Assembly: GCA_016125215.1 (NCBI GenBank)
Contig: WGMF01000033.1
Span: 1-64,000, forward strand
Length of the DNA: 64,000 bases
Direction: 5' to 3'
Origin: Phycisphaera sp.
Lineage (GTDB): Bacteria; Planctomycetota; Phycisphaerae; Phycisphaerales; Phycisphaeraceae
Position 1 is the first letter of the stretch, and every line of letters begins with the position of its first letter. Made by a program: the position numbers and the translations under genes. Below, piece after piece: positions 1 through 64,000 of the stretch. The notes below the pieces were generated by a model, which saw nothing but the letters and a program-made list of their open reading frames with translations, ran no database searches and was not told the DNA's origin.

Positions 1-1
1 C

Positions 2-112
2 GGTAGACACGAACCGCGTGTGGTCAAACGAAGGAAAGACCGCTACAGCTACATGACCCAACCCCGCGACCAACTACGCAAACACCTTGAAATCACAAGC
101 GTTGCCGCTTAA
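2..112 (+). pseudogene. 3' end of an IS4-type transposase (cut by window edge)
   Basis: The open frame from base 2 to the TAA at 110-112 encodes about 36 residues, rich in Arg and Lys, with the stretch PRVVKRRKDRYSYMTQPR. From memory this matches the C-terminal signature of IS4-family DDE transposases (R-x-x-KRR-x-x-Y-x-x-(L/M)-(T/x)-x-PR). The catalytic part lies outside the window, so it cannot be judged whether the gene is intact. The right end of the insertion sequence should lie within the next few tens of bases. It sits next to plasmid- or phage-like genes, which fits a mobile-element junction. The call rests on a short stretch. Confidence 0.5.
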
Positions 113-249
113 GTTGATGGCGTTCGTACCTGACACCTTATTCTCAACCCCGTTGGGAATGCTCTATTTCACACAAGAGAGATCGTCCGAAGCGCACAAT
201 TGCGGTGCTCGGGCCTTATGTGTTTTCACACAACACAAGGACCCGAAAG

Positions 250-1740
250 ATGACCCCACCCCTCCCGCACCGTGATTCACCCCCCGCCCCGCAAGCTGAC
301 GACACGCCCAGCGGTCAGACAGCCCCCACCCCTTTGTCGCCCGGACGTGTCTCGGGCAACGAGCCGGCTGCACACGACCCAGACGCGTTTCGCAGGCTTG
401 TGGCCGGGGGCGTGGAGATGATGGCCCGGGGCGGTCTTGCGTTGGACGGTCGGGGTCGGCTCGCTGAGGCCCCGCTGCGCTCGCGGGCGGTGATGACGCG
501 GTTGTCGGATGTTCAACCCCGACCGGTGCGTTGGCTCTGGCCCGGTCGCATCGCACTGGGCAAGCTGACGATCCTTGCGGGCGACCCGGGGCTGGGCAAG
601 AGCTTTCTCACACTGGACCTGGCATCACGGGTCAGCACCGGGGCCGGCTGGCCCGACGCGCCCGATGAACGCTCTGAGCCGGGCGGGGTCGTGCTGCTGT
701 CGGCTGAGGACGATCACGCAGACACGATCCGCCCACGCCTCGACGCCGCCGGTGCCCAGGCCTCTCGCATCCACGCCCTGTGCAACGTGCGACACCTCGA
801 CCCGCAGACCGGCTGCGACACGCAGACGCCCTTCACGCTCGAGGATATCCCCTCGCTCGAATCCGCCATCGAACAGACGCCCGAATGCAGGCTCGTGGTG
901 ATCGACCCCATCAGCGCCTACACCGGCAAGACCGATTCACACCGCAACGCCGAGGTCCGGGCGCTGCTGGCTCCGCTGGGCGAGCTGGCGGCACGCTTCG
1001 GCGTGGCGGTGCTGGCGGTCACCCACCTGCGCAAGGGCGAGGGGGCTGCGATCTACCGGGCCATGGGCAGCCTGGCGTTTGTGGCCGCCGCTCGCTCCGC
1101 GTGGGCTGTCTGCCGTGACCCACAAGACCCCACCGGCAAACGCCGACTCTTGCTCCCGGTCAAGAACAACCTCGGCAACGACACGACCGGGCTGGCCTTT
1201 GAGCTGCGCGACATCGGCAACGGGCAGGCCCACATCGCGTGGGACGACCGACCCGTCGCCGTCCGCATCGACGAGGCACTCGGGCAAAACACACGCAGGC
1301 CCGGCCCGAACAGCCACGAACGCCAACGCGTGATGGACTGGCTCAACAACGCCCTGGCGGACGGTGATCGGCTGGCAAGCGAACTCATCGAAGAGGCCCG
1401 CGACACGCATGGCATCTCGCCACGCACGCTGGATCGCGCCAAACGCGACATCGACATACGCGTTTATCGAAAGTCCGTTCTGGGTCCGTATTGGTGGTCG
1501 CTTCCCAATCTCTCACACCTCAACGCCACATTGCCCCAACACAAAGAACTTGGCGATCAAGGCGGTCAGGGAAATACAAAGGACTTACACACAAAAAGGC
1601 ACACCCCTGAACGCCACATTGTTCCTGAACGCCACGGGCGTCTTGACTGTCGGGCTGATGGGCCTGTGCCTCTGCTTTTCCCGCTGACCCCGAGCCACCC
1701 GCCGTTGACCCTCCCCCACGCCCACGGAGGTGACGCGTGA
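250..1740 (+). CDS. RepA-like AAA ATPase (AAA_25) with C-terminal winged helix
   Basis: A 496-residue ATPase of the RepA/DnaB-like family, found on plasmids and integrative elements and presumed to act on DNA in replication. Walker A GDPGLGKS is at residues 111-118 and Walker B RLVVIDP has its Asp near residue 219; a His-rich sensor-like stretch (LAVTHLRKGEG) follows. About residues 360-415 look like a winged-helix DNA-binding segment (RQRVMDWLNNAL, then SPRTLDRAKRDI). The tail is long, His/Pro-rich and probably disordered. The ATG at 250 was preferred over the GTG at 205 because AAGGA lies 8 bases upstream. The stop overlaps the GTG start of the next gene, so the two are translationally coupled. 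The substrate is unknown. Confidence 0.75.
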   Translation: MTPPLPHRDSPPAPQADDTPSGQTAPTPLSPGRVSGNEPAAHDPDAFRRLVAGGVEMMARGGLALDGRGRLAEAPLRSRAVMTRLSDVQPRPVRWLWPGRIALGKLTILAGDPGLGKSFLTLDLASRVSTGAGWPDAPDERSEPGGVVLLSAEDDHADTIRPRLDAAGAQASRIHALCNVRHLDPQTGCDTQTPFTLEDIPSLESAIEQTPECRLVVIDPISAYTGKTDSHRNAEVRALLAPLGELAARFGVAVLAVTHLRKGEGAAIYRAMGSLAFVAAARSAWAVCRDPQDPTGKRRLLLPVKNNLGNDTTGLAFELRDIGNGQAHIAWDDRPVAVRIDEALGQNTRRPGPNSHERQRVMDWLNNALADGDRLASELIEEARDTHGISPRTLDRAKRDIDIRVYRKSVLGPYWWSLPNLSHLNATLPQHKELGDQGGQGNTKDLHTKRHTPERHIVPERHGRLDCRADGPVPLLFPLTPSHPPLTLPHAHGGDA

Positions 1741-2135
1741 AAGACCGCTCCCCCCTCTCACCCGATGCCCAGCGTGCGGTGTACGCCGCCTACGCCTGCG
1801 GGGTCAAGCTCACCGCCGACGCGCACGGCCTCGTAGTCCTGACACGCAGCGTGCCGGGGTGTGTCGTCAACGAACTGGCCCGACACGAGGACGAATTGGC
1901 CCCACGCCTGCGACGCGTCGGCCTGCGGAACCAGATCGCCTCGATCCTTCGGCGGGCCCGTGCGCATTCGCTCGAACTGGCCCTCGCCATCCGTGACGCC
2001 TACCACGAACGACGCGCCACCTGCGAAATCATCGGCGGCTGCGGCGAACTCGACGCCCTCGAACAGGCGGCGCTCGAAGCCGAGGACAGCGAACTGGCCC
2101 TGGTGGGATTCGAACCCACACTGGAGCGATTTTAA
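1737..2135 (+). CDS. Small helical protein of unknown function, ending inside a tRNA gene
   Basis: A 132-residue protein I do not recognise. It starts with GTG, preceded by a strong GGAGG six bases upstream, and overlaps the stop of the RepA-like ATPase gene by four bases, so it is probably co-expressed with it. The sequence is mostly charged helix (ARHEDELAPRLRRVGLRNQI and an EQAALEAEDSE stretch). The last ten or so residues (GFEPTLERF) are antisense to the tRNA on the other strand. Such an ending is what an integrative element gives when it recombines into a tRNA 3' end: the natural C-terminus is replaced by tRNA sequence. Confidence 0.6.
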   Translation: MKDRSPLSPDAQRAVYAAYACGVKLTADAHGLVVLTRSVPGCVVNELARHEDELAPRLRRVGLRNQIASILRRARAHSLELALAIRDAYHERRATCEIIGGCGELDALEQAALEAEDSELALVGFEPTLERF

Positions 2136-2167
2136 GTCGCCTGCCTCTGCCGTTGGGCTACAGGGCC
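2095..2167 (-). tRNA. tRNA with anticodon UAA (Leu-type codon), short variable loop
   Basis: It folds with a perfect 7-bp acceptor stem (GGCCCTG with CAGGGCC, discriminator A), T arm GTGGG-TTCGAAT-CCCAC, and anticodon stem GGCGA/TCGCT with loop CTTAAAA, which gives anticodon TAA. CCA is not encoded. The variable region is only about 5 nt, whereas bacterial tRNA-Leu normally has a long class II arm. The D arm is also short (three pairs, GCC/GGC). It reads UUA, a rare codon in GC-rich DNA. A pseudo-tRNA or a specialised tRNA both remain possible. The 3' half overlaps the end of the preceding plus-strand ORF. Confidence 0.8.
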
Positions 2168-2200
2168 TGATGGGCAATATCGTACCGCATCATCGATGGC

Positions 2201-2288
2201 CATAAAGCCGACGATGGCATCGCCGGTCTTCTGTGTGGCGCATGACGCCAGGGGGACCCGCGATACCCCCGGAGCCCTCGCGGTTCCC
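2201..2288. repeat. Dispersed palindromic repeat, copy 1
   Basis: The stretch opens with CATAAAGCCGACGATGGCAT, continues CGCCGGTC, then TTCTGTGTGGCGCATGACG and a GGGGGACCCGCGATA segment. The core GCGATGGCATCGC palindrome and the TTCTGTGTGGCGCAT spacer recur near 3023-3122, and the core alone near 13347 and 41404. It lies between the tRNA and the 3' end of the lipoprotein gene, where it could act as a terminator. Confidence 0.7.
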
Positions 2289-2308
2289 ATGCGGGCCCTT
2301 GCGTCACA

Positions 2309-2971
2309 TCACTGTCGTTCAAGAACCACCGTACACCCGCCGGTGCTGCGGGGTTGGGCGTCGGGTGCGTGGAAGAAGTGGCCCTGGAGATACATGCGGG
2401 GCATGTCGGGGGTCGGCCACTTGCCGGTGATTTGCAGGGTGGTCGGGGCGTTGGGAGAACCATCAGACAGTTTGTAAGTCACCACGGGGTTGTTGAGTGT
2501 GATATTGAGGCTGTTGAAGAGGTCGGACCACGTGCCGGTCAGCTCGACGCGCTTGCCCAGCGCGGGGTCGGTCCATGTCATGTTCGCCTTGCCGTCGGGT
2601 TCGAAACGCCAGTCGGCCTGTTGCAGCGCCATGGCGATCTTGTCGGCCCGTTGGTGGGCTTCGTCGCTCGTGTCACGCACGGCGCCCGGGTTCTTGTCCG
2701 GGAAGCGTACCGCCGGGTTGGCAAGGTGGACCTGCACTTCACCGACTGCGCGCCATTGACCGACGACGAGCGAGCCGTGATCGACACCGTGCGGGCTTGT
2801 GCCGGCGGCGGTGCGGGCTGGGGTCTGTGACGTGCCGGGCGTGGCCGAGGCCGAGTCTTGTGTGGGATGGGTCGCCGTCGGCCCGCCCGTGCTCCCGTTG
2901 GGTGAACGGTCGCCGCAACCCCAGAGCAGGTTGACCGCGATCAAGCAGCAGGTTGAAAGTTTGCAGGCCAC
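2309..2971 (-). CDS. Putative lipoprotein, unknown function
   Basis: A 220-residue protein starting with GTG, with GGAAG a few bases upstream. The N-terminus is a short lipoprotein signal: a hydrophobic stretch followed by LLWGC, placing the lipidated Cys at residue 19. A low-complexity Thr/Ser/Pro/Gly linker (about residues 20-60) separates it from a folded domain. That domain begins VVGQWRAVGEV and looks beta-rich with conserved-looking Trp residues, as in small beta-barrel proteins; this is a weak inference. I cannot name a family. It stands alone between two palindromic repeats and is probably exported and membrane anchored. Confidence 0.65.
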   Translation of the reverse strand: MACKLSTCCLIAVNLLWGCGDRSPNGSTGGPTATHPTQDSASATPGTSQTPARTAAGTSPHGVDHGSLVVGQWRAVGEVQVHLANPAVRFPDKNPGAVRDTSDEAHQRADKIAMALQQADWRFEPDGKANMTWTDPALGKRVELTGTWSDLFNSLNITLNNPVVTYKLSDGSPNAPTTLQITGKWPTPDMPRMYLQGHFFHAPDAQPRSTGGCTVVLERQ

Positions 2972-3022
2972 GTTCTTCCACTCGCGTGCGGGTTGACCCT
3001 ATCGTACCCGCTGGAACCCACA

Positions 3023-3122
3023 CATAATGCCCGCGATGCCCCCGGAACTATCGCGGGTCTTCTGTGTGGCGCATAACGTCAGGGGGACCCGCGATAGTTC
3101 CGGGGGCATCGCGGGCTTTATG
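3023..3122. terminator. Perfect 30-bp inverted repeat, bidirectional terminator-like
   Basis: Arms at 3029-3058 and 3087-3116 are exact reverse complements (30 of 30) around a 28-nt loop containing TTCTGTGTGGCGCATAACG. Outside one mismatch, CATAA and TTATG extend the stem further. The right arm runs into the TAA stop of the metal ATPase gene (3118-3120). The loop is shared with the repeat at 2201-2288, so this is both a repeat-family member and a strong candidate terminator. Confidence 0.75.
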
Positions 3123-5073
3123 ACGAGCGTCCGGGGGACCATGCGAGGATGCGCAGGGCGTTGAGCACGACGAGCACGGTCGAGCCTTCGTGAAAAAACA
3201 CCGCGGCGGAGATGGGCGTTCGCCCGAGCGCCGCCAGGGGGGCGAGCACCGCAATCGTGCCCAGGGCGATGACGAGGTTCTGCGTGATGATCTTTCGGGA
3301 GTAGCGAGAGAGGCCGACGGCTTCGGGCAGGCGTGTGATCTGTCCGCCGAGCAGCGCGATGTCCGCGGTTTCGAGGGCCACGTCCGTGCCGCTGCCTGCG
3401 CCACCGATGGCAATGCCGACGGTTGCGGCCGCGAGGGCCGGGGCGTCGTTGACACCGTCGCCGACCATGGCCAAAGGCGTGCCGGAGGCTTCGATCTGGC
3501 GGATGCGGTCGAGCTTGTCCTGCGGCAGGAGGTTGGCGTGGGCCTCGTCGATGCCGACGTGTTGGGCAACGGCCTGTGCGGTGCGGGGGTTGTCGCCGGT
3601 GAGCATGAGCGTGCGACGGATGCCCATGCGGTGGAGGCTCTCGACGACTGAAGAGGCGGACTCGCTCACAGCATCAGCCAGGGCAATGACGCCCAGCGCT
3701 TCGTCGTCACGCCCGACGACCATCGCGGTCTTGCCCTGGGATTCGAGGGTGTCGATGCGTTGCTGGGCGTCGTCGATGTGTGCGGTGTGGCGTCCGTTAC
3801 GCAGGGCGGGCTTGCCGACCCAGACGGTCGAGCCGTGGATTTGGCCGGTGATCCCCAGGCCGCGGTGTTGTTCGATGGCGGTGGGTTCGATGGCCTGTGT
3901 GTTCTGCTGCTCAGCTTCACGGACGATGGCGCGTGCGAGGGGGTGTTGGCTGCCGCGTTCGACGCCGGCCGCAAGGGCCAGGACGCCCGATTGGTCGAGC
4001 TGGCTGTTGAGGGCCATGATGTCGGTGACGGTGTGTTTGCCGAGCGTGAGCGTGCCGGTCTTGTCGAAGGCGATGGCACGGATGCGACCGAGGTTTTCGA
4101 GGTGGATGCCGCCCTTGATGAGGACGCCCACACGCGCAGCCCGGGCAATGCCGGAGAGGACCGACGCGGGTGTGCCGATGGCCAATGCGCAGGGCGAGGC
4201 GGCGGTGAGAAACGCCATGGCCTGGTAGAACCATCCCTGCCAGTCGTTGTCGTGGTCGCGCATGGGTTCGATGTGCAACAGCGGCGGAACAACGATGAGC
4301 AGCAGCGTGGTGACGATGACGAAGGGGACGTAGACCTTCTCGACCTTGTCGGTGAACTGCTGAGTGGGGCTTTTGGATTGCTGGGCCTCTTCGACGAGGC
4401 GGATGACTTTGGCCAGGGTGGTCTGGTGGGCGGGCTTGAGGGCTTCGACGGTGATCAGGCCGTCCTGGTTGATCGAACCCGCGAAGACCTCGTCGCCGAC
4501 GGTCTTGCCGACGGGCATGGACTCGCCGGTGAGGGCGGCTTCGTCCAGGGCCGAGGCGCCTTCGGTGATGCGTCCGTCGCAGGGCACACGCTGGCCGGGG
4601 CGGACACGGACACGGTCGCCGGGGCCGAGGCGATTGGCGGGGACTTCTCTTTCGCCTTGTGGGGAAGAGGGGTCGATGAGGATGGCGGTGTCGGGCAGGA
4701 CCTTTGAGAGGGCGCTGATGGCACCGCGAGCCTTGTCGAGTGCGAGGCGTTCCCCCGCGCCACCGAGGGCAAAGAGCAGGAGCAGCAGCCCGCCCTCTTC
4801 GTAGTGCCCGAGGCTGGCCGCCCCGATGGCCGCGGCGAACATGAGCACGTCGATGTCGAACTTGAATTGGCGCAGGACGTGAAGAGTGTCGAGCGCGGTG
4901 CCCCAACCGCAGAGCAGGTAAGCCACCGCGAGCATGCCCAGGCGGAAGGGTTGCGGGCCGTCGAGGTAGTGCGTGATCGCGCCCGCAATCAGGAAGACCC
5001 CGCCGACGACCGCGGTGACGAGGTCGAAATGGCGCTTCCAGAACGGTCGATTTTCAGCGGGATCGGGGGGCAT
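3118..5073 (-). CDS. P1B-type metal-transporting ATPase, subgroup P1B-4 (SPC motif)
   Basis: A 651-residue inner-membrane pump that exports a transition metal at the cost of ATP. Visible motifs in order: SPC in the metal-binding transmembrane helix (about residue 290), the phosphorylation loop DKTGTLT (about 335), the HP locus SQHPLA (about 376), GDGVNDAP (about 537), and HEGST in the last helices (about 628). SPC together with HEG(G/S)T is the signature of P1B-4 pumps, which are linked to cobalt and in some bacteria iron or nickel. There is no N-terminal Cys metal-binding domain, as usual for this subgroup. No SD-like motif precedes the ATG and no regulator is adjacent. Confidence 0.92.
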   Translation of the reverse strand: MPPDPAENRPFWKRHFDLVTAVVGGVFLIAGAITHYLDGPQPFRLGMLAVAYLLCGWGTALDTLHVLRQFKFDIDVLMFAAAIGAASLGHYEEGGLLLLLFALGGAGERLALDKARGAISALSKVLPDTAILIDPSSPQGEREVPANRLGPGDRVRVRPGQRVPCDGRITEGASALDEAALTGESMPVGKTVGDEVFAGSINQDGLITVEALKPAHQTTLAKVIRLVEEAQQSKSPTQQFTDKVEKVYVPFVIVTTLLLIVVPPLLHIEPMRDHDNDWQGWFYQAMAFLTAASPCALAIGTPASVLSGIARAARVGVLIKGGIHLENLGRIRAIAFDKTGTLTLGKHTVTDIMALNSQLDQSGVLALAAGVERGSQHPLARAIVREAEQQNTQAIEPTAIEQHRGLGITGQIHGSTVWVGKPALRNGRHTAHIDDAQQRIDTLESQGKTAMVVGRDDEALGVIALADAVSESASSVVESLHRMGIRRTLMLTGDNPRTAQAVAQHVGIDEAHANLLPQDKLDRIRQIEASGTPLAMVGDGVNDAPALAAATVGIAIGGAGSGTDVALETADIALLGGQITRLPEAVGLSRYSRKIITQNLVIALGTIAVLAPLAALGRTPISAAVFFHEGSTVLVVLNALRILAWSPGRSS

Positions 5074-5109
5074 GGGTTTACAAGGGATACTATTGTCCGT
5101 TGATTATAG

Positions 5110-5240
5110 CGTAGGGAAGATGGCGGGAAGTGGCCCCGTGGTCCAGTGGCCAATTGGCCGGGAAAAAACAAGACAAAGATGACGACTCAGGACGCTGGGA
5201 CACTCGACCACTCGAACACTTGGCCACTCGGCCACTTCTT
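5110..5240. repeat. Short-word repeat region between argJ and the metal ATPase
   Basis: This stretch has repeated CCACT-type words: GTGGCCCCGTGGTCCAGTGGCC on one side, then CACTCGACCACTCGAACACT and GGCCACTCGGCCACTT on the other. The words recur about every 9-10 bases and the two halves are partly complementary, giving an imperfect hairpin. No ORF is credible here. Confidence 0.5.
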
Positions 5241-5245
5241 CCCCT

Positions 5246-6466
5246 TCACGTCGTGTAATCCGCATTGATCGAGACGTACTCCTTCGACAGGTCACAACCG
5301 AGCCACTCCGTGGACGCCTTGCCCATGCCCAGGTCGATGGTGAAGGTGATCTCGGACTTCTTCATGGTTTGCTCAAGTTTGTTCTGCACCTTCACGGCGT
5401 GGGTCAGGGCCTGCCCGTCGCGCCCTACGCAGACTTCACCGATGTGGATCGAGAGCTTCCGGGGGTTGATCGCGGCCCCGCTGCGTCCGACCGCGGCCAC
5501 GAGCCGGCCCCAGTTGGGGTCGCCCCCGTGGACGGCACACTTAATCAGCGGCGAGCCGGTGACGGTGTAGCCGACTTTGTCCGCATCGCGTTGCGAACGG
5601 GCGTTCGTCACCCTCACACGCACGACTTTCGTCACGCCCTCGCCGTCCTTGACGATCTGATAGGCCAAATCCCCGCAGAGTTCCGTGAGCGCCCGGGTGA
5701 AGGCGGCCAGGCCTTTGGCGTCTAACACCTTGTTAGATGACGCCCCGCTCGCAAGTAGCAGGACAGTGTCGCTTGTGCTTGTGTCGTGGTCGACGGAGAG
5801 GCGGTTGAAGGTGGTGTTGACCGCTTCGCGCAGGGCGGTCTTGCACTGGGTGGGGGTGAGGCGGGCGTCGGTGGTAAGGAAAGCAAACATTGTGGCCATG
5901 TTGGGCTGGATCATGCCCGAGCCTTTGGCAATGCCGCCGATCGTGACGGTTGAGCCGCCGATCTTTACACGACGCACAGCCGACTTGGGCACGAGGTCGG
6001 TCGTCATGATCGCCACGGCCGCGGCCTGATCGAACGCCGTGCCCCGCCCGACCTTGGCGCAGAGCGCGGGGATGCCCCGGCCGATCTTCTCCATCGGGAG
6101 GTACTTGCCGATCACGCCCGTCGAGCAGGGTAAAACCTCGCCGGCCTTCAGCCCGCAGCTCTGGGCAACAAGTCGGCACATCTCCAGCGCGTCACGCTGC
6201 CCACGCTCGCCCGTGCAGACATTCGAGCACCCGCTGTTGGCCACGATCGCACGCACGAACCCCGTCCGCAGGTGACGCTTGCAGACCTTCACCGGCTCAC
6301 CGGGGAACTTATTCTTCGTAAACATCCCCGCCGCGGCACAGGGACCATCCGCAACAATCACCGCCAGGTCCGGCTTGCCCGAGGCCTTGATCCCGCACGT
6401 AGCCCCCCCCGCCCGGAACCCACGCGGCGCGGTGACGGAAGCTTTGAATGAAGTGTTCTTGGCCAT
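5246..6466 (-). CDS. argJ: Bifunctional ornithine acetyltransferase / N-acetylglutamate synthase ArgJ
   Basis: A 406-residue enzyme of arginine synthesis. It moves the acetyl group from N-acetylornithine to glutamate and, in bifunctional forms, also acetylates glutamate from acetyl-CoA. The autocleavage region KGSGMIQPNMATMFAF is present, with the Thr of MATM as the expected new N-terminal nucleophile of the beta chain. The C-terminus has the family-typical end (EWLGCDLSKEYVSINADY). Length is normal. Other arg genes are not nearby. The next gene upstream on this strand begins about 120 bases away, so it is probably a separate transcription unit. Confidence 0.95.
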   Translation of the reverse strand: MAKNTSFKASVTAPRGFRAGGATCGIKASGKPDLAVIVADGPCAAAGMFTKNKFPGEPVKVCKRHLRTGFVRAIVANSGCSNVCTGERGQRDALEMCRLVAQSCGLKAGEVLPCSTGVIGKYLPMEKIGRGIPALCAKVGRGTAFDQAAAVAIMTTDLVPKSAVRRVKIGGSTVTIGGIAKGSGMIQPNMATMFAFLTTDARLTPTQCKTALREAVNTTFNRLSVDHDTSTSDTVLLLASGASSNKVLDAKGLAAFTRALTELCGDLAYQIVKDGEGVTKVVRVRVTNARSQRDADKVGYTVTGSPLIKCAVHGGDPNWGRLVAAVGRSGAAINPRKLSIHIGEVCVGRDGQALTHAVKVQNKLEQTMKKSEITFTIDLGMGKASTEWLGCDLSKEYVSINADYTT

Positions 6467-6586
6467 AGTCGTGGGATTGTATCACCACGATAAACAAACA
6501 TGAGGACGAACCCCCGAGAAACCGAGCACACAGCAAGACACCGTATGCGTTGCTGACGGCTCTGGTTGGCCCCGGCGTCTGGACGG

Positions 6587-7726
6587 TTATTCCTTCCCGA
6601 CGAACTTGTAGATCGGTCCGTCGAGGGAGACGGCGTACAACTCGTTGTCGTGGTCGAGGCCGAAGCTCGAGACGCCTCGCACGACCGCGACAAACCGGTT
6701 CTCGGTGACGGCTCGGTGGGTCTTGTCGTAACGCAACAACCAGATTTTGTTCGAGCCGTAGTCGCCGTAGATGTAGGCCCCCGTCAGCCACGGGATTTGC
6801 TTGCCGCGGTAGACGTAGCCACCGGTGACGGAGATGCCCTCGCCGCGTGGGTAGTCGATGATCGGCTCGACCAGGTCGTCGGGCACGCCCGATCCTGGCC
6901 TGTTGAAGTCGTGCTTGCCTTCCCGGATGCGCCAGCCGTAGTTCTTGCCCTTTTCGATCAGGTCCACCTCTTCCCACGCGTTCTGTCCGACGTCGCCAGC
7001 CCAGAGGTCGCCGGTGTCTGGGTCGAAGCTGAACCGCCAGACGTTGCGCAGGCCATAGGCGTAGATTTCGGGGCACGCGCCGGGCTCGTTCACGAAGGGA
7101 TTATCGTTCGGGATGGCGTAGCGATTGTTGTTCTCCTCGCGGTTGACATCGATGCGGAGGATTTTGCCCAGCAGGTTGTGGAGATTCTGTGCGCTGTTGC
7201 GTGGGTCGCCGCCCGCGCCGCCGTCGCCGAGGGAATAGTAGAGATAGCCGTCGGGCCCGAAGTCGATCATCCCGCCGTTGTGGTTGCTCCAGGGCTGGTT
7301 GACTTCGAGAATAACGCGCTCGCTCTGTGGGTCGAGGGTGTGTGTATCGGTGTTGTAATTCCACCGCGAGAGAATGTTGCGCCGGGGGTTGTCGGCGGAG
7401 TAGACAAGATAGACAAAGTGATTCTTCGTGAAGTCGGGGTGGAACGCCAGCCCGAGCAGGCCCTCCTCGTTGCCGTTGCGCAGGACTTTGTTTCGGATGT
7501 CGAGTGAGGCGTTGCTCAAAGCCGGGGTCTTGCGGTATTCGATGGTGCTGACCACGCCGTCCTGTTCGAGCACGACCAAACGATCCCGGTCGCCGGGGAC
7601 GGGCGCGAGGTAGAGCGGGCGGTGCAGGCGCACATTTTCGAAGACGCGCCGCGTGTCAAGTTCCTGTGCGTGACAGGTGAGCGACATGAAACAGACCACG
7701 AGGATCACAGAGGCGAGCGGTTTCAT
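6587..7726 (-). CDS. Secreted PQQ-dependent sugar dehydrogenase (GSDH/Hip-like beta-propeller)
   Basis: A 379-residue protein with a cleavable signal peptide (hydrophobic ILVVCFMSLTCHA, cleavage before QELD). The mature part carries glucose/sorbosone dehydrogenase propeller motifs: GLLGLAFHPDF, then WSNHNGGMIDFGPDGYLY, then a GKILRIDVN strand and ICAYGLRN-like EIYAYGLRNVWRFSFD, followed by VGQNAWEEVD. Family members bind PQQ and Ca2+ and oxidise sugars outside the cytoplasmic membrane. The substrate cannot be assigned. It lies about 50 bases from lemA on the same strand, but a functional link is not evident. Confidence 0.88.
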   Translation of the reverse strand: MKPLASVILVVCFMSLTCHAQELDTRRVFENVRLHRPLYLAPVPGDRDRLVVLEQDGVVSTIEYRKTPALSNASLDIRNKVLRNGNEEGLLGLAFHPDFTKNHFVYLVYSADNPRRNILSRWNYNTDTHTLDPQSERVILEVNQPWSNHNGGMIDFGPDGYLYYSLGDGGAGGDPRNSAQNLHNLLGKILRIDVNREENNNRYAIPNDNPFVNEPGACPEIYAYGLRNVWRFSFDPDTGDLWAGDVGQNAWEEVDLIEKGKNYGWRIREGKHDFNRPGSGVPDDLVEPIIDYPRGEGISVTGGYVYRGKQIPWLTGAYIYGDYGSNKIWLLRYDKTHRAVTENRFVAVVRGVSSFGLDHDNELYAVSLDGPIYKFVGKE

Positions 7727-7774
7727 GCCAGGATTGTATGTGTCCGCCCTGACCCCGTGTTGAGATGTGAATCT

Positions 7775-8344
7775 TTACTTGAGTTCGACGCGTGGCGCGA
7801 TGCGGATGGAGGCGTCTTCAATCTCGAAATACTCCGCCATCCTGAAGTTGAACATCGACGCAATGAGGTTGGAGGGGAAGACCTCGATACGGGTGTTCAG
7901 GTCGCGGACGTTGGCGTTGTAGAAGCGTCTGGCCGCGGCGATGCGGTCCTCGGTGTTGACCAGTTCTTTCTGGAGTTGCATGAAGTTTTCGCTGGCCTTG
8001 AGGTCGGGGTAACGCTCGACGACGACGAACATCTCTTTGAGCGAGCCGACCAGTTCGTTCTCATCTCGGGCCTGCGACGCGGGAGAGCCGGTGGAGTTGA
8101 CCGCACGGTTGCGGGCCTCGACGACGCGCTCGAGCGTCTGGCGTTCGTGCGCAGCGTACCCCTTGACCGTCTCGACGAGGTTGGGGATCAGGTCGTAGCG
8201 TCGCTTGAGTTCGTTGTCGATGCCCGCCCAGCTCTCACGCAGGTGCTGACGCAGACGGACCAGGCCGTTATACGTGCCGACCAGCCAGAGGAAGGGCAAC
8301 AGGAAGACCAACCCGCAACACAGCAGACCGGGTATCTCGATCAT
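7775..8344 (-). CDS. lemA: LemA family protein
   Basis: A 189-residue protein with one N-terminal membrane helix (LLCCGLVFLLPFLWLVGTYNGLV) followed by a long helical domain. It contains the LemA hallmarks RYDLIPNLVETVKGYAAHE and a C-terminal DLNTRIEVFPSNLIASMF motif. LemA proteins have a short periplasmic N-terminus and cytoplasmic helices; their exact role is unclear. The ATG overlaps the stop of the upstream gene as ATGA, so the two are one operon. Confidence 0.92.
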   Translation of the reverse strand: MIEIPGLLCCGLVFLLPFLWLVGTYNGLVRLRQHLRESWAGIDNELKRRYDLIPNLVETVKGYAAHERQTLERVVEARNRAVNSTGSPASQARDENELVGSLKEMFVVVERYPDLKASENFMQLQKELVNTEDRIAAARRFYNANVRDLNTRIEVFPSNLIASMFNFRMAEYFEIEDASIRIAPRVELK

Positions 8345-9048
8345 GAATCGGCTCCGTGTGAGTCTTTGAGATAACCGGGCAGCCGATCGAGGACCCCCAC
8401 AACCACGCTGATCGCAGACTCGTAACCGTCGGGTTCAAACAGACGCCCGTTCCGCGCGATGACCCGCTGTGGATCGAACTCGATGGCGTAACGCGGCGCC
8501 TGGAGGAGAAACTCGATCGTGGTTGGCTGCAACACGTCGTAGGCCCACCGGCGATCGGGGGACTTGACGTAAAAAGCCCTGCTGAACTCGGCGGACTCGA
8601 AGTCGATATCGTCGTACCCGAAGAAACCGCTGATCTTGTCGAGCACCGATTCGGGCCGAATCATCAGGGGCTTGAGCGGCTGCGCGGCGTGGATGATGAC
8701 CGCGCTGAAGTAGTGATGGTGGGTCGTGGTGTGGCCCTTGCTGTCGGTGGAGGTGGTCTGGTAGTGGTAGTCGAAAGCGAGTACGTCGCGTTTGTCGAGC
8801 CGACCGGTGATGATGTTGTAGGCGTAACGGTTGCTCCCGCTGCGCAACGAGCCGAACCCCTCGAATCGCTCATCGAACGAGCGGTCTTTGGCTTCGCTGT
8901 AGGTCCAGCCGCGTGATGCCGCCCAGGCCGACAACGCCTCTCGGCGCTTCTTTTGTTGCTGTTGACCCGCCACAATCAGGACGATCACCAGCACGACAAA
9001 GGCAATGAAGATCAACGGCATCATGCAGGCGACTCCCCCAAAGAACAT
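8341..9048 (-). CDS. Membrane-anchored protein co-transcribed with lemA (DUF3137-like)
   Basis: A 235-residue protein with an N-terminal membrane helix (CMMPLIFIAFVVLVIVLIVAG) and a soluble domain (ALSAWAASRGWTY at its start, a His-rich HTTTHHHYF loop in the middle). The layout resembles DUF3137-type proteins that often sit beside LemA. The ATG at 9048 was chosen because the longer frame upstream reads through a repeat-like low-quality stretch; no clear SD is present. The four-base overlap with lemA argues that they work together at the membrane. Confidence 0.65.
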   Translation of the reverse strand: MFFGGVACMMPLIFIAFVVLVIVLIVAGQQQQKKRREALSAWAASRGWTYSEAKDRSFDERFEGFGSLRSGSNRYAYNIITGRLDKRDVLAFDYHYQTTSTDSKGHTTTHHHYFSAVIIHAAQPLKPLMIRPESVLDKISGFFGYDDIDFESAEFSRAFYVKSPDRRWAYDVLQPTTIEFLLQAPRYAIEFDPQRVIARNGRLFEPDGYESAISVVVGVLDRLPGYLKDSHGADS

Positions 9049-9178
9049 GGCGAAAAGTTTATCCGTGGCCGGTCCTCCATGAGATGGATGATAACCTCCC
9101 GCCGCAAGGTCGCACGGAACCCGCGTTGGTCTGGCAGGATTGAACGTGCGCGACGGGGTTAGAGCTACTGGCGAGTTT

Positions 9179-9298
9179 GATCTCCCCTCCCCTTTCAAGG
9201 GGAGGGGCTGGGGGAGGGGATGTCTTCTGAGATACACCGCGGTCTAAGCGCCAAACACACCCTCCCCCAACCCCTCCCTCTGAAGAGGGAGGGGAGAT
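9179..9298. repeat. MITE-like pair of inverted GC-rich hairpins
   Basis: The left half (9179-9219) has CCCCTCCCCTT-tc-AAGGGGAGGGG followed by CTGGGGGAGGGG. The right half (9261-9298) is its near reverse complement, CCTCCCCCAACCCCTCCCTC then GAAGAGGGAGGGGAGAT. Each arm is itself a hairpin, and about 40 unrelated bases lie between. It fills the gap between the lemA-partner gene and ilvB. No transposase gene is linked. Confidence 0.75.
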
Positions 9299-9315
9299 TA
9301 GAGACGACGGTCCGC

Positions 9316-11103
9316 TCAATCGAACTTGCCCAGCACCATGTCGTCCACCGTCTTGCCCGCGGGCATCATCGGGTAAACGTGTTCGTGCTTCTCGACCATC
9401 GCATCGAGCACCGCCGGCCCGTCGTATTCCAGAAACTCTCCCATCACCCTCGGCAGGTCAGCCTTCTTCGTGCAGCGGAAGCCCTTGCAGTTCATCGCGT
9501 CGGCCAGGCGCACAAAGTCGGGGTTGTGCATCTGCGTGTGGCTGTAGCGCTCCTCGTAGAACAGGTCCTGCCACTGCTTGACCATGCCCTGGAAATCGTT
9601 GTTGAGGATGATGGTCTTGGCTTTGACCTTGTACTGCGCCGCGGTGACCATCTCCATCGCGGTCATGCAGAACGAACCGTCACCGTCGATGTTGATGACC
9701 GGCTTACCCCCACAGAACGCATCGGACGCCAGCTTGGCACCGATCGACGCGGGGACGCCGTAGCCCATCGTGCCCAGCCCGCCGGACGTGACCCACTGCC
9801 GCGGGTGGCGGAAGCGATAGAACTGCGCCGCCCACATCTGGTGCTGACCGACGCCGGTCGTGATGATCGCGTCGCCCCTGGTCTGGCGGTGCAGTTCTTC
9901 CACGACCGCCTGGGGCTTGGTGTGGAATTCGCGGTCGTCGTCCTTGTAACGGAACGGGTGCTCAGCCTTCCATTGGCTAAGTTCCTGCAACCATTCCGTA
10001 CGCGGTCGCGGCTCGAGCAACGGCAACAACAGTTCGAGGTTTTTCTTCGCGTCGCCCTCGACACCGATGGTCACGGGGATGGACTTGTTGATGTTCTCGG
10101 GTGCAATGTCGAAGTGGATGAACCCGCCGGTGCCCAGTCGCTCAGCCTCGCGAGCGGCCGGTGCAAACTTCCGGGGGTTGCCGGTCACACGGTCATCGAA
10201 CCGAGCGCCCACCGCGATCACGCAGTCGGCGTCACGCATCGCCCAGTTGCCGTAGGCCGACCCGTGCATGCCGAGCATGTGCAACGACAGAGGCGAGTGC
10301 TCATCGAACGCGCCCAGGCCGTGCAGCGTCGTCGTCACGGGGATGTTGGCCATAGCGGCGCACTCGCGCAGCACGGCGGCGGCTCCGGAGAGGATCGCGC
10401 CTTGCCCCACGTAGAACAACGGCTTCTTGGCGCGGTTAATCATCTCGGCGGCGCGGGCGATCTCGCTCGAAGTGCCCAGCTCCCGGATGTGGTAGCCCGG
10501 GAGGTGGACCTTGTCATAGGTGGGCTGACGCAGGACCGTGGCGGTCACGTCCTTGGGCAGGTCGACGAGCACGGGGCCCGGTCGGCCGGTCGTGGCAATG
10601 TGGAAGGCGTGGTTGATGGCGCGGGGGATGTCTTCGACGCGCTTGACGAGCACGTTCCACTTGGTGCACGGCCGGGTGATGCCGGTGATGTCCGCTTCCT
10701 GAAAAGCATCTGAACCGATCGCGGCGGTGGCGACCTGACCGGAGAAAACAATGATCGGCGTGCCGTCCATCAGCGCGTCCTGCAACGGCGTCACGGTGTT
10801 GGTCGCACCGGGGCCGGAGGTCACGAGCACGACGCCGACGCGCCCGGAGACACGCGCGTAACCCTCCGCCATGTGCCCCGCGCCCTGTTCGTGACGGGAG
10901 AGGATGAAACGGAAGTGCGGTGATTCGTGGATGGCGTCGAAGACGGGGAGGATCGCCCCGCCGGGGTAGCCGAAGATGTGCTTGACTTCGTGTTCGCGCA
11001 TCATCTCGTGGAAGATTTGCGCGCCGGTGAGGCCTTTGTATTTATCGGTGGGTTGGCCGGAGTTGGCGGTGATCTCGGAGGCGTTGAGTCGTGTGGTGGT
11101 CAT
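9316..11103 (-). CDS. ilvB: Acetolactate synthase, catalytic (large) subunit
   Basis: A 595-residue ThDP/FAD enzyme that makes acetolactate or acetohydroxybutyrate, the first common step of valine, leucine and isoleucine synthesis. Visible are the N-terminal GYPGG turn, the catalytic Glu in SRHEQGAGHMAEGYARV, and the ThDP/Mg motif INIDGDGSFCMTAMEM with a NNDFQGMVKQWQ stretch after it. The ATG at 11103 was chosen over 11160 because AGGA lies at the right distance and the family alignment begins after it. No ilvN regulatory subunit gene is adjacent. A small hairpin about 60 bases upstream may act as an attenuator. Confidence 0.95.
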   Translation of the reverse strand: MTTTRLNASEITANSGQPTDKYKGLTGAQIFHEMMREHEVKHIFGYPGGAILPVFDAIHESPHFRFILSRHEQGAGHMAEGYARVSGRVGVVLVTSGPGATNTVTPLQDALMDGTPIIVFSGQVATAAIGSDAFQEADITGITRPCTKWNVLVKRVEDIPRAINHAFHIATTGRPGPVLVDLPKDVTATVLRQPTYDKVHLPGYHIRELGTSSEIARAAEMINRAKKPLFYVGQGAILSGAAAVLRECAAMANIPVTTTLHGLGAFDEHSPLSLHMLGMHGSAYGNWAMRDADCVIAVGARFDDRVTGNPRKFAPAAREAERLGTGGFIHFDIAPENINKSIPVTIGVEGDAKKNLELLLPLLEPRPRTEWLQELSQWKAEHPFRYKDDDREFHTKPQAVVEELHRQTRGDAIITTGVGQHQMWAAQFYRFRHPRQWVTSGGLGTMGYGVPASIGAKLASDAFCGGKPVINIDGDGSFCMTAMEMVTAAQYKVKAKTIILNNDFQGMVKQWQDLFYEERYSHTQMHNPDFVRLADAMNCKGFRCTKKADLPRVMGEFLEYDGPAVLDAMVEKHEHVYPMMPAGKTVDDMVLGKFD

Positions 11104-11162
11104 GGCGTGATCCTGTTGAGGGCCGGCGCTTGGCCGGCCGCGATTGAGCGTTAGGGGCAAAA

Positions 11163-11182
11163 TCTCGGCGGGTAAACCGAGA
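11163..11182 (-). promoter_or_regulatory. Hairpin in the ilvB leader, possible attenuator
   Basis: On the ilvB strand TCTCGG and CCGAGA pair around TTTACCCG and are followed at once by TTTTG, about 60 bases before the ATG. This is terminator-like but the stem is only 6 bp and the T run short. No leader peptide rich in branched-chain codons was recognised. Confidence 0.3.
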
Positions 11183-11420
11183 ACCGCAGACTGGAGATTT
11201 TAAGTTTTCAATCGACCCGCTGCGAAATGGACACAGGGGTAACTTCCGGGGGGGTGCGGGTCGTCCGCTCAGCGAACCGGGAGGATCGCGCGTGGCGCGG
11301 TACGGAGATGGGCTGGGATGCGTGCCATAGGATCAAAGAGTCTACTGTTTGTTTGAGTCGGGGTCAAGGGTTCACGTAAAACTCACAGCCAAGAGAGCGA
11401 ACCCACCCGTCGCCCGCCAA

Positions 11421-11492
11421 AGCCACCTGTGGGATTTGAACCCACGACCTATGCTTTACGAAAGCATTGCTCTACCACTGAGCTAAGGTGGC
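11421..11492 (-). tRNA. tRNA-Thr (anticodon CGU)
   Basis: A complete cloverleaf: acceptor GCCACCT with AGGTGGC, D arm GCTC-AGTGGTAGA-GCA, anticodon stem ATGCT/AGCAT with loop TTCGTAA, T arm GTGGG-TTCAAAT-CCCAC. The anticodon CGT reads ACG. CCA is not encoded. A GATATCC-ATC-GGATATC palindrome lies just 5' of the gene. Confidence 0.95.
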
Positions 11493-11727
11493 GTGACCCG
11501 ATATCCATCGGATATCCGCGACGCATCATAACGATTGCGGACCGACTTTCCACCACAGAATACACAGCCAAAGCGTCCGCCCGGCCCGGCCCGCAGGCAT
11601 CCCCCGTATTGGCACACGCTTACGCATTGAAGGACCCCTAAAATGTCTTAACACAGCAATTCTCGTGCCGGGGCTGACCGATATCCCCAACAGCCCCTCG
11701 TTTTCGACTAATATCACCTCCGGAAAC

Positions 11728-11807
11728 CAAACACCCCCGGAACTTAAACGCCCCGTAAGTTAAACACCCCGGATCTTAAACGCCCCAGAGTATCACACCC
11801 CCGGAAC
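11728..11807. repeat. Five tandem 16-bp units upstream of rpoN
   Basis: Units at 11728, 11744, 11760, 11776 and 11792 are each exactly 16 bases. The consensus is roughly TTAAACNCCCCGNANC; examples are TTAAACGCCCCGTAAG and TTAAACACCCCGGATC. The array ends six bases before the rpoN ATG, so it lies in the promoter or leader. The rest of 11493-11727 has no gene that I can support. Confidence 0.8.
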
Positions 11808-11813
11808 CCAAGG

Positions 11814-13346
11814 ATGCGGATCGACGCCGGACAACACATGCGGATGGACCAGCGGATGAAGCTGGCCCCGCGCATGATCCAGAGCATGGAGATCCTCCAA
11901 CTCGGCGCCCAGGCCCTCGAAGCCCGCATCGAACAGGAACTCACCTCCAACCCCACGCTCGAACTCAACGAAGCCGGCCTCGAACTCGAAGACCTCGAAG
12001 CCGAACGTGAGCAGGTCGAACGCGACGCGACCGAGGGTGAGCGGGAACTGGTCCTCACCGACCAGAAAACCGACTCCGGCTCGGGCGAAGACTTCGAGCG
12101 CCTCTCCAACATCTCCGAGGAATACGGCGAGAGCTGGAGCGACAACACCTACGAGACCAGCGAGAGCTACCACCCCGCGCGCGACACCGGCGAACGCGAC
12201 GCCAAACTCGACGCCATGGCCAACACCGCCTCGCGCCCCCAGAGCCTGGCTGACCAGTTGCTCTCGCAGTGGGTCATGGTCGAATCCACCCCCCACCTCC
12301 GCGCCGCGGGCGATTACCTCATCGGCTTCATCGACGACGACGGCTACATCCGCACCGAGTGGAAACAGGTCGTCGACCAGACCCCCACCGGCGTCGACCG
12401 TGACCTGCTGCTCACCGCGCTGACCTCGCTCCAGCGCACTCTCGAGCCCGTCGGCCTGGCCGCCCGCGACCTGCAGGAGTGCCTGCTCCTCCAGATCAAC
12501 GCCCGAGAAAAAGCCCTGCTCCAAGAGGGTGAACAGGCCGACTTCAAACTCGAACGCCGACTCGTCACCGAGCACCTCAAAGACATCGAGATGAACCGCC
12601 TGCCCAAGATTGCCAAGGACGAGGGCGTCGACGTTGAAGAGATCAAACGCGCCATTGCCAACCTTCGCCAGTTCGACCCGCGACCGGGCCGCAGCCTCGT
12701 CTCTGAAAGCCCGCAGACCATCACACCCGACGCCATCGTCGAGTACGACGAGTCCCTCGACCGCTACGTCGCACGGCTGGCCGGTGATCGGATGCCGCAG
12801 CTCCACATCAACACCAACTACATCAAGATGTCGCGCGACCCCAACACCGACAGGAAGACCCGCAACTTCGTCGGCAACAACCTGCGCAACGCACGCTGGC
12901 TCATCGACGCGATCCAGCAGCGCCAGCACACGCTCATGCGCGTCATCCACGTCGTCCTCGAAGCGCAGCGCGAATTCTTCGACCTCGGTCCGCAACACCT
13001 CAGGCCCCTGCCCATGACGCTCGTGGCCGACCAACTGGGCCTGCACGTCGCCACCGTCAGCCGGGCTGTGGCGGAAAAATACATCCAGACCCCGCGCGGC
13101 ATCTTCCCCCTGCGCATGTTCTTCTCCGGCGGAACCGAAACCCAGGCCGGCGACGCCATGAGCTGGACCGCTGTGCAGGCCAAGCTCGAAGAAGTCATCA
13201 AAAACGAAGACAAATCCAACCCCCTCAACGACGACGAACTCGTTGAAAAACTCAAAGAGCAAGGCATCGAGATCGCGCGTCGAACCGTGGCGAAGTACCG
13301 CAAGCAGTTGGACATTCCCCCGGCTCGGCAACGACGTGAGTATTGA
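11814..13346 (+). CDS. rpoN: RNA polymerase sigma-54 factor RpoN
   Basis: A 510-residue alternative sigma factor that needs AAA+ enhancer-binding proteins to open promoters of the GG-N10-GC type. Region I is recognisable at the N-terminus (MKLAPRMIQSMEILQL, then EQELTSNPTLEL). The core-binding domain follows, then the helix-turn-helix region and the RpoN box ARRTVAKYRKQL at about residues 488-499. The start ATG follows AAGG directly, with poor SD spacing. A 16-bp tandem array lies immediately upstream. It is convergent with recR, separated by a palindromic repeat. No enhancer-binding protein gene is in the window. Confidence 0.96.
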   Translation: MRIDAGQHMRMDQRMKLAPRMIQSMEILQLGAQALEARIEQELTSNPTLELNEAGLELEDLEAEREQVERDATEGERELVLTDQKTDSGSGEDFERLSNISEEYGESWSDNTYETSESYHPARDTGERDAKLDAMANTASRPQSLADQLLSQWVMVESTPHLRAAGDYLIGFIDDDGYIRTEWKQVVDQTPTGVDRDLLLTALTSLQRTLEPVGLAARDLQECLLLQINAREKALLQEGEQADFKLERRLVTEHLKDIEMNRLPKIAKDEGVDVEEIKRAIANLRQFDPRPGRSLVSESPQTITPDAIVEYDESLDRYVARLAGDRMPQLHINTNYIKMSRDPNTDRKTRNFVGNNLRNARWLIDAIQQRQHTLMRVIHVVLEAQREFFDLGPQHLRPLPMTLVADQLGLHVATVSRAVAEKYIQTPRGIFPLRMFFSGGTETQAGDAMSWTAVQAKLEEVIKNEDKSNPLNDDELVEKLKEQGIEIARRTVAKYRKQLDIPPARQRREY

Positions 13347-13385
13347 CATAAAGCCGGCGATGGCATCGCCGGTTCTTCGTGGATC
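13347..13385. terminator. Palindromic repeat between rpoN and recR
   Basis: CATAAAGCCGGCGATGGCAT followed by CGCCGG forms a palindrome (CCGGCGATG / CATCGCCGG) directly after the rpoN stop. It is the same core as the repeats near 2201 and 41404. Its place between convergent genes suits a bidirectional terminator. Confidence 0.65.
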
Positions 13386-13401
13386 ATCCAAACCTCGACA
13401 T

Positions 13402-14022
13402 TCAATGTGTCCCGTCGGATAACTTGCCCCGGCCGGCGATCGCCTCGGCCAGGACCGCCTTGCTCACCACTTCGAGGCTCGTGCCGGTGGGCAGGCCGCG
13501 TGCAAGGCGCGTGACACGGACGCCCAGGGGTTCGAGCGTCTTGGCAAGATAGAGCGAGGTGCCGTCGCCCTCGAGCGTGGGGTTGGTGCCGAGGATCACT
13601 TCCTTGATCTTATTGCCCTTGACGCGCTCGACGAGCGTGTGGATGTTGAGTTCGCCGGGACCGATGCCCTCGAGCGGCGCGAGCCTGCCCATCAGGACGT
13701 GGTAGCGGCCGTGGTACTGGCCGGTCGCTTCGAGCGTGGCCACATCGTTGGGCTGCTCGACGACTAACAAGGTGTGAGTCTCGCGCCGCGGGTCGGCACA
13801 GATCGGGCAGGGGTCGGCCTCGGTGAGGTTGCCACACTCCGAACAGACCCGCAAATCCTTGCGGAAGTCCGAGATCGCCTTGGCCAGCGTGGCGCACTCT
13901 TCCGGGGGGGCCTTGAGCAGGTGGAAAGCGATGCGCTGGGCCGACCGCTTGCCGACGCCGGGGAGCTTGGTCAGGGCGTCGATGAGACGGGCCATCGCGG
14001 AGGGAGTTTCGGGTCGGGGCAT
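13402..14022 (-). CDS. recR: Recombination mediator protein RecR
   Basis: A 206-residue protein of the RecFOR pathway that helps load RecA at gaps. It has the N-terminal helix-hairpin-helix (LPGVGKRSAQRIAFHLL), a four-Cys zinc finger at residues 60, 63, 72 and 75 (CSEC...CPIC), and a Toprim domain starting LLVVEQPNDVATLE with the GEL-IHTL region. The ATG at 14022 was chosen because the family starts close to the helix-hairpin-helix; the longer frame to 14067 adds a poor match. recO and dnaX are not adjacent. Confidence 0.95.
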   Translation of the reverse strand: MPRPETPSAMARLIDALTKLPGVGKRSAQRIAFHLLKAPPEECATLAKAISDFRKDLRVCSECGNLTEADPCPICADPRRETHTLLVVEQPNDVATLEATGQYHGRYHVLMGRLAPLEGIGPGELNIHTLVERVKGNKIKEVILGTNPTLEGDGTSLYLAKTLEPLGVRVTRLARGLPTGTSLEVVSKAVLAEAIAGRGKLSDGTH

Positions 14023-14088
14023 GAAGTGATTGTAGAAACCCAAGCCCCACGTGCCACCGGGAGGCAAACCGAAGTAAAATCCACAGCG

Positions 14089-14742
14089 ATGTCCGACCTG
14101 CCGATCATGTTGCGCGTGGAGGGGAAGCGGTGCCTCGTGGTGGGGGGCGGTGGCGTGGCACTGCGTCGCGCGGAGGGGTTGACCCGTGCCGGGGCGGTGG
14201 TCACGGTCGTCGCGCCATCAATGGACGTGCGGATCAAAGCTTTGCCCGTGACGTGCGTCGAACGCGGCTTTGAGGTTGACGACCTGCGCGGTGTGTTTGT
14301 CGTGGTGATTGCCACCGATGACGCGCACGTCAATCAGTTCGTCCACGACGAAGCCCGTAAACACGGCGCGCTGGTCAACCGCACGGACGATCCGGCTTCC
14401 GGCGATTTTTCCGTGGCGGCACACGAGCACGCCGGGCCGATCACATTGAGTGTGCACACGTCCGGCATCTCCGCGGCGGCGGCGGCTACGATCCGGGACG
14501 AGCTTCTGGCCCACCTCGATCCGCACTGGAAAACGCTGCTCGAAACCATTGCCCCCTACCGCGCCAAGGCCCAGGCTCGGATCGCCGACACCCGCTTGCG
14601 TCAGACGACCCTCGCACGCTTTGCGTCTCCCGAAGCGATGCACGCGTTGCGCACGGGTGGTCCTGAGGCACTCGGGCAATTCTGCGATTCGGTCCTCGCA
14701 GAGGACTCGCGTAGACAACCGCCCGAGGATGCGGGAAGATGA
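14089..14742 (+). CDS. Precorrin-2 dehydrogenase / sirohydrochlorin ferrochelatase-like protein (CysG N-domain, Met8)
   Basis: A 217-residue protein matching the NAD-binding half of CysG (Met8/SirC type), which oxidises precorrin-2 to sirohydrochlorin and in some members inserts iron for siroheme. The Rossmann motif VVGGGGVALRRAEGL is at about residues 17-31 and the family DDPASGDFSVAA stretch is present, containing the catalytic Asp region. No uroporphyrinogen methyltransferase domain is fused. It heads an operon-like run with a CcsA/HemX-like gene and hemA, a common bacterial arrangement for tetrapyrrole genes. Confidence 0.88.
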   Translation: MSDLPIMLRVEGKRCLVVGGGGVALRRAEGLTRAGAVVTVVAPSMDVRIKALPVTCVERGFEVDDLRGVFVVVIATDDAHVNQFVHDEARKHGALVNRTDDPASGDFSVAAHEHAGPITLSVHTSGISAAAAATIRDELLAHLDPHWKTLLETIAPYRAKAQARIADTRLRQTTLARFASPEAMHALRTGGPEALGQFCDSVLAEDSRRQPPEDAGR

Positions 14743-14788
14743 GTTGCCCATCGGGGCTGACCGATGTGTCTCCGGATAGCGACCGACC

Positions 14789-15673
14789 ATGCATGAAACC
14801 GCCGTCACAATTGCCATCTCCGTGCTGACGCTGGCTACGTGCGCCGCGAGCGTGCTGGCCCTGCTGCGTCTGCGCATCAACAAGCCCACGCCGAACACCG
14901 ACGGCACGCTCAACACGCTTGCGTTGCTGTGTACCCTGGGCACGGCGGGCGTCTTTATCTACCGCGAGACGCTCGTCACGCAGGGCTGGGCACCACTGAC
15001 CGCGCACGTTGACGGGCTGCTGCTGATTGCCACGCTCGTGGGTGCGACCGTCGTCTACCTGCAATCGCGCGCCCGACTTCCCGGGGTGTCGGCTTTTGCC
15101 CTGCCGGTGATGGCGTTCCTGCTCCTGTGGGCGATCTGTGCCAGCGCGTGGACGCTCAAGGTCTTCAACATCGCGTCGGTCTACCTCACGCTGCACCTCG
15201 CGGCCGTCTACGTCGGCAGCGCGTTTTTAGCGCTGGCGAGCATCGCGGGGATGATGTACCTCGTCGCCCAGCGCCGGCTGCACGACAAGACGCGCGTGGC
15301 CCGACCCGGCCGGTTTGCAAGCCTCGAATCGATCGAGACCTTCATCGTCCGCATGTCGACCGTGGGCTTTGCGGTCTTGACGCTTGGCCTGGTCATGGGG
15401 CTGGTCATCATCTCGTCGCACCCGGACCACTACTCGCCGGGTTGGTGGCTCTCGCCGAAGATCATCCTTTCCACCCTCGTCTGGCTGCTCTACGCGCTGG
15501 TGATGAACGTGCGATACACAAGTTTGTTCCGCGGCAAACGCGCCGCGTGGATGAGCATCGCGGGTATGGTGCTGCTGATTGCGACCTTTGCCGTGGCCAC
15601 GGCGCTACCGATGGGAACCCATAACCCTGATACGACTCAACAGCCCCCCCACCCCACACAGGAGACGCCCTGA
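14789..15673 (+). CDS. CcsA/HemX-like cytochrome c assembly membrane protein
   Basis: A 294-residue polytopic membrane protein with about eight helices, of the CcsA/ResC/HemX superfamily. CcsA-type proteins handle heme for cytochrome c maturation; HemX-type ones, encoded next to hemA, modulate HemA level. Features are the helix HLAAVYVGSAFLALASIAGMM and a late SSHPDHYSPGWWLSPKI loop whose Trp/His residues recall the heme-handling region. The stop and the hemA start overlap as TGATG, so expression is coupled. Position next to hemA favours the HemX role; sequence alone cannot separate the two. Confidence 0.75.
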   Translation: MHETAVTIAISVLTLATCAASVLALLRLRINKPTPNTDGTLNTLALLCTLGTAGVFIYRETLVTQGWAPLTAHVDGLLLIATLVGATVVYLQSRARLPGVSAFALPVMAFLLLWAICASAWTLKVFNIASVYLTLHLAAVYVGSAFLALASIAGMMYLVAQRRLHDKTRVARPGRFASLESIETFIVRMSTVGFAVLTLGLVMGLVIISSHPDHYSPGWWLSPKIILSTLVWLLYALVMNVRYTSLFRGKRAAWMSIAGMVLLIATFAVATALPMGTHNPDTTQQPPHPTQETP

Positions 15674-17031
15674 TGCGTGTCCTGATGGTCGGCACAAGCC
15701 ACCACACCGCCGGGGTCGAGTTTCGTGAGCGGCTGGCTCTGGACACCGAGGGGCAGCGCGCGCTCGTCGAGCACTTCCGTAAAGCATTCCCCCGGGCGGA
15801 ACTCGTCGTGCTGAGCACGTGCAACCGGACCGAACTTTACATTGCCAAACCCTCGCACGGGCCGCCCACCGCCGAGGAGGTCCGCACGCACCTGGCGATC
15901 TGCCGTGGGCTGGAGAGCGCCGGCGTCGCGGCCGCCACCGTCCACCGTGAACAGGAGCAAGCGCTGGGCCACCTCTTCCGCGTGTGCAGCGGGCTGGACT
16001 CGATGGTGCTGGGCGAGCCGCAGATCATCGGGCAGGTCCGCAGGGCTTACGAAACATCGTGCGAGCAACAGAGCGTCGGGCCGGTGCTGCACAAGGTTTT
16101 CCAGGACGCCCTGGCGATCGGCAAGACCGTGCGTTCGCAGACGGGCATCGACGCGGGGCGCGTCTCGGTCGGGTCGATCGCGGTCGATTTTGCACAGCAG
16201 GTCTTCGAGCGTTTTGACGACAAAACCGTCGTCGCGCTGGGCGCGGGCGAGATGGCCAAACTCACACTCCGCCACCTCGTGCCCCATAAGCCGCGCAGGC
16301 TCTGGCTGTGCAACCGAACGCTCGAACGCGCCCAGGCATTGGCGCAACTCCTGGGCATTACGCCCGAACAGGGCGGCGCCCGCCCGCTCGACGCAATGGA
16401 CCAGTTGCTCGTCGAGGCCGACGTGCTCATCACCAACGCTCTCTCAGCCCAACCGATCGTCACCGAGGCGCGCCTCTCGCCGCTCTTGCGTCAACGCCGG
16501 GGCAGGCCATTGGTCATCATCGACATCGCCGTGCCCCGCAACGTGGCGGCCGGGGTCGGGTCGCTGCGTAACATCTATCTCTACAACCTCGACGACCTGC
16601 AGCGCGTGGTGGACGAGACCGGCAGCAGCAGGCAACAGCACGTCGACCGCGCCGAGGCGATGGTCAGGGACGCCATTGCCAAGTGCCTGCACCAGGTCCA
16701 GCACCGCGACGTGGGGCAGCTCATCAAGAACCTTCGCCAGCGCCTGCACGACGTGGGCATGGCCGAGCAGGAGCGGACACTGCGCAAGCTCGCCGGCGCC
16801 CCACCCGAACAGGCCGGCGACCTGGTGCGCGAGCACACGCACCGCGTCATCAACAAGATCCTGCACATGCCGATCTCCGCACTGGACCAGGAAAAAGGCG
16901 ATGTGCCGCTGGGCTTCTACGCCGCGGCCCTGCGCAGGCTCTTCGACCTTGACGACAGGGAAGACAGCCAGGCACTCGACGCTGAGATTGCGGACACAAA
17001 CGATCCTTCCAACGCCCATGAAAACAAGTGA
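15673..17031 (+). CDS. hemA: Glutamyl-tRNA reductase
   Basis: A 452-residue enzyme that reduces glutamyl-tRNA(Glu) to glutamate-1-semialdehyde with NADPH, the first committed step of heme synthesis in the C5 pathway. The catalytic Cys is residue 50 in LSTCNRTEL, the same position as in E. coli. GLDSMVLGEPQIIGQV follows, then the NADPH domain (ALGAGEMAKL) and the C-terminal dimerisation helices. It starts by a one-base overlap with the CcsA/HemX-like gene and its end overlaps the start of the next gene by 14 bases. Confidence 0.97.
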   Translation: MRVLMVGTSHHTAGVEFRERLALDTEGQRALVEHFRKAFPRAELVVLSTCNRTELYIAKPSHGPPTAEEVRTHLAICRGLESAGVAAATVHREQEQALGHLFRVCSGLDSMVLGEPQIIGQVRRAYETSCEQQSVGPVLHKVFQDALAIGKTVRSQTGIDAGRVSVGSIAVDFAQQVFERFDDKTVVALGAGEMAKLTLRHLVPHKPRRLWLCNRTLERAQALAQLLGITPEQGGARPLDAMDQLLVEADVLITNALSAQPIVTEARLSPLLRQRRGRPLVIIDIAVPRNVAAGVGSLRNIYLYNLDDLQRVVDETGSSRQQHVDRAEAMVRDAIAKCLHQVQHRDVGQLIKNLRQRLHDVGMAEQERTLRKLAGAPPEQAGDLVREHTHRVINKILHMPISALDQEKGDVPLGFYAAALRRLFDLDDREDSQALDAEIADTNDPSNAHENK

Positions 17032-19171
17032 ACCCCAGGCGGTGTCACTCACGAGCGCACAAGAACCGCGGGGCGATGCGACCGGGCTGTCGACCGCGCT
17101 CGCGGCCGGGGGGCTGCTGGTTCTTATAGGCATCTGGGTCGCAAGCCAGGAGGGGGTCGCACCTGTTGAACCCGCCGCCTTTGTGCGCGTGCTTGCGATG
17201 ACTCTGACGCAGGGCGCGTGGGTCGCGCTGATCTGGCTGTCGGCGCTGGGGTTCGGCCTTATTGTCAAGCGGGTGCTCCTGCCCAACAACGACAATGTCG
17301 ATGCGTTGATCCCGTTGGGCCTGGGCATGGGGGCATGGATGCTTTTTAGCCAGTGCCTGGGGGTGGCGGGCCTTGTTGGTCGCGGATGGGCGTGGTCGTT
17401 CGTCGGCTTGGGCGTGTTAATCGTTCCGGTTTACGCTGCCCGAACCGGTGCATGGAAAATCAAAACCCGCCACGCTCTGACCTGGAAGCCGACCCTTAGC
17501 GCCCTGCTCGCCTGCCCCGCCGTCGGGGTCTTGCTCACGGCCTGTGCCTGCCCGCCGGGCACACTCTGGTCGGTCGAGGCTTTTGCCTACGACGTGAAAA
17601 CCTACCACCTCCAGCTCCCGCGCGAATGGCTCGCTTCCGGAAGCATCCACGGCCTGTACCACAACGTCTACAGCTACCTGCCCAACCTTGTCGAATCGAC
17701 TTACACTTTGTTAGGTTCGATGACCGGCTCGGTGGTGGACCACGTCTACGCCATGTCGCTCTTTCACGCGTCGCTGGGAGTTTACGCGGCCTGCGTGGTG
17801 GCGTCGCTGGCGTCGAAGTTCGGCTCAAAGGCGGGCGGCGCGGTCGGCGCGGCGGCCCTGCTCGCGTTGCCGTGGGTCCTCATCACGGGCAGCCTGGCGT
17901 ATGACGAGATGGCGGTCCTGGCGTTTGGGGCGGCGGCGCTGTGGCTGATGTTCAGCGACGTCGGCAAAACTTGGCGCGGGTGCTGCGCGGTGGGCTTCAT
18001 GGTCGGCTGTGCCACACTGTGCAAACTCACCGCCGGGCCGATGGTCGCGCTGCCCGTCGTGCTGGTCTACGCCACAAGGCTCAATCAAGCCAACCAGAAG
18101 TCCGCGTGGAACAGCGTCACACGGTCGACGTGGGTCGTCGTGGTGGCCACGTTTGCCACACTCTCGCCCTGGCTGGTGCGCAACACCGCATGGTCGGGCA
18201 ACCCCGTCTTCCCCTTTGCCACGCAAACGCTCGGGCTGGGCCATTGGTCAAGCGAACAATCCGAGAAGTGGCAACAGGTCCACACCCCGGAGCGAAAACC
18301 ACCCGACGCGCTTGCCACACTCAGCCGACAGTGGTTGTTCAATACAGGCTTCGGCTCTGTGGGCGGTGTTGCGAGACAGGGGGACTCGCGCTACGACGTG
18401 GCACGCTTCGACCGAACCGGTGGCCTGCCCGTGTTCTGGCTCGCGGCGCTCGTGTCGATGGGCCTGTCACTCTCATCGCCCGGCGCGAGACGGACCGTGG
18501 CCGCGATGCTGCTGATCCTCTTGGTGCAAGTCGTCTTCTGGATGAACTCGACGCACATGCAGAGCCGATTCCTGATCACAACTCTGCTTCCGGGGGCGGT
18601 GATCGTGGGCGTCGGGTTCGGGCGGATCGACGAAATGACACGCGAAAAATGGCGCTGGGTCCTGCCCGTGACCGCCATCGGTCTGCTCGCACTGCTCACG
18701 GTAAGCGGCCTCGTCACGCTCTGGTCGCAGGGGCCCACCGTGTATGACCCGCGCCAGCGCACCCCCGTGCACTTCGGGACGTGGCAGCTCATCGGGGCGC
18801 TCGACGCGGTGCGCGACCACCCGGTCAACCAACTGCCCATAGACTCGAAAACACTCCTCGTGGCCGATGTCTCGTCGCTGCTCTACCTCGACCGCCCCGT
18901 GGTCTACCACAGCGCCTTCGACCGTGACGTGCTGGGCGACATACTGCGTGACACCCACAACGACCCGAGCCGGGCCACACAACAACTTGTCAGTACGGGC
19001 ATCACCCACGTCTGGGTCGGTTGGAGTGAACTGTCCCGTCTTCATGAAACGTATGGCTACGACAAGGCGGTGACGACGGCAAGCCTCGTGCAACTTGCCC
19101 GTGAAGCCCGGTGGCAAGTGGTCAGTGAATCACCGTCCGGCACACTCTTCAAGCTCGCTGGCGAGCGTTGA
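17018..19171 (+). CDS. GT-C fold (ArnT/PMT-like) membrane glycosyltransferase, substrate unknown
   Basis: A 717-residue membrane protein with about 11-13 helices. A large loop after the second helix group holds FAYDVKTYHLQLPREWLASG, typical of GT-C transferases of the PMT/ArnT/DUF-like group, where the loop Asp is catalytic. WLVRNTAWSGNPVFPF is another family hallmark. A soluble C-terminal domain of about 130 residues ends the protein. Such enzymes move a sugar from a polyprenyl-phosphate donor to lipid or protein on the periplasmic side. The ATG at 17018 lies inside hemA, giving a 14-base overlap, so the gene probably belongs to the same transcript. Confidence 0.72.
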   Translation: MKTSEPQAVSLTSAQEPRGDATGLSTALAAGGLLVLIGIWVASQEGVAPVEPAAFVRVLAMTLTQGAWVALIWLSALGFGLIVKRVLLPNNDNVDALIPLGLGMGAWMLFSQCLGVAGLVGRGWAWSFVGLGVLIVPVYAARTGAWKIKTRHALTWKPTLSALLACPAVGVLLTACACPPGTLWSVEAFAYDVKTYHLQLPREWLASGSIHGLYHNVYSYLPNLVESTYTLLGSMTGSVVDHVYAMSLFHASLGVYAACVVASLASKFGSKAGGAVGAAALLALPWVLITGSLAYDEMAVLAFGAAALWLMFSDVGKTWRGCCAVGFMVGCATLCKLTAGPMVALPVVLVYATRLNQANQKSAWNSVTRSTWVVVVATFATLSPWLVRNTAWSGNPVFPFATQTLGLGHWSSEQSEKWQQVHTPERKPPDALATLSRQWLFNTGFGSVGGVARQGDSRYDVARFDRTGGLPVFWLAALVSMGLSLSSPGARRTVAAMLLILLVQVVFWMNSTHMQSRFLITTLLPGAVIVGVGFGRIDEMTREKWRWVLPVTAIGLLALLTVSGLVTLWSQGPTVYDPRQRTPVHFGTWQLIGALDAVRDHPVNQLPIDSKTLLVADVSSLLYLDRPVVYHSAFDRDVLGDILRDTHNDPSRATQQLVSTGITHVWVGWSELSRLHETYGYDKAVTTASLVQLAREARWQVVSESPSGTLFKLAGER

Positions 19172-19203
19172 ACAACCGATCAAATATGAAGGTGTGATCG
19201 GCT

Positions 19204-19392
19204 TCACGGCAGCGGCGTGGCGCCTGTCTGTTGTGCCCGCTGCGTGGCCATCACGTGCGCGTCGATCACGCGGATCGCCAGCAGCGCGATCACCACCAGC
19301 ACGGTATAGACCACGAGCCTGACCCACCACGGCGAGGTCGAGCGGGCAGCGCCTGAGTTGTCGTGACCGGTTGGCATGAGACGAAAATCCAT
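19204..19392 (-). CDS. Small single-helix membrane protein
   Basis: A 62-residue ORF downstream of lptB on the same strand, 26 bases after its stop. It has one clear membrane helix (LVVYTVLVVIALLAIRVIDA) after a charged N-terminus with SPWWVRL. An internal ATG gives a 57-residue form (MPTGHD). I do not recognise a family. Its position and hydrophobicity make it a plausible real gene. Confidence 0.45.
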   Translation of the reverse strand: MDFRLMPTGHDNSGAARSTSPWWVRLVVYTVLVVIALLAIRVIDAHVMATQRAQQTGATPLP

Positions 19393-19418
19393 GACAAACG
19401 AAATGTCAGGCTAAAACT

Positions 19419-20159
19419 TCAGGCATCGAACTCGTCGCCCTTGAAGGTCGAACCGAGATAGAGTTTCCTGACCTGCTCGTCGTTGATGATCTCTTTGGGT
19501 GTGCCGGATTTGATGACCCGGCCCTCGTTGATGATGTAGGCCCGGTCGACGATCTCGAGCGTGCGGTGGACGTTGTGGTCGGTGATGAGCATGGCAATGC
19601 CGTGCTGCCTGCGGAGCCTGCGGATCTCGCCCTGAAGCTCTTCAACCGCGACGGGGTCGACGCCGGAGAAGGGCTCGTCGAGGAGGATGAGCGTCGGCTG
19701 AGTCACGAGGGCACGGGCGATCTCGAGCTTGCGGCGCTCACCGCCCGAGAGCGTGCGGGCCAGTTGCCTGCGGTTTTTCACCAGGTCGAACTGACCGAGC
19801 AATTCCTCCGCACGGGCCAGCCGCTGCGCTTTTTTGAGGTTGAGCGTTTCAAGAATCGCCAACAGGTTGTCCAGCACACTCAACCGCTGAAAAACACTCG
19901 GTTCCTGCGCGAGATAACCCATGCCACGCTGCGCACGCTTGAACATCGGCAGCTTCGTCACGTCGTCGCCGTTGAAGATGATGGTCCCCTCTTCGGGCCG
20001 GATCATCCCGACGGTCATGCGGAAACTCGTGGTCTTGCCCGCGCCGTTACGCCCGAGCAAACCGACAATCTCGCCCTCGGACACGTCGAACGAGACCTTG
20101 TCCACGACCGTCCGACCGGAATAGCGTTTAACGAGGTTTTGCGTCTTGAGGATGAACAT
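19419..20159 (-). CDS. lptB: LPS export ABC transporter ATP-binding protein LptB
   Basis: A 246-residue ABC ATPase that powers lipopolysaccharide extraction from the inner membrane with LptFG. Walker A GRNGAGKT is at residues 36-43, the ABC signature LSGGERRKLEIARAL at about 140, and Walker B LILLDEPFSGVDP soon after, the last typical of LptB. Its presence implies an outer membrane with LPS-like lipid. The usual neighbours lptA and lptC are absent here. Confidence 0.93.
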   Translation of the reverse strand: MFILKTQNLVKRYSGRTVVDKVSFDVSEGEIVGLLGRNGAGKTTSFRMTVGMIRPEEGTIIFNGDDVTKLPMFKRAQRGMGYLAQEPSVFQRLSVLDNLLAILETLNLKKAQRLARAEELLGQFDLVKNRRQLARTLSGGERRKLEIARALVTQPTLILLDEPFSGVDPVAVEELQGEIRRLRRQHGIAMLITDHNVHRTLEIVDRAYIINEGRVIKSGTPKEIINDEQVRKLYLGSTFKGDEFDA

Positions 20160-20245
20160 GCCAGACCGGGCAGGATACCAAAGCCCCCGGGGGTTGGCGC
20201 ATTGCGTTTAGAAGCGCGGGGCGTATGTCCACCCGTCTCGCTGAT

Positions 20246-20905
20246 TCAATGCAGCAACCTGACCACCGCAAAGCCCGCGATGAGCAGCACCACGAACGCC
20301 ACGCACAGCCAGTTGAAATACTTGTCGATGAACGGCAGGGCCTTGGGACCGACCCAGTAAAACAAACCCGCCACCATGAAAAACCGTAGCCCACGCCCGA
20401 CGATCGACACCACCACAAACAGACCCAACGGCTGGTCAAACACACCCCCCGCGATGGTAAAGACCTTAAACGGGATCGGGGTGAACGCAGCGGCAAAGAG
20501 CACCCACACACCCCACCGGTCGTACAGGCCCTTGACCGTCTCAAACTTCTCGGCTGAAAAGCCCGGCACATACGTGAACATCACCTCACGCAGCGCCTCC
20601 CACCCGTAATGCCCGATCGCATACCCCACCAGCGCGCCCGCCACGCTTGCAACCGTTGTCACCATCGCAAACCACATCGCCCTCTTCCGCTTGCCCAGGC
20701 ACAACGGGCCGAGCAACACGTCCGGTGGGATCGGGAAGAAACTCGACTCGGCAAAAGCGAGCAACGCCAGGGCCGTCGTCGAGTGCTTGTGATGCGCAAA
20801 AGACAAAACCCAGTCGTACAACCGGCGGTGGATCGCCCACCTCGACACCGGCCCGACCGGCGCCTCGGCTGCATCACGGTTGCTGGGCGTGACTTCGTCT
20901 GACAT
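20246..20905 (-). CDS. DedA/VTT-domain membrane protein (YqaA-like)
   Basis: A 219-residue membrane protein with about five helices. It has the re-entrant-loop signature SSFFPIPPDVLLGPLCLG near residue 55 and a second one, AAFTPIPFKVFTIAGGVF, in the second half, followed by GRGLRFF. These match the SNARE-associated/VTT superfamily, YqaA branch. Members are thought to move lipids or polyprenyl phosphate across the membrane. It lies 6 bases from the stop of atpG and is probably co-transcribed with it. Confidence 0.82.
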   Translation of the reverse strand: MSDEVTPSNRDAAEAPVGPVSRWAIHRRLYDWVLSFAHHKHSTTALALLAFAESSFFPIPPDVLLGPLCLGKRKRAMWFAMVTTVASVAGALVGYAIGHYGWEALREVMFTYVPGFSAEKFETVKGLYDRWGVWVLFAAAFTPIPFKVFTIAGGVFDQPLGLFVVVSIVGRGLRFFMVAGLFYWVGPKALPFIDKYFNWLCVAFVVLLIAGFAVVRLLH

Positions 20906-20911
20906 GGATTT

Positions 20912-21787
20912 TTATTCCAGCGCCGCGGTGCCGGAGATGACTTCCGTCAGCTCCGTGGTGATCGCAGCCTGACGGGCACGGTTGTATTTTCTCGTCAGCT
21001 CCTTGCCCATCTTGCCCGCCGCGTCGGTCGCGCTCTTCATCGCCACCATGCGTGCGATCTGCTCGCTCACCGTGGCCTCATTGAAAGCCTGGAACAACCG
21101 CGTCTTCACCGTGATCGGCAACAGCTCGTTGAGCAACTCGGCGGGTGCGGGGGAGAAATCGTAATCGGTCGTCGCGGCGGCCCTGGTCTGGCCCTCGGCC
21201 TTGGGCGGCTCGAGCGGCAGCAGGTTCATCACCTCCGCCTTCTGGTTCGACATCGAGTGGAACGCTGTGTAGATCACGTCGACCGCGTCGTACTCGCTGT
21301 CACCGAACGCCTGCATGTAACGGTTGGCCAGCCGTTCGACCTCCTCGAACGCGGGCTTGTCGCCGAACTGGCTGTGGTACTTGGCCAGCTCGACCCGGTT
21401 GAACTTCAAGAAGGCCTGGCCCTTCTTGCCCACCAGCTCGATGTCGAGCGCGGTGTCCGCGTGGTCACGGCGGTACGCCATCGCTGCGCGGAGCACGCCG
21501 GCGTTGTACCCGCCACACAAGCCGCGGTTGGACGTGATGACCAGAACCAACCGCTTGCCGCTGGCCTTGGATTCGGCCCGCAGCAGCGGGTGCGAAACGC
21601 TCGACCCGACCGCGGAGGCCAGCTCGCCGACAAGTTCGGTGATCTTGCGTGAATAGGGCTGCGTCGCCGTCGCCCGGCGCTGCGCCGCCTGGAACCGCGC
21701 GGTGGCTATCATCTGCATCGTCTTGGTGATGCGCTTGATATTGCCGACCGCCTTGATCCGTGCCTTGATTTGCTTGGTACGTGCCAT
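20912..21787 (-). CDS. atpG: ATP synthase gamma subunit
   Basis: A 291-residue central stalk subunit of F1, linking proton flow through F0 to catalysis. The N-terminus (KARIKAVGNIKRITKTMQMI) and C-terminus (RKYNRARQAAITTELTEVI) are highly conserved and form the rotor coiled coil; TSNRGLCGGYN is the family signature. All key segments look intact. The gene is not beside atpA or atpD, unlike most bacteria: upstream is tag and downstream a DedA-like gene. Whether a second atpG exists in the main atp operon cannot be seen from here. Confidence 0.95.
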   Translation of the reverse strand: MARTKQIKARIKAVGNIKRITKTMQMIATARFQAAQRRATATQPYSRKITELVGELASAVGSSVSHPLLRAESKASGKRLVLVITSNRGLCGGYNAGVLRAAMAYRRDHADTALDIELVGKKGQAFLKFNRVELAKYHSQFGDKPAFEEVERLANRYMQAFGDSEYDAVDVIYTAFHSMSNQKAEVMNLLPLEPPKAEGQTRAAATTDYDFSPAPAELLNELLPITVKTRLFQAFNEATVSEQIARMVAMKSATDAAGKMGKELTRKYNRARQAAITTELTEVISGTAALE

Positions 21788-21838
21788 AGAGGGCTAACAG
21801 GATACCGGCCCCCCCGGAAGCGTGCAAAAGGGGGCAAA

Positions 21839-21854
21839 TGTGTGTGTGTGTGTG
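21839..21854. repeat. TG dinucleotide run
   Basis: Eight TG units lie between atpG and tag, in the leader of atpG. Such a run could slip in length between strains. Confidence 0.9.
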
Positions 21855-21902
21855 TATGACCACTCGGAAACCCCGCATATTCATGCGGGGCCTTGAAAAA
21901 GA

Positions 21903-22481
21903 TCAGGATCGACGCTTGGAACAAAAACAATCCACCGTGTGGTCGTCGACCATGCCCACGGCCTGCATGAAGGCGTAGCAGATGGTCGAGCCGACGAATT
22001 TGTAGCCGCGCTTGAGCAGGGCCTTGCTCATCGCGTCGGAGAGGGGTGATTTTGCGGGGATGTCCTTCATCGTGCGCGGGCGGTTGACGATCGGTTTGCC
22101 ACCGACGAAGGACCAGAGATAGATGTCGAGCGAGCCGAACTCTTTTTGCACTTCGAGCGTGGCCTTGGCGTTTGCTATGGTTGCGGCGATCTTGAGCCTG
22201 TTACGCACGATGCCGGGGTCGGCGAGCAGCCGCGCGACCTTGCTGGTGTTGTATTTGGCAATCTTCCGGGGGTCGAAGTAGTCGAAGGCTTGGCGGTAGT
22301 TCTTGCGCTTGTTGAGGATCGTCCGCCAACTCAACCCCGCCTGAGCGCCTTCGAGGATGAGCATCTCGAACAGATGCCGATCATCGTGCGATGGGACGCC
22401 CCACTCGGTGTCGTGGTAGGTGAGTTCGGGTTCGGCGTTCGCCCAGGGGCAGCGGGTTTTGGTGGGTGGGGGTGACATCAC
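21903..22481 (-). CDS. tag: DNA-3-methyladenine glycosylase I
   Basis: A 192-residue base-excision repair enzyme that removes 3-methyladenine from DNA. It has the zinc-site residues in RCPWA near the N-terminus, the His in YHDTEWGVP, and the C-terminal HTVDCFC; LEGAQAGLSWRTILNKR is the conserved helix-turn region. Length is normal. It is a single gene between atpG and the repeat-rich island, and its start lies next to the first repeat of that island. Confidence 0.94.
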   Translation of the reverse strand: MMSPPPTKTRCPWANAEPELTYHDTEWGVPSHDDRHLFEMLILEGAQAGLSWRTILNKRKNYRQAFDYFDPRKIAKYNTSKVARLLADPGIVRNRLKIAATIANAKATLEVQKEFGSLDIYLWSFVGGKPIVNRPRTMKDIPAKSPLSDAMSKALLKRGYKFVGSTICYAFMQAVGMVDDHTVDCFCSKRRS

Positions 22482-22489
22482 GGATTTTC

Positions 22490-23380
22490 ACCGCAGAGGT
22501 CGCAGGGGACGCGGAGAGGAGGGAAAGGAATTCACCACATAGGGCACAGAGAACACAGAGGGTCAAGTCAGAAGAGTTGATCCGCATATTGCGCAGATTA
22601 CACAGATTTTATTCTGAGTTTGTTGTACCGCCATCCGCATGCTGATGCCTGTTATCTGGAGAATTGCACTTGGAGGATAATTGACCGACTTCTCGCTCAA
22701 GTTCCCTGACTCGATCCCAAAGATTCACAATGATTTCATTTTTACGGATGAGTTTGAGTTCGGCAAGGATATACACTGGCAAAACAAAAGCAATAAGTCC
22801 GCCTGACATACTTTGTAAACACAAAGTGATGGTCTCAAAGAGAGAGCCTGGGTGTCCATACCCCTTGATCGAGTTCAACGAAACCTACATGGAAGAAGCG
22901 AAGCCACGGAGTAATGGCCAATATAATCCCAAGAACCGGCAAGACGAAAATGGTGATGAGCAGTTGGCTGCGTTTGTAACGCAGCTTATTGATATACGGT
23001 TCGAGTGGTTCATGATGATTGCGCTGCATAGTTTGGTTCGAATGTGGGTCATCTGCACAATCTGCGGATGCTCCAGGTCAGTGCCCCGATTGACGGTGGG
23101 TGAACGGGACGCTTCACGTCAACCGCTAAACGGTCAACGACTACTATCTCCTAACTCTTGATTCCTTTCCGCGTGCTCTGCGGACTCTGCGGTGAATCAT
23201 GCGTGCAGTGTTTTTGCACCCACCCGCCGCGAGCGGCGGGGCTAAATGGGGACGGGGCTTGGTCAATGCATGTTAACGTCACACTTGTTTTTCTCTGTGT
23301 CCTCTGTGATCTCTGTGTTGAATATCCCCGGCGTTGTTCAATGTGACCCCCCGCCGTGGAACGGCGGGCTAATGGGGGAC
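22490..23380. repeat. Nested inverted-repeat island around a low-GC ORF pair
   Basis: Left side: CCGCAGAGGTCGCAGGGG-type words (22491-22525), CACAGAGAACACAGAGG (22547-22563), then GCGCAGATTACACAGATT (22590-22607). Right side, reversed: ATCTGCACAATCTGCGG (23048-23064), CTGCGGACTCTGCGGTG (23177-23193), and CTCTGTGTCCTCTGTGATC (23290-23308). Two GGCGGG palindromes followed by CTAA(A)TGGGG (about 23223 and 23350) close it. The middle is clearly poorer in G+C than its surroundings. The stretch 23030-23382 holds no gene. Confidence 0.7.
22609..23029 (-). pseudogene. Two-helix membrane protein split by a frame change
   Basis: The first frame (22835-23029) encodes 64 residues with a membrane helix (LLITIFVLPVLGIILAITPW). 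The second (22609-22878) continues in another frame with a second helix (GGLIAFVLPVYILAEL) and a short coiled coil (RVRELEREVGQLSSK). They overlap by 44 bases around the run AAGGGGTAT. Read through one base shift, they make one protein of about 140 residues with two helices and a cytoplasmic coil. Either the gene is frameshifted or these are two coupled genes, the second starting with TTG. Base composition differs from the flanks, suggesting transfer. No family recognised. Confidence 0.5.
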
Positions 23381-23382
23381 GA

Positions 23383-24018
23383 TCAATATGTGCGGATGAC
23401 GCCGACGACGATGCCCTGGATCTGGCATTCGTCGGGTTTGACGAAGAGCGGTTCGTAGGCGGGGTTGGCGGGCTGGAGGCGGTATCGGCCTTTTTCCTTG
23501 TAGAACTTCTTGAGCGTCGCTTCGCCGGTGTCGAGTAATGCCACGACGGTTTGGCCGTTGTAGGCGGTGTCCCGGCGTTCGATGACGACGTAGTCGCCGT
23601 CGCGGATCTGCTCTTCGATCATCGAGTCGCCCCGGACTTTCAACACGAAGTTGGTCTTGCGGGATGACCGTGGGGCAAAGAGGTCTTCGAGGTCGAGGGT
23701 CTGCTGGTCTTCGACAGCTTCGATGGGGAAGCCGGCGGCAATGGCACCGACGAGGGGGAGTCGTGAGCTACGCTCCTCGCTGGGGAGTTTGAAGGCGGGG
23801 TTGATCTCCAAAGAGCGAGCCTTGTTTTTGTCGCGTAGGAGCGCTCCCTTTCGGATCAAGGCCTCGACGTGCTCGAAGACCGTGACCTTGCTGACGCCCA
23901 GTTCGTCGGCCAATTCCTGCATGGTCGGGGAATAGCCTCGCGTCAAACGCATCTCGCGGATGCGCATCAGGATATCGAGCTGCTTGGGGGTGAGGTTGGG
24001 GTTTAGAGGGGGCGACAT
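23383..24018 (-). CDS. lexA: LexA repressor
   Basis: A 211-residue SOS repressor and self-cleaving serine protease. The N-terminal winged helix-turn-helix includes TPKQLDILMRI and SPTMQELADELGVSKVTVFEH. The cleavage site is Ala95-Gly96 in GAIAAGFP; the catalytic pair is Ser132 (GDSMIEEQ) and Lys170 (GEATLKKFY). The ATG at 24018 gives a normal start; the longer frame upstream is a shadow of another ORF. An unknown ORF overlaps its first 250 bases in a different frame, and an inverted repeat that could be an operator lies at 24576-24608. Confidence 0.95.
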   Translation of the reverse strand: MSPPLNPNLTPKQLDILMRIREMRLTRGYSPTMQELADELGVSKVTVFEHVEALIRKGALLRDKNKARSLEINPAFKLPSEERSSRLPLVGAIAAGFPIEAVEDQQTLDLEDLFAPRSSRKTNFVLKVRGDSMIEEQIRDGDYVVIERRDTAYNGQTVVALLDTGEATLKKFYKEKGRYRLQPANPAYEPLFVKPDECQIQGIVVGVIRTY

Positions 24019-24442
24019 GGTGTACCTCGTGGTGAGAGGGTTTGGGTGGGGTGTGAACCGTTGAGGCGTGCGACAGGGCAGCCTCCGGCAGGCGGACGAC
24101 GATGCGCGGCGAGAGCAGCGCTTCGGTCGGGATGTCGGCGTGGGGTGCGGGCGAGGAGAGGTGGCCGGTCTTGTCGTAGACACCCGTGGGCAGAGTGTTG
24201 GACTCGTGCTCGTAGGTATCGGACGCAAGCGTATGGACGTTGGTTGGGGTCGGCTGCGAGTTCTGGGACTGGTTTTGCCGACCACGACGCAGGCGTGTCC
24301 ACATCGCAAAGCCGCCGGCGGATTCGCCGTCGCTCTGATGGCCGAGGGCGGAATGGGTCTTTTTGACGAGCGAGGTGCCACGTGCGTGGTAAGTGTGCGT
24401 GTAGTCGCCGCCTGGGCCGAGCATGAGAATCGGGTTTGCCAT
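23768..24442 (-). CDS. Unknown ORF upstream of and overlapping lexA
   Basis: A 224-residue frame with GGAG eight bases before its ATG (MANPILMLGPGGDYT). Between 24018 and 24442 this frame has the composition of a coding frame (Asp, Glu, Lys and Gly present, GC-rich third positions), while the lexA frame there reads as a Ser/Thr/Arg/Pro-rich shadow. The last 83 codons lie inside lexA in another frame and look like shadow sequence, so the functional part is probably the first 140 or so residues. No domain was recognised; HARGTSLVKKTHSALGHQSD is a notable stretch. It would be co-transcribed with lexA. Confidence 0.45.
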   Translation of the reverse strand: MANPILMLGPGGDYTHTYHARGTSLVKKTHSALGHQSDGESAGGFAMWTRLRRGRQNQSQNSQPTPTNVHTLASDTYEHESNTLPTGVYDKTGHLSSPAPHADIPTEALLSPRIVVRLPEAALSHASTVHTPPKPSHHEVHHVAPSKPQPHPQAARYPDAHPRDAFDARLFPDHAGIGRRTGRQQGHGLRARRGLDPKGSAPTRQKQGSLFGDQPRLQTPQRGA

Positions 24443-24575
24443 GATGGGGTCTCCGGTTGGGTTTCCCTTGGGGTGGTCGTAAAGGCAAAGCCCCACATGT
24501 AGGGGTCCTGTCTCTTTGCCCGGGTTGACCTTCGACCATCACCATGACAAGCCTTGAAACTTTATCGACAAATCT

Positions 24576-24608
24576 GTTCGGTATACGTTAACCTAAAACA
24601 TACCGAAC
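24576..24608. promoter_or_regulatory. Inverted repeat, candidate operator
   Basis: GTTCGGTAT (24576-24584) and ATACCGAAC (24600-24608) are perfect 9-bp arms with a 15-base AT-rich spacer (ACGTTAACCTAAAAC). The site lies between lexA with its upstream ORF (minus) and the carotenoid operon (plus). LexA autoregulation is the natural guess; the site is not a textbook SOS box, so this is inference. Confidence 0.4.
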
Positions 24609-24759
24609 GTCAAGGGGTGGTTGCAACCCCTGAAAACGTGCGGATTTGAGCGATTTTTCAGGTGGTTGCGGACCCAATATCCGGCGACGGATTATCGGGC
24701 ACGGATCAAGGCTGACAGAATCAGGCGGTTATCGGACGGGCCTACAGGGAACGCCCGGA

Positions 24760-24780
24760 CCCAGCCTCGGAGAGGCTGGG
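24760..24780 (+). terminator. Terminator-like hairpin before the carotenoid operon
   Basis: CCCAGCCTC and GAGGCTGGG pair perfectly around GGA; about 15 bases further on come T-rich tracts (ATTGTTTTCTTATTGCTTTT). No plus-strand gene ends here, so it would terminate a short leader or small RNA. The rest of 24443-24921 has no convincing ORF; an ATCCG-gcga-CGGAT hairpin lies near 24680. Confidence 0.45.
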
Positions 24781-24921
24781 CGTTCGTCCGCGATTGTTTT
24801 CTTATTGCTTTTGCTTTTTCACTTCCGGGGGTGCCTATGATTGGGCACCTCAGGCGGACTTCGCGTTCGGGTCCCTCCGCCCGGGGTATCTCTTCTGCAG
24901 CCGGGATGTGGGGACGGCTGG

Positions 24922-26502
24922 ATGATTCAGCGCGCATCACGTAAACACGTCGTCATCATCGGCGCGGGGCCGGGTGGTTTGTCGTCGGCCATGCTGCTTA
25001 CACGGGCGGGCATCGAGGTCACGGTGCTCGAGCGTCAGCCCCGCATCGGTGGTCGCACGGGCACGTTCGTCGGGCAGGCGCCGGGTGACGGCGAGTTTCG
25101 TTTCGACATCGGTCCGACATTCTTTCTTTACCCGCGTGTGCTTGAAGAAATCTTTGAGGCCTGCGGGCGGAACCTGCGCGATGAAGTGGACCTGCGCAGG
25201 CTCGACCCGCAGTACCACCTTGTGTTTGAAGCGGGCGGCGAAGTCAGAGCCACCGGCGACGTGCAACGCATGAAGGCGCAGATCGCCTCGCTCTGCCCCG
25301 GTGATGCGCAGGCCTTTGAGAGGTACCTCGCGGAGAACCGGAAGAAGTTCGAGGCGTTTCGGCCGATCCTGCAAAGGCCTTTCAACTCCTGGCTGGACGT
25401 GCTGGACCCGAAGCTCGCAAGGTCGCTGCCTCTGGTTCGACCGTGGTCGAGTGTGGACAGCGACCTGAAGCGATATTTCTCCGACCCGCGTGTGCGGTTG
25501 TCGTTTTCGTTCCAGAGCAAGTATCTGGGGATGTCGCCCTTCCAGTGTCCCAGCCTGTTCACGATCCTCTCGTTCCTTGAATACGAATACGGCGTGTATC
25601 ACCCGATAGGCGGGTGTGGGGCGCTCTCGGCGGCGATGGCGCGCGTGGCGGAGCAACAGGGCGCGGAGATTCGGCTCAACGAGCCGGTGACGCGGGTGAT
25701 GTTTGAGGGCGACCGTGCGGTGGGTGTGAAGACGGAACTGGGTGAGTACCCGGCCGATGCGGTGCTGGTCAACGCCGACTTTGCCCACGCGATGAAGAAC
25801 CTGGTCCCCAACCGCCTGCGCAGACGCTGGCGTGACGAGAAGATCGACAGGAAAAAGTTTTCCTGCTCCACGTTCATGATGTACCTGGGCATCGAGGGGC
25901 GCTTCGACGACCTGGCCCACCACACCATCTTCCTGGCCAAGGACTACGAAAAAAACCTGCACGAGATCGAAAAATCGCACACGCTCTCGGACAACCCTTC
26001 TTTTTATGTGCAGAACGCCTGCGTGACCGACCCGACGCTCGCCCCGGCGGGGATGAGCACGCTCTACGTCCTGGCGCCCGTGACGCACGAGCACCCGAAT
26101 GTGGACTGGTCTAATCAAGTGTCTCACTTCCGCAAGCGTGTCATGTCGCAGCTCGAAAAGATCGGGCTGCACGGGCTGGAGAAGCGCGTGCGGTACGAGA
26201 AAATCCTCACCCCCGCCTCGTGGCAGAGTGAGATGGCCATCCACAAGGGCGCGACATTCAACCTCGCCCACAGCTTCGATCAGATGCTCCACCTCCGCCC
26301 CCGGAATCGTTTTGAGGACGTGCGCGGCATGTACCTCGTCGGCGGCGGCACGCACCCAGGAAGCGGGTTGCCCGTGATCTTCGAGTCGTCCAAAATCACC
26401 TCGGGGTTGATCCTGGAAGACCTGGGCGTGGGCACGTGTGTCACAGACCGGCACGTCATGCCCAGCCCGTGTCAGACCCCCGTGGCCAAGGCGGTCCTAT
26501 GA
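24922..26502 (+). CDS. crtN: CrtN-like carotenoid desaturase (C30 pathway)
   Basis: A 526-residue FAD-dependent enzyme of the CrtI/CrtN family. The N-terminal dinucleotide motif is VVIIGAGPGGLSSAMLL (about residues 10-26). The FDIGPTFFLYPRVLEEIF stretch, a SCSTFMMYLGIEG segment and the C-terminal GTHPGSGLPVIFESSKIT match CrtN better than CrtP from memory of the staphylococcal proteins. CrtN introduces double bonds in diapophytoene or squalene-derived C30 chains. The ATG at 24922 was preferred to the one at 24841, which adds a non-family leader. The stop overlaps the next start as ATGA. It opens a four-gene operon. Confidence 0.85.
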   Translation: MIQRASRKHVVIIGAGPGGLSSAMLLTRAGIEVTVLERQPRIGGRTGTFVGQAPGDGEFRFDIGPTFFLYPRVLEEIFEACGRNLRDEVDLRRLDPQYHLVFEAGGEVRATGDVQRMKAQIASLCPGDAQAFERYLAENRKKFEAFRPILQRPFNSWLDVLDPKLARSLPLVRPWSSVDSDLKRYFSDPRVRLSFSFQSKYLGMSPFQCPSLFTILSFLEYEYGVYHPIGGCGALSAAMARVAEQQGAEIRLNEPVTRVMFEGDRAVGVKTELGEYPADAVLVNADFAHAMKNLVPNRLRRRWRDEKIDRKKFSCSTFMMYLGIEGRFDDLAHHTIFLAKDYEKNLHEIEKSHTLSDNPSFYVQNACVTDPTLAPAGMSTLYVLAPVTHEHPNVDWSNQVSHFRKRVMSQLEKIGLHGLEKRVRYEKILTPASWQSEMAIHKGATFNLAHSFDQMLHLRPRNRFEDVRGMYLVGGGTHPGSGLPVIFESSKITSGLILEDLGVGTCVTDRHVMPSPCQTPVAKAVL

Positions 26503-29500
26503 ACGTGATCGTTCACGACATGACACTGGACGGCGTCCCGCACGAGCCGGTGGAGAGTCAAACACACGGCTCTGTTGCACACCGTCTGGCCCAGGCACGC
26601 GGCGCACAGCGGGCGTGGTCGCAACAGCCCGTGCGGGATCGCCTGCGCGTGGTCAAGAACCTGCGTCACCTGATCGCGGAGCACCATGAGAAGCTTTGCG
26701 GATCGGTCGAACTGCCGCAGCGCACACACAAGGGCCAGACGCTCGTTGCCGAGGTGCTGCCGATGGCGGATGCCTGCCGATTCCTCGAACGTGAGGCTGA
26801 CAAACTGTTGCGACCGCGACGCCTGGGGCGCAATGGTCGGCCGGCGTGGCTTACGGGGGTCGCCTCGGAAGTGCGACGCGAACCCCTGGGCGTCATCCTC
26901 ATCATCGGTCCGTCAAACTATCCCTTGACCCTTCCGGGGGTGCAGGCGATTCAAGCGCTCGTTGCGGGGAACGCGGTGTTGGTCAAGCCCGGCGCGGGGG
27001 GTCTGGAGCCGATGCGGATACTTGAGCGTTTGCTTGCCGGGGCCGGCTTGCCGGGGAATCTTTTTGGGGTGCTCGATGAATCGGTCGAAGCGGCGCGGCA
27101 GGCCATCGACGCGGGTGTGGACAAGGTGGTGCTCACCGGTTCTGCCCGTTCGGGCGAGGCGGTGCTCGGGGTGCTGGCACCCAAACTCGTGCCGGCGGTG
27201 ATGGAGCTCTCCGGTTGCGACGCGTGCTTTGTCCTGCCGGGGGCAGATGTCGAGATGACCGCCCGAGCGCTGGCGTGGGGGTTGACGTTCAACGGGTCGG
27301 CCACGTGCGTCGCGCCGAGGCGGGTCTTCGTCGATCAAACGGTGGCCGCGGCGCTGGAAGACCGGTTGCGTAAGCTGCTCACGTCACACACTCCGACGCA
27401 CGTGGAACCCAATGCGGCGGTATTGGCGTGCAGACTGGTCAAGGAAGCTGTGTCGGCAGGCGCTCGGGTTGTCACGGGGGCCGCGGATGCTGATCGCTTC
27501 ACCCCGGTGGTGCTCGCCGGTGTTCCCGAAAGCTGTGCGGTCCTGCGTGAAGATGTCTTTGCGCCGGTGATGTCACTCGTCCCGGTGCGCAGCGGTGTCG
27601 AGGCGCTTGAGCGTGCGGCACAGTGTGCTTACGCGCTGGGGGCGTCGGTCTTCGGTCCTGAAGACGAGGCCCGCCATTTTGCAACGCGTGTGAACGCGGG
27701 CTGCGTGACGGTCAACGACCTGATCGCGCCGATGGCCGACCCGCGCGTGCCCTTTGGCGGGCGCGGCCGCAGCGGCTTCGGTGTCACACGTGGACGCGAG
27801 GGGCTGCTCGAGATGACCGTTACCAAAACCCTCTGCACCCACCACGGCAAGTTCCGCCCGCACTTCGACACGATGACCGATGCGCAGCACACCGCGCTCT
27901 CGTACTACCTGGGTGTCGCACACAGCCGGGGGCTGGGACAGCGTATCGGACACCTGTTGAAGTTGATCCCCGCCGCGATAATGAGCCGTTCATCCACGAA
28001 CACCCCACCCCATCTATCCCCCCCCACACGGACACACAACATGACCCCAAACCTTGACCAGCCCATCGGCGTCATCGGCGGCGGACTCGCGGGACTGGCC
28101 GCGGCCTGCACGCTGGCCTCACGCGGATACCCCGTCAAGCTCTTCGAGCGCAACACCTGGTTAGGCGGCAAGGCGGCGCAGCTTGTCGGCGACTCACCGA
28201 TCGGCCGATTCCGCTTCGACATGGGGCCGACGATTTTGACGCTGCCCTCGGTCCTCCACCGCATCTTCCACGAGGCGGATCGTAAGACCGAAGACTACCT
28301 CGACCTCGTGCGTCTGGACCCGCAGTGGCGATGTTTCTTCGAGGACGGCTCGGTGCTCGACCTGCGCGAAGAAGCCGACGCGATGCGCAAGACGCTCGGG
28401 GATTTCAACGCCGACCCGGGCGTCGCGGAGGGTTACGCCCGGTTCGTCGATTACTCGCAACGCCTGCGTGATATCTCGGACCGATTCTTTTTCTGGAAGC
28501 CGATCGGCTCGATCCGCGACATGTTCGACGCCCGCACGACCTTCGACATCAAGACGCTCAAGGACGTGATGGCGATGCGGATGGGCCAGAGCGTGGCCGG
28601 CACGATCCGCAAATATGTCCCCGACGCGCGGGTCTGCCAGATGCTCGACCACTTCACGCAGTACGTCGGCTCGTCGCCCTACGCGTCACCGGCGATCTTG
28701 TGCTCGATCGCCCACATGCAGACGCACGACGGCGTGTGGTACCCGATGGGCGGCACACGCGCGGTGCCCGAGGCGCTGACAAAACTTGCCACCGAGCTAG
28801 GCGTCGGGTTCCACACCGGCGAGGGCAACGGCGTCAAACAGATTGTCATAGACCACCACCGTGTCGTCGGCGTCGTGCTGGACAGCGGCGAGAAGATTGA
28901 ACTGTCCGCGGTGGTCTCGAACATGGACGCGGTCCGCACACACCGTGAACTTGTCGGCGGCGACGTGGCAGAACGCTTCGAGCGCAGACGGTCTTACGAG
29001 CCGGCCTGCTCGGGCGTCGTGCTCTACCTGGGTCTGAGGAAAGCCTACGAGCACGTCGCCCACCACGATTTTGTCTTCTCACGCGACCCGGAGGAGGAGT
29101 TCGACGCGATCTACAAGCAAGGCGAGCCCGCGCCGGACCCGACGTGCTACCTTGCCGCCACCGCACGTACGGAAACGGCCGTGGCCCCAGCGGGTGGCGA
29201 GGCGCTCTACGTCCTCGTCCACACCCCCTACCTCCGCAATCACCACAACTGGGCAACGAATGGCTCCCTCTTCCGGGGGTATCGGCAGACCATCCTCGAC
29301 AAACTCAAACGCACCGCGGGCATGGAGGACATCGAAGAGCGCATCGTCTACGAGGCTGCCCTCACACCGCAGGACATCCACGACCGTTACCGCGTGCTCA
29401 ACGGCGCGATCTACGGCTTGGCCAGCCACGGCAAGTTCCTCGGCGCCTTCAAGCCCGGCAACCGCAGCCCCGACGTCGAGGGCCTCTACCTCGCCGGTGG

Positions 29501-29615
29501 CGCCGCCCACCCCGGCCCCGGCATGCCCATGGTCCTCATGTCGGGCTACATCGCCGGCGACACGCTCGACAAGGACGGCGTGGTCCACAAAACCGCCGAG
29601 GCGGTCACGGTGTGA
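26499..29615 (+). CDS. Aldehyde dehydrogenase - CrtP-like carotenoid oxidase, one continuous frame
   Basis: A 1038-residue frame without any stop joins two enzymes. Residues 1-495 are an aldehyde dehydrogenase: catalytic Cys at about 270 (NGSATCVAPRR), general base Glu at about 236 (VMELSGCD), cofactor loop VVLTGSARSGEAVL. Residues 515-1038 are a CrtP-like FAD oxidase: VIGGGLAGLAAACTLA, then DMGPTILTLPSVLHRIF, QYVGSSPYASPAIL, VAHHDFVFS and the end HPGPGMPMVLMSG. CrtP oxidises the terminal methyl of C30 carotenoids to an aldehyde and AldH takes it to the acid, so the fusion would channel the aldehyde. The linker (NTPPHLSPPTRTH) is Pro-rich. The alternative is two genes without a stop between, the second starting at the ATG at 28041, which has only a weak GGA before it. 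Confidence 0.8.
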   Translation: MNVIVHDMTLDGVPHEPVESQTHGSVAHRLAQARGAQRAWSQQPVRDRLRVVKNLRHLIAEHHEKLCGSVELPQRTHKGQTLVAEVLPMADACRFLEREADKLLRPRRLGRNGRPAWLTGVASEVRREPLGVILIIGPSNYPLTLPGVQAIQALVAGNAVLVKPGAGGLEPMRILERLLAGAGLPGNLFGVLDESVEAARQAIDAGVDKVVLTGSARSGEAVLGVLAPKLVPAVMELSGCDACFVLPGADVEMTARALAWGLTFNGSATCVAPRRVFVDQTVAAALEDRLRKLLTSHTPTHVEPNAAVLACRLVKEAVSAGARVVTGAADADRFTPVVLAGVPESCAVLREDVFAPVMSLVPVRSGVEALERAAQCAYALGASVFGPEDEARHFATRVNAGCVTVNDLIAPMADPRVPFGGRGRSGFGVTRGREGLLEMTVTKTLCTHHGKFRPHFDTMTDAQHTALSYYLGVAHSRGLGQRIGHLLKLIPAAIMSRSSTNTPPHLSPPTRTHNMTPNLDQPIGVIGGGLAGLAAACTLASRGYPVKLFERNTWLGGKAAQLVGDSPIGRFRFDMGPTILTLPSVLHRIFHEADRKTEDYLDLVRLDPQWRCFFEDGSVLDLREEADAMRKTLGDFNADPGVAEGYARFVDYSQRLRDISDRFFFWKPIGSIRDMFDARTTFDIKTLKDVMAMRMGQSVAGTIRKYVPDARVCQMLDHFTQYVGSSPYASPAILCSIAHMQTHDGVWYPMGGTRAVPEALTKLATELGVGFHTGEGNGVKQIVIDHHRVVGVVLDSGEKIELSAVVSNMDAVRTHRELVGGDVAERFERRRSYEPACSGVVLYLGLRKAYEHVAHHDFVFSRDPEEEFDAIYKQGEPAPDPTCYLAATARTETAVAPAGGEALYVLVHTPYLRNHHNWATNGSLFRGYRQTILDKLKRTAGMEDIEERIVYEAALTPQDIHDRYRVLNGAIYGLASHGKFLGAFKPGNRSPDVEGLYLAGGAAHPGPGMPMVLMSGYIAGDTLDKDGVVHKTAEAVTV

Positions 29616-29646
29616 AAGGCGGGCGACAGCTCAATTGACATTTCAG

Positions 29647-29678
29647 ATCATCAATCATCAATTATCAATCATCAATGG
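29647..29678. repeat. ATCATCAAT-type word repeat
   Basis: ATCATCAATC recurs with variants (ATCATCAATT, ATCAATCATC) in the gap before the acyltransferase gene. A near-identical copy lies at 44936-44967, ending likewise in ATCATCAATGG. It sits within an operon gap of about 90 bases. Confidence 0.75.
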
Positions 29679-29708
29679 TTTGCATCTGAAATCGGACATC
29701 CCATCCGT

Positions 29709-30512
29709 ATGCCACCAGCCGCCAACAACCTGTTACACCGCGTCCCGGTCGTGAACGCGCGCGTCCACCGGGCCTTTGCGTGGTACGGCGGGCGTTTCCT
29801 GCGCAAGCACTTCCACGGCGTACGCATCGCGCGCGACGGTCAGCCTCACGCTCGGGACGGCCAACCCCTGATCGTCTACCTCAACCACCCCTCGTGGTGG
29901 GACCCGATGGTCTGCCTGCACCTCTCGCAGGTCTACTTCAAGCCACGCACGCACTTCGCGCCGATCGACGCGGTGATGCTCGAAAAATACCGCTTCTTCG
30001 AGAAGGTCGGGTTCTTCGGCATCCAGCCCGACTCGCCTCGCGGTGGGGTGACGTTTATCCGCACCGCGCGGGCGATCCTGGAATCCCCCCGCCACGCCCT
30101 GTGGATCACCGCGCAGGGCCGCTTCACCGACCCAAGGGAGCGGCCTGTATCACTGCGACCGGGGCTTGCCCACCTGCTCACAAAAATATCAAACGGCACC
30201 GTCCTGCCGTTGGCGGTCGAGTACCCCTTCTGGGACGAACGCAAGCCCGAGGCCCTCGTGCGATTCGGGCAGCCGATTGAGATTCAAGAGCACGCCGACC
30301 GGGACAACGCCCAGTGGCAAGCGCTCCTCGAAGAACGCATGACACAGACGATGGACCAGCTCACACAAGACGCGCTCTCGCGCGACGCCTCACGTTTCGA
30401 GAGTTTGCTGCGCGGGCGGTCGGGTGTGAACGTGGCCTATGATCTGTGGCGGTCGGGCGTGGCCCGCATCCAACGCAAACCCTTCCGCTCCGAACACGGG
30501 GCCACCCCATGA
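29709..30512 (+). CDS. PlsC-type acyltransferase of the carotenoid operon
   Basis: A 267-residue protein of the lysophosphatidic acid acyltransferase superfamily. The catalytic HX4D motif is NHPSWWDP near residue 60; a second block, APIDAVMLEKYRFFEKVGFFGI, and ITAQGRFTDPRERP (acyl-acceptor pocket) follow. In staphyloxanthin synthesis the last step, acylation of the sugar, is done by CrtO, which belongs to another family. Here a PlsC-like enzyme takes the equivalent place in the operon, so acylation of the glycosylated carotenoid acid is the likely role, by inference. Its end overlaps the next gene as ATGA. Confidence 0.78.
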   Translation: MPPAANNLLHRVPVVNARVHRAFAWYGGRFLRKHFHGVRIARDGQPHARDGQPLIVYLNHPSWWDPMVCLHLSQVYFKPRTHFAPIDAVMLEKYRFFEKVGFFGIQPDSPRGGVTFIRTARAILESPRHALWITAQGRFTDPRERPVSLRPGLAHLLTKISNGTVLPLAVEYPFWDERKPEALVRFGQPIEIQEHADRDNAQWQALLEERMTQTMDQLTQDALSRDASRFESLLRGRSGVNVAYDLWRSGVARIQRKPFRSEHGATP

Positions 30513-31669
30513 TCCTGCAAAACACGCTGCTGCTTATCTATCTCGCCCTGGCGCTCTTGCCCGTTGTGATGGTGCTCCGCAACAGCACGCTCTATCGTGC
30601 GCCCGGATCGATGAAACAGGCTGGCTCGGATACCGGTGGGGTTTCGCTCCTGATCCCCGCACGCAACGAAGAAAAAACAATCCGGCGTTGCGTCGAGGCG
30701 GCGCTGCAAAGCGTGGGCGTGGACCTGGAAATCATCGTGCTTGATGACCACTCCGACGACGCCACCGCGTCGATCGTCAAGGCTATCGCAGAGCGTGACG
30801 GTCGCCTGCGCCTCGCCACCGCTCCGCCCCTCCCGGGGGGTTGGTGCGGCAAGCAGCACGCCTGTTACGAACTGTCCAAACTCGCGCGTCACGACGTGTT
30901 GTGTTTCATCGACGCCGACGTGGAGCTAGCCCCCGACGCCCTCGCACGCGCAGCGGGCTTCCTGCACACCAGCGGCGCCGCCCTTGTCAGCGGCTTCCCG
31001 CGCCAGGCCACCGGGTCGTTCATGGAGAAGCTGCTCATCCCGCTCATCCACTTCGTGCTGCTGGGCTACCTGCCGATGAAGTGGATGCGTCAAACCACGG
31101 GCGTCTCGTTCGGCGCGGGTTGCGGGCAGTTTTTCGTGACCCGACGCGAGGCGTATACACACGTCGGCGGTCACGCGGCCATCCGCTCCTCCCTGCACGA
31201 CGGGTTGATGCTGCCCCGCGCCTTCCGTGCCCGAGGCTACCGGACCGACCTGTTCGATGCGACATCGCTCGCACGCTGCCGGATGTATCACGGCGCGGGC
31301 GAGGTTTTCCGGGGTCTAACCAAAAACGCCACCGAGGGCATGGCCACCCGGGCCGCCCTGCCGTGGTGGACGCTGATCCTCGGCGTCGGTCAGGCCCAGC
31401 CGTTCGTTGTGACACTGTGGTGGCTAACTGGCAATGCCCCGTGGGGCGAATTACCCCGCGACATGCTTGTCCTTGCCTCGTGCACTGTCTGTGTGCTGCT
31501 GATCGCAACACGTTTGTTCATGACAATCCGCTACCGTCAGAGCCTCCTCGGCGCACTGCTGCACCCGGTCGGCATCACCTTGCTGCTGGTCATCCAGTGG
31601 GTCGCTCTCGTGCGTCGCATGATGGGCAAGAGTTCAGGGTGGAAGGGCCGAGCCTACGCGCCAGCCTGA
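30509..31669 (+). CDS. crtQ: CrtQ-like family 2 glycosyltransferase
   Basis: A 386-residue membrane-associated GT2 enzyme. One N-terminal helix (LLLIYLALALLPVVMVL) is followed by the catalytic domain: VSLLIPARNEEKTIRRCV, the GKQHACYELSK block and the DXD-type CFIDADVELAPDAL, then two or three C-terminal helices. From memory, GK-x-HACY, the DADV motif and the end WKGRAY correspond to staphylococcal CrtQ, which glycosylates 4,4'-diaponeurosporenoate. It follows the acyltransferase with a four-base overlap and is the last gene of the operon. Confidence 0.83.
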   Translation: MILQNTLLLIYLALALLPVVMVLRNSTLYRAPGSMKQAGSDTGGVSLLIPARNEEKTIRRCVEAALQSVGVDLEIIVLDDHSDDATASIVKAIAERDGRLRLATAPPLPGGWCGKQHACYELSKLARHDVLCFIDADVELAPDALARAAGFLHTSGAALVSGFPRQATGSFMEKLLIPLIHFVLLGYLPMKWMRQTTGVSFGAGCGQFFVTRREAYTHVGGHAAIRSSLHDGLMLPRAFRARGYRTDLFDATSLARCRMYHGAGEVFRGLTKNATEGMATRAALPWWTLILGVGQAQPFVVTLWWLTGNAPWGELPRDMLVLASCTVCVLLIATRLFMTIRYRQSLLGALLHPVGITLLLVIQWVALVRRMMGKSSGWKGRAYAPA

Positions 31670-31732
31670 TTACTTAGAATCCCTGACAGCATGTTCCACG
31701 ATGCCAGCGTGGGAAAGTCGTGCGCGTCGAAA

Positions 31733-31843
31733 CAGAAACCGCAGATTGCGCAGATTTCACAGATCGATACAGATTGATGTCAGAGGACATCAGCCTTTAA
31801 TCTGCCTCGAATCTGCGTGATCTGTGCAATCTGCGGTTACTTC
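31733..31843. repeat. Inverted CAGATT word repeat
   Basis: The left arm AACCGCAGATTGCGCAGATT plus TCACAGAT and the right arm ATCTGTGCAATCTGCGGTTA are near reverse complements with more CAGATT/ATCTG words inside. It could end the carotenoid operon. The rest of 31670-32006 shows no ORF; a likely promoter for the transporter lies near 31880-31960. Confidence 0.65.
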
Positions 31844-32006
31844 CCCGCTGCCGACGGACCTTATGTAACCGTCTGGATGCCTTTTGATAGGTGTTATAGG
31901 CACGCTTAGTCGACCCCGGTTCTTGCGTTTTCGCACCCACCGGCTAACTTGTGCAACAGCGGTCACGGGTTCCTCGGGCGGTCCACATCTCGAAACGGAA
32001 ACACGC

Positions 32007-33632
32007 ATGGCGGAAACCACACCGGTAGAGCCCTCTGATGCACCGAAGATGGAACGGTGGGGCACGCGCCTGGGCGTCATCCTTGCGGTCATGGGCAGCG
32101 CGGTGGGGCTGGGCAACTTCCTGCGCTTCCCCGGCAAGGCGGCCCAATATGAGGGCGGCGCGTTCATGGTGCCCTACTTCGTCGCGCTGCTCGTGCTGGG
32201 CATCCCGCTGGCGTGGGCCGAGTGGGCCATGGGACGCTTCGGCGGTTGCAAGGGCTACAACTCCACCCCCGGGATCTACAGAACCCTCTGGCGCAAAAAC
32301 CCCTTGGCCCCCTACTGCGGTGTGCTCGGGCTGCTCGTGCCCGTGGTCATCTACATGTACTACGTCTTCATCGAGGGATGGTGTTTGGCCTACGCCTGGT
32401 ACATGCTCACCGGCCAACTCACGCTCGGCAAAGACGCCGCGGAGTACGGCAAGTTCTTCGACAACTTCATCGGCAGCGGCAGCAACGGCCTGCTCGTCGC
32501 GCAGCACGGCACCCTCGCGCCAGCCGTCATCTTTCTGCTCATCTGCTTCGTTCTCAACTTTGCCCTCATCTTCAGGGGGATCAGCAAGGGCATCGAAAAG
32601 TTCTGCCTCATCGCCATGCCCATGCTCGTGGTCTGTGCGATCATTGTTCTCATCCGGGTGCTCACGCTCGGCACACCCGACCCGTCCAGGCCCGACCTCA
32701 ACGTGCTCAACGGCCTGGGCTACCTCTGGAACGCGCACACCACCAACAAGACCTTCCTCGAATCGCTCGCCAATGGCCAGATGTGGCTCGAAGCCACCGG
32801 GCAGATCTTCTTCTCTCTCTCCGTGGGCTTTGGCGTCATCATCACCTACTCCAGCTACCTCCGACGGGACGACGACATCGCGCTCTCATCGCTGACGAGC
32901 TGCGCGGGCAACGAGTTCTGCGAGGTCGCCCTGGGCGGCATGATTACCGTGCCGGCGGCGTTCGTCTTCCTCGGCGCAGCGGGCATCGCGGGCAAGGGGA
33001 CGTTCGGGCTGGGCTTCGTCACACTCCCGATGGTCTTCGAGATGATGCCCCTTGGACGCTTCGTCGGGTTTCTCTTCTTTTTCCTGCTCTTTCTGGCTGC
33101 GGTAACCAGTTCGCTCTCCATGCTCCAGCCCGCCATCGCGCTGCTTGAGGAGGGCCTGGGCATCGGGAGAAAAGCCTCCGTGGCGCTCTTGGGCTTTATC
33201 ACGCTCATCGGCTCGCTCTTTGTCGTCTACTTCTCCAAGGGCCTGATCGCCCTGGACACCATGGACTTCTGGGTCGGCACCGTGGGCATCTTCATCCTTG
33301 CCTTCTTCCAGGTCATCCTATTCGGCTGGGTCATGGGCCTGCGCACAGGCGTCGAGGAGATCAACCGCGGCGGCACCATCAGGGTCCCCTACTTTGTCGG
33401 CCTCGTGCTCAAGTTCGTCGCGCCGCTCTACCTCGGCGGCGTGCTCGTCACGTTCCTTTATCAATCGTTCACCGCCAAAGAGGGCAACTACTTCCTGACT
33501 CTGCGTGACAGCCGCGACGCACAGCTCACCGTCGCCTTCATCGTGATCGTGGCCATACTCTTCCTGCTGCTGATCGGCCAGAGCGTCAAGCGGTGGCAGA
33601 AACGCGAACTGATGGCGGAGGAATCCCCATGA
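32007..33632 (+). CDS. Sodium-dependent NSS-family (SNF/LeuT) transporter, large subunit
   Basis: A 541-residue transporter with about 12 helices of the neurotransmitter:sodium symporter family, which imports amino acids or related solutes with Na+. The first helix carries the Na+/substrate motif GSAVGLGNFLRFPGKAAQ; WAEWAMGRFGG follows at the second helix. The ATG at 32007 puts a short cytoplasmic tail before helix 1; the longer upstream frame is not family-like. The start of a 50-residue single-helix partner overlaps its stop, the MetP-MetS arrangement known from Corynebacterium methionine/alanine uptake. Substrate unproven. Confidence 0.9.
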   Translation: MAETTPVEPSDAPKMERWGTRLGVILAVMGSAVGLGNFLRFPGKAAQYEGGAFMVPYFVALLVLGIPLAWAEWAMGRFGGCKGYNSTPGIYRTLWRKNPLAPYCGVLGLLVPVVIYMYYVFIEGWCLAYAWYMLTGQLTLGKDAAEYGKFFDNFIGSGSNGLLVAQHGTLAPAVIFLLICFVLNFALIFRGISKGIEKFCLIAMPMLVVCAIIVLIRVLTLGTPDPSRPDLNVLNGLGYLWNAHTTNKTFLESLANGQMWLEATGQIFFSLSVGFGVIITYSSYLRRDDDIALSSLTSCAGNEFCEVALGGMITVPAAFVFLGAAGIAGKGTFGLGFVTLPMVFEMMPLGRFVGFLFFFLLFLAAVTSSLSMLQPAIALLEEGLGIGRKASVALLGFITLIGSLFVVYFSKGLIALDTMDFWVGTVGIFILAFFQVILFGWVMGLRTGVEEINRGGTIRVPYFVGLVLKFVAPLYLGGVLVTFLYQSFTAKEGNYFLTLRDSRDAQLTVAFIVIVAILFLLLIGQSVKRWQKRELMAEESP

Positions 33633-33781
33633 ACGCAGGCGGCTGGACCATCCTCGTCCTCTCGGTCGGCTTTGTGACCTTCCTCTTTGCGTGGTGCATC
33701 TACAAGGTGCTCACCGCCCCCGCCCCGGGCGAAAAGCTACACGCCCAGCCCGGCGTCGACACGCACGACCGCGACGATTGA
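33629..33781 (+). CDS. Small single-helix subunit of NSS transporter (MetS-like)
   Basis: A 50-residue protein with one membrane helix (WTILVLSVGFVTFLFAWCIY) and a charged tail ending THDRDD. It overlaps the large subunit gene by ATGA. Size, topology and position match the MetS-type small subunits needed by MetP-like NSS transporters. Confidence 0.7.
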   Translation: MNAGGWTILVLSVGFVTFLFAWCIYKVLTAPAPGEKLHAQPGVDTHDRDD

Positions 33782-33787
33782 TGGGGC

Positions 33788-35368
33788 CTACATCCTTCGA
33801 CCCACGCCCTGGATGCGCAGACGCGGGGTGGCAAAGCTGTAGATGAACGCCACCGAGGCGGTGGTGTAATTGCGGATGTTCTCACGGTAGTAGGCCAGGT
33901 CCGCGTAGTCACGGCCCGGGAGGATCACGTACGAATCGCTGCCTGCGCAGCGGGCCATGTTGAACCATGCGATGTAATACCGGCTGACTTCTTTCTTGAG
34001 CGCCTCATCGTCGGACGCCAGCACGCCCGCCAGGCCCCAGGTCAGGCCCATCATCGCGTCGGCGTGGCCGTCGGGCATGTCACGGTAGCATGCGGCGATG
34101 TTCGAGAGGTGCAGGCGCATCATCTGGGCACTGTCGGGCCGGTCGGGCGACAGCATGTAGGAAAGATAGGCCAGGCCCGACTTGTGGGAGTAGCTGTTGC
34201 CGGTGTTGGTTTTCCATCTGTCGGGGTCGACCGGGCCGTTGTTGAGCGTGAACTCTCCGCCGTAGGCCACGTGGCCCGAGACGGTCGTGCCGTGCTCAAC
34301 GAACTTGAAGGCGTCATCGAGCCCGGTGTGGTTTTCACGCAGGCCGCAGAGCTTTCCGAGCTGCCATGCGTCGATGGCCAGGAGCGTGGGCCACTGCATC
34401 GGCCCGTAGCCCCCGCCGCCGCGCGGGACGATGACGCTTGTGTACGGCGCGTGGCCGAAGCCGCCGTCGTAAAGGTCCATGTGTTTCTGAAGTGTTTGCT
34501 GATCGACATCGATGTTCTTTTTGATGAAGTCTTCGAGCTTGTAGCAGATGATGTTCGGGGCTTTCCACTGGCAGTTTCGCAAAAGGTCCATTGTGCTTTG
34601 CAATGTGCGCAGCGCCGACTTATCGCCGGTCAGGAGCGTGTACTCGCCGAGCGCGATTCCCTGAAAACCCAGGTGCCACGACCAGGTCTTGTCGTCGTAA
34701 GGCTTGTTCCATGCCTGCGCCAAACGCTTGCCCACCGCGAAGACCCTCGGGTCATCCGAACTGAGGAAGGCCAACGTCTCGACACAGCGACCCTGTGAAT
34801 CGACCCCGCCTGGGTGCTTGGCTAAATAGTCGTAGGCCCGAGCCCGGAGGGTTTGAATCTTTGGGCAGTTTTCGGACAGGGTTTCGCCGAAGCGCCCGAG
34901 CTTTTCGAGTTGGATTTTGACTTCGCCTTCCTGACCGCCCCGGCGGACCATCAAGCTCAGCACACCGTCGTCGCTGCCCTCGCTTTCTTCGATGGCCAGG
35001 CCCATGTCCATGATCGGCCCCTCGATGCCGTGGACCTTTCTGCCGAACGTGTGCTCGGAGAAAGCTTTGCCATTTGCGCCGTAGACCTCGTCATCGATCT
35101 GCAGCTTATTTGAGGCCGGCGTGTTGGGGAAGATGAACTTCACGATGAACGAGCGTGCCTTGAGTATCCCTCTTGCGCCGGTGGGCCCCATGTTGACGAG
35201 AAAGCCCGGCACGACGGCGTCCGGCCCGTTCTGGCAGGGTTTTTCCCATCGCCCCTGATTCGTTTCGTCACGGATGGCGTAGAGCGGTGAGGCATGCAGG
35301 ATGGATATCAACGTGACAAGGATCACGATCATCCGAGTCGGCTTGAGCGTCTTTTGCGGGCAGCGCAT
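33788..35368 (-). CDS. Secreted PDZ and helical-toroid protein (DUF6288-like)
   Basis: A 526-residue exported protein. The signal sequence is VILVTLISILHASPLYA. About residues 50-155 form a PDZ-like domain (GILKARSFIVKFIFPNTPAS, DDEVYGANGKAF, LSLMVRRGGQEGEV). The rest is helical with repeated Trp/Gly motifs (YGPMQWPTLLAIDAWQLGKL, GGEFTLNNGPVDPDRWK), suggesting an alpha/alpha toroid as in terpene cyclases or glycosidases. The layout matches what I recall as DUF6288 proteins of planctomycetes. No catalytic residues can be assigned. It is monocistronic and convergent with the transporter genes. Confidence 0.6.
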   Translation of the reverse strand: MRCPQKTLKPTRMIVILVTLISILHASPLYAIRDETNQGRWEKPCQNGPDAVVPGFLVNMGPTGARGILKARSFIVKFIFPNTPASNKLQIDDEVYGANGKAFSEHTFGRKVHGIEGPIMDMGLAIEESEGSDDGVLSLMVRRGGQEGEVKIQLEKLGRFGETLSENCPKIQTLRARAYDYLAKHPGGVDSQGRCVETLAFLSSDDPRVFAVGKRLAQAWNKPYDDKTWSWHLGFQGIALGEYTLLTGDKSALRTLQSTMDLLRNCQWKAPNIICYKLEDFIKKNIDVDQQTLQKHMDLYDGGFGHAPYTSVIVPRGGGGYGPMQWPTLLAIDAWQLGKLCGLRENHTGLDDAFKFVEHGTTVSGHVAYGGEFTLNNGPVDPDRWKTNTGNSYSHKSGLAYLSYMLSPDRPDSAQMMRLHLSNIAACYRDMPDGHADAMMGLTWGLAGVLASDDEALKKEVSRYYIAWFNMARCAGSDSYVILPGRDYADLAYYRENIRNYTTASVAFIYSFATPRLRIQGVGRRM

Positions 35369-35488
35369 GGTCTTTCCTCAATCTTGCAGTTGACGGGAAA
35401 GTTCATCGGTCAATCGACTGGCCAACGGTAAACAAACGCGTGTGCGGTCGCACGATTGCGTGAACAACGCCAGTTAAAGAGGCAGGCG

Positions 35489-36265
35489 CTAAGCTGGGCC
35501 GATGACGTTGGCCATGCGCCCGGTCTTGCCCGCGTCGCGGCGGTGGCTGAAGAAGAGGTCGGCGTTGTGGTAGGTACACATGTCGGCGCGGTCTACGCCG
35601 GCTGGAGGCAGGCCCAGCGAGCGCAACTGCGACTCGCAGGCGTGGGCGAGGTCGACGTGGGGTTTGGGGCCGAGGCTTGTGTTGATAACATTCTGTAAGT
35701 TGATCTCACCAAACGCCCGGGCAACCTCGTGACCGACCTCGAAGTGATGCACGCCAATGCACGGGCCGACGGCCGCCACAAGTTCGCTCGGCGAACAGCC
35801 AAAGGTTTCCTGCATCACCTTGACCGCCGAAGAGATCACGCCGGCAACAACCCCCCGCCAGCCCGCGTGGACCGCAGCCACAACCTTGCCGGATTTTTCG
35901 GCAATCAGGATCGGCACACAGTCGGCGGTACGGATCGCGAGAAGACAGCTTGGGTCGTCCGTGACCAGCGCGTCGCCACACGCCCCGACGGGCAAGCCGA
36001 GCCTGACCGTGTGGCAAAGATGCCCATGCACCTGCTGGACCTTCGTCCAATGCCGACCTTCACACCCGACCGATGCCAACAGGCGTTCGGTGTTGGCCCG
36101 GATGTTCTGGGGTGTGTCGAGTTCGGTGCCAAAGTTGAGGGAATCGGTCGGGGAGGGGCTGACCCCACCGTGGCGCGTGGCAAAAGCGTGGGGGACGCCC
36201 AGTTCATCGAGCAGGGACGAACGGACGACGGTCGGCCCGGATGGGGTGGGTGTCAGATGCAACAT
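35489..36265 (-). CDS. pgeF: Multicopper polyphenol oxidase / purine nucleoside phosphorylase PgeF (YfiH, LACC1-like)
   Basis: A 258-residue protein of the YfiH family. The metal-site motifs are all visible: FATRHGGVS with the first His, KVQQVHGHLC, RTADCVPIL with the Cys, VVAAVHAGWRGVV with the second His, and VGPCIGVHHFEV. Bacterial and human members act on purine nucleosides; peptidoglycan-editing activity has also been described for E. coli PgeF. A single gene with the usual length. Confidence 0.9.
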   Translation of the reverse strand: MLHLTPTPSGPTVVRSSLLDELGVPHAFATRHGGVSPSPTDSLNFGTELDTPQNIRANTERLLASVGCEGRHWTKVQQVHGHLCHTVRLGLPVGACGDALVTDDPSCLLAIRTADCVPILIAEKSGKVVAAVHAGWRGVVAGVISSAVKVMQETFGCSPSELVAAVGPCIGVHHFEVGHEVARAFGEINLQNVINTSLGPKPHVDLAHACESQLRSLGLPPAGVDRADMCTYHNADLFFSHRRDAGKTGRMANVIGPA

Positions 36266-36389
36266 GGGTCAAAATGGGTCGGAGCAGCGGCCATAAAGTC
36301 AAACACAAACCCGATGTGGAAAACGTGGGGAGAGTTTTCGATGCCGCAGAACCATAAGATTTCATCACGTCGGGACAAGCCGCGTCACG

Positions 36390-36625
36390 GGTCCCCCTAA
36401 CCAAGTGTTAGCGGGACGATCACAATCCCAAGATGTTGTTTAATTAAGACTTATGTCTGTTTTATGGATCGCGGACATGGGGCAAAACCTGAAAAACGGA
36501 GTCCGTCTATCTGTCATTCAAAATACCGCGTGGGGCGGTAGTGGGGAATGGACGCTGTGTGGAAAACCCTATTCCCATGGGCGGCCCGGGCAATAAGCAG
36601 GCCCGCTGACGCCACTTATGATTCG
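36390..36625. other. Structured intergenic region upstream of pgeF, no ORF
   Basis: Consecutive hairpins can be drawn: ACCGC-gtggg-GCGGT (36525-36539), GGGAAT/ATTCCC (36544-36549 with 36571-36576), and an imperfect GCGGCC/GGCCCGC pair (36581-36606) closed by GGCG/CGCC. It may be the lepB terminator region or a small RNA; no known RNA family was recognised. The remaining bases between pgeF and lepB show nothing else. Confidence 0.3.
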
Positions 36626-36641
36626 GCCACACCAAGGGGTC

Positions 36642-38300
36642 TTAATGGATGAACCGCATGTCCGCGAAGTTGGGGATGAAGGCAAATTGTCTGGGAGATA
36701 AACGCCACGCCGCCGGCCAGTAAACGAAGAAGGCCTTGCCCATCATCAGGTCGCGTGGGACGACGCCGGCTTGAGCCGCGAGGGGGTCGGACGGGTCGGT
36801 GTCAGCCATGTGTTTTTCCACCCACGGGTCGATCTCACTCCACGCGCGGCCGTCGGAACTGGCGGGGCTGTTGTCGCCCAGGCAGAAGAACTGGTCCGGG
36901 CGGATGCTGACCGGTTCGCCAAAGATTCGACCGTTGGCTTTGACGAGCGCGCCGCGCGCCTGGCGGCCGGCGAGCACCTGCGTGTAATACAGGTCTCGGT
37001 CGAGGTCGACGTGGTGCAAGCGGGCCGATGCCGAGACGGTGATGCCCACCTGCGGCACGTTGGCGGGCAAGGAGCGGTTTCGGATGCGCTCGAAATCCAG
37101 ATCAAAACGTTGACGCAGCACACGCTCGCCATCGACCCAGAGGCTCGCTTCCTGGTCGACGTACCACAACTCGACGTGACGGGTCTGGTCGACCTTGAAG
37201 GGATTGACCTGCGCGTCGGGGCCGATCTTCTTTGGGCTGCCCGCGTCGAGCACGGGGACCTGGGAGAGCGAGGCACGACCGGTGGGATCGATGCGTGCGA
37301 CCAGTCGCCAGGGCTTGCCGGTCGGGTCGTCGAGGCGTGTGGTGGTCTGGAGTGAAAAATCCAGACCGTCGGACAGGGGTTCGACGTATGTCGATAATCG
37401 AACGTCTTCGACGGGGTCGAGTTCCTTGCCCTTGAGCTGGTTGTAGACATGAAAGAGGACCGGCGCATCGATGAAGCGGGAAAAATCGAATTGAATCGTC
37501 CCCGGCTCGTGGTCGTCCCCGGCCGTCGTCGGCGTGTAGGTGTAACCCGCTCGACCGTCGAGTTGCCAGAGATTTTCCTGCCCGTCCACGGGGACCCACG
37601 GCACGGTCCAAGGACGCGACCGACCGACCGACGCATCGATAGGCACGTAGTCACTGTGGTAGATCGGTTGCCACACGGCCCTTTGAATCGCGGTGGCGCG
37701 GCGGTTTGCTTTCTCATCGGTCTTGCGTGCGATTGACCACGTTTGCCCGTCGTCGTGGCTGACGTAGATGTTGCCCTCCACAATGAAAAGCTTCTCGCCG
37801 GGCAACCCGACCAGCCGTTTGATGTAGTTGACATCGGGCTGCTCGGGATTCTTGAAGACGACCACGTCCCAGCGCTGCGGCTGGGTCAGGGCGTAGAGGT
37901 ACTTGAGCACGAGGATGCGGTCGCCCGAGTTGACGCGCGTGCCGTGGACGATGGGGTTCTGGTATCGGCACATCGGGCAGACGGCCACGGCCATGTCGGG
38001 GTTGGGCACGACCATCGTGCCGCCGCGCTTGTAGAGCGCACCCGGCAGCCTCGCCTCACCCTCGCCCGGCGGGTCGACACTGAACTGGTACCCGCACTCG
38101 GCACAGGTCACACGCAGGTGCTCGCCCAACAACGTCGGCGCCATCGACCCCGTCGGGATGACAAACGCCTCAACCACATACGCACGGAAGACAAACGCAA
38201 GGATGAACGCGATCACAATCGACTCAAAGGTTTCCTTGAGCGATTCGTCCGCGTGGTCGGGGCGCTTGGCGGTGGTCTGGGTCGCGTCCAGCATGGTCAA
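36642..38300 (-). CDS. lepB: Signal peptidase I with zinc-ribbon-like and large beta-domain insertions
   Basis: A 552-residue inner-membrane serine protease that removes signal peptides; most bacterial forms are 180-330 residues. One N-terminal helix (IVIAFILAFVFRAYVVEAF) precedes catalytic Ser52 (PTGSMAPT). Lys161 (NYIKRLVGLPGE) is the general base, and FCLGDNSPASSDGRAW is the conserved C-terminal box. Between Ser and Lys are two Cys pairs, CAEC (66, 69) and CPMC (108, 111), like a zinc ribbon. Between Lys and the C box about 290 residues are inserted, with a stretch (HVELWYVDQEASLWVDGERV) that recalls LamG/concanavalin-like domains. The insertion faces the periplasm. Confidence 0.9.
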   Translation of the reverse strand: MTMLDATQTTAKRPDHADESLKETFESIVIAFILAFVFRAYVVEAFVIPTGSMAPTLLGEHLRVTCAECGYQFSVDPPGEGEARLPGALYKRGGTMVVPNPDMAVAVCPMCRYQNPIVHGTRVNSGDRILVLKYLYALTQPQRWDVVVFKNPEQPDVNYIKRLVGLPGEKLFIVEGNIYVSHDDGQTWSIARKTDEKANRRATAIQRAVWQPIYHSDYVPIDASVGRSRPWTVPWVPVDGQENLWQLDGRAGYTYTPTTAGDDHEPGTIQFDFSRFIDAPVLFHVYNQLKGKELDPVEDVRLSTYVEPLSDGLDFSLQTTTRLDDPTGKPWRLVARIDPTGRASLSQVPVLDAGSPKKIGPDAQVNPFKVDQTRHVELWYVDQEASLWVDGERVLRQRFDLDFERIRNRSLPANVPQVGITVSASARLHHVDLDRDLYYTQVLAGRQARGALVKANGRIFGEPVSIRPDQFFCLGDNSPASSDGRAWSEIDPWVEKHMADTDPSDPLAAQAGVVPRDLMMGKAFFVYWPAAWRLSPRQFAFIPNFADMRFIH

Positions 38301-38380
38301 GAAAGTTTAGCAGATGGAGCGTGAATGCATGGGCTCACTCAACGCCCCGTCAGCGTCAGGGTGTGGAGATCGGCTAATCC

Positions 38381-39979
38381 TTATTGTTGTAAACGCAGCA
38401 TCGCCTCGGCAAAGCCGCGGCCGGCCCCGACCATGAACTTGCCGCTGCCCAGGTAATGAAACTCCTGGTTGGACCGACCGACCCGGAGGATACGCTCTTC
38501 CTCAGGCGTGAAATAAAGGGCGCGGTACTCGGCATACGCCTTGTCGAGCGCTTCACCTTTAAGCCCGTCCCGCACCTGGAGCATGTCGCGGTACTCCTGG
38601 ACCTTAGAGGACCGGGTGTCGAGGGCCGAGAGCTGCGCGTCCCAGTAATCCTCGGTGTAGACCGCGGCCACAGTGCCCTTGTAACGAGGGTCATCCGCGG
38701 GTGCCGCCATCGCCCGACGGAAGTAATACTGTCCGTTACCGACCGGGTCCGCAATCACCCCGCCCACGCCCATCACACCGATGACAAAGGGCAACTCGGG
38801 CATGCCGAGGTCCTTCCGTACGTCGTCGATGAAGTGGGTCAGCAGCCAACTGTATTGATCGTAGCCGCCCGGCTTATTGCGGTTGGGGTAGGTGTAGCCA
38901 TCGACCATGTCGTTCCAGCCCTGGAACCAGACGAAGCCCTTGAGCTCGTAACCCTGTTTTGAATCGTAGTCCGGGTAGACGCTCTGGATGTTGCCCAGCA
39001 CGCTCTTGATATGGTCGATCATCGCGCGGTAGTAGTAGCCTTTCCACTGCTTTTCGTTCTCGACTCGGCGTTGTTCTTCTTCAACCCTGTATTTCTCAAT
39101 CCCCGCGCGGCCGTCGGGGAGTGTCTGGCTGATGTCGAAGTCAAACGACTCGATCCTGCCCTTTCGCCAACGGGTGACACGGATGATCCAGTTGCCCTCC
39201 CTTGCACCGTAAAACGCGCTGCGCCACTGCCCAACCGCGTCTTCACGCAGTCCCTGGCCATTGACGCCGAGGATCAGATCGCCCTCCATGAACGGGTCGC
39301 CGGGGAACTGCTGGGCCGGCCCCTTGACGAGATAGATCGGGTAGACGCCGTTGATCTTGCCGACCTCGACGCCCCGCATCGGGGGCAGGCCCATGAACTT
39401 GCCGAGGCGCTTTGTGGTGTAGCGTGGCAGGATGTCGTCCGGGGGCACGTAGTCTTCGGGGATGTCCAGAGCCGTCGGCAGCGGCAACGGCGGAGCGGGT
39501 ACTTCTTTCACCAGGTCCGGGTGGCCCGGCGGAGGCGTCCACTCACCGGCACTCGGCGGGCGGAAATCAAAATTCAAACTCTTGCCCCCCCACGCGGTCT
39601 TGATGACCAGGATCGGCTCGTCGAGCGCCTTGTGCATGTAGATGCCAAAGGCGTACTCCGGCCCGATCCGTGCGCCCTTGCCCCGTGCGCCCCACTCCGG
39701 CCCGAGCTTGCCGTGTTCCGGTTCGCCGCTGGGCGTTGTGCCGCCGTAGGAGATGTAGACCTCGTCAGGCACGACGGGCGAGCCGTCCGCGTTGAAGATG
39801 TCCTTGAAATAGCCGAACGACTCGGGGTCGAGTTTGATGTGATCGAGCGTCGAGGCCGACGCCATGCCGACCATGTTCGACTGACCCGCGAGGATGTAGA
39901 CCTTGAGCGGTTTAGCCATGATCGTGTCCACAAGCAGCAGCGTCGTCGCCGCGGCAATGAATAACAAGCCTCTTGCCAT
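38381..39979 (-). CDS. Secreted SASA-type esterase-like protein with inserted PDZ domain
   Basis: A 532-residue exported protein. After a signal helix (FIAAATTLLLVDTIMA) comes the SGNH-type motif ILAGQSNMVG with the presumed nucleophile Ser34, as in sialate O-acetylesterases and carbohydrate acetylesterase family 6. The usual second block is TAWGGKSL. About residues 205-305 form a PDZ-like domain (DPFMEGDLILGVNGQGL, NWIIRVTRWRKG) placed inside the esterase fold, which resumes with FVWFQGWNDM. A PDZ inside this fold is unusual. It diverges from nuoH with about 130 bases between. Confidence 0.75.
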   Translation of the reverse strand: MARGLLFIAAATTLLLVDTIMAKPLKVYILAGQSNMVGMASASTLDHIKLDPESFGYFKDIFNADGSPVVPDEVYISYGGTTPSGEPEHGKLGPEWGARGKGARIGPEYAFGIYMHKALDEPILVIKTAWGGKSLNFDFRPPSAGEWTPPPGHPDLVKEVPAPPLPLPTALDIPEDYVPPDDILPRYTTKRLGKFMGLPPMRGVEVGKINGVYPIYLVKGPAQQFPGDPFMEGDLILGVNGQGLREDAVGQWRSAFYGAREGNWIIRVTRWRKGRIESFDFDISQTLPDGRAGIEKYRVEEEQRRVENEKQWKGYYYRAMIDHIKSVLGNIQSVYPDYDSKQGYELKGFVWFQGWNDMVDGYTYPNRNKPGGYDQYSWLLTHFIDDVRKDLGMPELPFVIGVMGVGGVIADPVGNGQYYFRRAMAAPADDPRYKGTVAAVYTEDYWDAQLSALDTRSSKVQEYRDMLQVRDGLKGEALDKAYAEYRALYFTPEEERILRVGRSNQEFHYLGSGKFMVGAGRGFAEAMLRLQQ

Positions 39980-40107
39980 GTCGGGTTCCTTTCAACATCG
40001 TGGGGTCACCCAGAGTCGATCCTTAGCATAGCGTTTTCCGCTGAATACACAGGCTCAAACGCGCGGCGTTTGCCCGTGGACTACGCCGACGATACGATCA
40101 CCGGACT

Positions 40108-41394
40108 ATGCTATCCGCCCAATTTTTCTGCTCGCTCCTGACCGCGCTGGTCGCCCTGCAACTGATCCTGCTTGTCGTGGCCTACGGCACGCTGCTCGAA
40201 CGCAAGGTCGCCTCGTGGACACAAGACCGCATCGGCCCCAACCGCACCGGGTTCTCCTTCGGGCAGGACAACATCTGGAAAGCCCTGCACCTTAACTTTC
40301 TTAATACGTTCCACTTCTGGGGGCTTGGCCAGCCGTTGGCCGACGGGCTGAAGTTCATCTTCAAGGAAGAATACACCCCGCCGCATGTGGAACGGCCGCT
40401 TTTTCTGCTTGCCCCCGTCCTCGCCGTCGTCCCCGCGATGCTCGGGTGGGCGGTGATGCCTTGGGGTGGCCAGTTCGACTTCCCGGGCTGGACGATCGGC
40501 AACTTTCAATTTGTAAGCCCCGGCCACGTCACCTTTGCCGCGGCACCGCTGGGCGTGGGCATCATCTACATCCTCGCCGTGTCGTCGTTGGCCGTATACG
40601 GCGTCGTCGTCGCGGGCTACGCCTCGAACAACAAATACGCCTTCCTCGGCGGGCTGCGTGCCACCGCGCAGATGCTCAGTTACGAGATTCCTCTTGGCCT
40701 GTGCATCCTCACCGTCATCCTGATGACCGGCACCGTCCGCGCGGGCGACCTCGTCGAACTCCAGGCACAGGGGGTGTGGAACCTCCTCTACCAACCGCTG
40801 CTGGCGATCATCTTCTTCACCTGTGGCCTGGCCGAGTGCAACCGTGCCCCATTCGATCTGGCTGAGTGCGAACAGGAACTCGTAGGCGGGTTCCACACCG
40901 AGTATGCCTCGATGAAGTTTGCCCTGTTTTTCATGGGCGAATACATGCACATGACCACCAGCGCCGCGTTCCTGACCCTGCTTTTCCTCGGCGGGTGGAG
41001 CGTCAGCCCGTTGGGCCTCTGGCCGGACCTGCCGGCTTACACCGCGGGCTGGGCGGGCGCGGGCCTCGTGCTGCTCAAGGCCGCGGTCTTTGCCGTCAAG
41101 GTTCTGCTCGTCATCTTCACCATGATGTGGGTCCGGTGGACGCTGCCACGCTTCCGTTTCGACCAGCTCATGAAACTCGCTTGGCGCAGCCTCATCCCGG
41201 TGACCGTCCTGCTGATGCTTGCCACCGGTCTGGGCGTCTTCTTCAAACTCTCACCGTGGGTCTACACCGCCATCAACGCTGGCGTGTTCGTCCTCATGCT
41301 CGTCGTCGGCCCGCTCATCCCCACCGGCCCGAAGGTCAACCGCCGTGTCCCCCTCGCCGGGTCGAGGTTCAGCCCGCTCTCGACGAAGGCGTAA
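40108..41394 (+). CDS. nuoH: NADH-quinone oxidoreductase subunit H (complex I)
   Basis: A 428-residue membrane subunit at the quinone chamber of complex I. It has about eight helices and the family motifs LLERKVASWTQDRIGPNRTG, ADGLKFIFKEE and APFDLAECEQELVGGFHTEY. The length is a little above the usual 330-ish residues, mainly through loops. It stands alone: nuoI is about 3.7 kb downstream with unrelated genes between, and no other nuo gene is in the window. Confidence 0.96.
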   Translation: MLSAQFFCSLLTALVALQLILLVVAYGTLLERKVASWTQDRIGPNRTGFSFGQDNIWKALHLNFLNTFHFWGLGQPLADGLKFIFKEEYTPPHVERPLFLLAPVLAVVPAMLGWAVMPWGGQFDFPGWTIGNFQFVSPGHVTFAAAPLGVGIIYILAVSSLAVYGVVVAGYASNNKYAFLGGLRATAQMLSYEIPLGLCILTVILMTGTVRAGDLVELQAQGVWNLLYQPLLAIIFFTCGLAECNRAPFDLAECEQELVGGFHTEYASMKFALFFMGEYMHMTTSAAFLTLLFLGGWSVSPLGLWPDLPAYTAGWAGAGLVLLKAAVFAVKVLLVIFTMMWVRWTLPRFRFDQLMKLAWRSLIPVTVLLMLATGLGVFFKLSPWVYTAINAGVFVLMLVVGPLIPTGPKVNRRVPLAGSRFSPLSTKA

Positions 41395-41403
41395 ACATGG
41401 CCA

Positions 41404-41432
41404 GACCGGAGATGGCATCGCCGGCTTTATGC
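41404..41432. terminator. Palindromic repeat after nuoH
   Basis: ACCGGAGATGGCATCGCCGG followed by CTTTATG is the family palindrome in the reverse orientation. It separates convergent nuoH and the DUF309 gene, and its TTTATG end supplies the TAA stop of the latter. Confidence 0.6.
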
Positions 41433-41846
41433 GGATTCGGCGTAGGGGTCGTAAACCAACTCGATCTTCGGTGCGTTGTCGAGGTCCACGGGCATGTCGA
41501 GGCCGCGGCCCTTGGCGGGGTCAAACATGTCGGACGGGAGGTCGAGCACGGGTTGCACAAAGCTGCGCATCTCACCGAGCAGGCGGGGCACGTCGATGCC
41601 CATGTAAACGCCGGTGATCCCGTCAAACTTGGGCAGCGCGGTCGCAAAGACATTCCGCACCCCACGCGGGTTGCCCCGGCGGATGTGTTCAATCGTCACT
41701 GCTAACTGAATCAACCCCTGCAAAAACTTCTTCCGGGGACCGGTCGCCATGTGCCAGAGGTCCTCCCAGACCTCGTGCGCCTCGAACCAGTCGCCCTCGT
41801 TGAAGCAGCGCAGGCCCTCATGGAAGATTTCGGAGTCGGAAGGCAT
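41427..41846 (-). CDS. DUF309 family protein
   Basis: A 139-residue protein with the DUF309 signature FNEGDWFEAHEVWEDLW near residue 20, followed by helices with FLQGLIQLAVTIEHIRRGN. Function is unknown; members are small helical proteins with a conserved His/Glu pair. The ATG at 41846 was chosen because the longer frame runs into a word-repeat hairpin. Its stop codon is provided by the adjoining palindromic repeat. Confidence 0.8.
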   Translation of the reverse strand: MPSDSEIFHEGLRCFNEGDWFEAHEVWEDLWHMATGPRKKFLQGLIQLAVTIEHIRRGNPRGVRNVFATALPKFDGITGVYMGIDVPRLLGEMRSFVQPVLDLPSDMFDPAKGRGLDMPVDLDNAPKIELVYDPYAESA

Positions 41847-41944
41847 GGGGAATGTCTGATGTTTGATGTCTGATGTAAAAAGAAGTCTTGGGCGTAGCGA
41901 TTCAATTCTGACATCAGACATTAGACATCAAACATCAGACATTC
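41847..41944. repeat. Inverted GACATCAGACATT word-repeat hairpin
   Basis: GGGAATGTCTGATGTTTGAT on the left is the reverse complement of ATCAAACATCAGACATTCCC on the right; the right arm has one more GACATT unit. The element fills the whole gap between the GNAT and DUF309 genes. A partial copy lies near 45027-45050. Confidence 0.8.
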
Positions 41945-41946
41945 CC

Positions 41947-42459
41947 TCACTCTCCCGGCTTGGGTTGCCGGTAGAGGTCGAGGTAGAACTCGAGCAGGTC
42001 TTTGCCTTGGACGCTCTTGGTGCGGGTGTGCTGGAAGCCGAGCTTGTCGAAGATGGGCATCATGGTGCTGGCCTCGAAGCGTGTGTCGAGCACGAGCTTG
42101 AGGTAGTTGTGGTGTCGGCAGTGGTGGAGGCAGAACTCGAAAAGCTTCTGCGCCACAGCGGGGACCTTCTGGTAATCGGGGTGGACGCGCAGTCGGCGGA
42201 TCTCGGCCACGTGCCCCTGGTCGTGCGCCACGCCGATCATCCCGACGACCTGGCCGGCCGCCTCGGCAACCCAGAAGTGGTTTCGGTTCTCGGAGAAATA
42301 GGCTTCACGGACGTTGTCGATATCCGCCCCGGTGTCGTTGCTGGCAATCTGACCGGCGAGCAGGCCGTTCGTATAAAGCCACGAGACCGCGGACTGGTCG
42401 CGGTCCTCGAAGGTGCGCACGTGGATGTGGGCCTGGTTTGGCTGGACGTTATCCGGCAT
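41947..42459 (-). CDS. GNAT family N-acetyltransferase
   Basis: A 170-residue acetyl-CoA-dependent transferase. The acetyl-CoA loop region reads VGMIGVAHDQGHVAEIRRLRVHPDYQ followed by a VAQKLFEFCLHHCRHH helix; the R/Q-x-x-G/A loop is degenerate but the strand order (GQVVGMIGV, AEIRRLRVHPDY, YLKLVLDTR) is that of GNAT. The substrate cannot be predicted. Confidence 0.78.
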   Translation of the reverse strand: MPDNVQPNQAHIHVRTFEDRDQSAVSWLYTNGLLAGQIASNDTGADIDNVREAYFSENRNHFWVAEAAGQVVGMIGVAHDQGHVAEIRRLRVHPDYQKVPAVAQKLFEFCLHHCRHHNYLKLVLDTRFEASTMMPIFDKLGFQHTRTKSVQGKDLLEFYLDLYRQPKPGE

Positions 42460-42534
42460 GGATCGACACCGCCCGATCTGGAAAGTGAGCCTGCCTCCTG
42501 AACCGGGATTACCCCGATCCCCTGAATAAGCATT

Positions 42535-43056
42535 CTAACAATCGTTGCCGAGTTGTAAAAACCGCAGGCTGTCCGTTTGCGTGTCGAGCAGGGCCACGGA
42601 GTAGACCCGCGCCCGGAAGAGGGCACCGGGGTTGATGATGCGTGTGGTGCCCTTCCGGGCATCGAGCATGGCGTGGCTGTGGCCGTGACAGAGGTAGCGG
42701 GCCTTGTCCGTGATCGCCTTGGCCATGGCCTGTTCGTTGTCGCCATGAGTGAAGACGAGCGTGCCTTGGTCATCGGGCAGTTCGAGCGTGCCGGTGGGGT
42801 GGTCGACCGTGACCCCGACGGATTGGGCGTAGCGCGTCAGGCTCTGGATGTCCCAGTCGGTATTGCCGAAGACCAGACGGGCGGGGACGGGTTGGCCCTG
42901 TGCGTCAGCGGTGACCAGCTCGTCGATGACCTCGGACGTACCCACGTCGCCAAGGTGCAATAGCATCTGCGCGCCTTGCTCGATAAGCGTGGCCACGGCG
43001 CGGCGGGTGGTCAGTGCCCTTCCGTGGGAGTCCGAAAGCAGGCCGATCCGTGGCAA
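42535..43056 (-). CDS. YfcE/MJ0936-type metallophosphoesterase
   Basis: A 173-residue calcineurin-like phosphodiesterase. All five metal-binding motifs are present: SDSHG (residues 8-12), HLGDVG, FGNTDWD, THGDNE and HGHSH. Proteins of this type hydrolyse phosphodiesters such as bis-pNPP or cyclic nucleotides in vitro; the natural substrate is open. It is divergent from trpC with about 90 bases between. Confidence 0.9.
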   Translation of the reverse strand: MPRIGLLSDSHGRALTTRRAVATLIEQGAQMLLHLGDVGTSEVIDELVTADAQGQPVPARLVFGNTDWDIQSLTRYAQSVGVTVDHPTGTLELPDDQGTLVFTHGDNEQAMAKAITDKARYLCHGHSHAMLDARKGTTRIINPGALFRARVYSVALLDTQTDSLRFLQLGNDC

Positions 43057-43146
43057 CGTACGCTCCTGGGGTCTTTGCCAAGTTTATCGGCCAAATCGCT
43101 CCCGGCAAAAGTGGAATGCGTTGGCGCGGGGCATTATTCTTTCACG

Positions 43147-43962
43147 ATGCCCCAGCCGCCCGACATCCTGGCCAGGATCATTGCCGACAAACGCATCGAA
43201 GTCGCACAGGCCGCGGCAGGCGAACCGTTGGAATCGGTCCGGCTGCGTGCGCTGGACACCGAGCCGGCCCGCAACTTTTTTGCAGCGGTAACCCGGCCCA
43301 AGCGGTCCCTCCGCGTGATTGCCGAGGTCAAACGCGCAAGCCCGTCCGCGGGGCTGATCCGTGAAGACTTCGACCCTGTGAAAATCGCCCGGGCCTACCA
43401 CGACGCCGGCGCCGCGGCCATCAGTTGCCTGACCGATGAAAAATACTTCCAGGGGTCGCTCGATTACATCCAGCAAATCAAGGCCGCGGTCCCGCTGCCC
43501 GTGCTGCGCAAGGACTTCATCATCGACCCCTACCAGGTCTACGAGGCCCGCGCCGCAGGCGCCGACGCCATCCTGCTCATCGCCGAGTGTTTGGGCGAAG
43601 CCGAGTTGCTCGACCTGCTCATCCTGGCCACCGAACTGAAGATGACCACACTCGTTGAGGTCCACGACGTGGAGAACCTGCTCAAGGTCCGGCCTCACAT
43701 CGGCTTCCCCCACCCCTCTTACACCCTGTTAGGGATCAACAACCGCGACCTGCGCACCATGACCACCGACCTCTCGCACACCCTCCGCCTCGTCGAGATG
43801 GTCGAGAACCCCGACATCCTCGTGAGCGAGTCGGGCATCCGCACCCACGCCGACGTCCAGCGACTGGCCAACGCAGGCGTCCACCGCGTGCTCGTGGGCG
43901 AACACCTGATGCGGCAAGTGGACATCGGCTCCGCTCTGCGGGAGTTGATGGGGAGGAAGTGA
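43147..43962 (+). CDS. trpC: Indole-3-glycerol phosphate synthase
   Basis: A 271-residue TIM-barrel enzyme of tryptophan synthesis that closes the indole ring. Motifs include IAEVKRASPSAGLI (catalytic Lys), AISCLTDEKYFQGS, VLRKDFIIDPYQVYEARAAGAD and LLGINNRDLRTM, then SESGIRTHADV. Length is standard. No other trp gene is adjacent. The ATG at 43147 follows closely on a promoter-sized gap. Confidence 0.96.
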   Translation: MPQPPDILARIIADKRIEVAQAAAGEPLESVRLRALDTEPARNFFAAVTRPKRSLRVIAEVKRASPSAGLIREDFDPVKIARAYHDAGAAAISCLTDEKYFQGSLDYIQQIKAAVPLPVLRKDFIIDPYQVYEARAAGADAILLIAECLGEAELLDLLILATELKMTTLVEVHDVENLLKVRPHIGFPHPSYTLLGINNRDLRTMTTDLSHTLRLVEMVENPDILVSESGIRTHADVQRLANAGVHRVLVGEHLMRQVDIGSALRELMGRK

Positions 43963-43975
43963 CTGTTAGACTGGA

Positions 43976-44782
43976 TCATCCCCAGACGTCCACACTCAAG
44001 CCGTCGTACGCAATCATCACCCCCTCGGGTAGATTCGGCTCCAACTCCGCGTGGGCGATGTCGTGGGCGATGTGCGTCAGGTAAGCGCGTTTCGGTTTGA
44101 TCTGATCGATTTCGTGCAACGCCTGCTCGACGGTCATGTGCGTCGGGTGGTGGCGGTGACGAAGCGCATCGATCACCAGCACGTCGAGATTTTCGAGCAT
44201 CGGGTAACTCTCGGGCAAAAACGACGACACGTCCGTGCAATACGCCAGGCTCTTCCCACCGTAATCCACACGGAACCCGACGATGGGCAATCGCCCATGC
44301 ATGAGCGGGATCGGTGTCCACCTCGCGCCGTGCAGCTCGAACGGTCTGCCGACCACGACCTCGTGCGCCACGAGCGTGGCGACGAAAGACTGGTTCACGT
44401 TGTTGTGTGGCTCGAAGATGTAACGGAACATCTCGCGGAGAATCGTTGTGGTCCGCTTGTCCGCGTAGATGTCCAGGTGCGTGCCCATCGCGGCGTTGAA
44501 GCGGCGCAGGTCGTCGATCCCCAAAATGTGGTCCGCGTGGTTGTGCGTGAAACAGACCGCATCGAGCCGACCGATCCCGTGACGGAGCATCTGCAGCCGC
44601 ATCTCGGGCGCGGTGTCGATGAGGACTTGCGTCGGTGCAGAAGCGGCCGAGTAGCGGATGAGCACGCTCGGTCGGCTACGCTGGTCGCGTGGGTCGTCCG
44701 AATGACACACCGCACAGTCGCACCCGATCATCGGCACGCCGGCGCTGGTCCCCGTCCCGAGAAAAAGCAACTCAAAAGACAT
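43976..44782 (-). CDS. MBL-fold metallohydrolase, PhnP-like
   Basis: A 268-residue metallo-beta-lactamase fold protein. It begins LFLGTGTSAGVPMIGCDCAVC, with a Cys pair like that of PhnP's structural zinc site, and has the metal motif THNHADHILG (HxHxDH). SLAYCTDVSSF and the final THIAHD carry further ligands. PhnP is a cyclic phosphodiesterase; this protein could have that or another phosphodiester substrate. It is convergent with trpC. Confidence 0.85.
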   Translation of the reverse strand: MSFELLFLGTGTSAGVPMIGCDCAVCHSDDPRDQRSRPSVLIRYSAASAPTQVLIDTAPEMRLQMLRHGIGRLDAVCFTHNHADHILGIDDLRRFNAAMGTHLDIYADKRTTTILREMFRYIFEPHNNVNQSFVATLVAHEVVVGRPFELHGARWTPIPLMHGRLPIVGFRVDYGGKSLAYCTDVSSFLPESYPMLENLDVLVIDALRHRHHPTHMTVEQALHEIDQIKPKRAYLTHIAHDIAHAELEPNLPEGVMIAYDGLSVDVWG

Positions 44783-44794
44783 GCAAGGATTCTA

Positions 44795-45055
44795 CACCCA
44801 AGAGGTTTCACGCGGAGGTCGCAGCGAGCGCGAGGGAGAGAGAAGTTTCACACCAAGCACGCCAAGAGCGCCAAGATGTAAGGCGTTTAGAGTAGACATT
44901 TAGCCCGGTCGCTTGCGACCGGAGGGTCCATTTAGATCATCAATCATCAATCAGCAATCATCAATGGTCTTGCTCCTCTGACATCATCCACACCGGGTGC
45001 AACCCCCATCCCTCCCCACCCCACATCAGTCATCAGACATTAGACATCCCTCCCC
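44795..45055. repeat. Cluster of word repeats and a palindrome upstream of nuoI
   Basis: From left: TTTCACGCGGAGGTCGCAGC, then CACCAAGCACGCCAAGAGCG, then the palindrome CCGGTCGCttGCGACCGG (44905-44922), ATCATCAATCATCAATCAGC (44936 on), and CATCAGTCATCAGACATTAG (45027 on). Five repeat families met elsewhere in the window lie side by side here. No ORF between the MBL gene and nuoI. Confidence 0.7.
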
Positions 45056-45078
45056 TTCCCCCGCTATGATGCCCCACC

Positions 45079-45654
45079 ATGCCCAGCACACCCGAGCAAT
45101 ACTTCAAGGACCTGTGGAGCACGATCAAGTCGATCACGATCGGCCTGCGCATCACGCTCAAGTACATGTTTTCCAAGAGCGTCACCATCGACTACCCGTT
45201 CGAGAAGCTCGCCTTTGCCCCGCGTTTCCGGGGCATCCACGAATTCGAGGCCGACAAGTGCATCGCCTGCGACCAGTGTGCCAAGTCCTGCCCGGTGGAT
45301 TGCATCTACATCGACAAGTCCGCCCCCCGCAAGATCGACAAGAAGACGGGCAAGGCCGCCGGCGGCGAGCTTCTGCGCTACGCCATCGACTACCAGAAGT
45401 GCATGTTCTGCGCGTTGTGTACCGAGCCGTGCCCGACCGACTGCATCCACATGGGCAAGAACCACGACCTCTCGAGCTACTCACGCCACGAAATGATCGT
45501 CGAGTTTGCCGAGATCGACAAGAAGGGCCTGCGCACGCCGATCCCGCTCTGGGTCGAACGCAACGCGGGCACCATCGAGTGGGTTGCCAAGGAAAAAGAG
45601 CGCCTGGAAAAAGGCGAACTGGCCACCACCGCAGCCGACATCCCCTCGACTTGA
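45079..45654 (+). CDS. nuoI: NADH-quinone oxidoreductase subunit I (complex I, two 4Fe-4S)
   Basis: A 191-residue ferredoxin-like subunit that passes electrons through clusters N6a and N6b. Two binding motifs are seen: CIACDQCAKSCPVDCI and CMFCALCTEPCPTDCI. The N-terminal amphipathic stretch SIDYPFEKLAFAPRFRG is typical. The residues between the motifs include a Lys-rich insert (PRKIDKKTGKAAGG). It lies apart from nuoH and the other complex I genes. Confidence 0.95.
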   Translation: MPSTPEQYFKDLWSTIKSITIGLRITLKYMFSKSVTIDYPFEKLAFAPRFRGIHEFEADKCIACDQCAKSCPVDCIYIDKSAPRKIDKKTGKAAGGELLRYAIDYQKCMFCALCTEPCPTDCIHMGKNHDLSSYSRHEMIVEFAEIDKKGLRTPIPLWVERNAGTIEWVAKEKERLEKGELATTAADIPST

Positions 45655-45677
45655 TGCTCGTGGCCTAAGATGTCGGC

Positions 45678-46213
<536 letters not shown>

Positions 46214-46214
<1 letters not shown>

Positions 46215-46450
46215 CGGGTGTTTCACGCGGGGGCCGCAGAGAGCGCGGGGACCGGAAAAATTCACCCCAAGCCCGCCAAGGACGTCAAGGACGGGCGATC
46301 GCTCAAAGATTACCTCTGATTATCGATTCCCAATGGCAAACATCCTGTTCGCAGAGAATCATTCCTGATTTTCTTGGCGCTCTTGGCGAGCTTGGCGTGA
46401 AATCCATTCTCACCCTGCGCTCTCTGCGACCCCCGCGTGAAACTCCGGAA
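46214..46450. repeat. Large inverted word-repeat element
   Basis: The left arm TTTCACGCGGGGGCCGCAGA then CCCAAGCCCGCCAAGGACG; the right arm in reverse order CTTGGCGCTCTTGGCGAGCT and CTCTGCGACCCCCGCGTGAA. The arms pair over about 50-60 bases with gaps. It fills the gap between convergent genes (flavoprotein and tsaD). Confidence 0.7.
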
Positions 46451-46451
46451 T

Positions 46452-47555
46452 TCAAGTTGTCGCGATGGCTTCGAGGTCGAGCCTGTCGCTCTCTCCAGCC
46501 AGCAACCGCTCGTAAGCCAGCCCCGCGATCATCGCCGCGTTGTCCAGGCACAGGGACATCGGCGGGACCAGCGCCAAAAGGTTCAATTCCTCACCCAACG
46601 CGACCACGCCCTTGCGTAAGGCCGAGTTCGCGCTGACCCCCCCACCGACGAGGATAGCAAGGGGCCTCTTGCCCTGATCGGCCATGTGATCCACCGCCCA
46701 GTGGAGTTTGAGCAGGACCGTTTCCACCGCGGCCTTTTGGAATGACGCGGCGAGGTTGTACTTCTCCTGCTCGCTCAGGCCCTCGTGTGACCGTTCAAAG
46801 CGAGCCGACTTACCCCGGCCCACAGGCTGCCCGCGCACAGCGTACAACATCGCGGTCTTTAAGCCGCTGAACGAAAAATCCAGGCTGCCGGGGGCGAGCG
46901 TCGAGCGGGGGAGTGACACTTGATTAGGGTCGCCCCGCTGCGCGAGCTTGTCGAGCTTGGGCCCCCCGGGGAACGGCAGACCGAGCACGACCGCCGCCTT
47001 GTCGTACGCCTCCCCCACCGCGTCGTCGATGGACTTGCCGAGCAGTTCCATCTCCAGCGGTGAACGGACGGCGAAGAGGCTCGTGTGACCGCCGGAGACG
47101 ACAAGCCCCAGCGCGGGGTACATGTTCTGATTTGATGGCGTGAGGGTCTTGGCGTCACTTCCTGAACTTCCGGGGGTCATCGTGGCGGCATACAGATGAG
47201 CCTTGATATGGTCGATGCCGACAAGCGGCTTGCCCAGCGACCACGCCAGCGCTTTGGCGGCGCTCACGCCCACGAGCAGTGATCCGATCAACCCCGGTCG
47301 GTTGCCCACCGCAATCGCGTCGACCTCTTCGAGCGCGACGCCAGCTTCCTTGAGCGCCCCGTCGATCACGGGTGTGATGCGTTCGAGGTGTGCCCGGCTG
47401 GCGATCTCGGGCACGACGCCGGCGTATTCCGCGTGAAGGTCGTGCTGCGAAGCGATGATGTTCGACAACACCGTCCTGCCGTCGCGCACCACGGCCGCGG
47501 CGGTTTCATCACAACTGCTTTCGATGCCGAGGGTGAGCATGTTCTTTTCCATCAT
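46452..47555 (-). CDS. tsaD: tRNA N6-threonylcarbamoyladenosine transferase TsaD
   Basis: A 367-residue ASKHA-fold metalloenzyme that, with TsaB, TsaC and TsaE, makes t6A37 on ANN-reading tRNAs. It has LGIESSCDETAAAV at the N-terminus, the metal-binding HIKAH in GIDHIKAHLYA, and VVSGGHTSLFAV. A second ATG (MLTLGIES) five codons in may be the true start. It lies 6 bases after the end of mgtE, an apparent operon. Confidence 0.95.
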   Translation of the reverse strand: MMEKNMLTLGIESSCDETAAAVVRDGRTVLSNIIASQHDLHAEYAGVVPEIASRAHLERITPVIDGALKEAGVALEEVDAIAVGNRPGLIGSLLVGVSAAKALAWSLGKPLVGIDHIKAHLYAATMTPGSSGSDAKTLTPSNQNMYPALGLVVSGGHTSLFAVRSPLEMELLGKSIDDAVGEAYDKAAVVLGLPFPGGPKLDKLAQRGDPNQVSLPRSTLAPGSLDFSFSGLKTAMLYAVRGQPVGRGKSARFERSHEGLSEQEKYNLAASFQKAAVETVLLKLHWAVDHMADQGKRPLAILVGGGVSANSALRKGVVALGEELNLLALVPPMSLCLDNAAMIAGLAYERLLAGESDRLDLEAIATT

Positions 47556-47561
47556 CCTGTC

Positions 47562-48956
47562 TTAGCCGACGGGCGTCACTGTGGGCAGGTAGGGAATAAT
47601 AATCAATCTCGCAAAAAGAATGGTGAGGAAGAAGCCACACATATCGGTACACGTGGTGAGTATCGGCCCGGACGCCAGCGCGGGATCGAACTTGAGTTTT
47701 TTAAGCAACAGCGGCACGCACCCGCCGACGCACACCGCGACGATCGAGTTGATCATCATCGCCAGCCCGATCACGACGCCGATCATCCCGAACTCGTGCC
47801 CGCGCATGAGCCAGGCGATCAGCCCCACCAGCAGGCCGAGCACGATGCCGTTGAACATCCCGACCGTGATCTCCTTGAAAAGCGTGCGTACCGCGTCCTG
47901 GGGTTTGACCAGGCCCAGCGAGAGCTCACGCATACTCACGGCCACCGCCTGGTTGCCCGCACAACCGGACATGTCGCTGAGGATCGGCAGGAATATCGCC
48001 AGCGCGGTGACTTTTTCGATGACCCACTCGTTGCTGGCAATGACGCTGACAGCCACGAGGTTGAGCAGGATGTTGGGCACGAGAAACGCCAGTCGCCGAA
48101 TGGTGCGTGAGCTTGTGGACATGGTGCGCAGCTCTTCGCCGCCGATGATGCCGCCCAACCGCATCAGGGCTTTATCAGACCGTTCGCCCAACGCCTCGTT
48201 GACCGCGGCGCGTCGCACGACGCCAATGAGCCTGCCGTGCTCGTCGAGCACGGGCGCCGCGAAGAACTGGAACTTGTCAAAAAACTCCTCAAGCTCGTCG
48301 AGCGAAGCCTCCGCGACGACGGTCACGGGGTTGGGGAGCATCACTTCGGTGACGGGCTTGGAGTGGGGCGCGAGCACGAGGTCGCGCAACCGCACGACAC
48401 CGCGGAGCGTGTGTGTGTCTTTGGCAATGACATAGACGTATTGCACGTCGTAGGCGGCGTATTCGTCGGCGTTCCTACGCAGGTCCTGGATCACCTGCTC
48501 GGCGCGCTGGTCGTCGGTGAAAGCGAGGTACTCGGTAATCATCAGGCCGCCGGCGGTGTCCTTGCCGTACTTCGAGAGCAGCCGCACGTCGGCGCGTTCT
48601 TCGGGCGAGAGCTTTTCGATGATGGCGTCGGCCTCGTCGGTGTCGAGTTCCGCGATGAGGTCGGCCTGTTCATCGCTGGGCATTTCCTCGATGATCGCGG
48701 CCGCTTTTTCAGCCGGCAGGTCTTCGATGATCTCCGCCGCCTGCGCGTGGGTCAGCTCGTCGAGCACCCTGGCCGCGACCTCGTGCGAGACGAGCATGAG
48801 CAGCCTGCCCCAGTGTTCGGAATCGAGTCGGGAGATGGCGCGGGCCATCTCGCCCGAGGGCAGGTCGTGGAGAAACGCCTCGAGCTCGGCGGTCTGTTCC
48901 TGATCGATGAACCGGGCGATCTGTTCCCAGGGTTGCAGGAGAGTTGTCTCGGCCAT
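47562..48956 (-). CDS. mgtE: Magnesium transporter MgtE
   Basis: A 464-residue Mg2+ channel/transporter. In order: an N domain of repeated helices (LPAEKAAAIIEEMPSDEQADLIAEL), two CBS domains (YGKDTAGGLMITEYLAF opens the first), and a C-terminal five-helix pore with SDMSGCAGNQAV. The acidic residues of the N/CBS interface that sense Mg2+ are present. It precedes tsaD with a six-base gap and follows the DUF2721 gene. Confidence 0.94.
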   Translation of the reverse strand: MAETTLLQPWEQIARFIDQEQTAELEAFLHDLPSGEMARAISRLDSEHWGRLLMLVSHEVAARVLDELTHAQAAEIIEDLPAEKAAAIIEEMPSDEQADLIAELDTDEADAIIEKLSPEERADVRLLSKYGKDTAGGLMITEYLAFTDDQRAEQVIQDLRRNADEYAAYDVQYVYVIAKDTHTLRGVVRLRDLVLAPHSKPVTEVMLPNPVTVVAEASLDELEEFFDKFQFFAAPVLDEHGRLIGVVRRAAVNEALGERSDKALMRLGGIIGGEELRTMSTSSRTIRRLAFLVPNILLNLVAVSVIASNEWVIEKVTALAIFLPILSDMSGCAGNQAVAVSMRELSLGLVKPQDAVRTLFKEITVGMFNGIVLGLLVGLIAWLMRGHEFGMIGVVIGLAMMINSIVAVCVGGCVPLLLKKLKFDPALASGPILTTCTDMCGFFLTILFARLIIIPYLPTVTPVG

Positions 48957-49044
48957 GGCATTCTCACGGACGGTTGGGGTGAGAGGGTCTTGATAGCGCA
49001 GCGGTGTTGATCGGGTGGCGTTGATAAGAGAACGGGCCGGGCCG

Positions 49045-49563
49045 TCAGGCCTGACGCAGCAGGTTTTGCAGTCTTTCGAGCGAGTCCTGTTCGAGGTCGA
49101 CGGGTTCGAGGCTGCGTGAGAGTTCGATCATCGCCAGCACAACCCCGACGAGCATGGTGAGCACGCCGACGACAAAGAGCGCCAGCGCCGCGGTGATGGT
49201 CTGGTTGTGGACCAGCGACATGCCGATGGCCAGCGAGCACAGGAGCATCATGGCCACCGTCCCGAGCAGGCACATCACCGACGCGCGCAACAACCGTGCC
49301 CGGTCCATCAGACGTTTGACCTGCAGTTCGAGCGTCTGCAGTCGCTCGCGCAGGATGGCTTGATCTTTGTTTGACGTGCCCCGGTCCGATCCGTTTCCCA
49401 GTTGCCGATGGGTGGTGAGTTGTTCGTGGTGGAAGCTGCGCATGCGTGAGACCACCACAGCCAGGCGGTTGTAGAGCGCCAATGACAACAGGCCACAGGC
49501 CGAGATCATCACGACCGGGGCGACGAGTTGGCCGATCACCGCGGGGGCGGTTTCGTAATTCAT
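49045..49563 (-). CDS. DUF2721 family membrane protein
   Basis: A 172-residue membrane protein with three helices. The first, APVVMISACGLLSLALYNRL, leads into VVSRMRSFHHEQL, the DUF2721 signature region; a coiled segment (LRERLQTLELQVKRLMDRA) precedes the last two helices. Function is unknown. It sits between surE and mgtE on the same strand. Confidence 0.75.
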   Translation of the reverse strand: MNYETAPAVIGQLVAPVVMISACGLLSLALYNRLAVVVSRMRSFHHEQLTTHRQLGNGSDRGTSNKDQAILRERLQTLELQVKRLMDRARLLRASVMCLLGTVAMMLLCSLAIGMSLVHNQTITAALALFVVGVLTMLVGVVLAMIELSRSLEPVDLEQDSLERLQNLLRQA

Positions 49564-49603
49564 GGCGATATTCTATCGCGGCGGGCGTGCGTGGAGCGGT
49601 CGG

Positions 49604-50437
49604 CTATTTCGATCCGGTTTGATCGGCCATGTAGTCCCGCCACGCGTCGAGCCTGTCGTGGGCGGTGGCGTCGTTGCGCAGGGGTGTGAGCGTGGCAAAG
49701 CCGGCCAAGAGCGCGTCGACATCGCAGTCGGGCGGGTTGTGCATGAAGCTGAAACTGTCCGACGCCTTGAAGACCCATGAGCGTGGCTGGTCGTCGGCGT
49801 CCCACAGGCCCGGCGAAGTGTGTCGAGGCTCGACTTCGTACCGATCCACGAGCGGGCTTTCCGAGGCCGGCACTGTACGCAGGCCCCGCGGGGGAACAAG
49901 GTCGTCACTCACAGGCAGGTTCAGGTTCAAAACCGACCGGGGTGAGATCGGGCCGATCACGAGTTGGTCGATGTACCGCCTTGCGTGCTGCGCAGCGAAT
50001 CCCCACTGAGTTCGGCGGGGGTCACGGATGTGCAGGCTCACCGCGATGGAGGGGATATCGAGCAGCGCCGCCTCACGCGCCGCCGCCACGGTGCCCGAGT
50101 AGTGGACGTTGACCCCGATGTTCGCGCCGCTGTTCATGCCGGAGACGACGAGGTCGATCTTGCCCTTGACCAGGTGCGTTACGGCGAGCTTGACGCAGTC
50201 GGCCGGCATCGCATCGACCGCGACGCCGTCAAACAAAGTGTTAGAGGGGTTATCCGGGTCGGCGATCCGACGGGTCCTGGCGGTGATCGGTCGGTGGAAC
50301 GTCACGCCGTGCCCCGACGCGGAGCGAACCGACGAGGGCGCCACGACGCGCACGTCGCCCAGCGACCGGATGGCTTGGTATAGCGCCGCCAGCCCGGGCG
50401 CGTCGATGCCGTCGTCGTTGGTTAAAAGGATCAGCAC
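49604..50437 (-). CDS. surE: 5'/3'-nucleotidase SurE
   Basis: A 277-residue metal-dependent nucleotidase that removes phosphate from nucleoside monophosphates and helps in survival under stress. The metal motif LLTNDDGIDAPG is at the N-terminus and VVSGMNSGANIGVNVHYSGTV completes the active site. The C-terminus is slightly long. It follows the DUF62 gene within 34 bases. Confidence 0.94.
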   Translation of the reverse strand: MLILLTNDDGIDAPGLAALYQAIRSLGDVRVVAPSSVRSASGHGVTFHRPITARTRRIADPDNPSNTLFDGVAVDAMPADCVKLAVTHLVKGKIDLVVSGMNSGANIGVNVHYSGTVAAAREAALLDIPSIAVSLHIRDPRRTQWGFAAQHARRYIDQLVIGPISPRSVLNLNLPVSDDLVPPRGLRTVPASESPLVDRYEVEPRHTSPGLWDADDQPRSWVFKASDSFSFMHNPPDCDVDALLAGFATLTPLRNDATAHDRLDAWRDYMADQTGSK

Positions 50438-50470
50438 GGTTTCACCGGGCAGATGATACCGCCAACGGGG

Positions 50471-51265
50471 TCAGGTTTTTTCGAGTGTGATGACCGCGCC
50501 GCGTGAGACGCCCAGTGATTGCGCGGCGTTGCCGTCTCGCACCGCGACCTCCAGATAGCCCGACGACCCGACATAGGCCACCAGTCGATCCGGCTCGACA
50601 TCGCTGAAGGTCTTGTGGATGCCAAGCACGGTGGTCAGCCCGACCGCGATGCGGATGTCGGTCGGCTGGACCTCTTTGACCCATTGATTGAGTCGCGCAG
50701 CGTTGAGATTGGTGACGAGGTTGCCAAATGAATCGACCGCGATGACCTGGACGGCCAGGACGTTGCCCAGTTCCTCGGGTTTGGGGATGTCGATGCGGAC
50801 AAGGTCGGAGACGGGTGAACCGATTTGCTCGAGCGCAACGCCGTTTGCGATGTGCGCCGCGACGGGGGCAAAGATGTCCCGGCCGTGGAACGTGTGGCTG
50901 GTCTGGTGGCGGTGGTATCGCGGGTTGTCGAGGCACACGGCGGATTGGAGGTGCGTGCGTTCGAGCACCGTGGTGAACAGGCCGTTGTCGGGGCCAATGA
51001 AATAGCCCGCATCGGTGCGGATCGCAATGGCCCGCCTGTTGCTGCCCACGCCGGGGTCGACCACCGCGACGTGGACCGAGCCGTTGGGGAAGACACCGAG
51101 GACCGCCTCAAGTGTGACCGCGCCGCTGAGGATGTCGTGCCGTTCGACGGTGTGACAGAAGTCCACGATCGGCTGGTTGGGGTTCAGAGCCAGGATCGCG
51201 CCTTTCATCTGACCGACGAAGGTGCCGACCTGGCCGAAGTCGGTGGTGAGTGTGATGACGGTCAT
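50471..51265 (-). CDS. SAM hydrolase / SAM hydroxide adenosyltransferase (DUF62)
   Basis: A 264-residue protein of the duf-62 family, related to fluorinase and chlorinase but using water to split S-adenosylmethionine into adenosine and methionine. It has TLTTDFGQVGTFVGQMKG at the N-terminus, VHVAVVDPGVGSNRRAI, FIGPDNGLFTTVL and a C-terminal DSFGNLVTNL motif. The residues expected for water activation (Asp-Arg-His) seem compatible but were not aligned. It starts the surE-mgtE-tsaD run. Confidence 0.9.
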   Translation of the reverse strand: MTVITLTTDFGQVGTFVGQMKGAILALNPNQPIVDFCHTVERHDILSGAVTLEAVLGVFPNGSVHVAVVDPGVGSNRRAIAIRTDAGYFIGPDNGLFTTVLERTHLQSAVCLDNPRYHRHQTSHTFHGRDIFAPVAAHIANGVALEQIGSPVSDLVRIDIPKPEELGNVLAVQVIAVDSFGNLVTNLNAARLNQWVKEVQPTDIRIAVGLTTVLGIHKTFSDVEPDRLVAYVGSSGYLEVAVRDGNAAQSLGVSRGAVITLEKT

Positions 51266-51415
51266 GGCGTGGGTATTTTAGCCTGAACGGGGCGGGGGTT
51301 GGGGAATAGTTGGCGCGACGTGCGGGTTGGATGGTGAGATGCCTACAATAGCCCACCCCACGCAGCGGGCATGGGGGGCAAACCTCTAGACGGATCAAAC
51401 TTCAAGGAGTCAGTC

Positions 51416-51973
51416 ATGCGCAAGGTTCTCACGTGGGCGGTGGCGGTGATCGGGGTGATGGGTCTTGGCGTTGCCAACCTGCACGCGCAGGGGTATTCAC
51501 TCGATACAGCCCATACCGCGGTGGTCTTCAAGATCAAACACATGGGCTACAGCCACACCTACGGCCGCTTCAACGACATCGCCGGCTCGATCACCACGGG
51601 CGACGCCCCGTCCTTCGAGTTCACCATCAAGACCGCCAGCGTCGATACCCACAACGACAAACGCGACGAGCACCTGCGCAGCCCCGACTTTTTCAACGTC
51701 CGACAGTTCCCCGTCATCACGTTCAAATCCACCAAGGCCACCCCCACCGACACGGGCTACGACCTCGAGGGCGACCTGACCCTCATGGGCGTGACCAAGC
51801 CCCTGACCGTCAAGCTCGTCAAAAACGCCGAGGGCAAGGACCCGTGGGGCAAAGAGCGCGACGGCTTCGACACCGAGTTCACCATCAAGCGCAGCGACTT
51901 CGGCATGGACAAGATGCTCGAGAACATCGGCGACGATGTCCACCTCTACGTGAGCTTCGAGGGCATCAAGTAA
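51416..51973 (+). CDS. Secreted YceI family lipid-binding protein
   Basis: A 185-residue lipocalin-like protein exported by a signal peptide (VLTWAVAVIGVMGLGVANLHA, cleavage before QGYSLD). YSLDTAHTAVVFKIKHMGYS and DLEGDLTLMGVTKPLTVKLV are family motifs. YceI proteins bind polyprenoid or amide lipids in the periplasm. AAGGAG lies six bases before the ATG, the best SD in this part of the window. Six bases separate it from the next gene. Confidence 0.92.
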   Translation: MRKVLTWAVAVIGVMGLGVANLHAQGYSLDTAHTAVVFKIKHMGYSHTYGRFNDIAGSITTGDAPSFEFTIKTASVDTHNDKRDEHLRSPDFFNVRQFPVITFKSTKATPTDTGYDLEGDLTLMGVTKPLTVKLVKNAEGKDPWGKERDGFDTEFTIKRSDFGMDKMLENIGDDVHLYVSFEGIK

Positions 51974-51979
51974 CCCGCC

Positions 51980-52951
51980 ATGCCGCTCGAACCGCGATGG
52001 ATGATCTATGCGTTGCTCCTGCCGGCCGTCGCGGCGGCGGTGCTGGCGTTAGTCACAGGCCAACCCTGGCGCCCCCGGAACCCCCGGAACCCCTCCCGGA
52101 AGCAAAACCAAGACACGGTGATTGATGAGGATGGCCGCTTACAACGCGCCTCGCTCATGCGCGTCACACTCGCATGGGCGCTGGCCCTGTTGATCCCGTG
52201 GGCGTGGGGCGCGTTTGTCACCATTGGCCCAAGCTCGTGGAAACCGATGACCTCGGAGAAATGGCTCGTCCTCACGGCACTGGCGGCGGTGGGCGTCGAG
52301 GCTCTGGTGTTCACCGTAAGAATCCCCTGGCTGGGTTGGATACTCCGGCCGATGCTCTGGACCACCACCGCGGCGCTCGTGTTGCGCCCGATGATGAAAT
52401 ACGAATGGAGCGTGCCCGTCTCCGTGGCGTGGGTGATCGGCTTTGTGCTTGTGTTGTTGGTCTGGGTTCTTCACACGATGTCGCTGGGCAAGCGGGTTGG
52501 AAGAATCCTGACGATCATTCTGGCCGGCGTGGCGCTGGGGGCGGGACTCACCGTGATGTCATCGGGCAGCGTCGCGCTGGGCAAGCCATTGCTCGTGCTC
52601 GGGGGGATCACACTCGGGGCGTCGGCTGTTCTGATGTGGATGCAACCGGGGTTGGCCCTTGCGGGGTTGGCACCCGCGTTTGCGTTCCTTTATCTCTCAC
52701 AGATGCTCGACGCTTACTTTTTCGTGAACACCGGTGACACGCCGTCGCTGCCGCTTTACGAAGTCGTCCTGCTCCTGCTTGCACCCGCCGCGGCGTGGGT
52801 CGGTGAGATCCCACCGGTCAAAAAACTCAGGCCGTGGCAGGTCACGGCCGTGCGGGTCGCCGCGGTCGCGCTGGTCGTGCTCATCGTGACCCTCCCCGCA
52901 ATGATCTCAGCCATGCGAGCTGCCAGCGAACCCAGCCCCCCGCCGTGGTGA
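51980..52951 (+). CDS. Polytopic membrane protein, unknown function
   Basis: A 323-residue membrane protein with about nine helices and few charged residues. A basic loop with RPRNPRNPSRKQNQD follows the first helix. No domain was recognised, and no charged residue in the helices suggests a transport mechanism. It may be co-expressed with the YceI protein, from which it is separated by six bases, and ends about 30 bases from a convergent gene. Confidence 0.7.
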   Translation: MPLEPRWMIYALLLPAVAAAVLALVTGQPWRPRNPRNPSRKQNQDTVIDEDGRLQRASLMRVTLAWALALLIPWAWGAFVTIGPSSWKPMTSEKWLVLTALAAVGVEALVFTVRIPWLGWILRPMLWTTTAALVLRPMMKYEWSVPVSVAWVIGFVLVLLVWVLHTMSLGKRVGRILTIILAGVALGAGLTVMSSGSVALGKPLLVLGGITLGASAVLMWMQPGLALAGLAPAFAFLYLSQMLDAYFFVNTGDTPSLPLYEVVLLLLAPAAAWVGEIPPVKKLRPWQVTAVRVAAVALVVLIVTLPAMISAMRAASEPSPPPW

Positions 52952-52981
52952 GCGTGGGGGTTATGGGGTACGTTGATTGTT

Positions 52982-54100
52982 TCATGCTTTTTCCCAGTCT
53001 GCTCGGAACGTAAGTGTCAACTGTGTTCCACGGTGATTCACAACCGATTCCAATGTGAATCCTTTTTCGCCCTTGCTAAGCTTGAACGGTCCAGTCCCGT
53101 AAGGCTGTTCGATCACCTCGAAACCGGCTTGGCCTCCGAGGCGATAGGCAATGGCGGCACGAAGCATCGCAAGGCGGACCTCGGCGGCGACAGCCGTGTG
53201 GCGAGCGCTGCTGATGGCCGGCAACATCGTCCGCACCCAGACGTTGTCCGACTGCTTCACCTTGTCAGCAAACGCTTTGTCGCGGGTGTCAAACTCATCC
53301 AACGGGAGCTTGCAAAACTCAATAAGTTGAGTGTAGTGATCGTCCAGATCATCTAAGTCTTTCGTGAGATCCTTCACCGATGGCTGCGCGGCCGGAGCGT
53401 CCGGGTCGGGGTTTGTTAAAAGAGCGGTCAAGCGGTCAATGTGACCGGTCCGCACCTGGTGCTTAGCCCAGCCTACGAAACAATCCCTCTCACCCTCGAT
53501 CGCATCGATAAATGCAGGTGCAGGAGGCAGCGCAGAGAGCTTGTCCTTCAGGCCTTTGAGCGCGTCGGTGTTGCAGCGGTCAAAGTGGTCCGCGATGCAG
53601 TTGATCGCCATGTTCTCGATGGAATAGCCAACCAGTTGGCCGATCAAGATACGGCCAGACGCCAGGTGTCTTGCCAGCGCGATAGTCGCGGTCAGGTCGT
53701 CGATGGCTCCGTCGGCGTCACCATTGACAAAGCGCCAACGTGCGCAGAGACACGCCAGGCGAGCGAGTTGGCGTGCCTTGCCAAGGTGTGGCATCAATGT
53801 GTTGGGGCCATCTTCAAGAATGTCCAATCCCCAATCACACGACAGGATCGATGCGCCCCGGTGCAACATGCCCAGCGAGGCTTCGGCGCCGGTCACAATC
53901 GCTTCAACATCCTCATTGAGTGGGGTGGTCCGCCACTCTGCCAGCTCTTTTGCCTGAGTTTCGTTGTAATCGGGCATAACAGCCATCGCAAGCCAGTAAC
54001 GCAGTGCGGCGTTTTGGCCCAGCTCCGACGCGCGTGCCTGTCCGGTGAGGATGAACAAGACCGCGATCAGGGCGATGATGGTGGGATTGCGATGGATCAT
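52982..54100 (-). CDS. Secreted helical protein of the ECF sigma operon
   Basis: A 372-residue exported protein (signal IIALIAVLFILTGQARA before SELGQ). The mature part is helical, with repeated Ala/Leu-rich helices and four or more Cys (LACLCARW, DHFDRCNTDAL, IEGERDCFVGW), which recalls TPR-like folds. Late in the chain GFEVIEQPYGTGPFKL appears. No family was recognised. It starts inside the stop of the anti-sigma-like gene (ATGA), so it is the third gene of the operon and may be a target or sensor. Confidence 0.65.
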   Translation of the reverse strand: MIHRNPTIIALIAVLFILTGQARASELGQNAALRYWLAMAVMPDYNETQAKELAEWRTTPLNEDVEAIVTGAEASLGMLHRGASILSCDWGLDILEDGPNTLMPHLGKARQLARLACLCARWRFVNGDADGAIDDLTATIALARHLASGRILIGQLVGYSIENMAINCIADHFDRCNTDALKGLKDKLSALPPAPAFIDAIEGERDCFVGWAKHQVRTGHIDRLTALLTNPDPDAPAAQPSVKDLTKDLDDLDDHYTQLIEFCKLPLDEFDTRDKAFADKVKQSDNVWVRTMLPAISSARHTAVAAEVRLAMLRAAIAYRLGGQAGFEVIEQPYGTGPFKLSKGEKGFTLESVVNHRGTQLTLTFRADWEKA

Positions 54101-54561
54101 GGCGTGTTCTCCTGGGGCTTGGTTGATGTGGGGGCCTGTCTGCCAGACGACATGAAGGCCCCGGTGCCGGTGTAGGGCAGAACGCGTCGACCGTGTTGGT
54201 CAATCAACGCATCCAGCTCGTCAAGGGATTGATTTGCTGCGATGTGATACGCCAAGGCTGTGGGCATCATGAGGTCCGCTGTCAATGTGGTCGGCCCGGG
54301 CGGTTGCGTATCTTTTGCCAGTGGGCCCGGAGCGATACGTGAGGGGTTTACAGATCGGGTTGCGTGGTACCCAATCAAACACAGGGCCAGAGTCACAATC
54401 GCCGCGGCGGTATAACCGATCAGGCGATAAGGATGCGCAGGGTGCACGGTTGCCCGGTTGCGACCGATGACTCTGCCGACCGAGTTCAACAGGTCTCCTG
54501 AAACACGAGCCGGTTGCAGCGACGTGAGTTCTTTTTCCAATTGGTCCAGTGGGTCACTCAT
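54097..54561 (-). CDS. Membrane protein next to ECF sigma factor, likely anti-sigma
   Basis: A 154-residue protein with one membrane helix (LIGYTAAAIVTLALCLIGY at about residues 47-65), a short cytoplasmic N-terminus (MSDPLDQLEKELTSLQPARV) and a periplasmic C-terminal part. It overlaps the sigma gene by one base (TGATGA) and the next gene by four. The position and topology suggest an anti-sigma factor. It lacks a ZAS Cys/His motif, so the role is inference. Confidence 0.6.
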   Translation of the reverse strand: MSDPLDQLEKELTSLQPARVSGDLLNSVGRVIGRNRATVHPAHPYRLIGYTAAAIVTLALCLIGYHATRSVNPSRIAPGPLAKDTQPPGPTTLTADLMMPTALAYHIAANQSLDELDALIDQHGRRVLPYTGTGAFMSSGRQAPTSTKPQENTP

Positions 54562-55061
54562 CACAGGGTCTCGTTCTGCAATCGCTTTTGGAGTGCCTGC
54601 AAGGCGTAGCGGTACCGGGATGCAGCGGTGTTGGGCGAGATATCCAAAGCCCGGCCGATCTCCAGAAAAGTCAGGTCGGCCCAGATTTTCATGACCACCA
54701 CCACTCGCTGCTCGAGCGGGAGCGATTTCACGGCTTCCTGCAACTCGGCAACACGGTCTTGCCGATCTGTGGGGCACTCGAACCAGGCGGCGCCAGATTC
54801 CTTGCCTGCCAGGATTTCACGCGACTGGCGTCTTTTGTTCGAGCGATAGGCGTCCAGAGCAACCGTGCGAACAGCCGAGTAGAGGTACGGCCGTGGGTCT
54901 CGTACTCGGTTCCGTTGTGGCCAGAATCGCATGAAGGCGGTCTGCACAGTGTCCTCCGCGTCGGCGTGGCACGAGGTGTATTGTCTGGCAAAAAGCACAA
55001 GCCCCGGGGCATGGGCCGCGAACCACGCACGCCATTTTTCCTGGTCAAGGGGTTGATTCAA
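54561..55061 (-). CDS. ECF-type RNA polymerase sigma factor
   Basis: A 166-residue group 4 sigma-70 factor. Region 2 reads ARQYTSCHADAEDTVQTAFMRFW and PRPYLYSAVRTVALDAYRS. Region 4 reads LPLEQRVVVVMKIWADLTFLEIGRALDIS with the helix-turn-helix that contacts the -35 element, then NTAASRYRYALQALQKRL. It heads a three-gene operon. A C-terminal extension typical of some planctomycete ECFs is absent. Confidence 0.92.
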   Translation of the reverse strand: MNQPLDQEKWRAWFAAHAPGLVLFARQYTSCHADAEDTVQTAFMRFWPQRNRVRDPRPYLYSAVRTVALDAYRSNKRRQSREILAGKESGAAWFECPTDRQDRVAELQEAVKSLPLEQRVVVVMKIWADLTFLEIGRALDISPNTAASRYRYALQALQKRLQNETL

Positions 55062-55232
55062 ATCGTGGTCTCACCCGGTAGACGCCGCTGGGCAAGGGAT
55101 TTGTCTACACGGTTTGTCGTGATCGCAGGATACCGGCTTCGGGGGATCATGAGCGAACCCGAACACTCGGTTGATTTGATGAATAGCCGAGTGCCCGATT
55201 GGCCGATATCATGGTGGCCCGTGATTTGGATC

Positions 55233-55305
55233 GGGGCGGTAGCTCAATTGGGAGAGCGCGGCCTTTGCAAGGCCGAGGTTATGGGTTCGATCCCCATCCG
55301 CTCCA
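55233..55305 (+). tRNA. tRNA-Ala (anticodon UGC)
   Basis: A complete cloverleaf: acceptor GGGGCGG with CCGCTCC and discriminator A, D arm GCTC-AATTGGGAGA-GC, anticodon stem CGGCC/GGCCG with loop TTTGCAA, T arm ATGGG-TTCGATC-CCCAT. The anticodon TGC reads GCA and GCG. CCA is not encoded. A strong hairpin follows nine bases downstream. Confidence 0.96.
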
Positions 55306-55313
55306 CTCGATGC

Positions 55314-55345
55314 GTCCGGGTGGTTCTTTGCAGAACCACCCGGAC
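55314..55345 (+). terminator. 14-bp hairpin downstream of tRNA-Ala
   Basis: GTCCGGGTGGTTCT and AGAACCACCCGGAC pair perfectly around TTGC. Only a short TTACT follows, so an intrinsic terminator is likely but not classical. Confidence 0.7.
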
Positions 55346-55392
55346 TTACTCGTGGCAAGCCACTTGACGCGTGAAAATGGAGCATCGAGTGT

Positions 55393-55419
55393 CCTGAGCG
55401 AGCGCAGCGAGTCGAAGGG
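55393..55419 (+). repeat. Dispersed CTGAGCGAGCGCAGCGAGTCGAAGG-type repeat
   Basis: CCTGAGCGAGCGCAGCGAGT followed by CGAAGGG is a repeat well known by eye in many bacterial genomes, where in one frame it reads L-S-E-R-S-E-S-K-G. It lies about 20 bases before the broken GIY-YIG gene. Confidence 0.7.
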
Positions 55420-55439
55420 CTGGTTTGGGGATTTCGACT

Positions 55440-55724
55440 ATGGCTGAGCCCTAGATCTACATACTTCGCTGCGCGGATGGAGCGTATTACGTTGGTACAA
55501 CTACCGATTTAGACGCCAGACTCAAGACACACAACTCAGGACATGGACCGCAATTCACCGCTAGACGACTTCCCGTCACGATGGTTTATTCCGAGCCACA
55601 TGAAAACATGGCACAGGCACGTTTGCGTGAGGTACAAATCAAGAAATGGTCACGAGCGAAGAAAGAAGCTTTGATCGAGGGGGATACCCAACGCCTGCGT
55701 GAGCTGAGCCGACGTAGAACTTAA
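55440..55724 (+). pseudogene. GIY-YIG endonuclease-like gene with early in-frame stop
   Basis: From the ATG at 55440 the frame reads MAEP, a TAG stop, then 89 further codons that form a whole GIY-YIG domain: IYILRCADGAYYVGTTTDL (GIY and YIG elements), QFTARRLPV, and the C-terminal KKWSRAKKEALIEGD. Relatives known from memory have Trp or Tyr where the stop lies, so a TGG to TAG change is a simple explanation. Translation from a non-ATG codon after the stop is the alternative. The usual single-domain length (about 90) is kept. A dispersed repeat sits just upstream. Confidence 0.75.
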
Positions 55725-55755
55725 TGTGTCACGGTGACTATCGCGACTTGGTTTA

Positions 55756-56805
55756 TTAAGTGCGATCCCTGTCAGGAGTCATTTCCCTGCGCATCTTTCT
55801 CGCGCGCTTGCGCAACGCCGGGTGGGCACGGATAAACAGGTCCACCTCGTGCCACGTCACGCCCTGTCGGTTGGGGTCGATGGTGAACAACGGTCCGACC
55901 GCGCGCAACAACCTCCTGGCCTGCACACCCAGCGCCATGCGTTGCAACGCCGAGACCATCGGCTCGCTGCCGATCGCAATCGCCACCTCGCGGTCAGCGG
56001 CATAAACCCGCCCGCGCGAAGCCGACAGATACACGCACACCGCCATCACCGAGGCGGGCAGGTAGAGCAAAACCACCAGCACCGAGGCGACCGCGAGCTT
56101 GACCGGGTGTTTGCGTTCCTTGGACCCCGCATTGGAATAACGCGGCGCATCGCGTGTAAGGAACGTCGAGGCACGGTCGTAGATCAAGAGCGGCAGCAGC
56201 GTCGTGGTACACAACACGGACCACATCCGCGCGTCGCCGTGCGCGATGCGCGAAAGGTGGTAGAGCAGGATTGCGTCGAGTTCGGTATCGGACAGGCCCT
56301 GAAGCAACCCGGTGGACACCGCGATGTGCGCTCGATGACGGCTGGTCCCGAACGAGACGGCGTTGAGCATGTCGTCGTCGATGATGTGGGCATGGACATT
56401 CGGCAGCGTGCAACGCTCGCACAACCGCGCCAGGGCGCCTCGCAAACGTTCGCCCAGTTTCGGGTCGGTCAACGGGTCGATGTCGTGGCAGCCAATCGAG
56501 CCGGCCATCAGCCGATCCGATAGCCGCCAACCGACGACGAAGTATCCCGTCACCACCGCCGCCGCGCCCAAGAAGCCCATCCACCACGCGTGGTCCGGCT
56601 GCGGCCAGATACGGCTGTGGTCGAGCGCGTAACGCGCGATCACGGCGTTGGCCCACGCACACACAAACACAATCGGCAGTGCGATCAATGTCCACGTCAA
56701 CACGATCGGACACCACGACAGCGCACGCAACCACCTGGCCCGGCTGTACCCAACCGTGCTCGTCGAGGGCGTCGTCATGCTCAGTAGCTGTCCCATCCGT
56801 GCCAC
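55756..56805 (-). CDS. M48-fold membrane protein without catalytic residues (pseudo-protease)
   Basis: A membrane protein of up to 349 residues with two N-terminal helices and one or more later. The middle resembles M48 peptidases (HtpX/Ste24): NVHAHIIDDDMLNAVSFGTS, then IAVSTGLLQGLSDTELDAILLYHLSRIAHGD. At the zinc site HExxH reads YHLSR, and the third-ligand Glu in the later R-E-Y-x-A-D motif reads RVYAAD. All three key residues are thus gone while the fold pattern stays. Start is GTG at 56805 or the ATG at 56796 or 56778. Role unknown; regulatory or scaffold use is a guess. Confidence 0.72.
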   Translation of the reverse strand: MARMGQLLSMTTPSTSTVGYSRARWLRALSWCPIVLTWTLIALPIVFVCAWANAVIARYALDHSRIWPQPDHAWWMGFLGAAAVVTGYFVVGWRLSDRLMAGSIGCHDIDPLTDPKLGERLRGALARLCERCTLPNVHAHIIDDDMLNAVSFGTSRHRAHIAVSTGLLQGLSDTELDAILLYHLSRIAHGDARMWSVLCTTTLLPLLIYDRASTFLTRDAPRYSNAGSKERKHPVKLAVASVLVVLLYLPASVMAVCVYLSASRGRVYAADREVAIAIGSEPMVSALQRMALGVQARRLLRAVGPLFTIDPNRQGVTWHEVDLFIRAHPALRKRARKMRREMTPDRDRT

Positions 56806-56906
56806 TATCGGCTAAATCGTCGCAAGAACCGACGGGGCCAAAACTTCACACAGACATGCCCCCCCTACGACCCTATGACCCCCACCACGGTTCCACAATT
56901 CTAATC

Positions 56907-57725
56907 TCACCCCGGCCCCGACACATGTGTGAAATGATACAGAAAGACCGCGGTGGCAATGGTGATGTTCAGTGAATCCGTGCCCAGACGCATCGGGAGC
57001 GTCACCCGCGCGTCACAGGCCGCAACAACTTGGCTGTCAAGACCTTGCGATTCACTGCCCATCCACAGAGCCATGCGCTTGATCCCCTTGACCCCCGCCA
57101 GCGGTCTGGCACTCTCGTCAAGCACCGTTGCCACATGCCGCACGTTGTATCGCTCCCGCATCAAAGCAAGGTCAGATAACATGTTATTAGATCGAACGAT
57201 ACGCAGCGAAAAGACCGCCCCCATCGACACACGCACCGCGCGACGCCAGAAAGGGTCGCAGCTTCTCGGACCCAGCACCAGGCCATCCACGCCAAACGCC
57301 GCCGCGATCCGCATGAGCGAGCCGAGGTTGTCGTGGTTGATGACCTCCGGACAGACCAAGAGTAACAACCTGTTATCCAGACCCGCCCCCGTGCAAAGAC
57401 CCTCCAGCGTCTCGCCCGGCAACCGCCTGCCCACCGCGATCACACCCGAGTGAAACTTGAATCCCACCACACGCGACACCAGTTCGTGCGGCGCAACGTA
57501 AACCGGCTCGTCACCAAGTTGATCAATCGCCCCTCGCATCTTCTCCAGTCGCTTGGACGAACCCAGCACCGACTCCACCGGGTAACGCGACGCGATCAGA
57601 CGCTCAACCAGGTGTGCCCCCTCGGCGATAAACAAGTCCCCACCGCTCGCAAGCTCGTGGTCCTTGAGGTCGCGGTAGTGCGCCACACGCACGTCGTCGA
57701 GAGATTCGATAGGAATCAACCGCAT
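56907..57725 (-). CDS. SpoU/TrmH family RNA 2'-O-methyltransferase
   Basis: A 272-residue SPOUT methylase. The N-terminal domain (about residues 1-100) looks like the substrate-binding L30e-like part; the SPOUT knot carries NHDNLGSLMRIAAAFGVDG (motif 1), MGSESQGL (motif 2) and LPMRLGTDSLNITIATAVFLY (motif 3, SAM site). It methylates a ribose in tRNA or rRNA; the target is not predictable. It is transcribed away from the Gfo/Idh gene end with about 20 bases between. Confidence 0.9.
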   Translation of the reverse strand: MRLIPIESLDDVRVAHYRDLKDHELASGGDLFIAEGAHLVERLIASRYPVESVLGSSKRLEKMRGAIDQLGDEPVYVAPHELVSRVVGFKFHSGVIAVGRRLPGETLEGLCTGAGLDNRLLLLVCPEVINHDNLGSLMRIAAAFGVDGLVLGPRSCDPFWRRAVRVSMGAVFSLRIVRSNNMLSDLALMRERYNVRHVATVLDESARPLAGVKGIKRMALWMGSESQGLDSQVVAACDARVTLPMRLGTDSLNITIATAVFLYHFTHVSGPG

Positions 57726-57744
57726 GACAAGATGCTACACCGCC

Positions 57745-58977
57745 TCACCGTCGCCCGTGACGCGGCGGCCTTCCCCCACCCCCGCCCCCGGAACCCCCGC
57801 TACCCCCACCCCCGGAACCCCCGGAAGTTCCACCCCCTGAAGCTCCACCTCCACCGCCGCGGCGTGACCCCGACGGTCGTGGCGGGGGTGATATCGAACG
57901 CTCGATATCGTCCTCAAAGCCGTCTTCATCCTCGTCGTCAAGTGTCGGATTCACGTTCACCTCCAACGCAAACCGGCAGGCCGTCGCGGCCAATTGCAGC
58001 GTCGAAAGGTCCGCCTGGCCCGCCTTGGCCTGAAGGACAAACGCCGACAAAGCCTCGCGGTTCCCATCAAACCCCGGCCCGTCGTAAGCGGGCAGCGTCA
58101 CGACACGCCCCTCGCCCCCGCGCGGCCAACTCGTCACCGTCCGGGCATAAAAATCTCCCTCGACACGACCGCCGTCGCACACCACCATCGTCTTCCACAA
58201 TGGCTCACGCACACCCGGGTGAGCACACAACAAAAGCGAACACGGCGAGGCCTGCTCGTTCTTGCCCAGCGTCATCCACGCACAACTGGCCGTGTCGTAC
58301 ATCGCAGGGTCCACCGCTTCACGCGAGTAAGCCGACCCCGTGAAAGCGGTCACCTCGGCGTAGTCCGCCTCATACCCACGCCGGCCCCCGCCAGCCGCGA
58401 GCTTGAGCAACATCGTCAAAGCGTGCACGCCCCACGTGTTGAGAATCCCCCCGCTCGATGCGTGGTCCACCTTCCACGACATCGGCTCGAACACCCACTC
58501 GTCCCCCATCACCACGCGCGACTCGACCGCCAACACGTCGCCCAATGAGATCACGGCTGACTCGAACAAGCGATACCATTCGCCAAAAAGCAACTGCGTC
58601 CCGACCTGCACGTGCACGCCCGAGCGCTGTGCCATCCGGGCCAATGTGGCCAGGTCCTCTTCGTCACTGGCCACGGGTGTTTCGATCCACACCGGCTTAC
58701 GCGCCTCCGTGGCGGCCTTGACCAGTGGCAGGTTAAACGCCGGCGGCAACGTCGACACCACCGCGTCCACCGACGCATCGCCCACCAGCGTTTCCCATTT
58801 CTTGAATGTCTTCGCCCCCGGTGCAAGTTTCCCGGCGTCATTCAATCCTGCCTCGGAGCGGTGGTAGAGCGCAACAACCTCCACCCTTTCCATCGCCACA
58901 AGCAGCGGCAACTGCACTTCTCGTGCGTGCCGACCGCAACCCACCACCCCGATTCGCAATGTTTGACCTGACGCCAT
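57745..58977 (-). CDS. Gfo/Idh/MocA family oxidoreductase with Gly-rich tail
   Basis: A 410-residue NAD(P)-dependent dehydrogenase of the glucose-fructose oxidoreductase type. The Rossmann motif IGVVGCGRHAREVQLPLL is at the N-terminus; VWIETPVASDEEDLATLAR carries the position where EKP is usual, here with Glu-Thr-Pro, so the catalytic Lys may be missing. The final 50 residues are low-complexity Gly/Ser with a basic end (RPPRHGRR), odd for this family. Substrate unknown. It is divergent from bipA. Confidence 0.82.
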   Translation of the reverse strand: MASGQTLRIGVVGCGRHAREVQLPLLVAMERVEVVALYHRSEAGLNDAGKLAPGAKTFKKWETLVGDASVDAVVSTLPPAFNLPLVKAATEARKPVWIETPVASDEEDLATLARMAQRSGVHVQVGTQLLFGEWYRLFESAVISLGDVLAVESRVVMGDEWVFEPMSWKVDHASSGGILNTWGVHALTMLLKLAAGGGRRGYEADYAEVTAFTGSAYSREAVDPAMYDTASCAWMTLGKNEQASPCSLLLCAHPGVREPLWKTMVVCDGGRVEGDFYARTVTSWPRGGEGRVVTLPAYDGPGFDGNREALSAFVLQAKAGQADLSTLQLAATACRFALEVNVNPTLDDEDEDGFEDDIERSISPPPRPSGSRRGGGGGASGGGTSGGSGGGGSGGSGGGGGGRPPRHGRR

Positions 58978-59170
58978 AGTGGGCCTCGCTAACCGCTTAC
59001 ACTCCAGATTCCCCGATCAACAGGTCGATGATTATAAAGCCCCGCGGGGGTTCATGGATGGCCACGACGCCCCCCACGTCAACCTGTGCTACAATACTCG
59101 GCTCGACCGATCTTGCTCCAGAACGACCCCCGCCCCCAACCGACCCACACGCCCCCAGCCCACCACCGCC

Positions 59171-61042
59171 ATGCCTAACGAACTGCTCCGAAACGTCGCG
59201 ATCATCGCGCACGTCGACCACGGCAAGACCACCCTCGTCGACGGCCTGCTCAAGCAGTCCGGCATGTTCCGTGAGGGCGAGCTCGACAAGCTCTCGGGCG
59301 GACGCGCCTCCCAAGGCGGCCTCATCATGGACTCCAACCCACTCGAACGCGAGCGGGGTATCACCATCTTCTCCAAGAACTGTGCCGTCGATTACCACGA
59401 CACGCAGGGCCGAACCGTCAAGATCAACGTCATCGACACGCCCGGCCACGCCGACTTCGGCGGAGAGGTCGAGCGCGTGCTCAAGATGGCCGACGGCGTG
59501 CTCTTACTCGTGGACGCCTTCGAAGGGCCGATGCCCCAGACGCGCTTCGTCCTCCACAAGGCGCTTGAGAACGGCCTGCGCCCTATTGTCGTCGTCAACA
59601 AGATCGACCGCCCCGACGCCAGGCCCGACCACGTCGTCAACGAAGTCTTCGACCTGCTCGTCGAACTCGAGGCCAACGACAAAGCCCTGGACTTCCCGAC
59701 GATCTACGCCTCCGGGCGCGAAGGCTGGGCCACCACCGACCTCTCCGTCAAGACCGATTCGCTCAAGGACATCTTTGAAGCGATCCTCAAGCACGTCCCC
59801 GCGCCGCAGGACGAAGCCAAAGACCCGCTCCAGATGCTCGTCACCACCCTCGACTACTCCGACTATGTCGGGCGCATCGCCATCGGCCGCGTCTTCGCCG
59901 GCACGATCACCAAAGGCCAGAGCATCGCGGTCATCGACAGGCATGGCAAACAGACCCGCCAGCGCGTGCAGCAGCTCTTCCAGTTCCAAGGCTTAAGCCG
60001 TAAGGAAGTCGAGCAGGTCCACGCCGGCGACATCTGTGCCGTGGTCGGCCTCGACCCCGTCGACATCGGCGATACCCTCGCCGACGGGGAGAATCCCATT
60101 GCCCTCCCGCCGATCAAGGTCGACGAGCCGACGCTGACCATGATGTTCCGCATCAACGATTCGCCCTTCGCCGGTCAGGAAGGCGACTTCGTGACCAGCC
60201 GGCAGATCCGGCAAAGACTGGAAAAAGAACTGCAGAGCAACGTCGCGCTCCGTGTGGACTTCACCCAGGCCGACGAGTTTCAGGTCTCGGGTCGCGGGTT
60301 GATGCACCTGGGCATCCTGATGGAAAACATGCGGCGAGAGGGTTACGAGCTCTCAGCCGGCAAGCCGCGCGTGATCTACCGTGAGATTCACGGCCAAAAG
60401 ATGGAGCCTATCGAATTGTTAGTTGTGGACTGCCCCGGCTCGTGCCAGAGTTCGGTGATGTCGCTGGTGGGCGAGCGCCGCGCGGAGCTTGTGAAGATGG
60501 ACGCCAAAACGGGGACGAGCGATTACGTGCACATGGAGTTTACGATCCCCGCTCGCGGGTTGATCGGCCTGCGCAGCCGAATGCTCACCGCGACACAGGG
60601 CCGGGCCGTGATGCACCACGTCTTTGAAGACTACGAGGAACACCGTGGCGAAGTGCCCCAGCGCCAGCTCGGCGTCATGATCGCCACCGAGACCGGCCGC
60701 GTCACCGCTTACGCCCTCGACGGTCTTTACGACCGAGGCTTTTTCTTCGTCAAGCCCGGCGACCAGGTGTACGAGGGCCAGATCGTCGGCGAGCACTGCA
60801 AGGACAACGACATCTCCGTCAACGTGACCAAGCCCAAGCCGCTCTCCAACATGCGCACGACGAGCAAGGACGAAGCCGCCAAGATCCGCCCGGCGCGTGA
60901 GGTCTCCCTCGAAGCCGCGCTGGAATACATCCAGGACGACGAGCTTGTGGAGGTCACCCCCGAGGGCGTGCGGATGCGCAAGAGGCTCCTCAAGGAATCC
61001 GACCGCAAACGCGAGAGCCGAAAGACCCCCGCGGCGGTGTAA
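59171..61042 (+). CDS. typA: Translational GTPase BipA/TypA
   Basis: A 623-residue ribosome-associated GTPase related to EF-G, important for stress growth and 50S assembly. The G1 motif [14 protein letters not shown] is at the N-terminus; then the switch region [13 protein letters not shown]3 [13 protein letters not shown] and G4 [10 protein letters not shown] follow. The C-terminal BipA domain ends [18 protein letters not shown], a strong hallmark. The ATG at 59171 is the family start; the longer frame upstream is not. Confidence 0.96.
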
Positions 61043-61132
61043 TACTTTGCTGCAAAGCCCGGGGAATAGCGGTTAAAATAACGGTCGAAATCTGACATGG
61101 CCGAACGAGCCGATTCGTTCTGGGGTTTTCAC

Positions 61133-61771
61133 ATGCTTAAGTTTCGTTGCCAATCGTGCCAGCACAAACTCGCTGTTCCCGACACCTACGCGGGCAAGCA
61201 CGTCAAGTGCCCCAAGTGTTCCAGCCCGATCGAGGTGCCTTCACACCAATCACCCACGCCGGAGGCAACCCTGCCCACCCAAACCGAGGATTCCAACCTC
61301 GACAATGCGCTGGCTCAACTGAGGGCCGCGACCGAGCCGGCGCAATCCGTGTCATCCACCACTTCAACTGATCCCGCGAAGGACTGGCCCGCAGAACCCG
61401 CAGAGACGGAGCCGACACCGCCAATCACATCATCCCGCAGCGCGGCTGCCCACACGAGTCGGAACTCGGCGAGCACATCCGTACCGAGCTACTCCTTCCT
61501 GCGGTTGTTCGGCATCGTCTACACCGTGCTTGGTGTGATTGTCGTTGCGGGATCGCTCGTGGTGGCAATCATCACCGTGGTCGCAGCGATGGGCACCCGC
61601 AACTTCCCCACAGCGATACTCATGTCTCTGGGCATTGCGGTCTATGGCGTAGTCATCGCAACCGTCATGTTGGGCATGGGGCAGGCGATCTTCGCCTTCC
61701 GGGATATCGCCTGCAATTCCTGGTACACCCGTGACGTCGTCACGCTCCTGAAAAACAACAACAGGACGTAA
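61133..61771 (+). CDS. Zinc-ribbon protein with two membrane helices
   Basis: A 212-residue protein. The N-terminus is a zinc ribbon (FRCQSCQHKLAVPDTYAGKH, KCPKCSSPIEVPS) of the MJ0042-like type abundant in planctomycetes. A Ser/Thr/Pro-rich linker of about 90 residues follows, then two membrane helices (LFGIVYTVLGVIVVAGSLVV and LGIAVYGVVIATVMLGMG). The ATG at 61133 was chosen because it directly precedes the ribbon. Function unknown. Confidence 0.75.
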   Translation: MLKFRCQSCQHKLAVPDTYAGKHVKCPKCSSPIEVPSHQSPTPEATLPTQTEDSNLDNALAQLRAATEPAQSVSSTTSTDPAKDWPAEPAETEPTPPITSSRSAAAHTSRNSASTSVPSYSFLRLFGIVYTVLGVIVVAGSLVVAIITVVAAMGTRNFPTAILMSLGIAVYGVVIATVMLGMGQAIFAFRDIACNSWYTRDVVTLLKNNNRT

Positions 61772-61798
61772 GCCCACCCGTACTCGATATTTCGTCGG

Positions 61799-63424
61799 TC
61801 AGTTCCCCGGAAGGCTCAGGCTCTCATACCGTGCCTTGTCGAGGCCGTGATATCCATGGGTTTGGTCCTCCACGGGGATGAAGTCCACGAGGATGATCGC
61901 GTTCTTATCAAGTGTCACATCGAGGTGGGGCCGACCCGCTTCTGTTGACGGTGCTGTGTACGAGCACACGGGGCGGGAAGATTCGCGAAGGAGTTCGACC
62001 TGTGCGCGGGAGGGGTTGCGTTCCCGGCCCAGCAGTTCCCAGGTGCGGTAGGGGTTGGCGTGTTGTTCATCGACGAGCATGGTGCGGGCGACGCACGGGC
62101 CGGTGTCGGGTGGGAGTGTGATGCGGTACTCGACTCGCTGGGATGGCCGGGCGTTGTCGTTGGGGTTCCAGAGGACACCGAGGGTGTGGCCGTCGTCGCG
62201 GCGGGTGAAGAGATAGCGGTCGTCGCGCGAGAGGACCTTGTTACCGAGTTGGTTGAAGAAGCTGAAGAGGTGATAGGTCGGCTTGGGGATGTCGTGGATG
62301 TTGACCATGCCAAAGCCGCCGTGGAACTCGGCGGGGGCGATGCCCTCTTCGACGAAGATGTCGGAGACGGCCCAGTAGGAGAAGCTGTCGGCGTGTTGAC
62401 CGGCTTCGCTGAGAGTCTGCGCGAGGAAGGCGGCGTTGAAGGGCAGGTCGTGGATGATGCCGTGCGTCGAGGTGGTGGAGTTGTATTCGGTGATGTGCAG
62501 CGGCAAGCCGGGGATGGGCGAGTTGTCGATCTCCTTGCGCATCTGGCCGAAGCGTTGGGCAAGGAACGACGCGGGGCGGAGCGTGTGGTAGGCAAACTCG
62601 CCCTTGCGTTCGCCGGTTTGCACGGCATAGGAATGGGACGTGACGAAATCGACGGGGGTCTTGTTCGCGTGGCAGTAGTTCAGGAAGGGATCGATCAACG
62701 CATCGACGCGGCCCGCCGTGGAAGGCCCGCCGACACGCAGCTCGGGATTGACCGCCTTGATTGCACGGACGGTCGAGTCATACAACTTGTAATACTCCTC
62801 CATCGACGCCGGCCAGAAGCCGTCGAGGTTCGGCTCGTTCCAGACCTCGTAGTACCACTGTGAGATTTCTTTGAGTCCATAACGCTTGAGCCAGTGGCGG
62901 ATGAGGCTGTCGATGAGTTCGGACCAGAGCTTGTAATCGCGTGGGGGCGAGGTGTAGGCGTCCCAGCGCATGAGTGTGTGGTTGCTGCTTGCGAGCAGTC
63001 GGGGCATGAAGCCGACCTCGACGAACGGGCGGATGCCGATGTCGAGCAGTCTGTCGATGATGAGATCGATGAAGGCAAAGTTGTGCAGGATTTTGCCCTG
63101 GCCGACGAGCTGGTCCTTGACGAAACCCAGTTCGGGGTTGACGTGCGGCTGATTCTGGTCGGCCCACGAACACAGGTCGGGCGACCCCGAGAGCAGGCCG
63201 TGGCAGCGGAGGTATTGCACACCGAGTTCGCGGTGCGCCATCTCGAGGTGGCGCAGCGTTCGTTCGTAGAGCGCCAATCCAAGATGACCCGAGCCGATCA
63301 CCTTGTTGAAATTGTGGGGAAAGGGTTCGGGGGTCTGCGGGTGTGTGAGTTCGATCTCAAGCATGGGATGGCGGGTTGTGCTGTAAAGTGTGGGTGAGCC
63401 TGTGTATTCGAGGTCCGGTGTCAC
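61799..63424 (-). CDS. Glycoside hydrolase family 39 (beta-xylosidase-like)
   Basis: A 541-residue GH39 enzyme, which usually removes xylose or iduronic acid from the non-reducing end with retention. The acid/base Glu is in YYEVWNEPNLDGFW, the nucleophile Glu in HITEYNSTTSTHG; RCHGLLS and QYLRCHG near the start are the substrate loop. A beta-sandwich domain makes up the last 120 residues. No signal peptide, so it is probably cytoplasmic. The GTG at 63424 follows the previous stop by four bases; an ATG at 63364 (MLEIELTHP) is a plausible alternative. Confidence 0.88.
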   Translation of the reverse strand: MTPDLEYTGSPTLYSTTRHPMLEIELTHPQTPEPFPHNFNKVIGSGHLGLALYERTLRHLEMAHRELGVQYLRCHGLLSGSPDLCSWADQNQPHVNPELGFVKDQLVGQGKILHNFAFIDLIIDRLLDIGIRPFVEVGFMPRLLASSNHTLMRWDAYTSPPRDYKLWSELIDSLIRHWLKRYGLKEISQWYYEVWNEPNLDGFWPASMEEYYKLYDSTVRAIKAVNPELRVGGPSTAGRVDALIDPFLNYCHANKTPVDFVTSHSYAVQTGERKGEFAYHTLRPASFLAQRFGQMRKEIDNSPIPGLPLHITEYNSTTSTHGIIHDLPFNAAFLAQTLSEAGQHADSFSYWAVSDIFVEEGIAPAEFHGGFGMVNIHDIPKPTYHLFSFFNQLGNKVLSRDDRYLFTRRDDGHTLGVLWNPNDNARPSQRVEYRITLPPDTGPCVARTMLVDEQHANPYRTWELLGRERNPSRAQVELLRESSRPVCSYTAPSTEAGRPHLDVTLDKNAIILVDFIPVEDQTHGYHGLDKARYESLSLPGN

Positions 63425-63428
63425 TGAA

Positions 63429-63875
63429 TCACTGTTGCGGCGGCTGGGTCTCGACGAGCATGGCTAGCAGTCGGAGCGAGTCCTGCCAGCCGAGGTAGCA
63501 CATCTCCGTCGGGATCATGTCGGGGATGCCCGCCTGGGTGATGTTGATCTCCGTGCCGCACGAGACGGGCTTGAGCGTGACGGTGACTTTCATTTCGCCG
63601 GGCAGGTGCGGGTCATCGAATTTGTCGGTGTAGACGAGCCGTTCTCCGGGGAGCAGCTCGATGTAAGTCCCCCCGAAAGCGTGCGACTGACCGTTGGCAA
63701 AATTGGTGAATGACATCTTGAATCCCCCGCCGACGCGGGCGTCCATCGAATGCACTGAAGCGGTAAATCCGTTGGGCGGGAGCCATTTCACCAGTGCGTC
63801 GGGTTCGAGGAAGGCCTTGTAGACAATCGCTGGACTTGTACGCAAGACGCGGTGAAAGGTCACGGTGTTGGGCAT
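63429..63875 (-). CDS. SRPBCC (AHSA1-like) family protein
   Basis: A 148-residue START/Bet v1-like hydrophobic-cavity protein. FHRVLRTSPAIVYKAFLEPDALVKWLPPNGFTA is the usual N-terminus; DARVGGGFKMSF and CYLGWQDSLRLL follow. Ligand unknown; such proteins are often stress or toxin-related. It starts the GH39 operon, four bases before the next start. The window's last 125 bases hold no gene. Confidence 0.85.
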   Translation of the reverse strand: MPNTVTFHRVLRTSPAIVYKAFLEPDALVKWLPPNGFTASVHSMDARVGGGFKMSFTNFANGQSHAFGGTYIELLPGERLVYTDKFDDPHLPGEMKVTVTLKPVSCGTEINITQAGIPDMIPTEMCYLGWQDSLRLLAMLVETQPPQQ

Positions 63876-64000
63876 GGGGTGTCTCCAATCGACGGGATGG
63901 ATTGACGACTGATCCGTCTGACACAGTTTAATACCGGATATCCGGGGCTGTCACGACGCGACGTTGATTTGCGGACGAACCCGCACCATCTGAAGATACA

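Follow-up and report, generated by a model that had tools for sequence, protein, structure and literature searches.

Results

Genes at the locus

The window analysed here, a 64,000-nucleotide stretch of contig WGMF01000033.1 from Phycisphaera sp., contains a single plus-strand open reading frame of 1038 codons that runs from the ATG at 26499 to a stop ending at 29615. Its first half matches the aldehyde dehydrogenase family (Pfam Aldedh, residues 20-444, E 2.3e-73) and its second half matches the CrtI family of carotenoid oxidoreductases (Pfam Amino_oxidase, residues 530-810; NCBIfam crtI_fam, TIGR02734, residues 524-1029), and the AldH frame is read through into crtP with no stop between them. 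A sequence-only reading had described an in-frame joining of AldH to a CrtP-like oxidase through a short, proline-rich linker. This observation is confirmed at the level of the sequence, and the linker is indeed short and rich in proline and threonine. The whole fused protein is matched at one place in its own genome, an assembly of 4.04 Mb in 58 contigs.

The frame is part of a run of plus-strand genes in the order crtN-aldH-crtP-acyltransferase-glycosyltransferase (Table 1), which is the order of a C30-type carotenoid operon. The stop codon of crtN overlaps the start of aldH by four nucleotides in the form ATGA, and the same overlap joins the acyltransferase and glycosyltransferase genes. 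The same five-gene arrangement is found in 42 of 108 loci, a set that was not de-duplicated, and these come from several phyla, including the phylum of the window and public contigs titled Verrucomicrobia, Acidobacteria and others; among further loci some break off at the end of a contig and some have no aldH. The longest gap in the operon, 93 nucleotides, separates crtP from the acyltransferase gene and contains an A+T-rich segment (29644-29677) with near-repeats of ATCATCA. Elsewhere in the window, in a minus-strand frame at 23383-24498, the residues from 168 onward match the LexA DNA-binding and Peptidase S24 domains; the first 160 or so have no listed match, and the true LexA start is probably internal to this frame.

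Table 1. Positions of genes and junction elements in the window
Feature	Position	Strand	Remarks
crtN-like CrtI-family desaturase	24922..26502	+	TIGR02734, 543 bits; ATG 24922 is the chosen start
aldH, aldehyde dehydrogenase plus linker	26499..28040	+	Pfam Aldedh; in frame into crtP
Linker lacking a coding signature	27996..28040	+	AldH frame: -15.8 bits over the 20 codons preceding 28041
C8 tract	28018..28025	+	ends 15 nt before ATG 28041
GGA, possible weak Shine-Dalgarno core of crtP	28030..28032	+	8 nt 5' of ATG 28041
crtP-like oxidase	28041..29615	+	crtI_fam; ATG followed by A (ATGA)
Acyltransferase (PF01553)	29709..30512	+	Pfam
Family-2 glycosyltransferase	30509..31669	+	domain matches and operon position

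The two halves of the frame

The AldH half has the fold and the catalytic residues of an aldehyde dehydrogenase. Residues N140, E236 and C270 occupy invariant columns in an alignment of 27 sequences, and we take them to be the catalytic Asn, Glu and Cys of this family. An AlphaFold2 model of AldH and the linker, computed apart from the CrtP half, has a mean pLDDT of 88.9, and the PDB matches of AldH are ordinary aldehyde dehydrogenases. The last AldH helix of the model comprises residues 479-499 and is followed by a low-confidence stretch with pLDDT near 50.

The CrtP half has a CrtI-family fold with an FAD motif and is 66-73% identical to nine proteins from same-family genomes, the closest CrtPs aligned; in the PDB it matches carotenoid desaturases best. 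Operon order makes it likely that this half is CrtP rather than another CrtI-family member.

A separate start for crtP is retained inside the frame. The ATG at 28041 lies 12 residues before the FAD motif, equal to the median of the 65 relatives whose starts overlap (6-56 residues). An earlier ATG at 27981 lies 32 residues before the motif, a distance reached by 2 of the 65 relatives, and because of this difference (12 versus 32 residues) 28041 is preferred, which does not disprove 27981. The internal ATG had been described as having only a weak ribosome site. The site is weak but not absent, since a GGA lies 8 nucleotides upstream, and a GGA or AGG is found in the same zone in 48 of the 65 relatives, compared with 41% after shuffling. 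An A directly after an ATG, as at 28041, is not rare by chance.

The junction between aldH and crtP

Whether the frame stays open is set by the exact size of a run of eight cytosines in the linker. With seven or ten cytosines, the AldH frame would close at TGA 28042-28044, which forms the ATGA overlap with crtP; with one more or two fewer than eight, it would close at TGA 28055. Thus, each of the changes -2, -1, +1 and +2 restores a stop.

The linker also differs in coding signature from the gene that precedes it. Its score in Table 1 compares with a mean of 11.2 bits for the body of the same aldH, so that the coding signature expected of a selected AldH-CrtP fusion was not found. The aldH tails of 139 relatives (loci not de-duplicated) average -0.1 bits; 3 of the 139 score as low as the linker, and by z-score 9 of the 139 are as extreme. 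Poorly coding tails are therefore general in aldH, and the tail at this locus is among the worst. In another scoring, of the linker in three frames, the AldH frame gave -10.2 bits, the +1 frame -15.1 and the +2 frame +4.6; this last value has no explanation, and we regard it as noise from a stretch of just 20 codons.

The retained crtP start, the position of the C8 tract, the poorly coding linker and the low-pLDDT tail together lead us to favour the loss of a stop at an ordinary gene boundary, which fits the junction better than an evolved linker does.

Arrangement of aldH and crtP in other genomes

Junctions were collected from an order search, a phylum search and a set of public contigs. The order search covered 301 genomes drawn from a larger group, of which 116, including that of the window, had a CrtP match; its 119 loci comprised 96 adjacent pairs, 17 without an upstream same-strand aldH, 4 CrtN-like loci, 1 duplicate and 1 without crtP, and genomes G123, G175, G188 and G190 were left out of the junction counts. 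The phylum set of 19 loci comprised 5 adjacent pairs, 5 without aldH, 1 with aldH more than 600 nucleotides away, 7 duplicates and 1 without crtP, and several distant matches (for example G394, G576, G598 and G607) were left out of the counts. The public set, the best 80 of 587 contigs, comprised 41 adjacent pairs, 36 without aldH, 1 with aldH more than 600 nucleotides away and 2 duplicates. The class without aldH takes in loci that break off at a contig end and any whose aldH has diverged beyond the reach of the two AldH queries.

The sequence-only reading had held that stops between the two domains in close relatives would speak against the fusion. Such stops are present in each of the 12 same-family genomes in which the pair occurs, where aldH and crtP are separate genes, and in all 142 distinct adjacent pairs, so that the open frame kept in relatives that would mark a selected fusion was found in 0 of 142. 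In the phylum search of 392 genomes, the window alone gave a whole-length match to the fused protein. A four-nucleotide stop/start overlap joins 67 of the 142 distinct pairs, in the form ATGA in 52 of the 67, and in 19 of the 142 the two genes share one frame with a stop kept between them. One such pair, in the same-family genome G003, has a TAA between the genes. The closest relatives compared belong to the same family, with CrtPs 66-73% identical among the matches listed, and because the comparison starts at this identity a recent fusion common to sister species would be missed.

Other frames of more than 1000 amino acids around crtP, in several high-GC relatives, were considered as candidate fusions and rejected as open by chance. 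In G083, G126, G057, G073 and G094, aldH precedes crtP but is read in a different frame and ends at a stop of its own; a similar frame in G043 has no aldH upstream within the stretch read, and those in G444 and G472 have no aldH match in the stretches read. In G043 (loci L173, C1:404000-413000, and L174, C1:98000-106000), crtP has no upstream aldH, the nearest aldH relative among the matches listed lies about 300 kb from crtP, and two 80-residue stretches downstream of crtP resemble its end. Finally, a literature search at the level of titles and abstract openings returned no CrtP-AldH fusion.

Discussion

Origin of the open frame

We consider it probable that this locus is an ordinary boundary between two genes at which a one-base change in length has abolished the stop, the change being either a real mutation confined to this genome or an error in the sequence. 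The ancestral state would be aldH and crtP as two genes with a four-nucleotide overlap, as in about half of the relatives, and such a stop/start overlap would fit translational coupling of the pair. The length change would lie between the two domains, most likely as an extra C in the C8 tract, for which we infer a C7 ancestor; the extra base would place aldH in frame with crtP and remove the aldH stop. That both other four-nucleotide junctions of the operon are ATGA speaks for two genes; against this stands the intact appearance of both the AldH and CrtP domains, with which a fused protein could work.

Like the translationally coupled ATGA pairs described in PMC6728339 and PMC10666635, crtP begins with ATGA, and two more such junctions occur in the operon; unlike in those pairs, the overlapping TGA is unused by the aldH frame. 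In these two reporter studies, coupled translation held strictly for 13 of 14 overlapping pairs, and a distance of about 20 nucleotides came close to abolishing it. A real C8 tract would deprive crtP of reinitiation after aldH, leaving CrtP to be made as a fusion or through new initiation at a weak site.

The part of this explanation that assigns the extra base to sequencing or assembly error in the homopolymer, with the cell carrying two genes, is a serious but tentative proposal that we hold at somewhat below even chances. The dependence of the open frame on exact run length, where every small change restores a stop, is what such an error would produce, and so is a fusion unique among the pairs compared; yet an A7 run inside crtN has left that gene intact, and no further homopolymer errors were demonstrated in the window. 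If the tract is an error, the usual two-gene pair exists. In either case the locus gives reason for caution, as a single-base homopolymer change can produce an impressive fusion frame.

Could the frame instead encode a selected bifunctional enzyme, with AldH and CrtP in one chain passing a carotenoid aldehyde directly between them? We regard this as unlikely. The frame is open, both domains look intact, 142 distinct pairs have the two genes side by side, and subunits of complexes are over-represented among genes with short overlaps (PMC10666635). However, a fused relative is absent from all sets examined, the linker has no coding signature, and all features of a separate crtP start are retained. 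Fusion of pathway enzymes has precedents as described in PMC10016063 and PMC3139582, where crtIBY of thraustochytrids and al-2 of Neurospora combine pathway enzymes in one protein; those, however, join other enzymes and are described as functional, whereas the AldH-CrtP frame is a singleton known from its sequence.

The earlier proposal that the fusion channels a reactive aldehyde is thus unsupported, as aldH and crtP are separate genes in all of the distinct pairs, and AldH-to-CrtP channelling is a guess. The fused protein may possibly function as an enzyme, given the invariant AldH columns and a CrtP half that is well conserved, and AldH and CrtP may be physical partners because short overlaps are enriched among complex subunits (PMC10666635, as above). 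A fusion that truly exists in the cell would point to such a partnership and would offer a ready-made enzyme for carotenoid acids.

We give very little credence to a fourth explanation, in which the C8 tract acts as a switch and a change in its length, or +1 ribosome slippage on the prolines, yields the fused protein as well as two coupled proteins. CCC-C tracts in proline codons readily undergo +1 shifts, and one on CCC CCC A would reach the TGA at 28042-28044 and the crtP ATG; but a single genome is its basis, and the arrangement is absent from all other sequences compared. If true, it would provide a natural CrtP-AldH fusion under tract-length control, with C8 giving a fused protein that passes the reactive aldehyde on directly and other lengths, or slippage, giving the two coupled proteins.

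A probable C30-type pathway

Lost stop or not, the comparison gives a clear picture of a widespread operon with aldH beside crtP. The domains and operon context fit the CrtP-to-AldH pathway that had been proposed, while a meaningful channelling fusion within it is unsupported. Squalene precursor genes are present in the genome: contig C10 carries an HpnE match of 427 bits, above the cut-off, beside two strong SQS_PSY matches that we infer to be HpnC and HpnD. A third SQS_PSY match, on contig C27, is weak (40 bits), and a C40 route is possible as well. Context supports putative roles for the operon genes in a C30-type pathway, in which squalene would be desaturated by CrtN, CrtP would oxidise the carotenoid end to an aldehyde, and AldH would in turn oxidise this aldehyde to an acid, followed by glycosylation and acylation. 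These protein products and this chemistry are likely for the organism. The best NCBIfam match of the glycosyltransferase is HpnB ('hopene-associated'), at 128 bits below the cut-off of 379, and in its operon setting a carotenoid role looks more likely than a hopene role.

The steps resemble those of staphyloxanthin synthesis in Staphylococcus aureus (crtMNPQO plus aldH), which also involves CrtN, CrtP, AldH, a glycosyltransferase and an acyltransferase (as outlined in PMC10448405). There, according to the same text, aldH stands on its own, apart from crtMNPQO, whereas here it lies in the operon; the precursor genes, unlike those of S. aureus, are of squalene type. The locus also resembles the C30 carotenoid genes of Methylobacterium extorquens AM1, which has the trio crtP META1p3665, acyltransferase META1p3664 and glycosyltransferase META1p3663, an acyltransferase of lysophospholipid type and, as here, squalene as precursor; its C30 pathway ends in glycosylated, acylated diapolycopenedioic acid (all as given in PMC10448405). 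According to that source, deletion of two aldehyde dehydrogenase candidates had no effect in AM1, and the enzyme there remains unidentified. The roles proposed for the genes of the window are assigned by analogy with this pathway. Unlike in AM1, where no aldehyde dehydrogenase has been identified, aldH here lies directly 5' of crtP and in frame with it.

Eight loci from the comparison (L200, L209, L239, L246, L248, L249, L257 and L263) have an AldH relative (41-57% identity) on the opposite strand, divergent from crtN-crtP. They lie on public contigs titled Azospirillum, Elstera, Skermanella, Rhodospirillales, Acetobacteraceae and Caenispirillum, and the divergent AldH is a candidate for the aldehyde dehydrogenase of the C30 pathways of alphaproteobacteria, M. 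extorquens AM1 among them.
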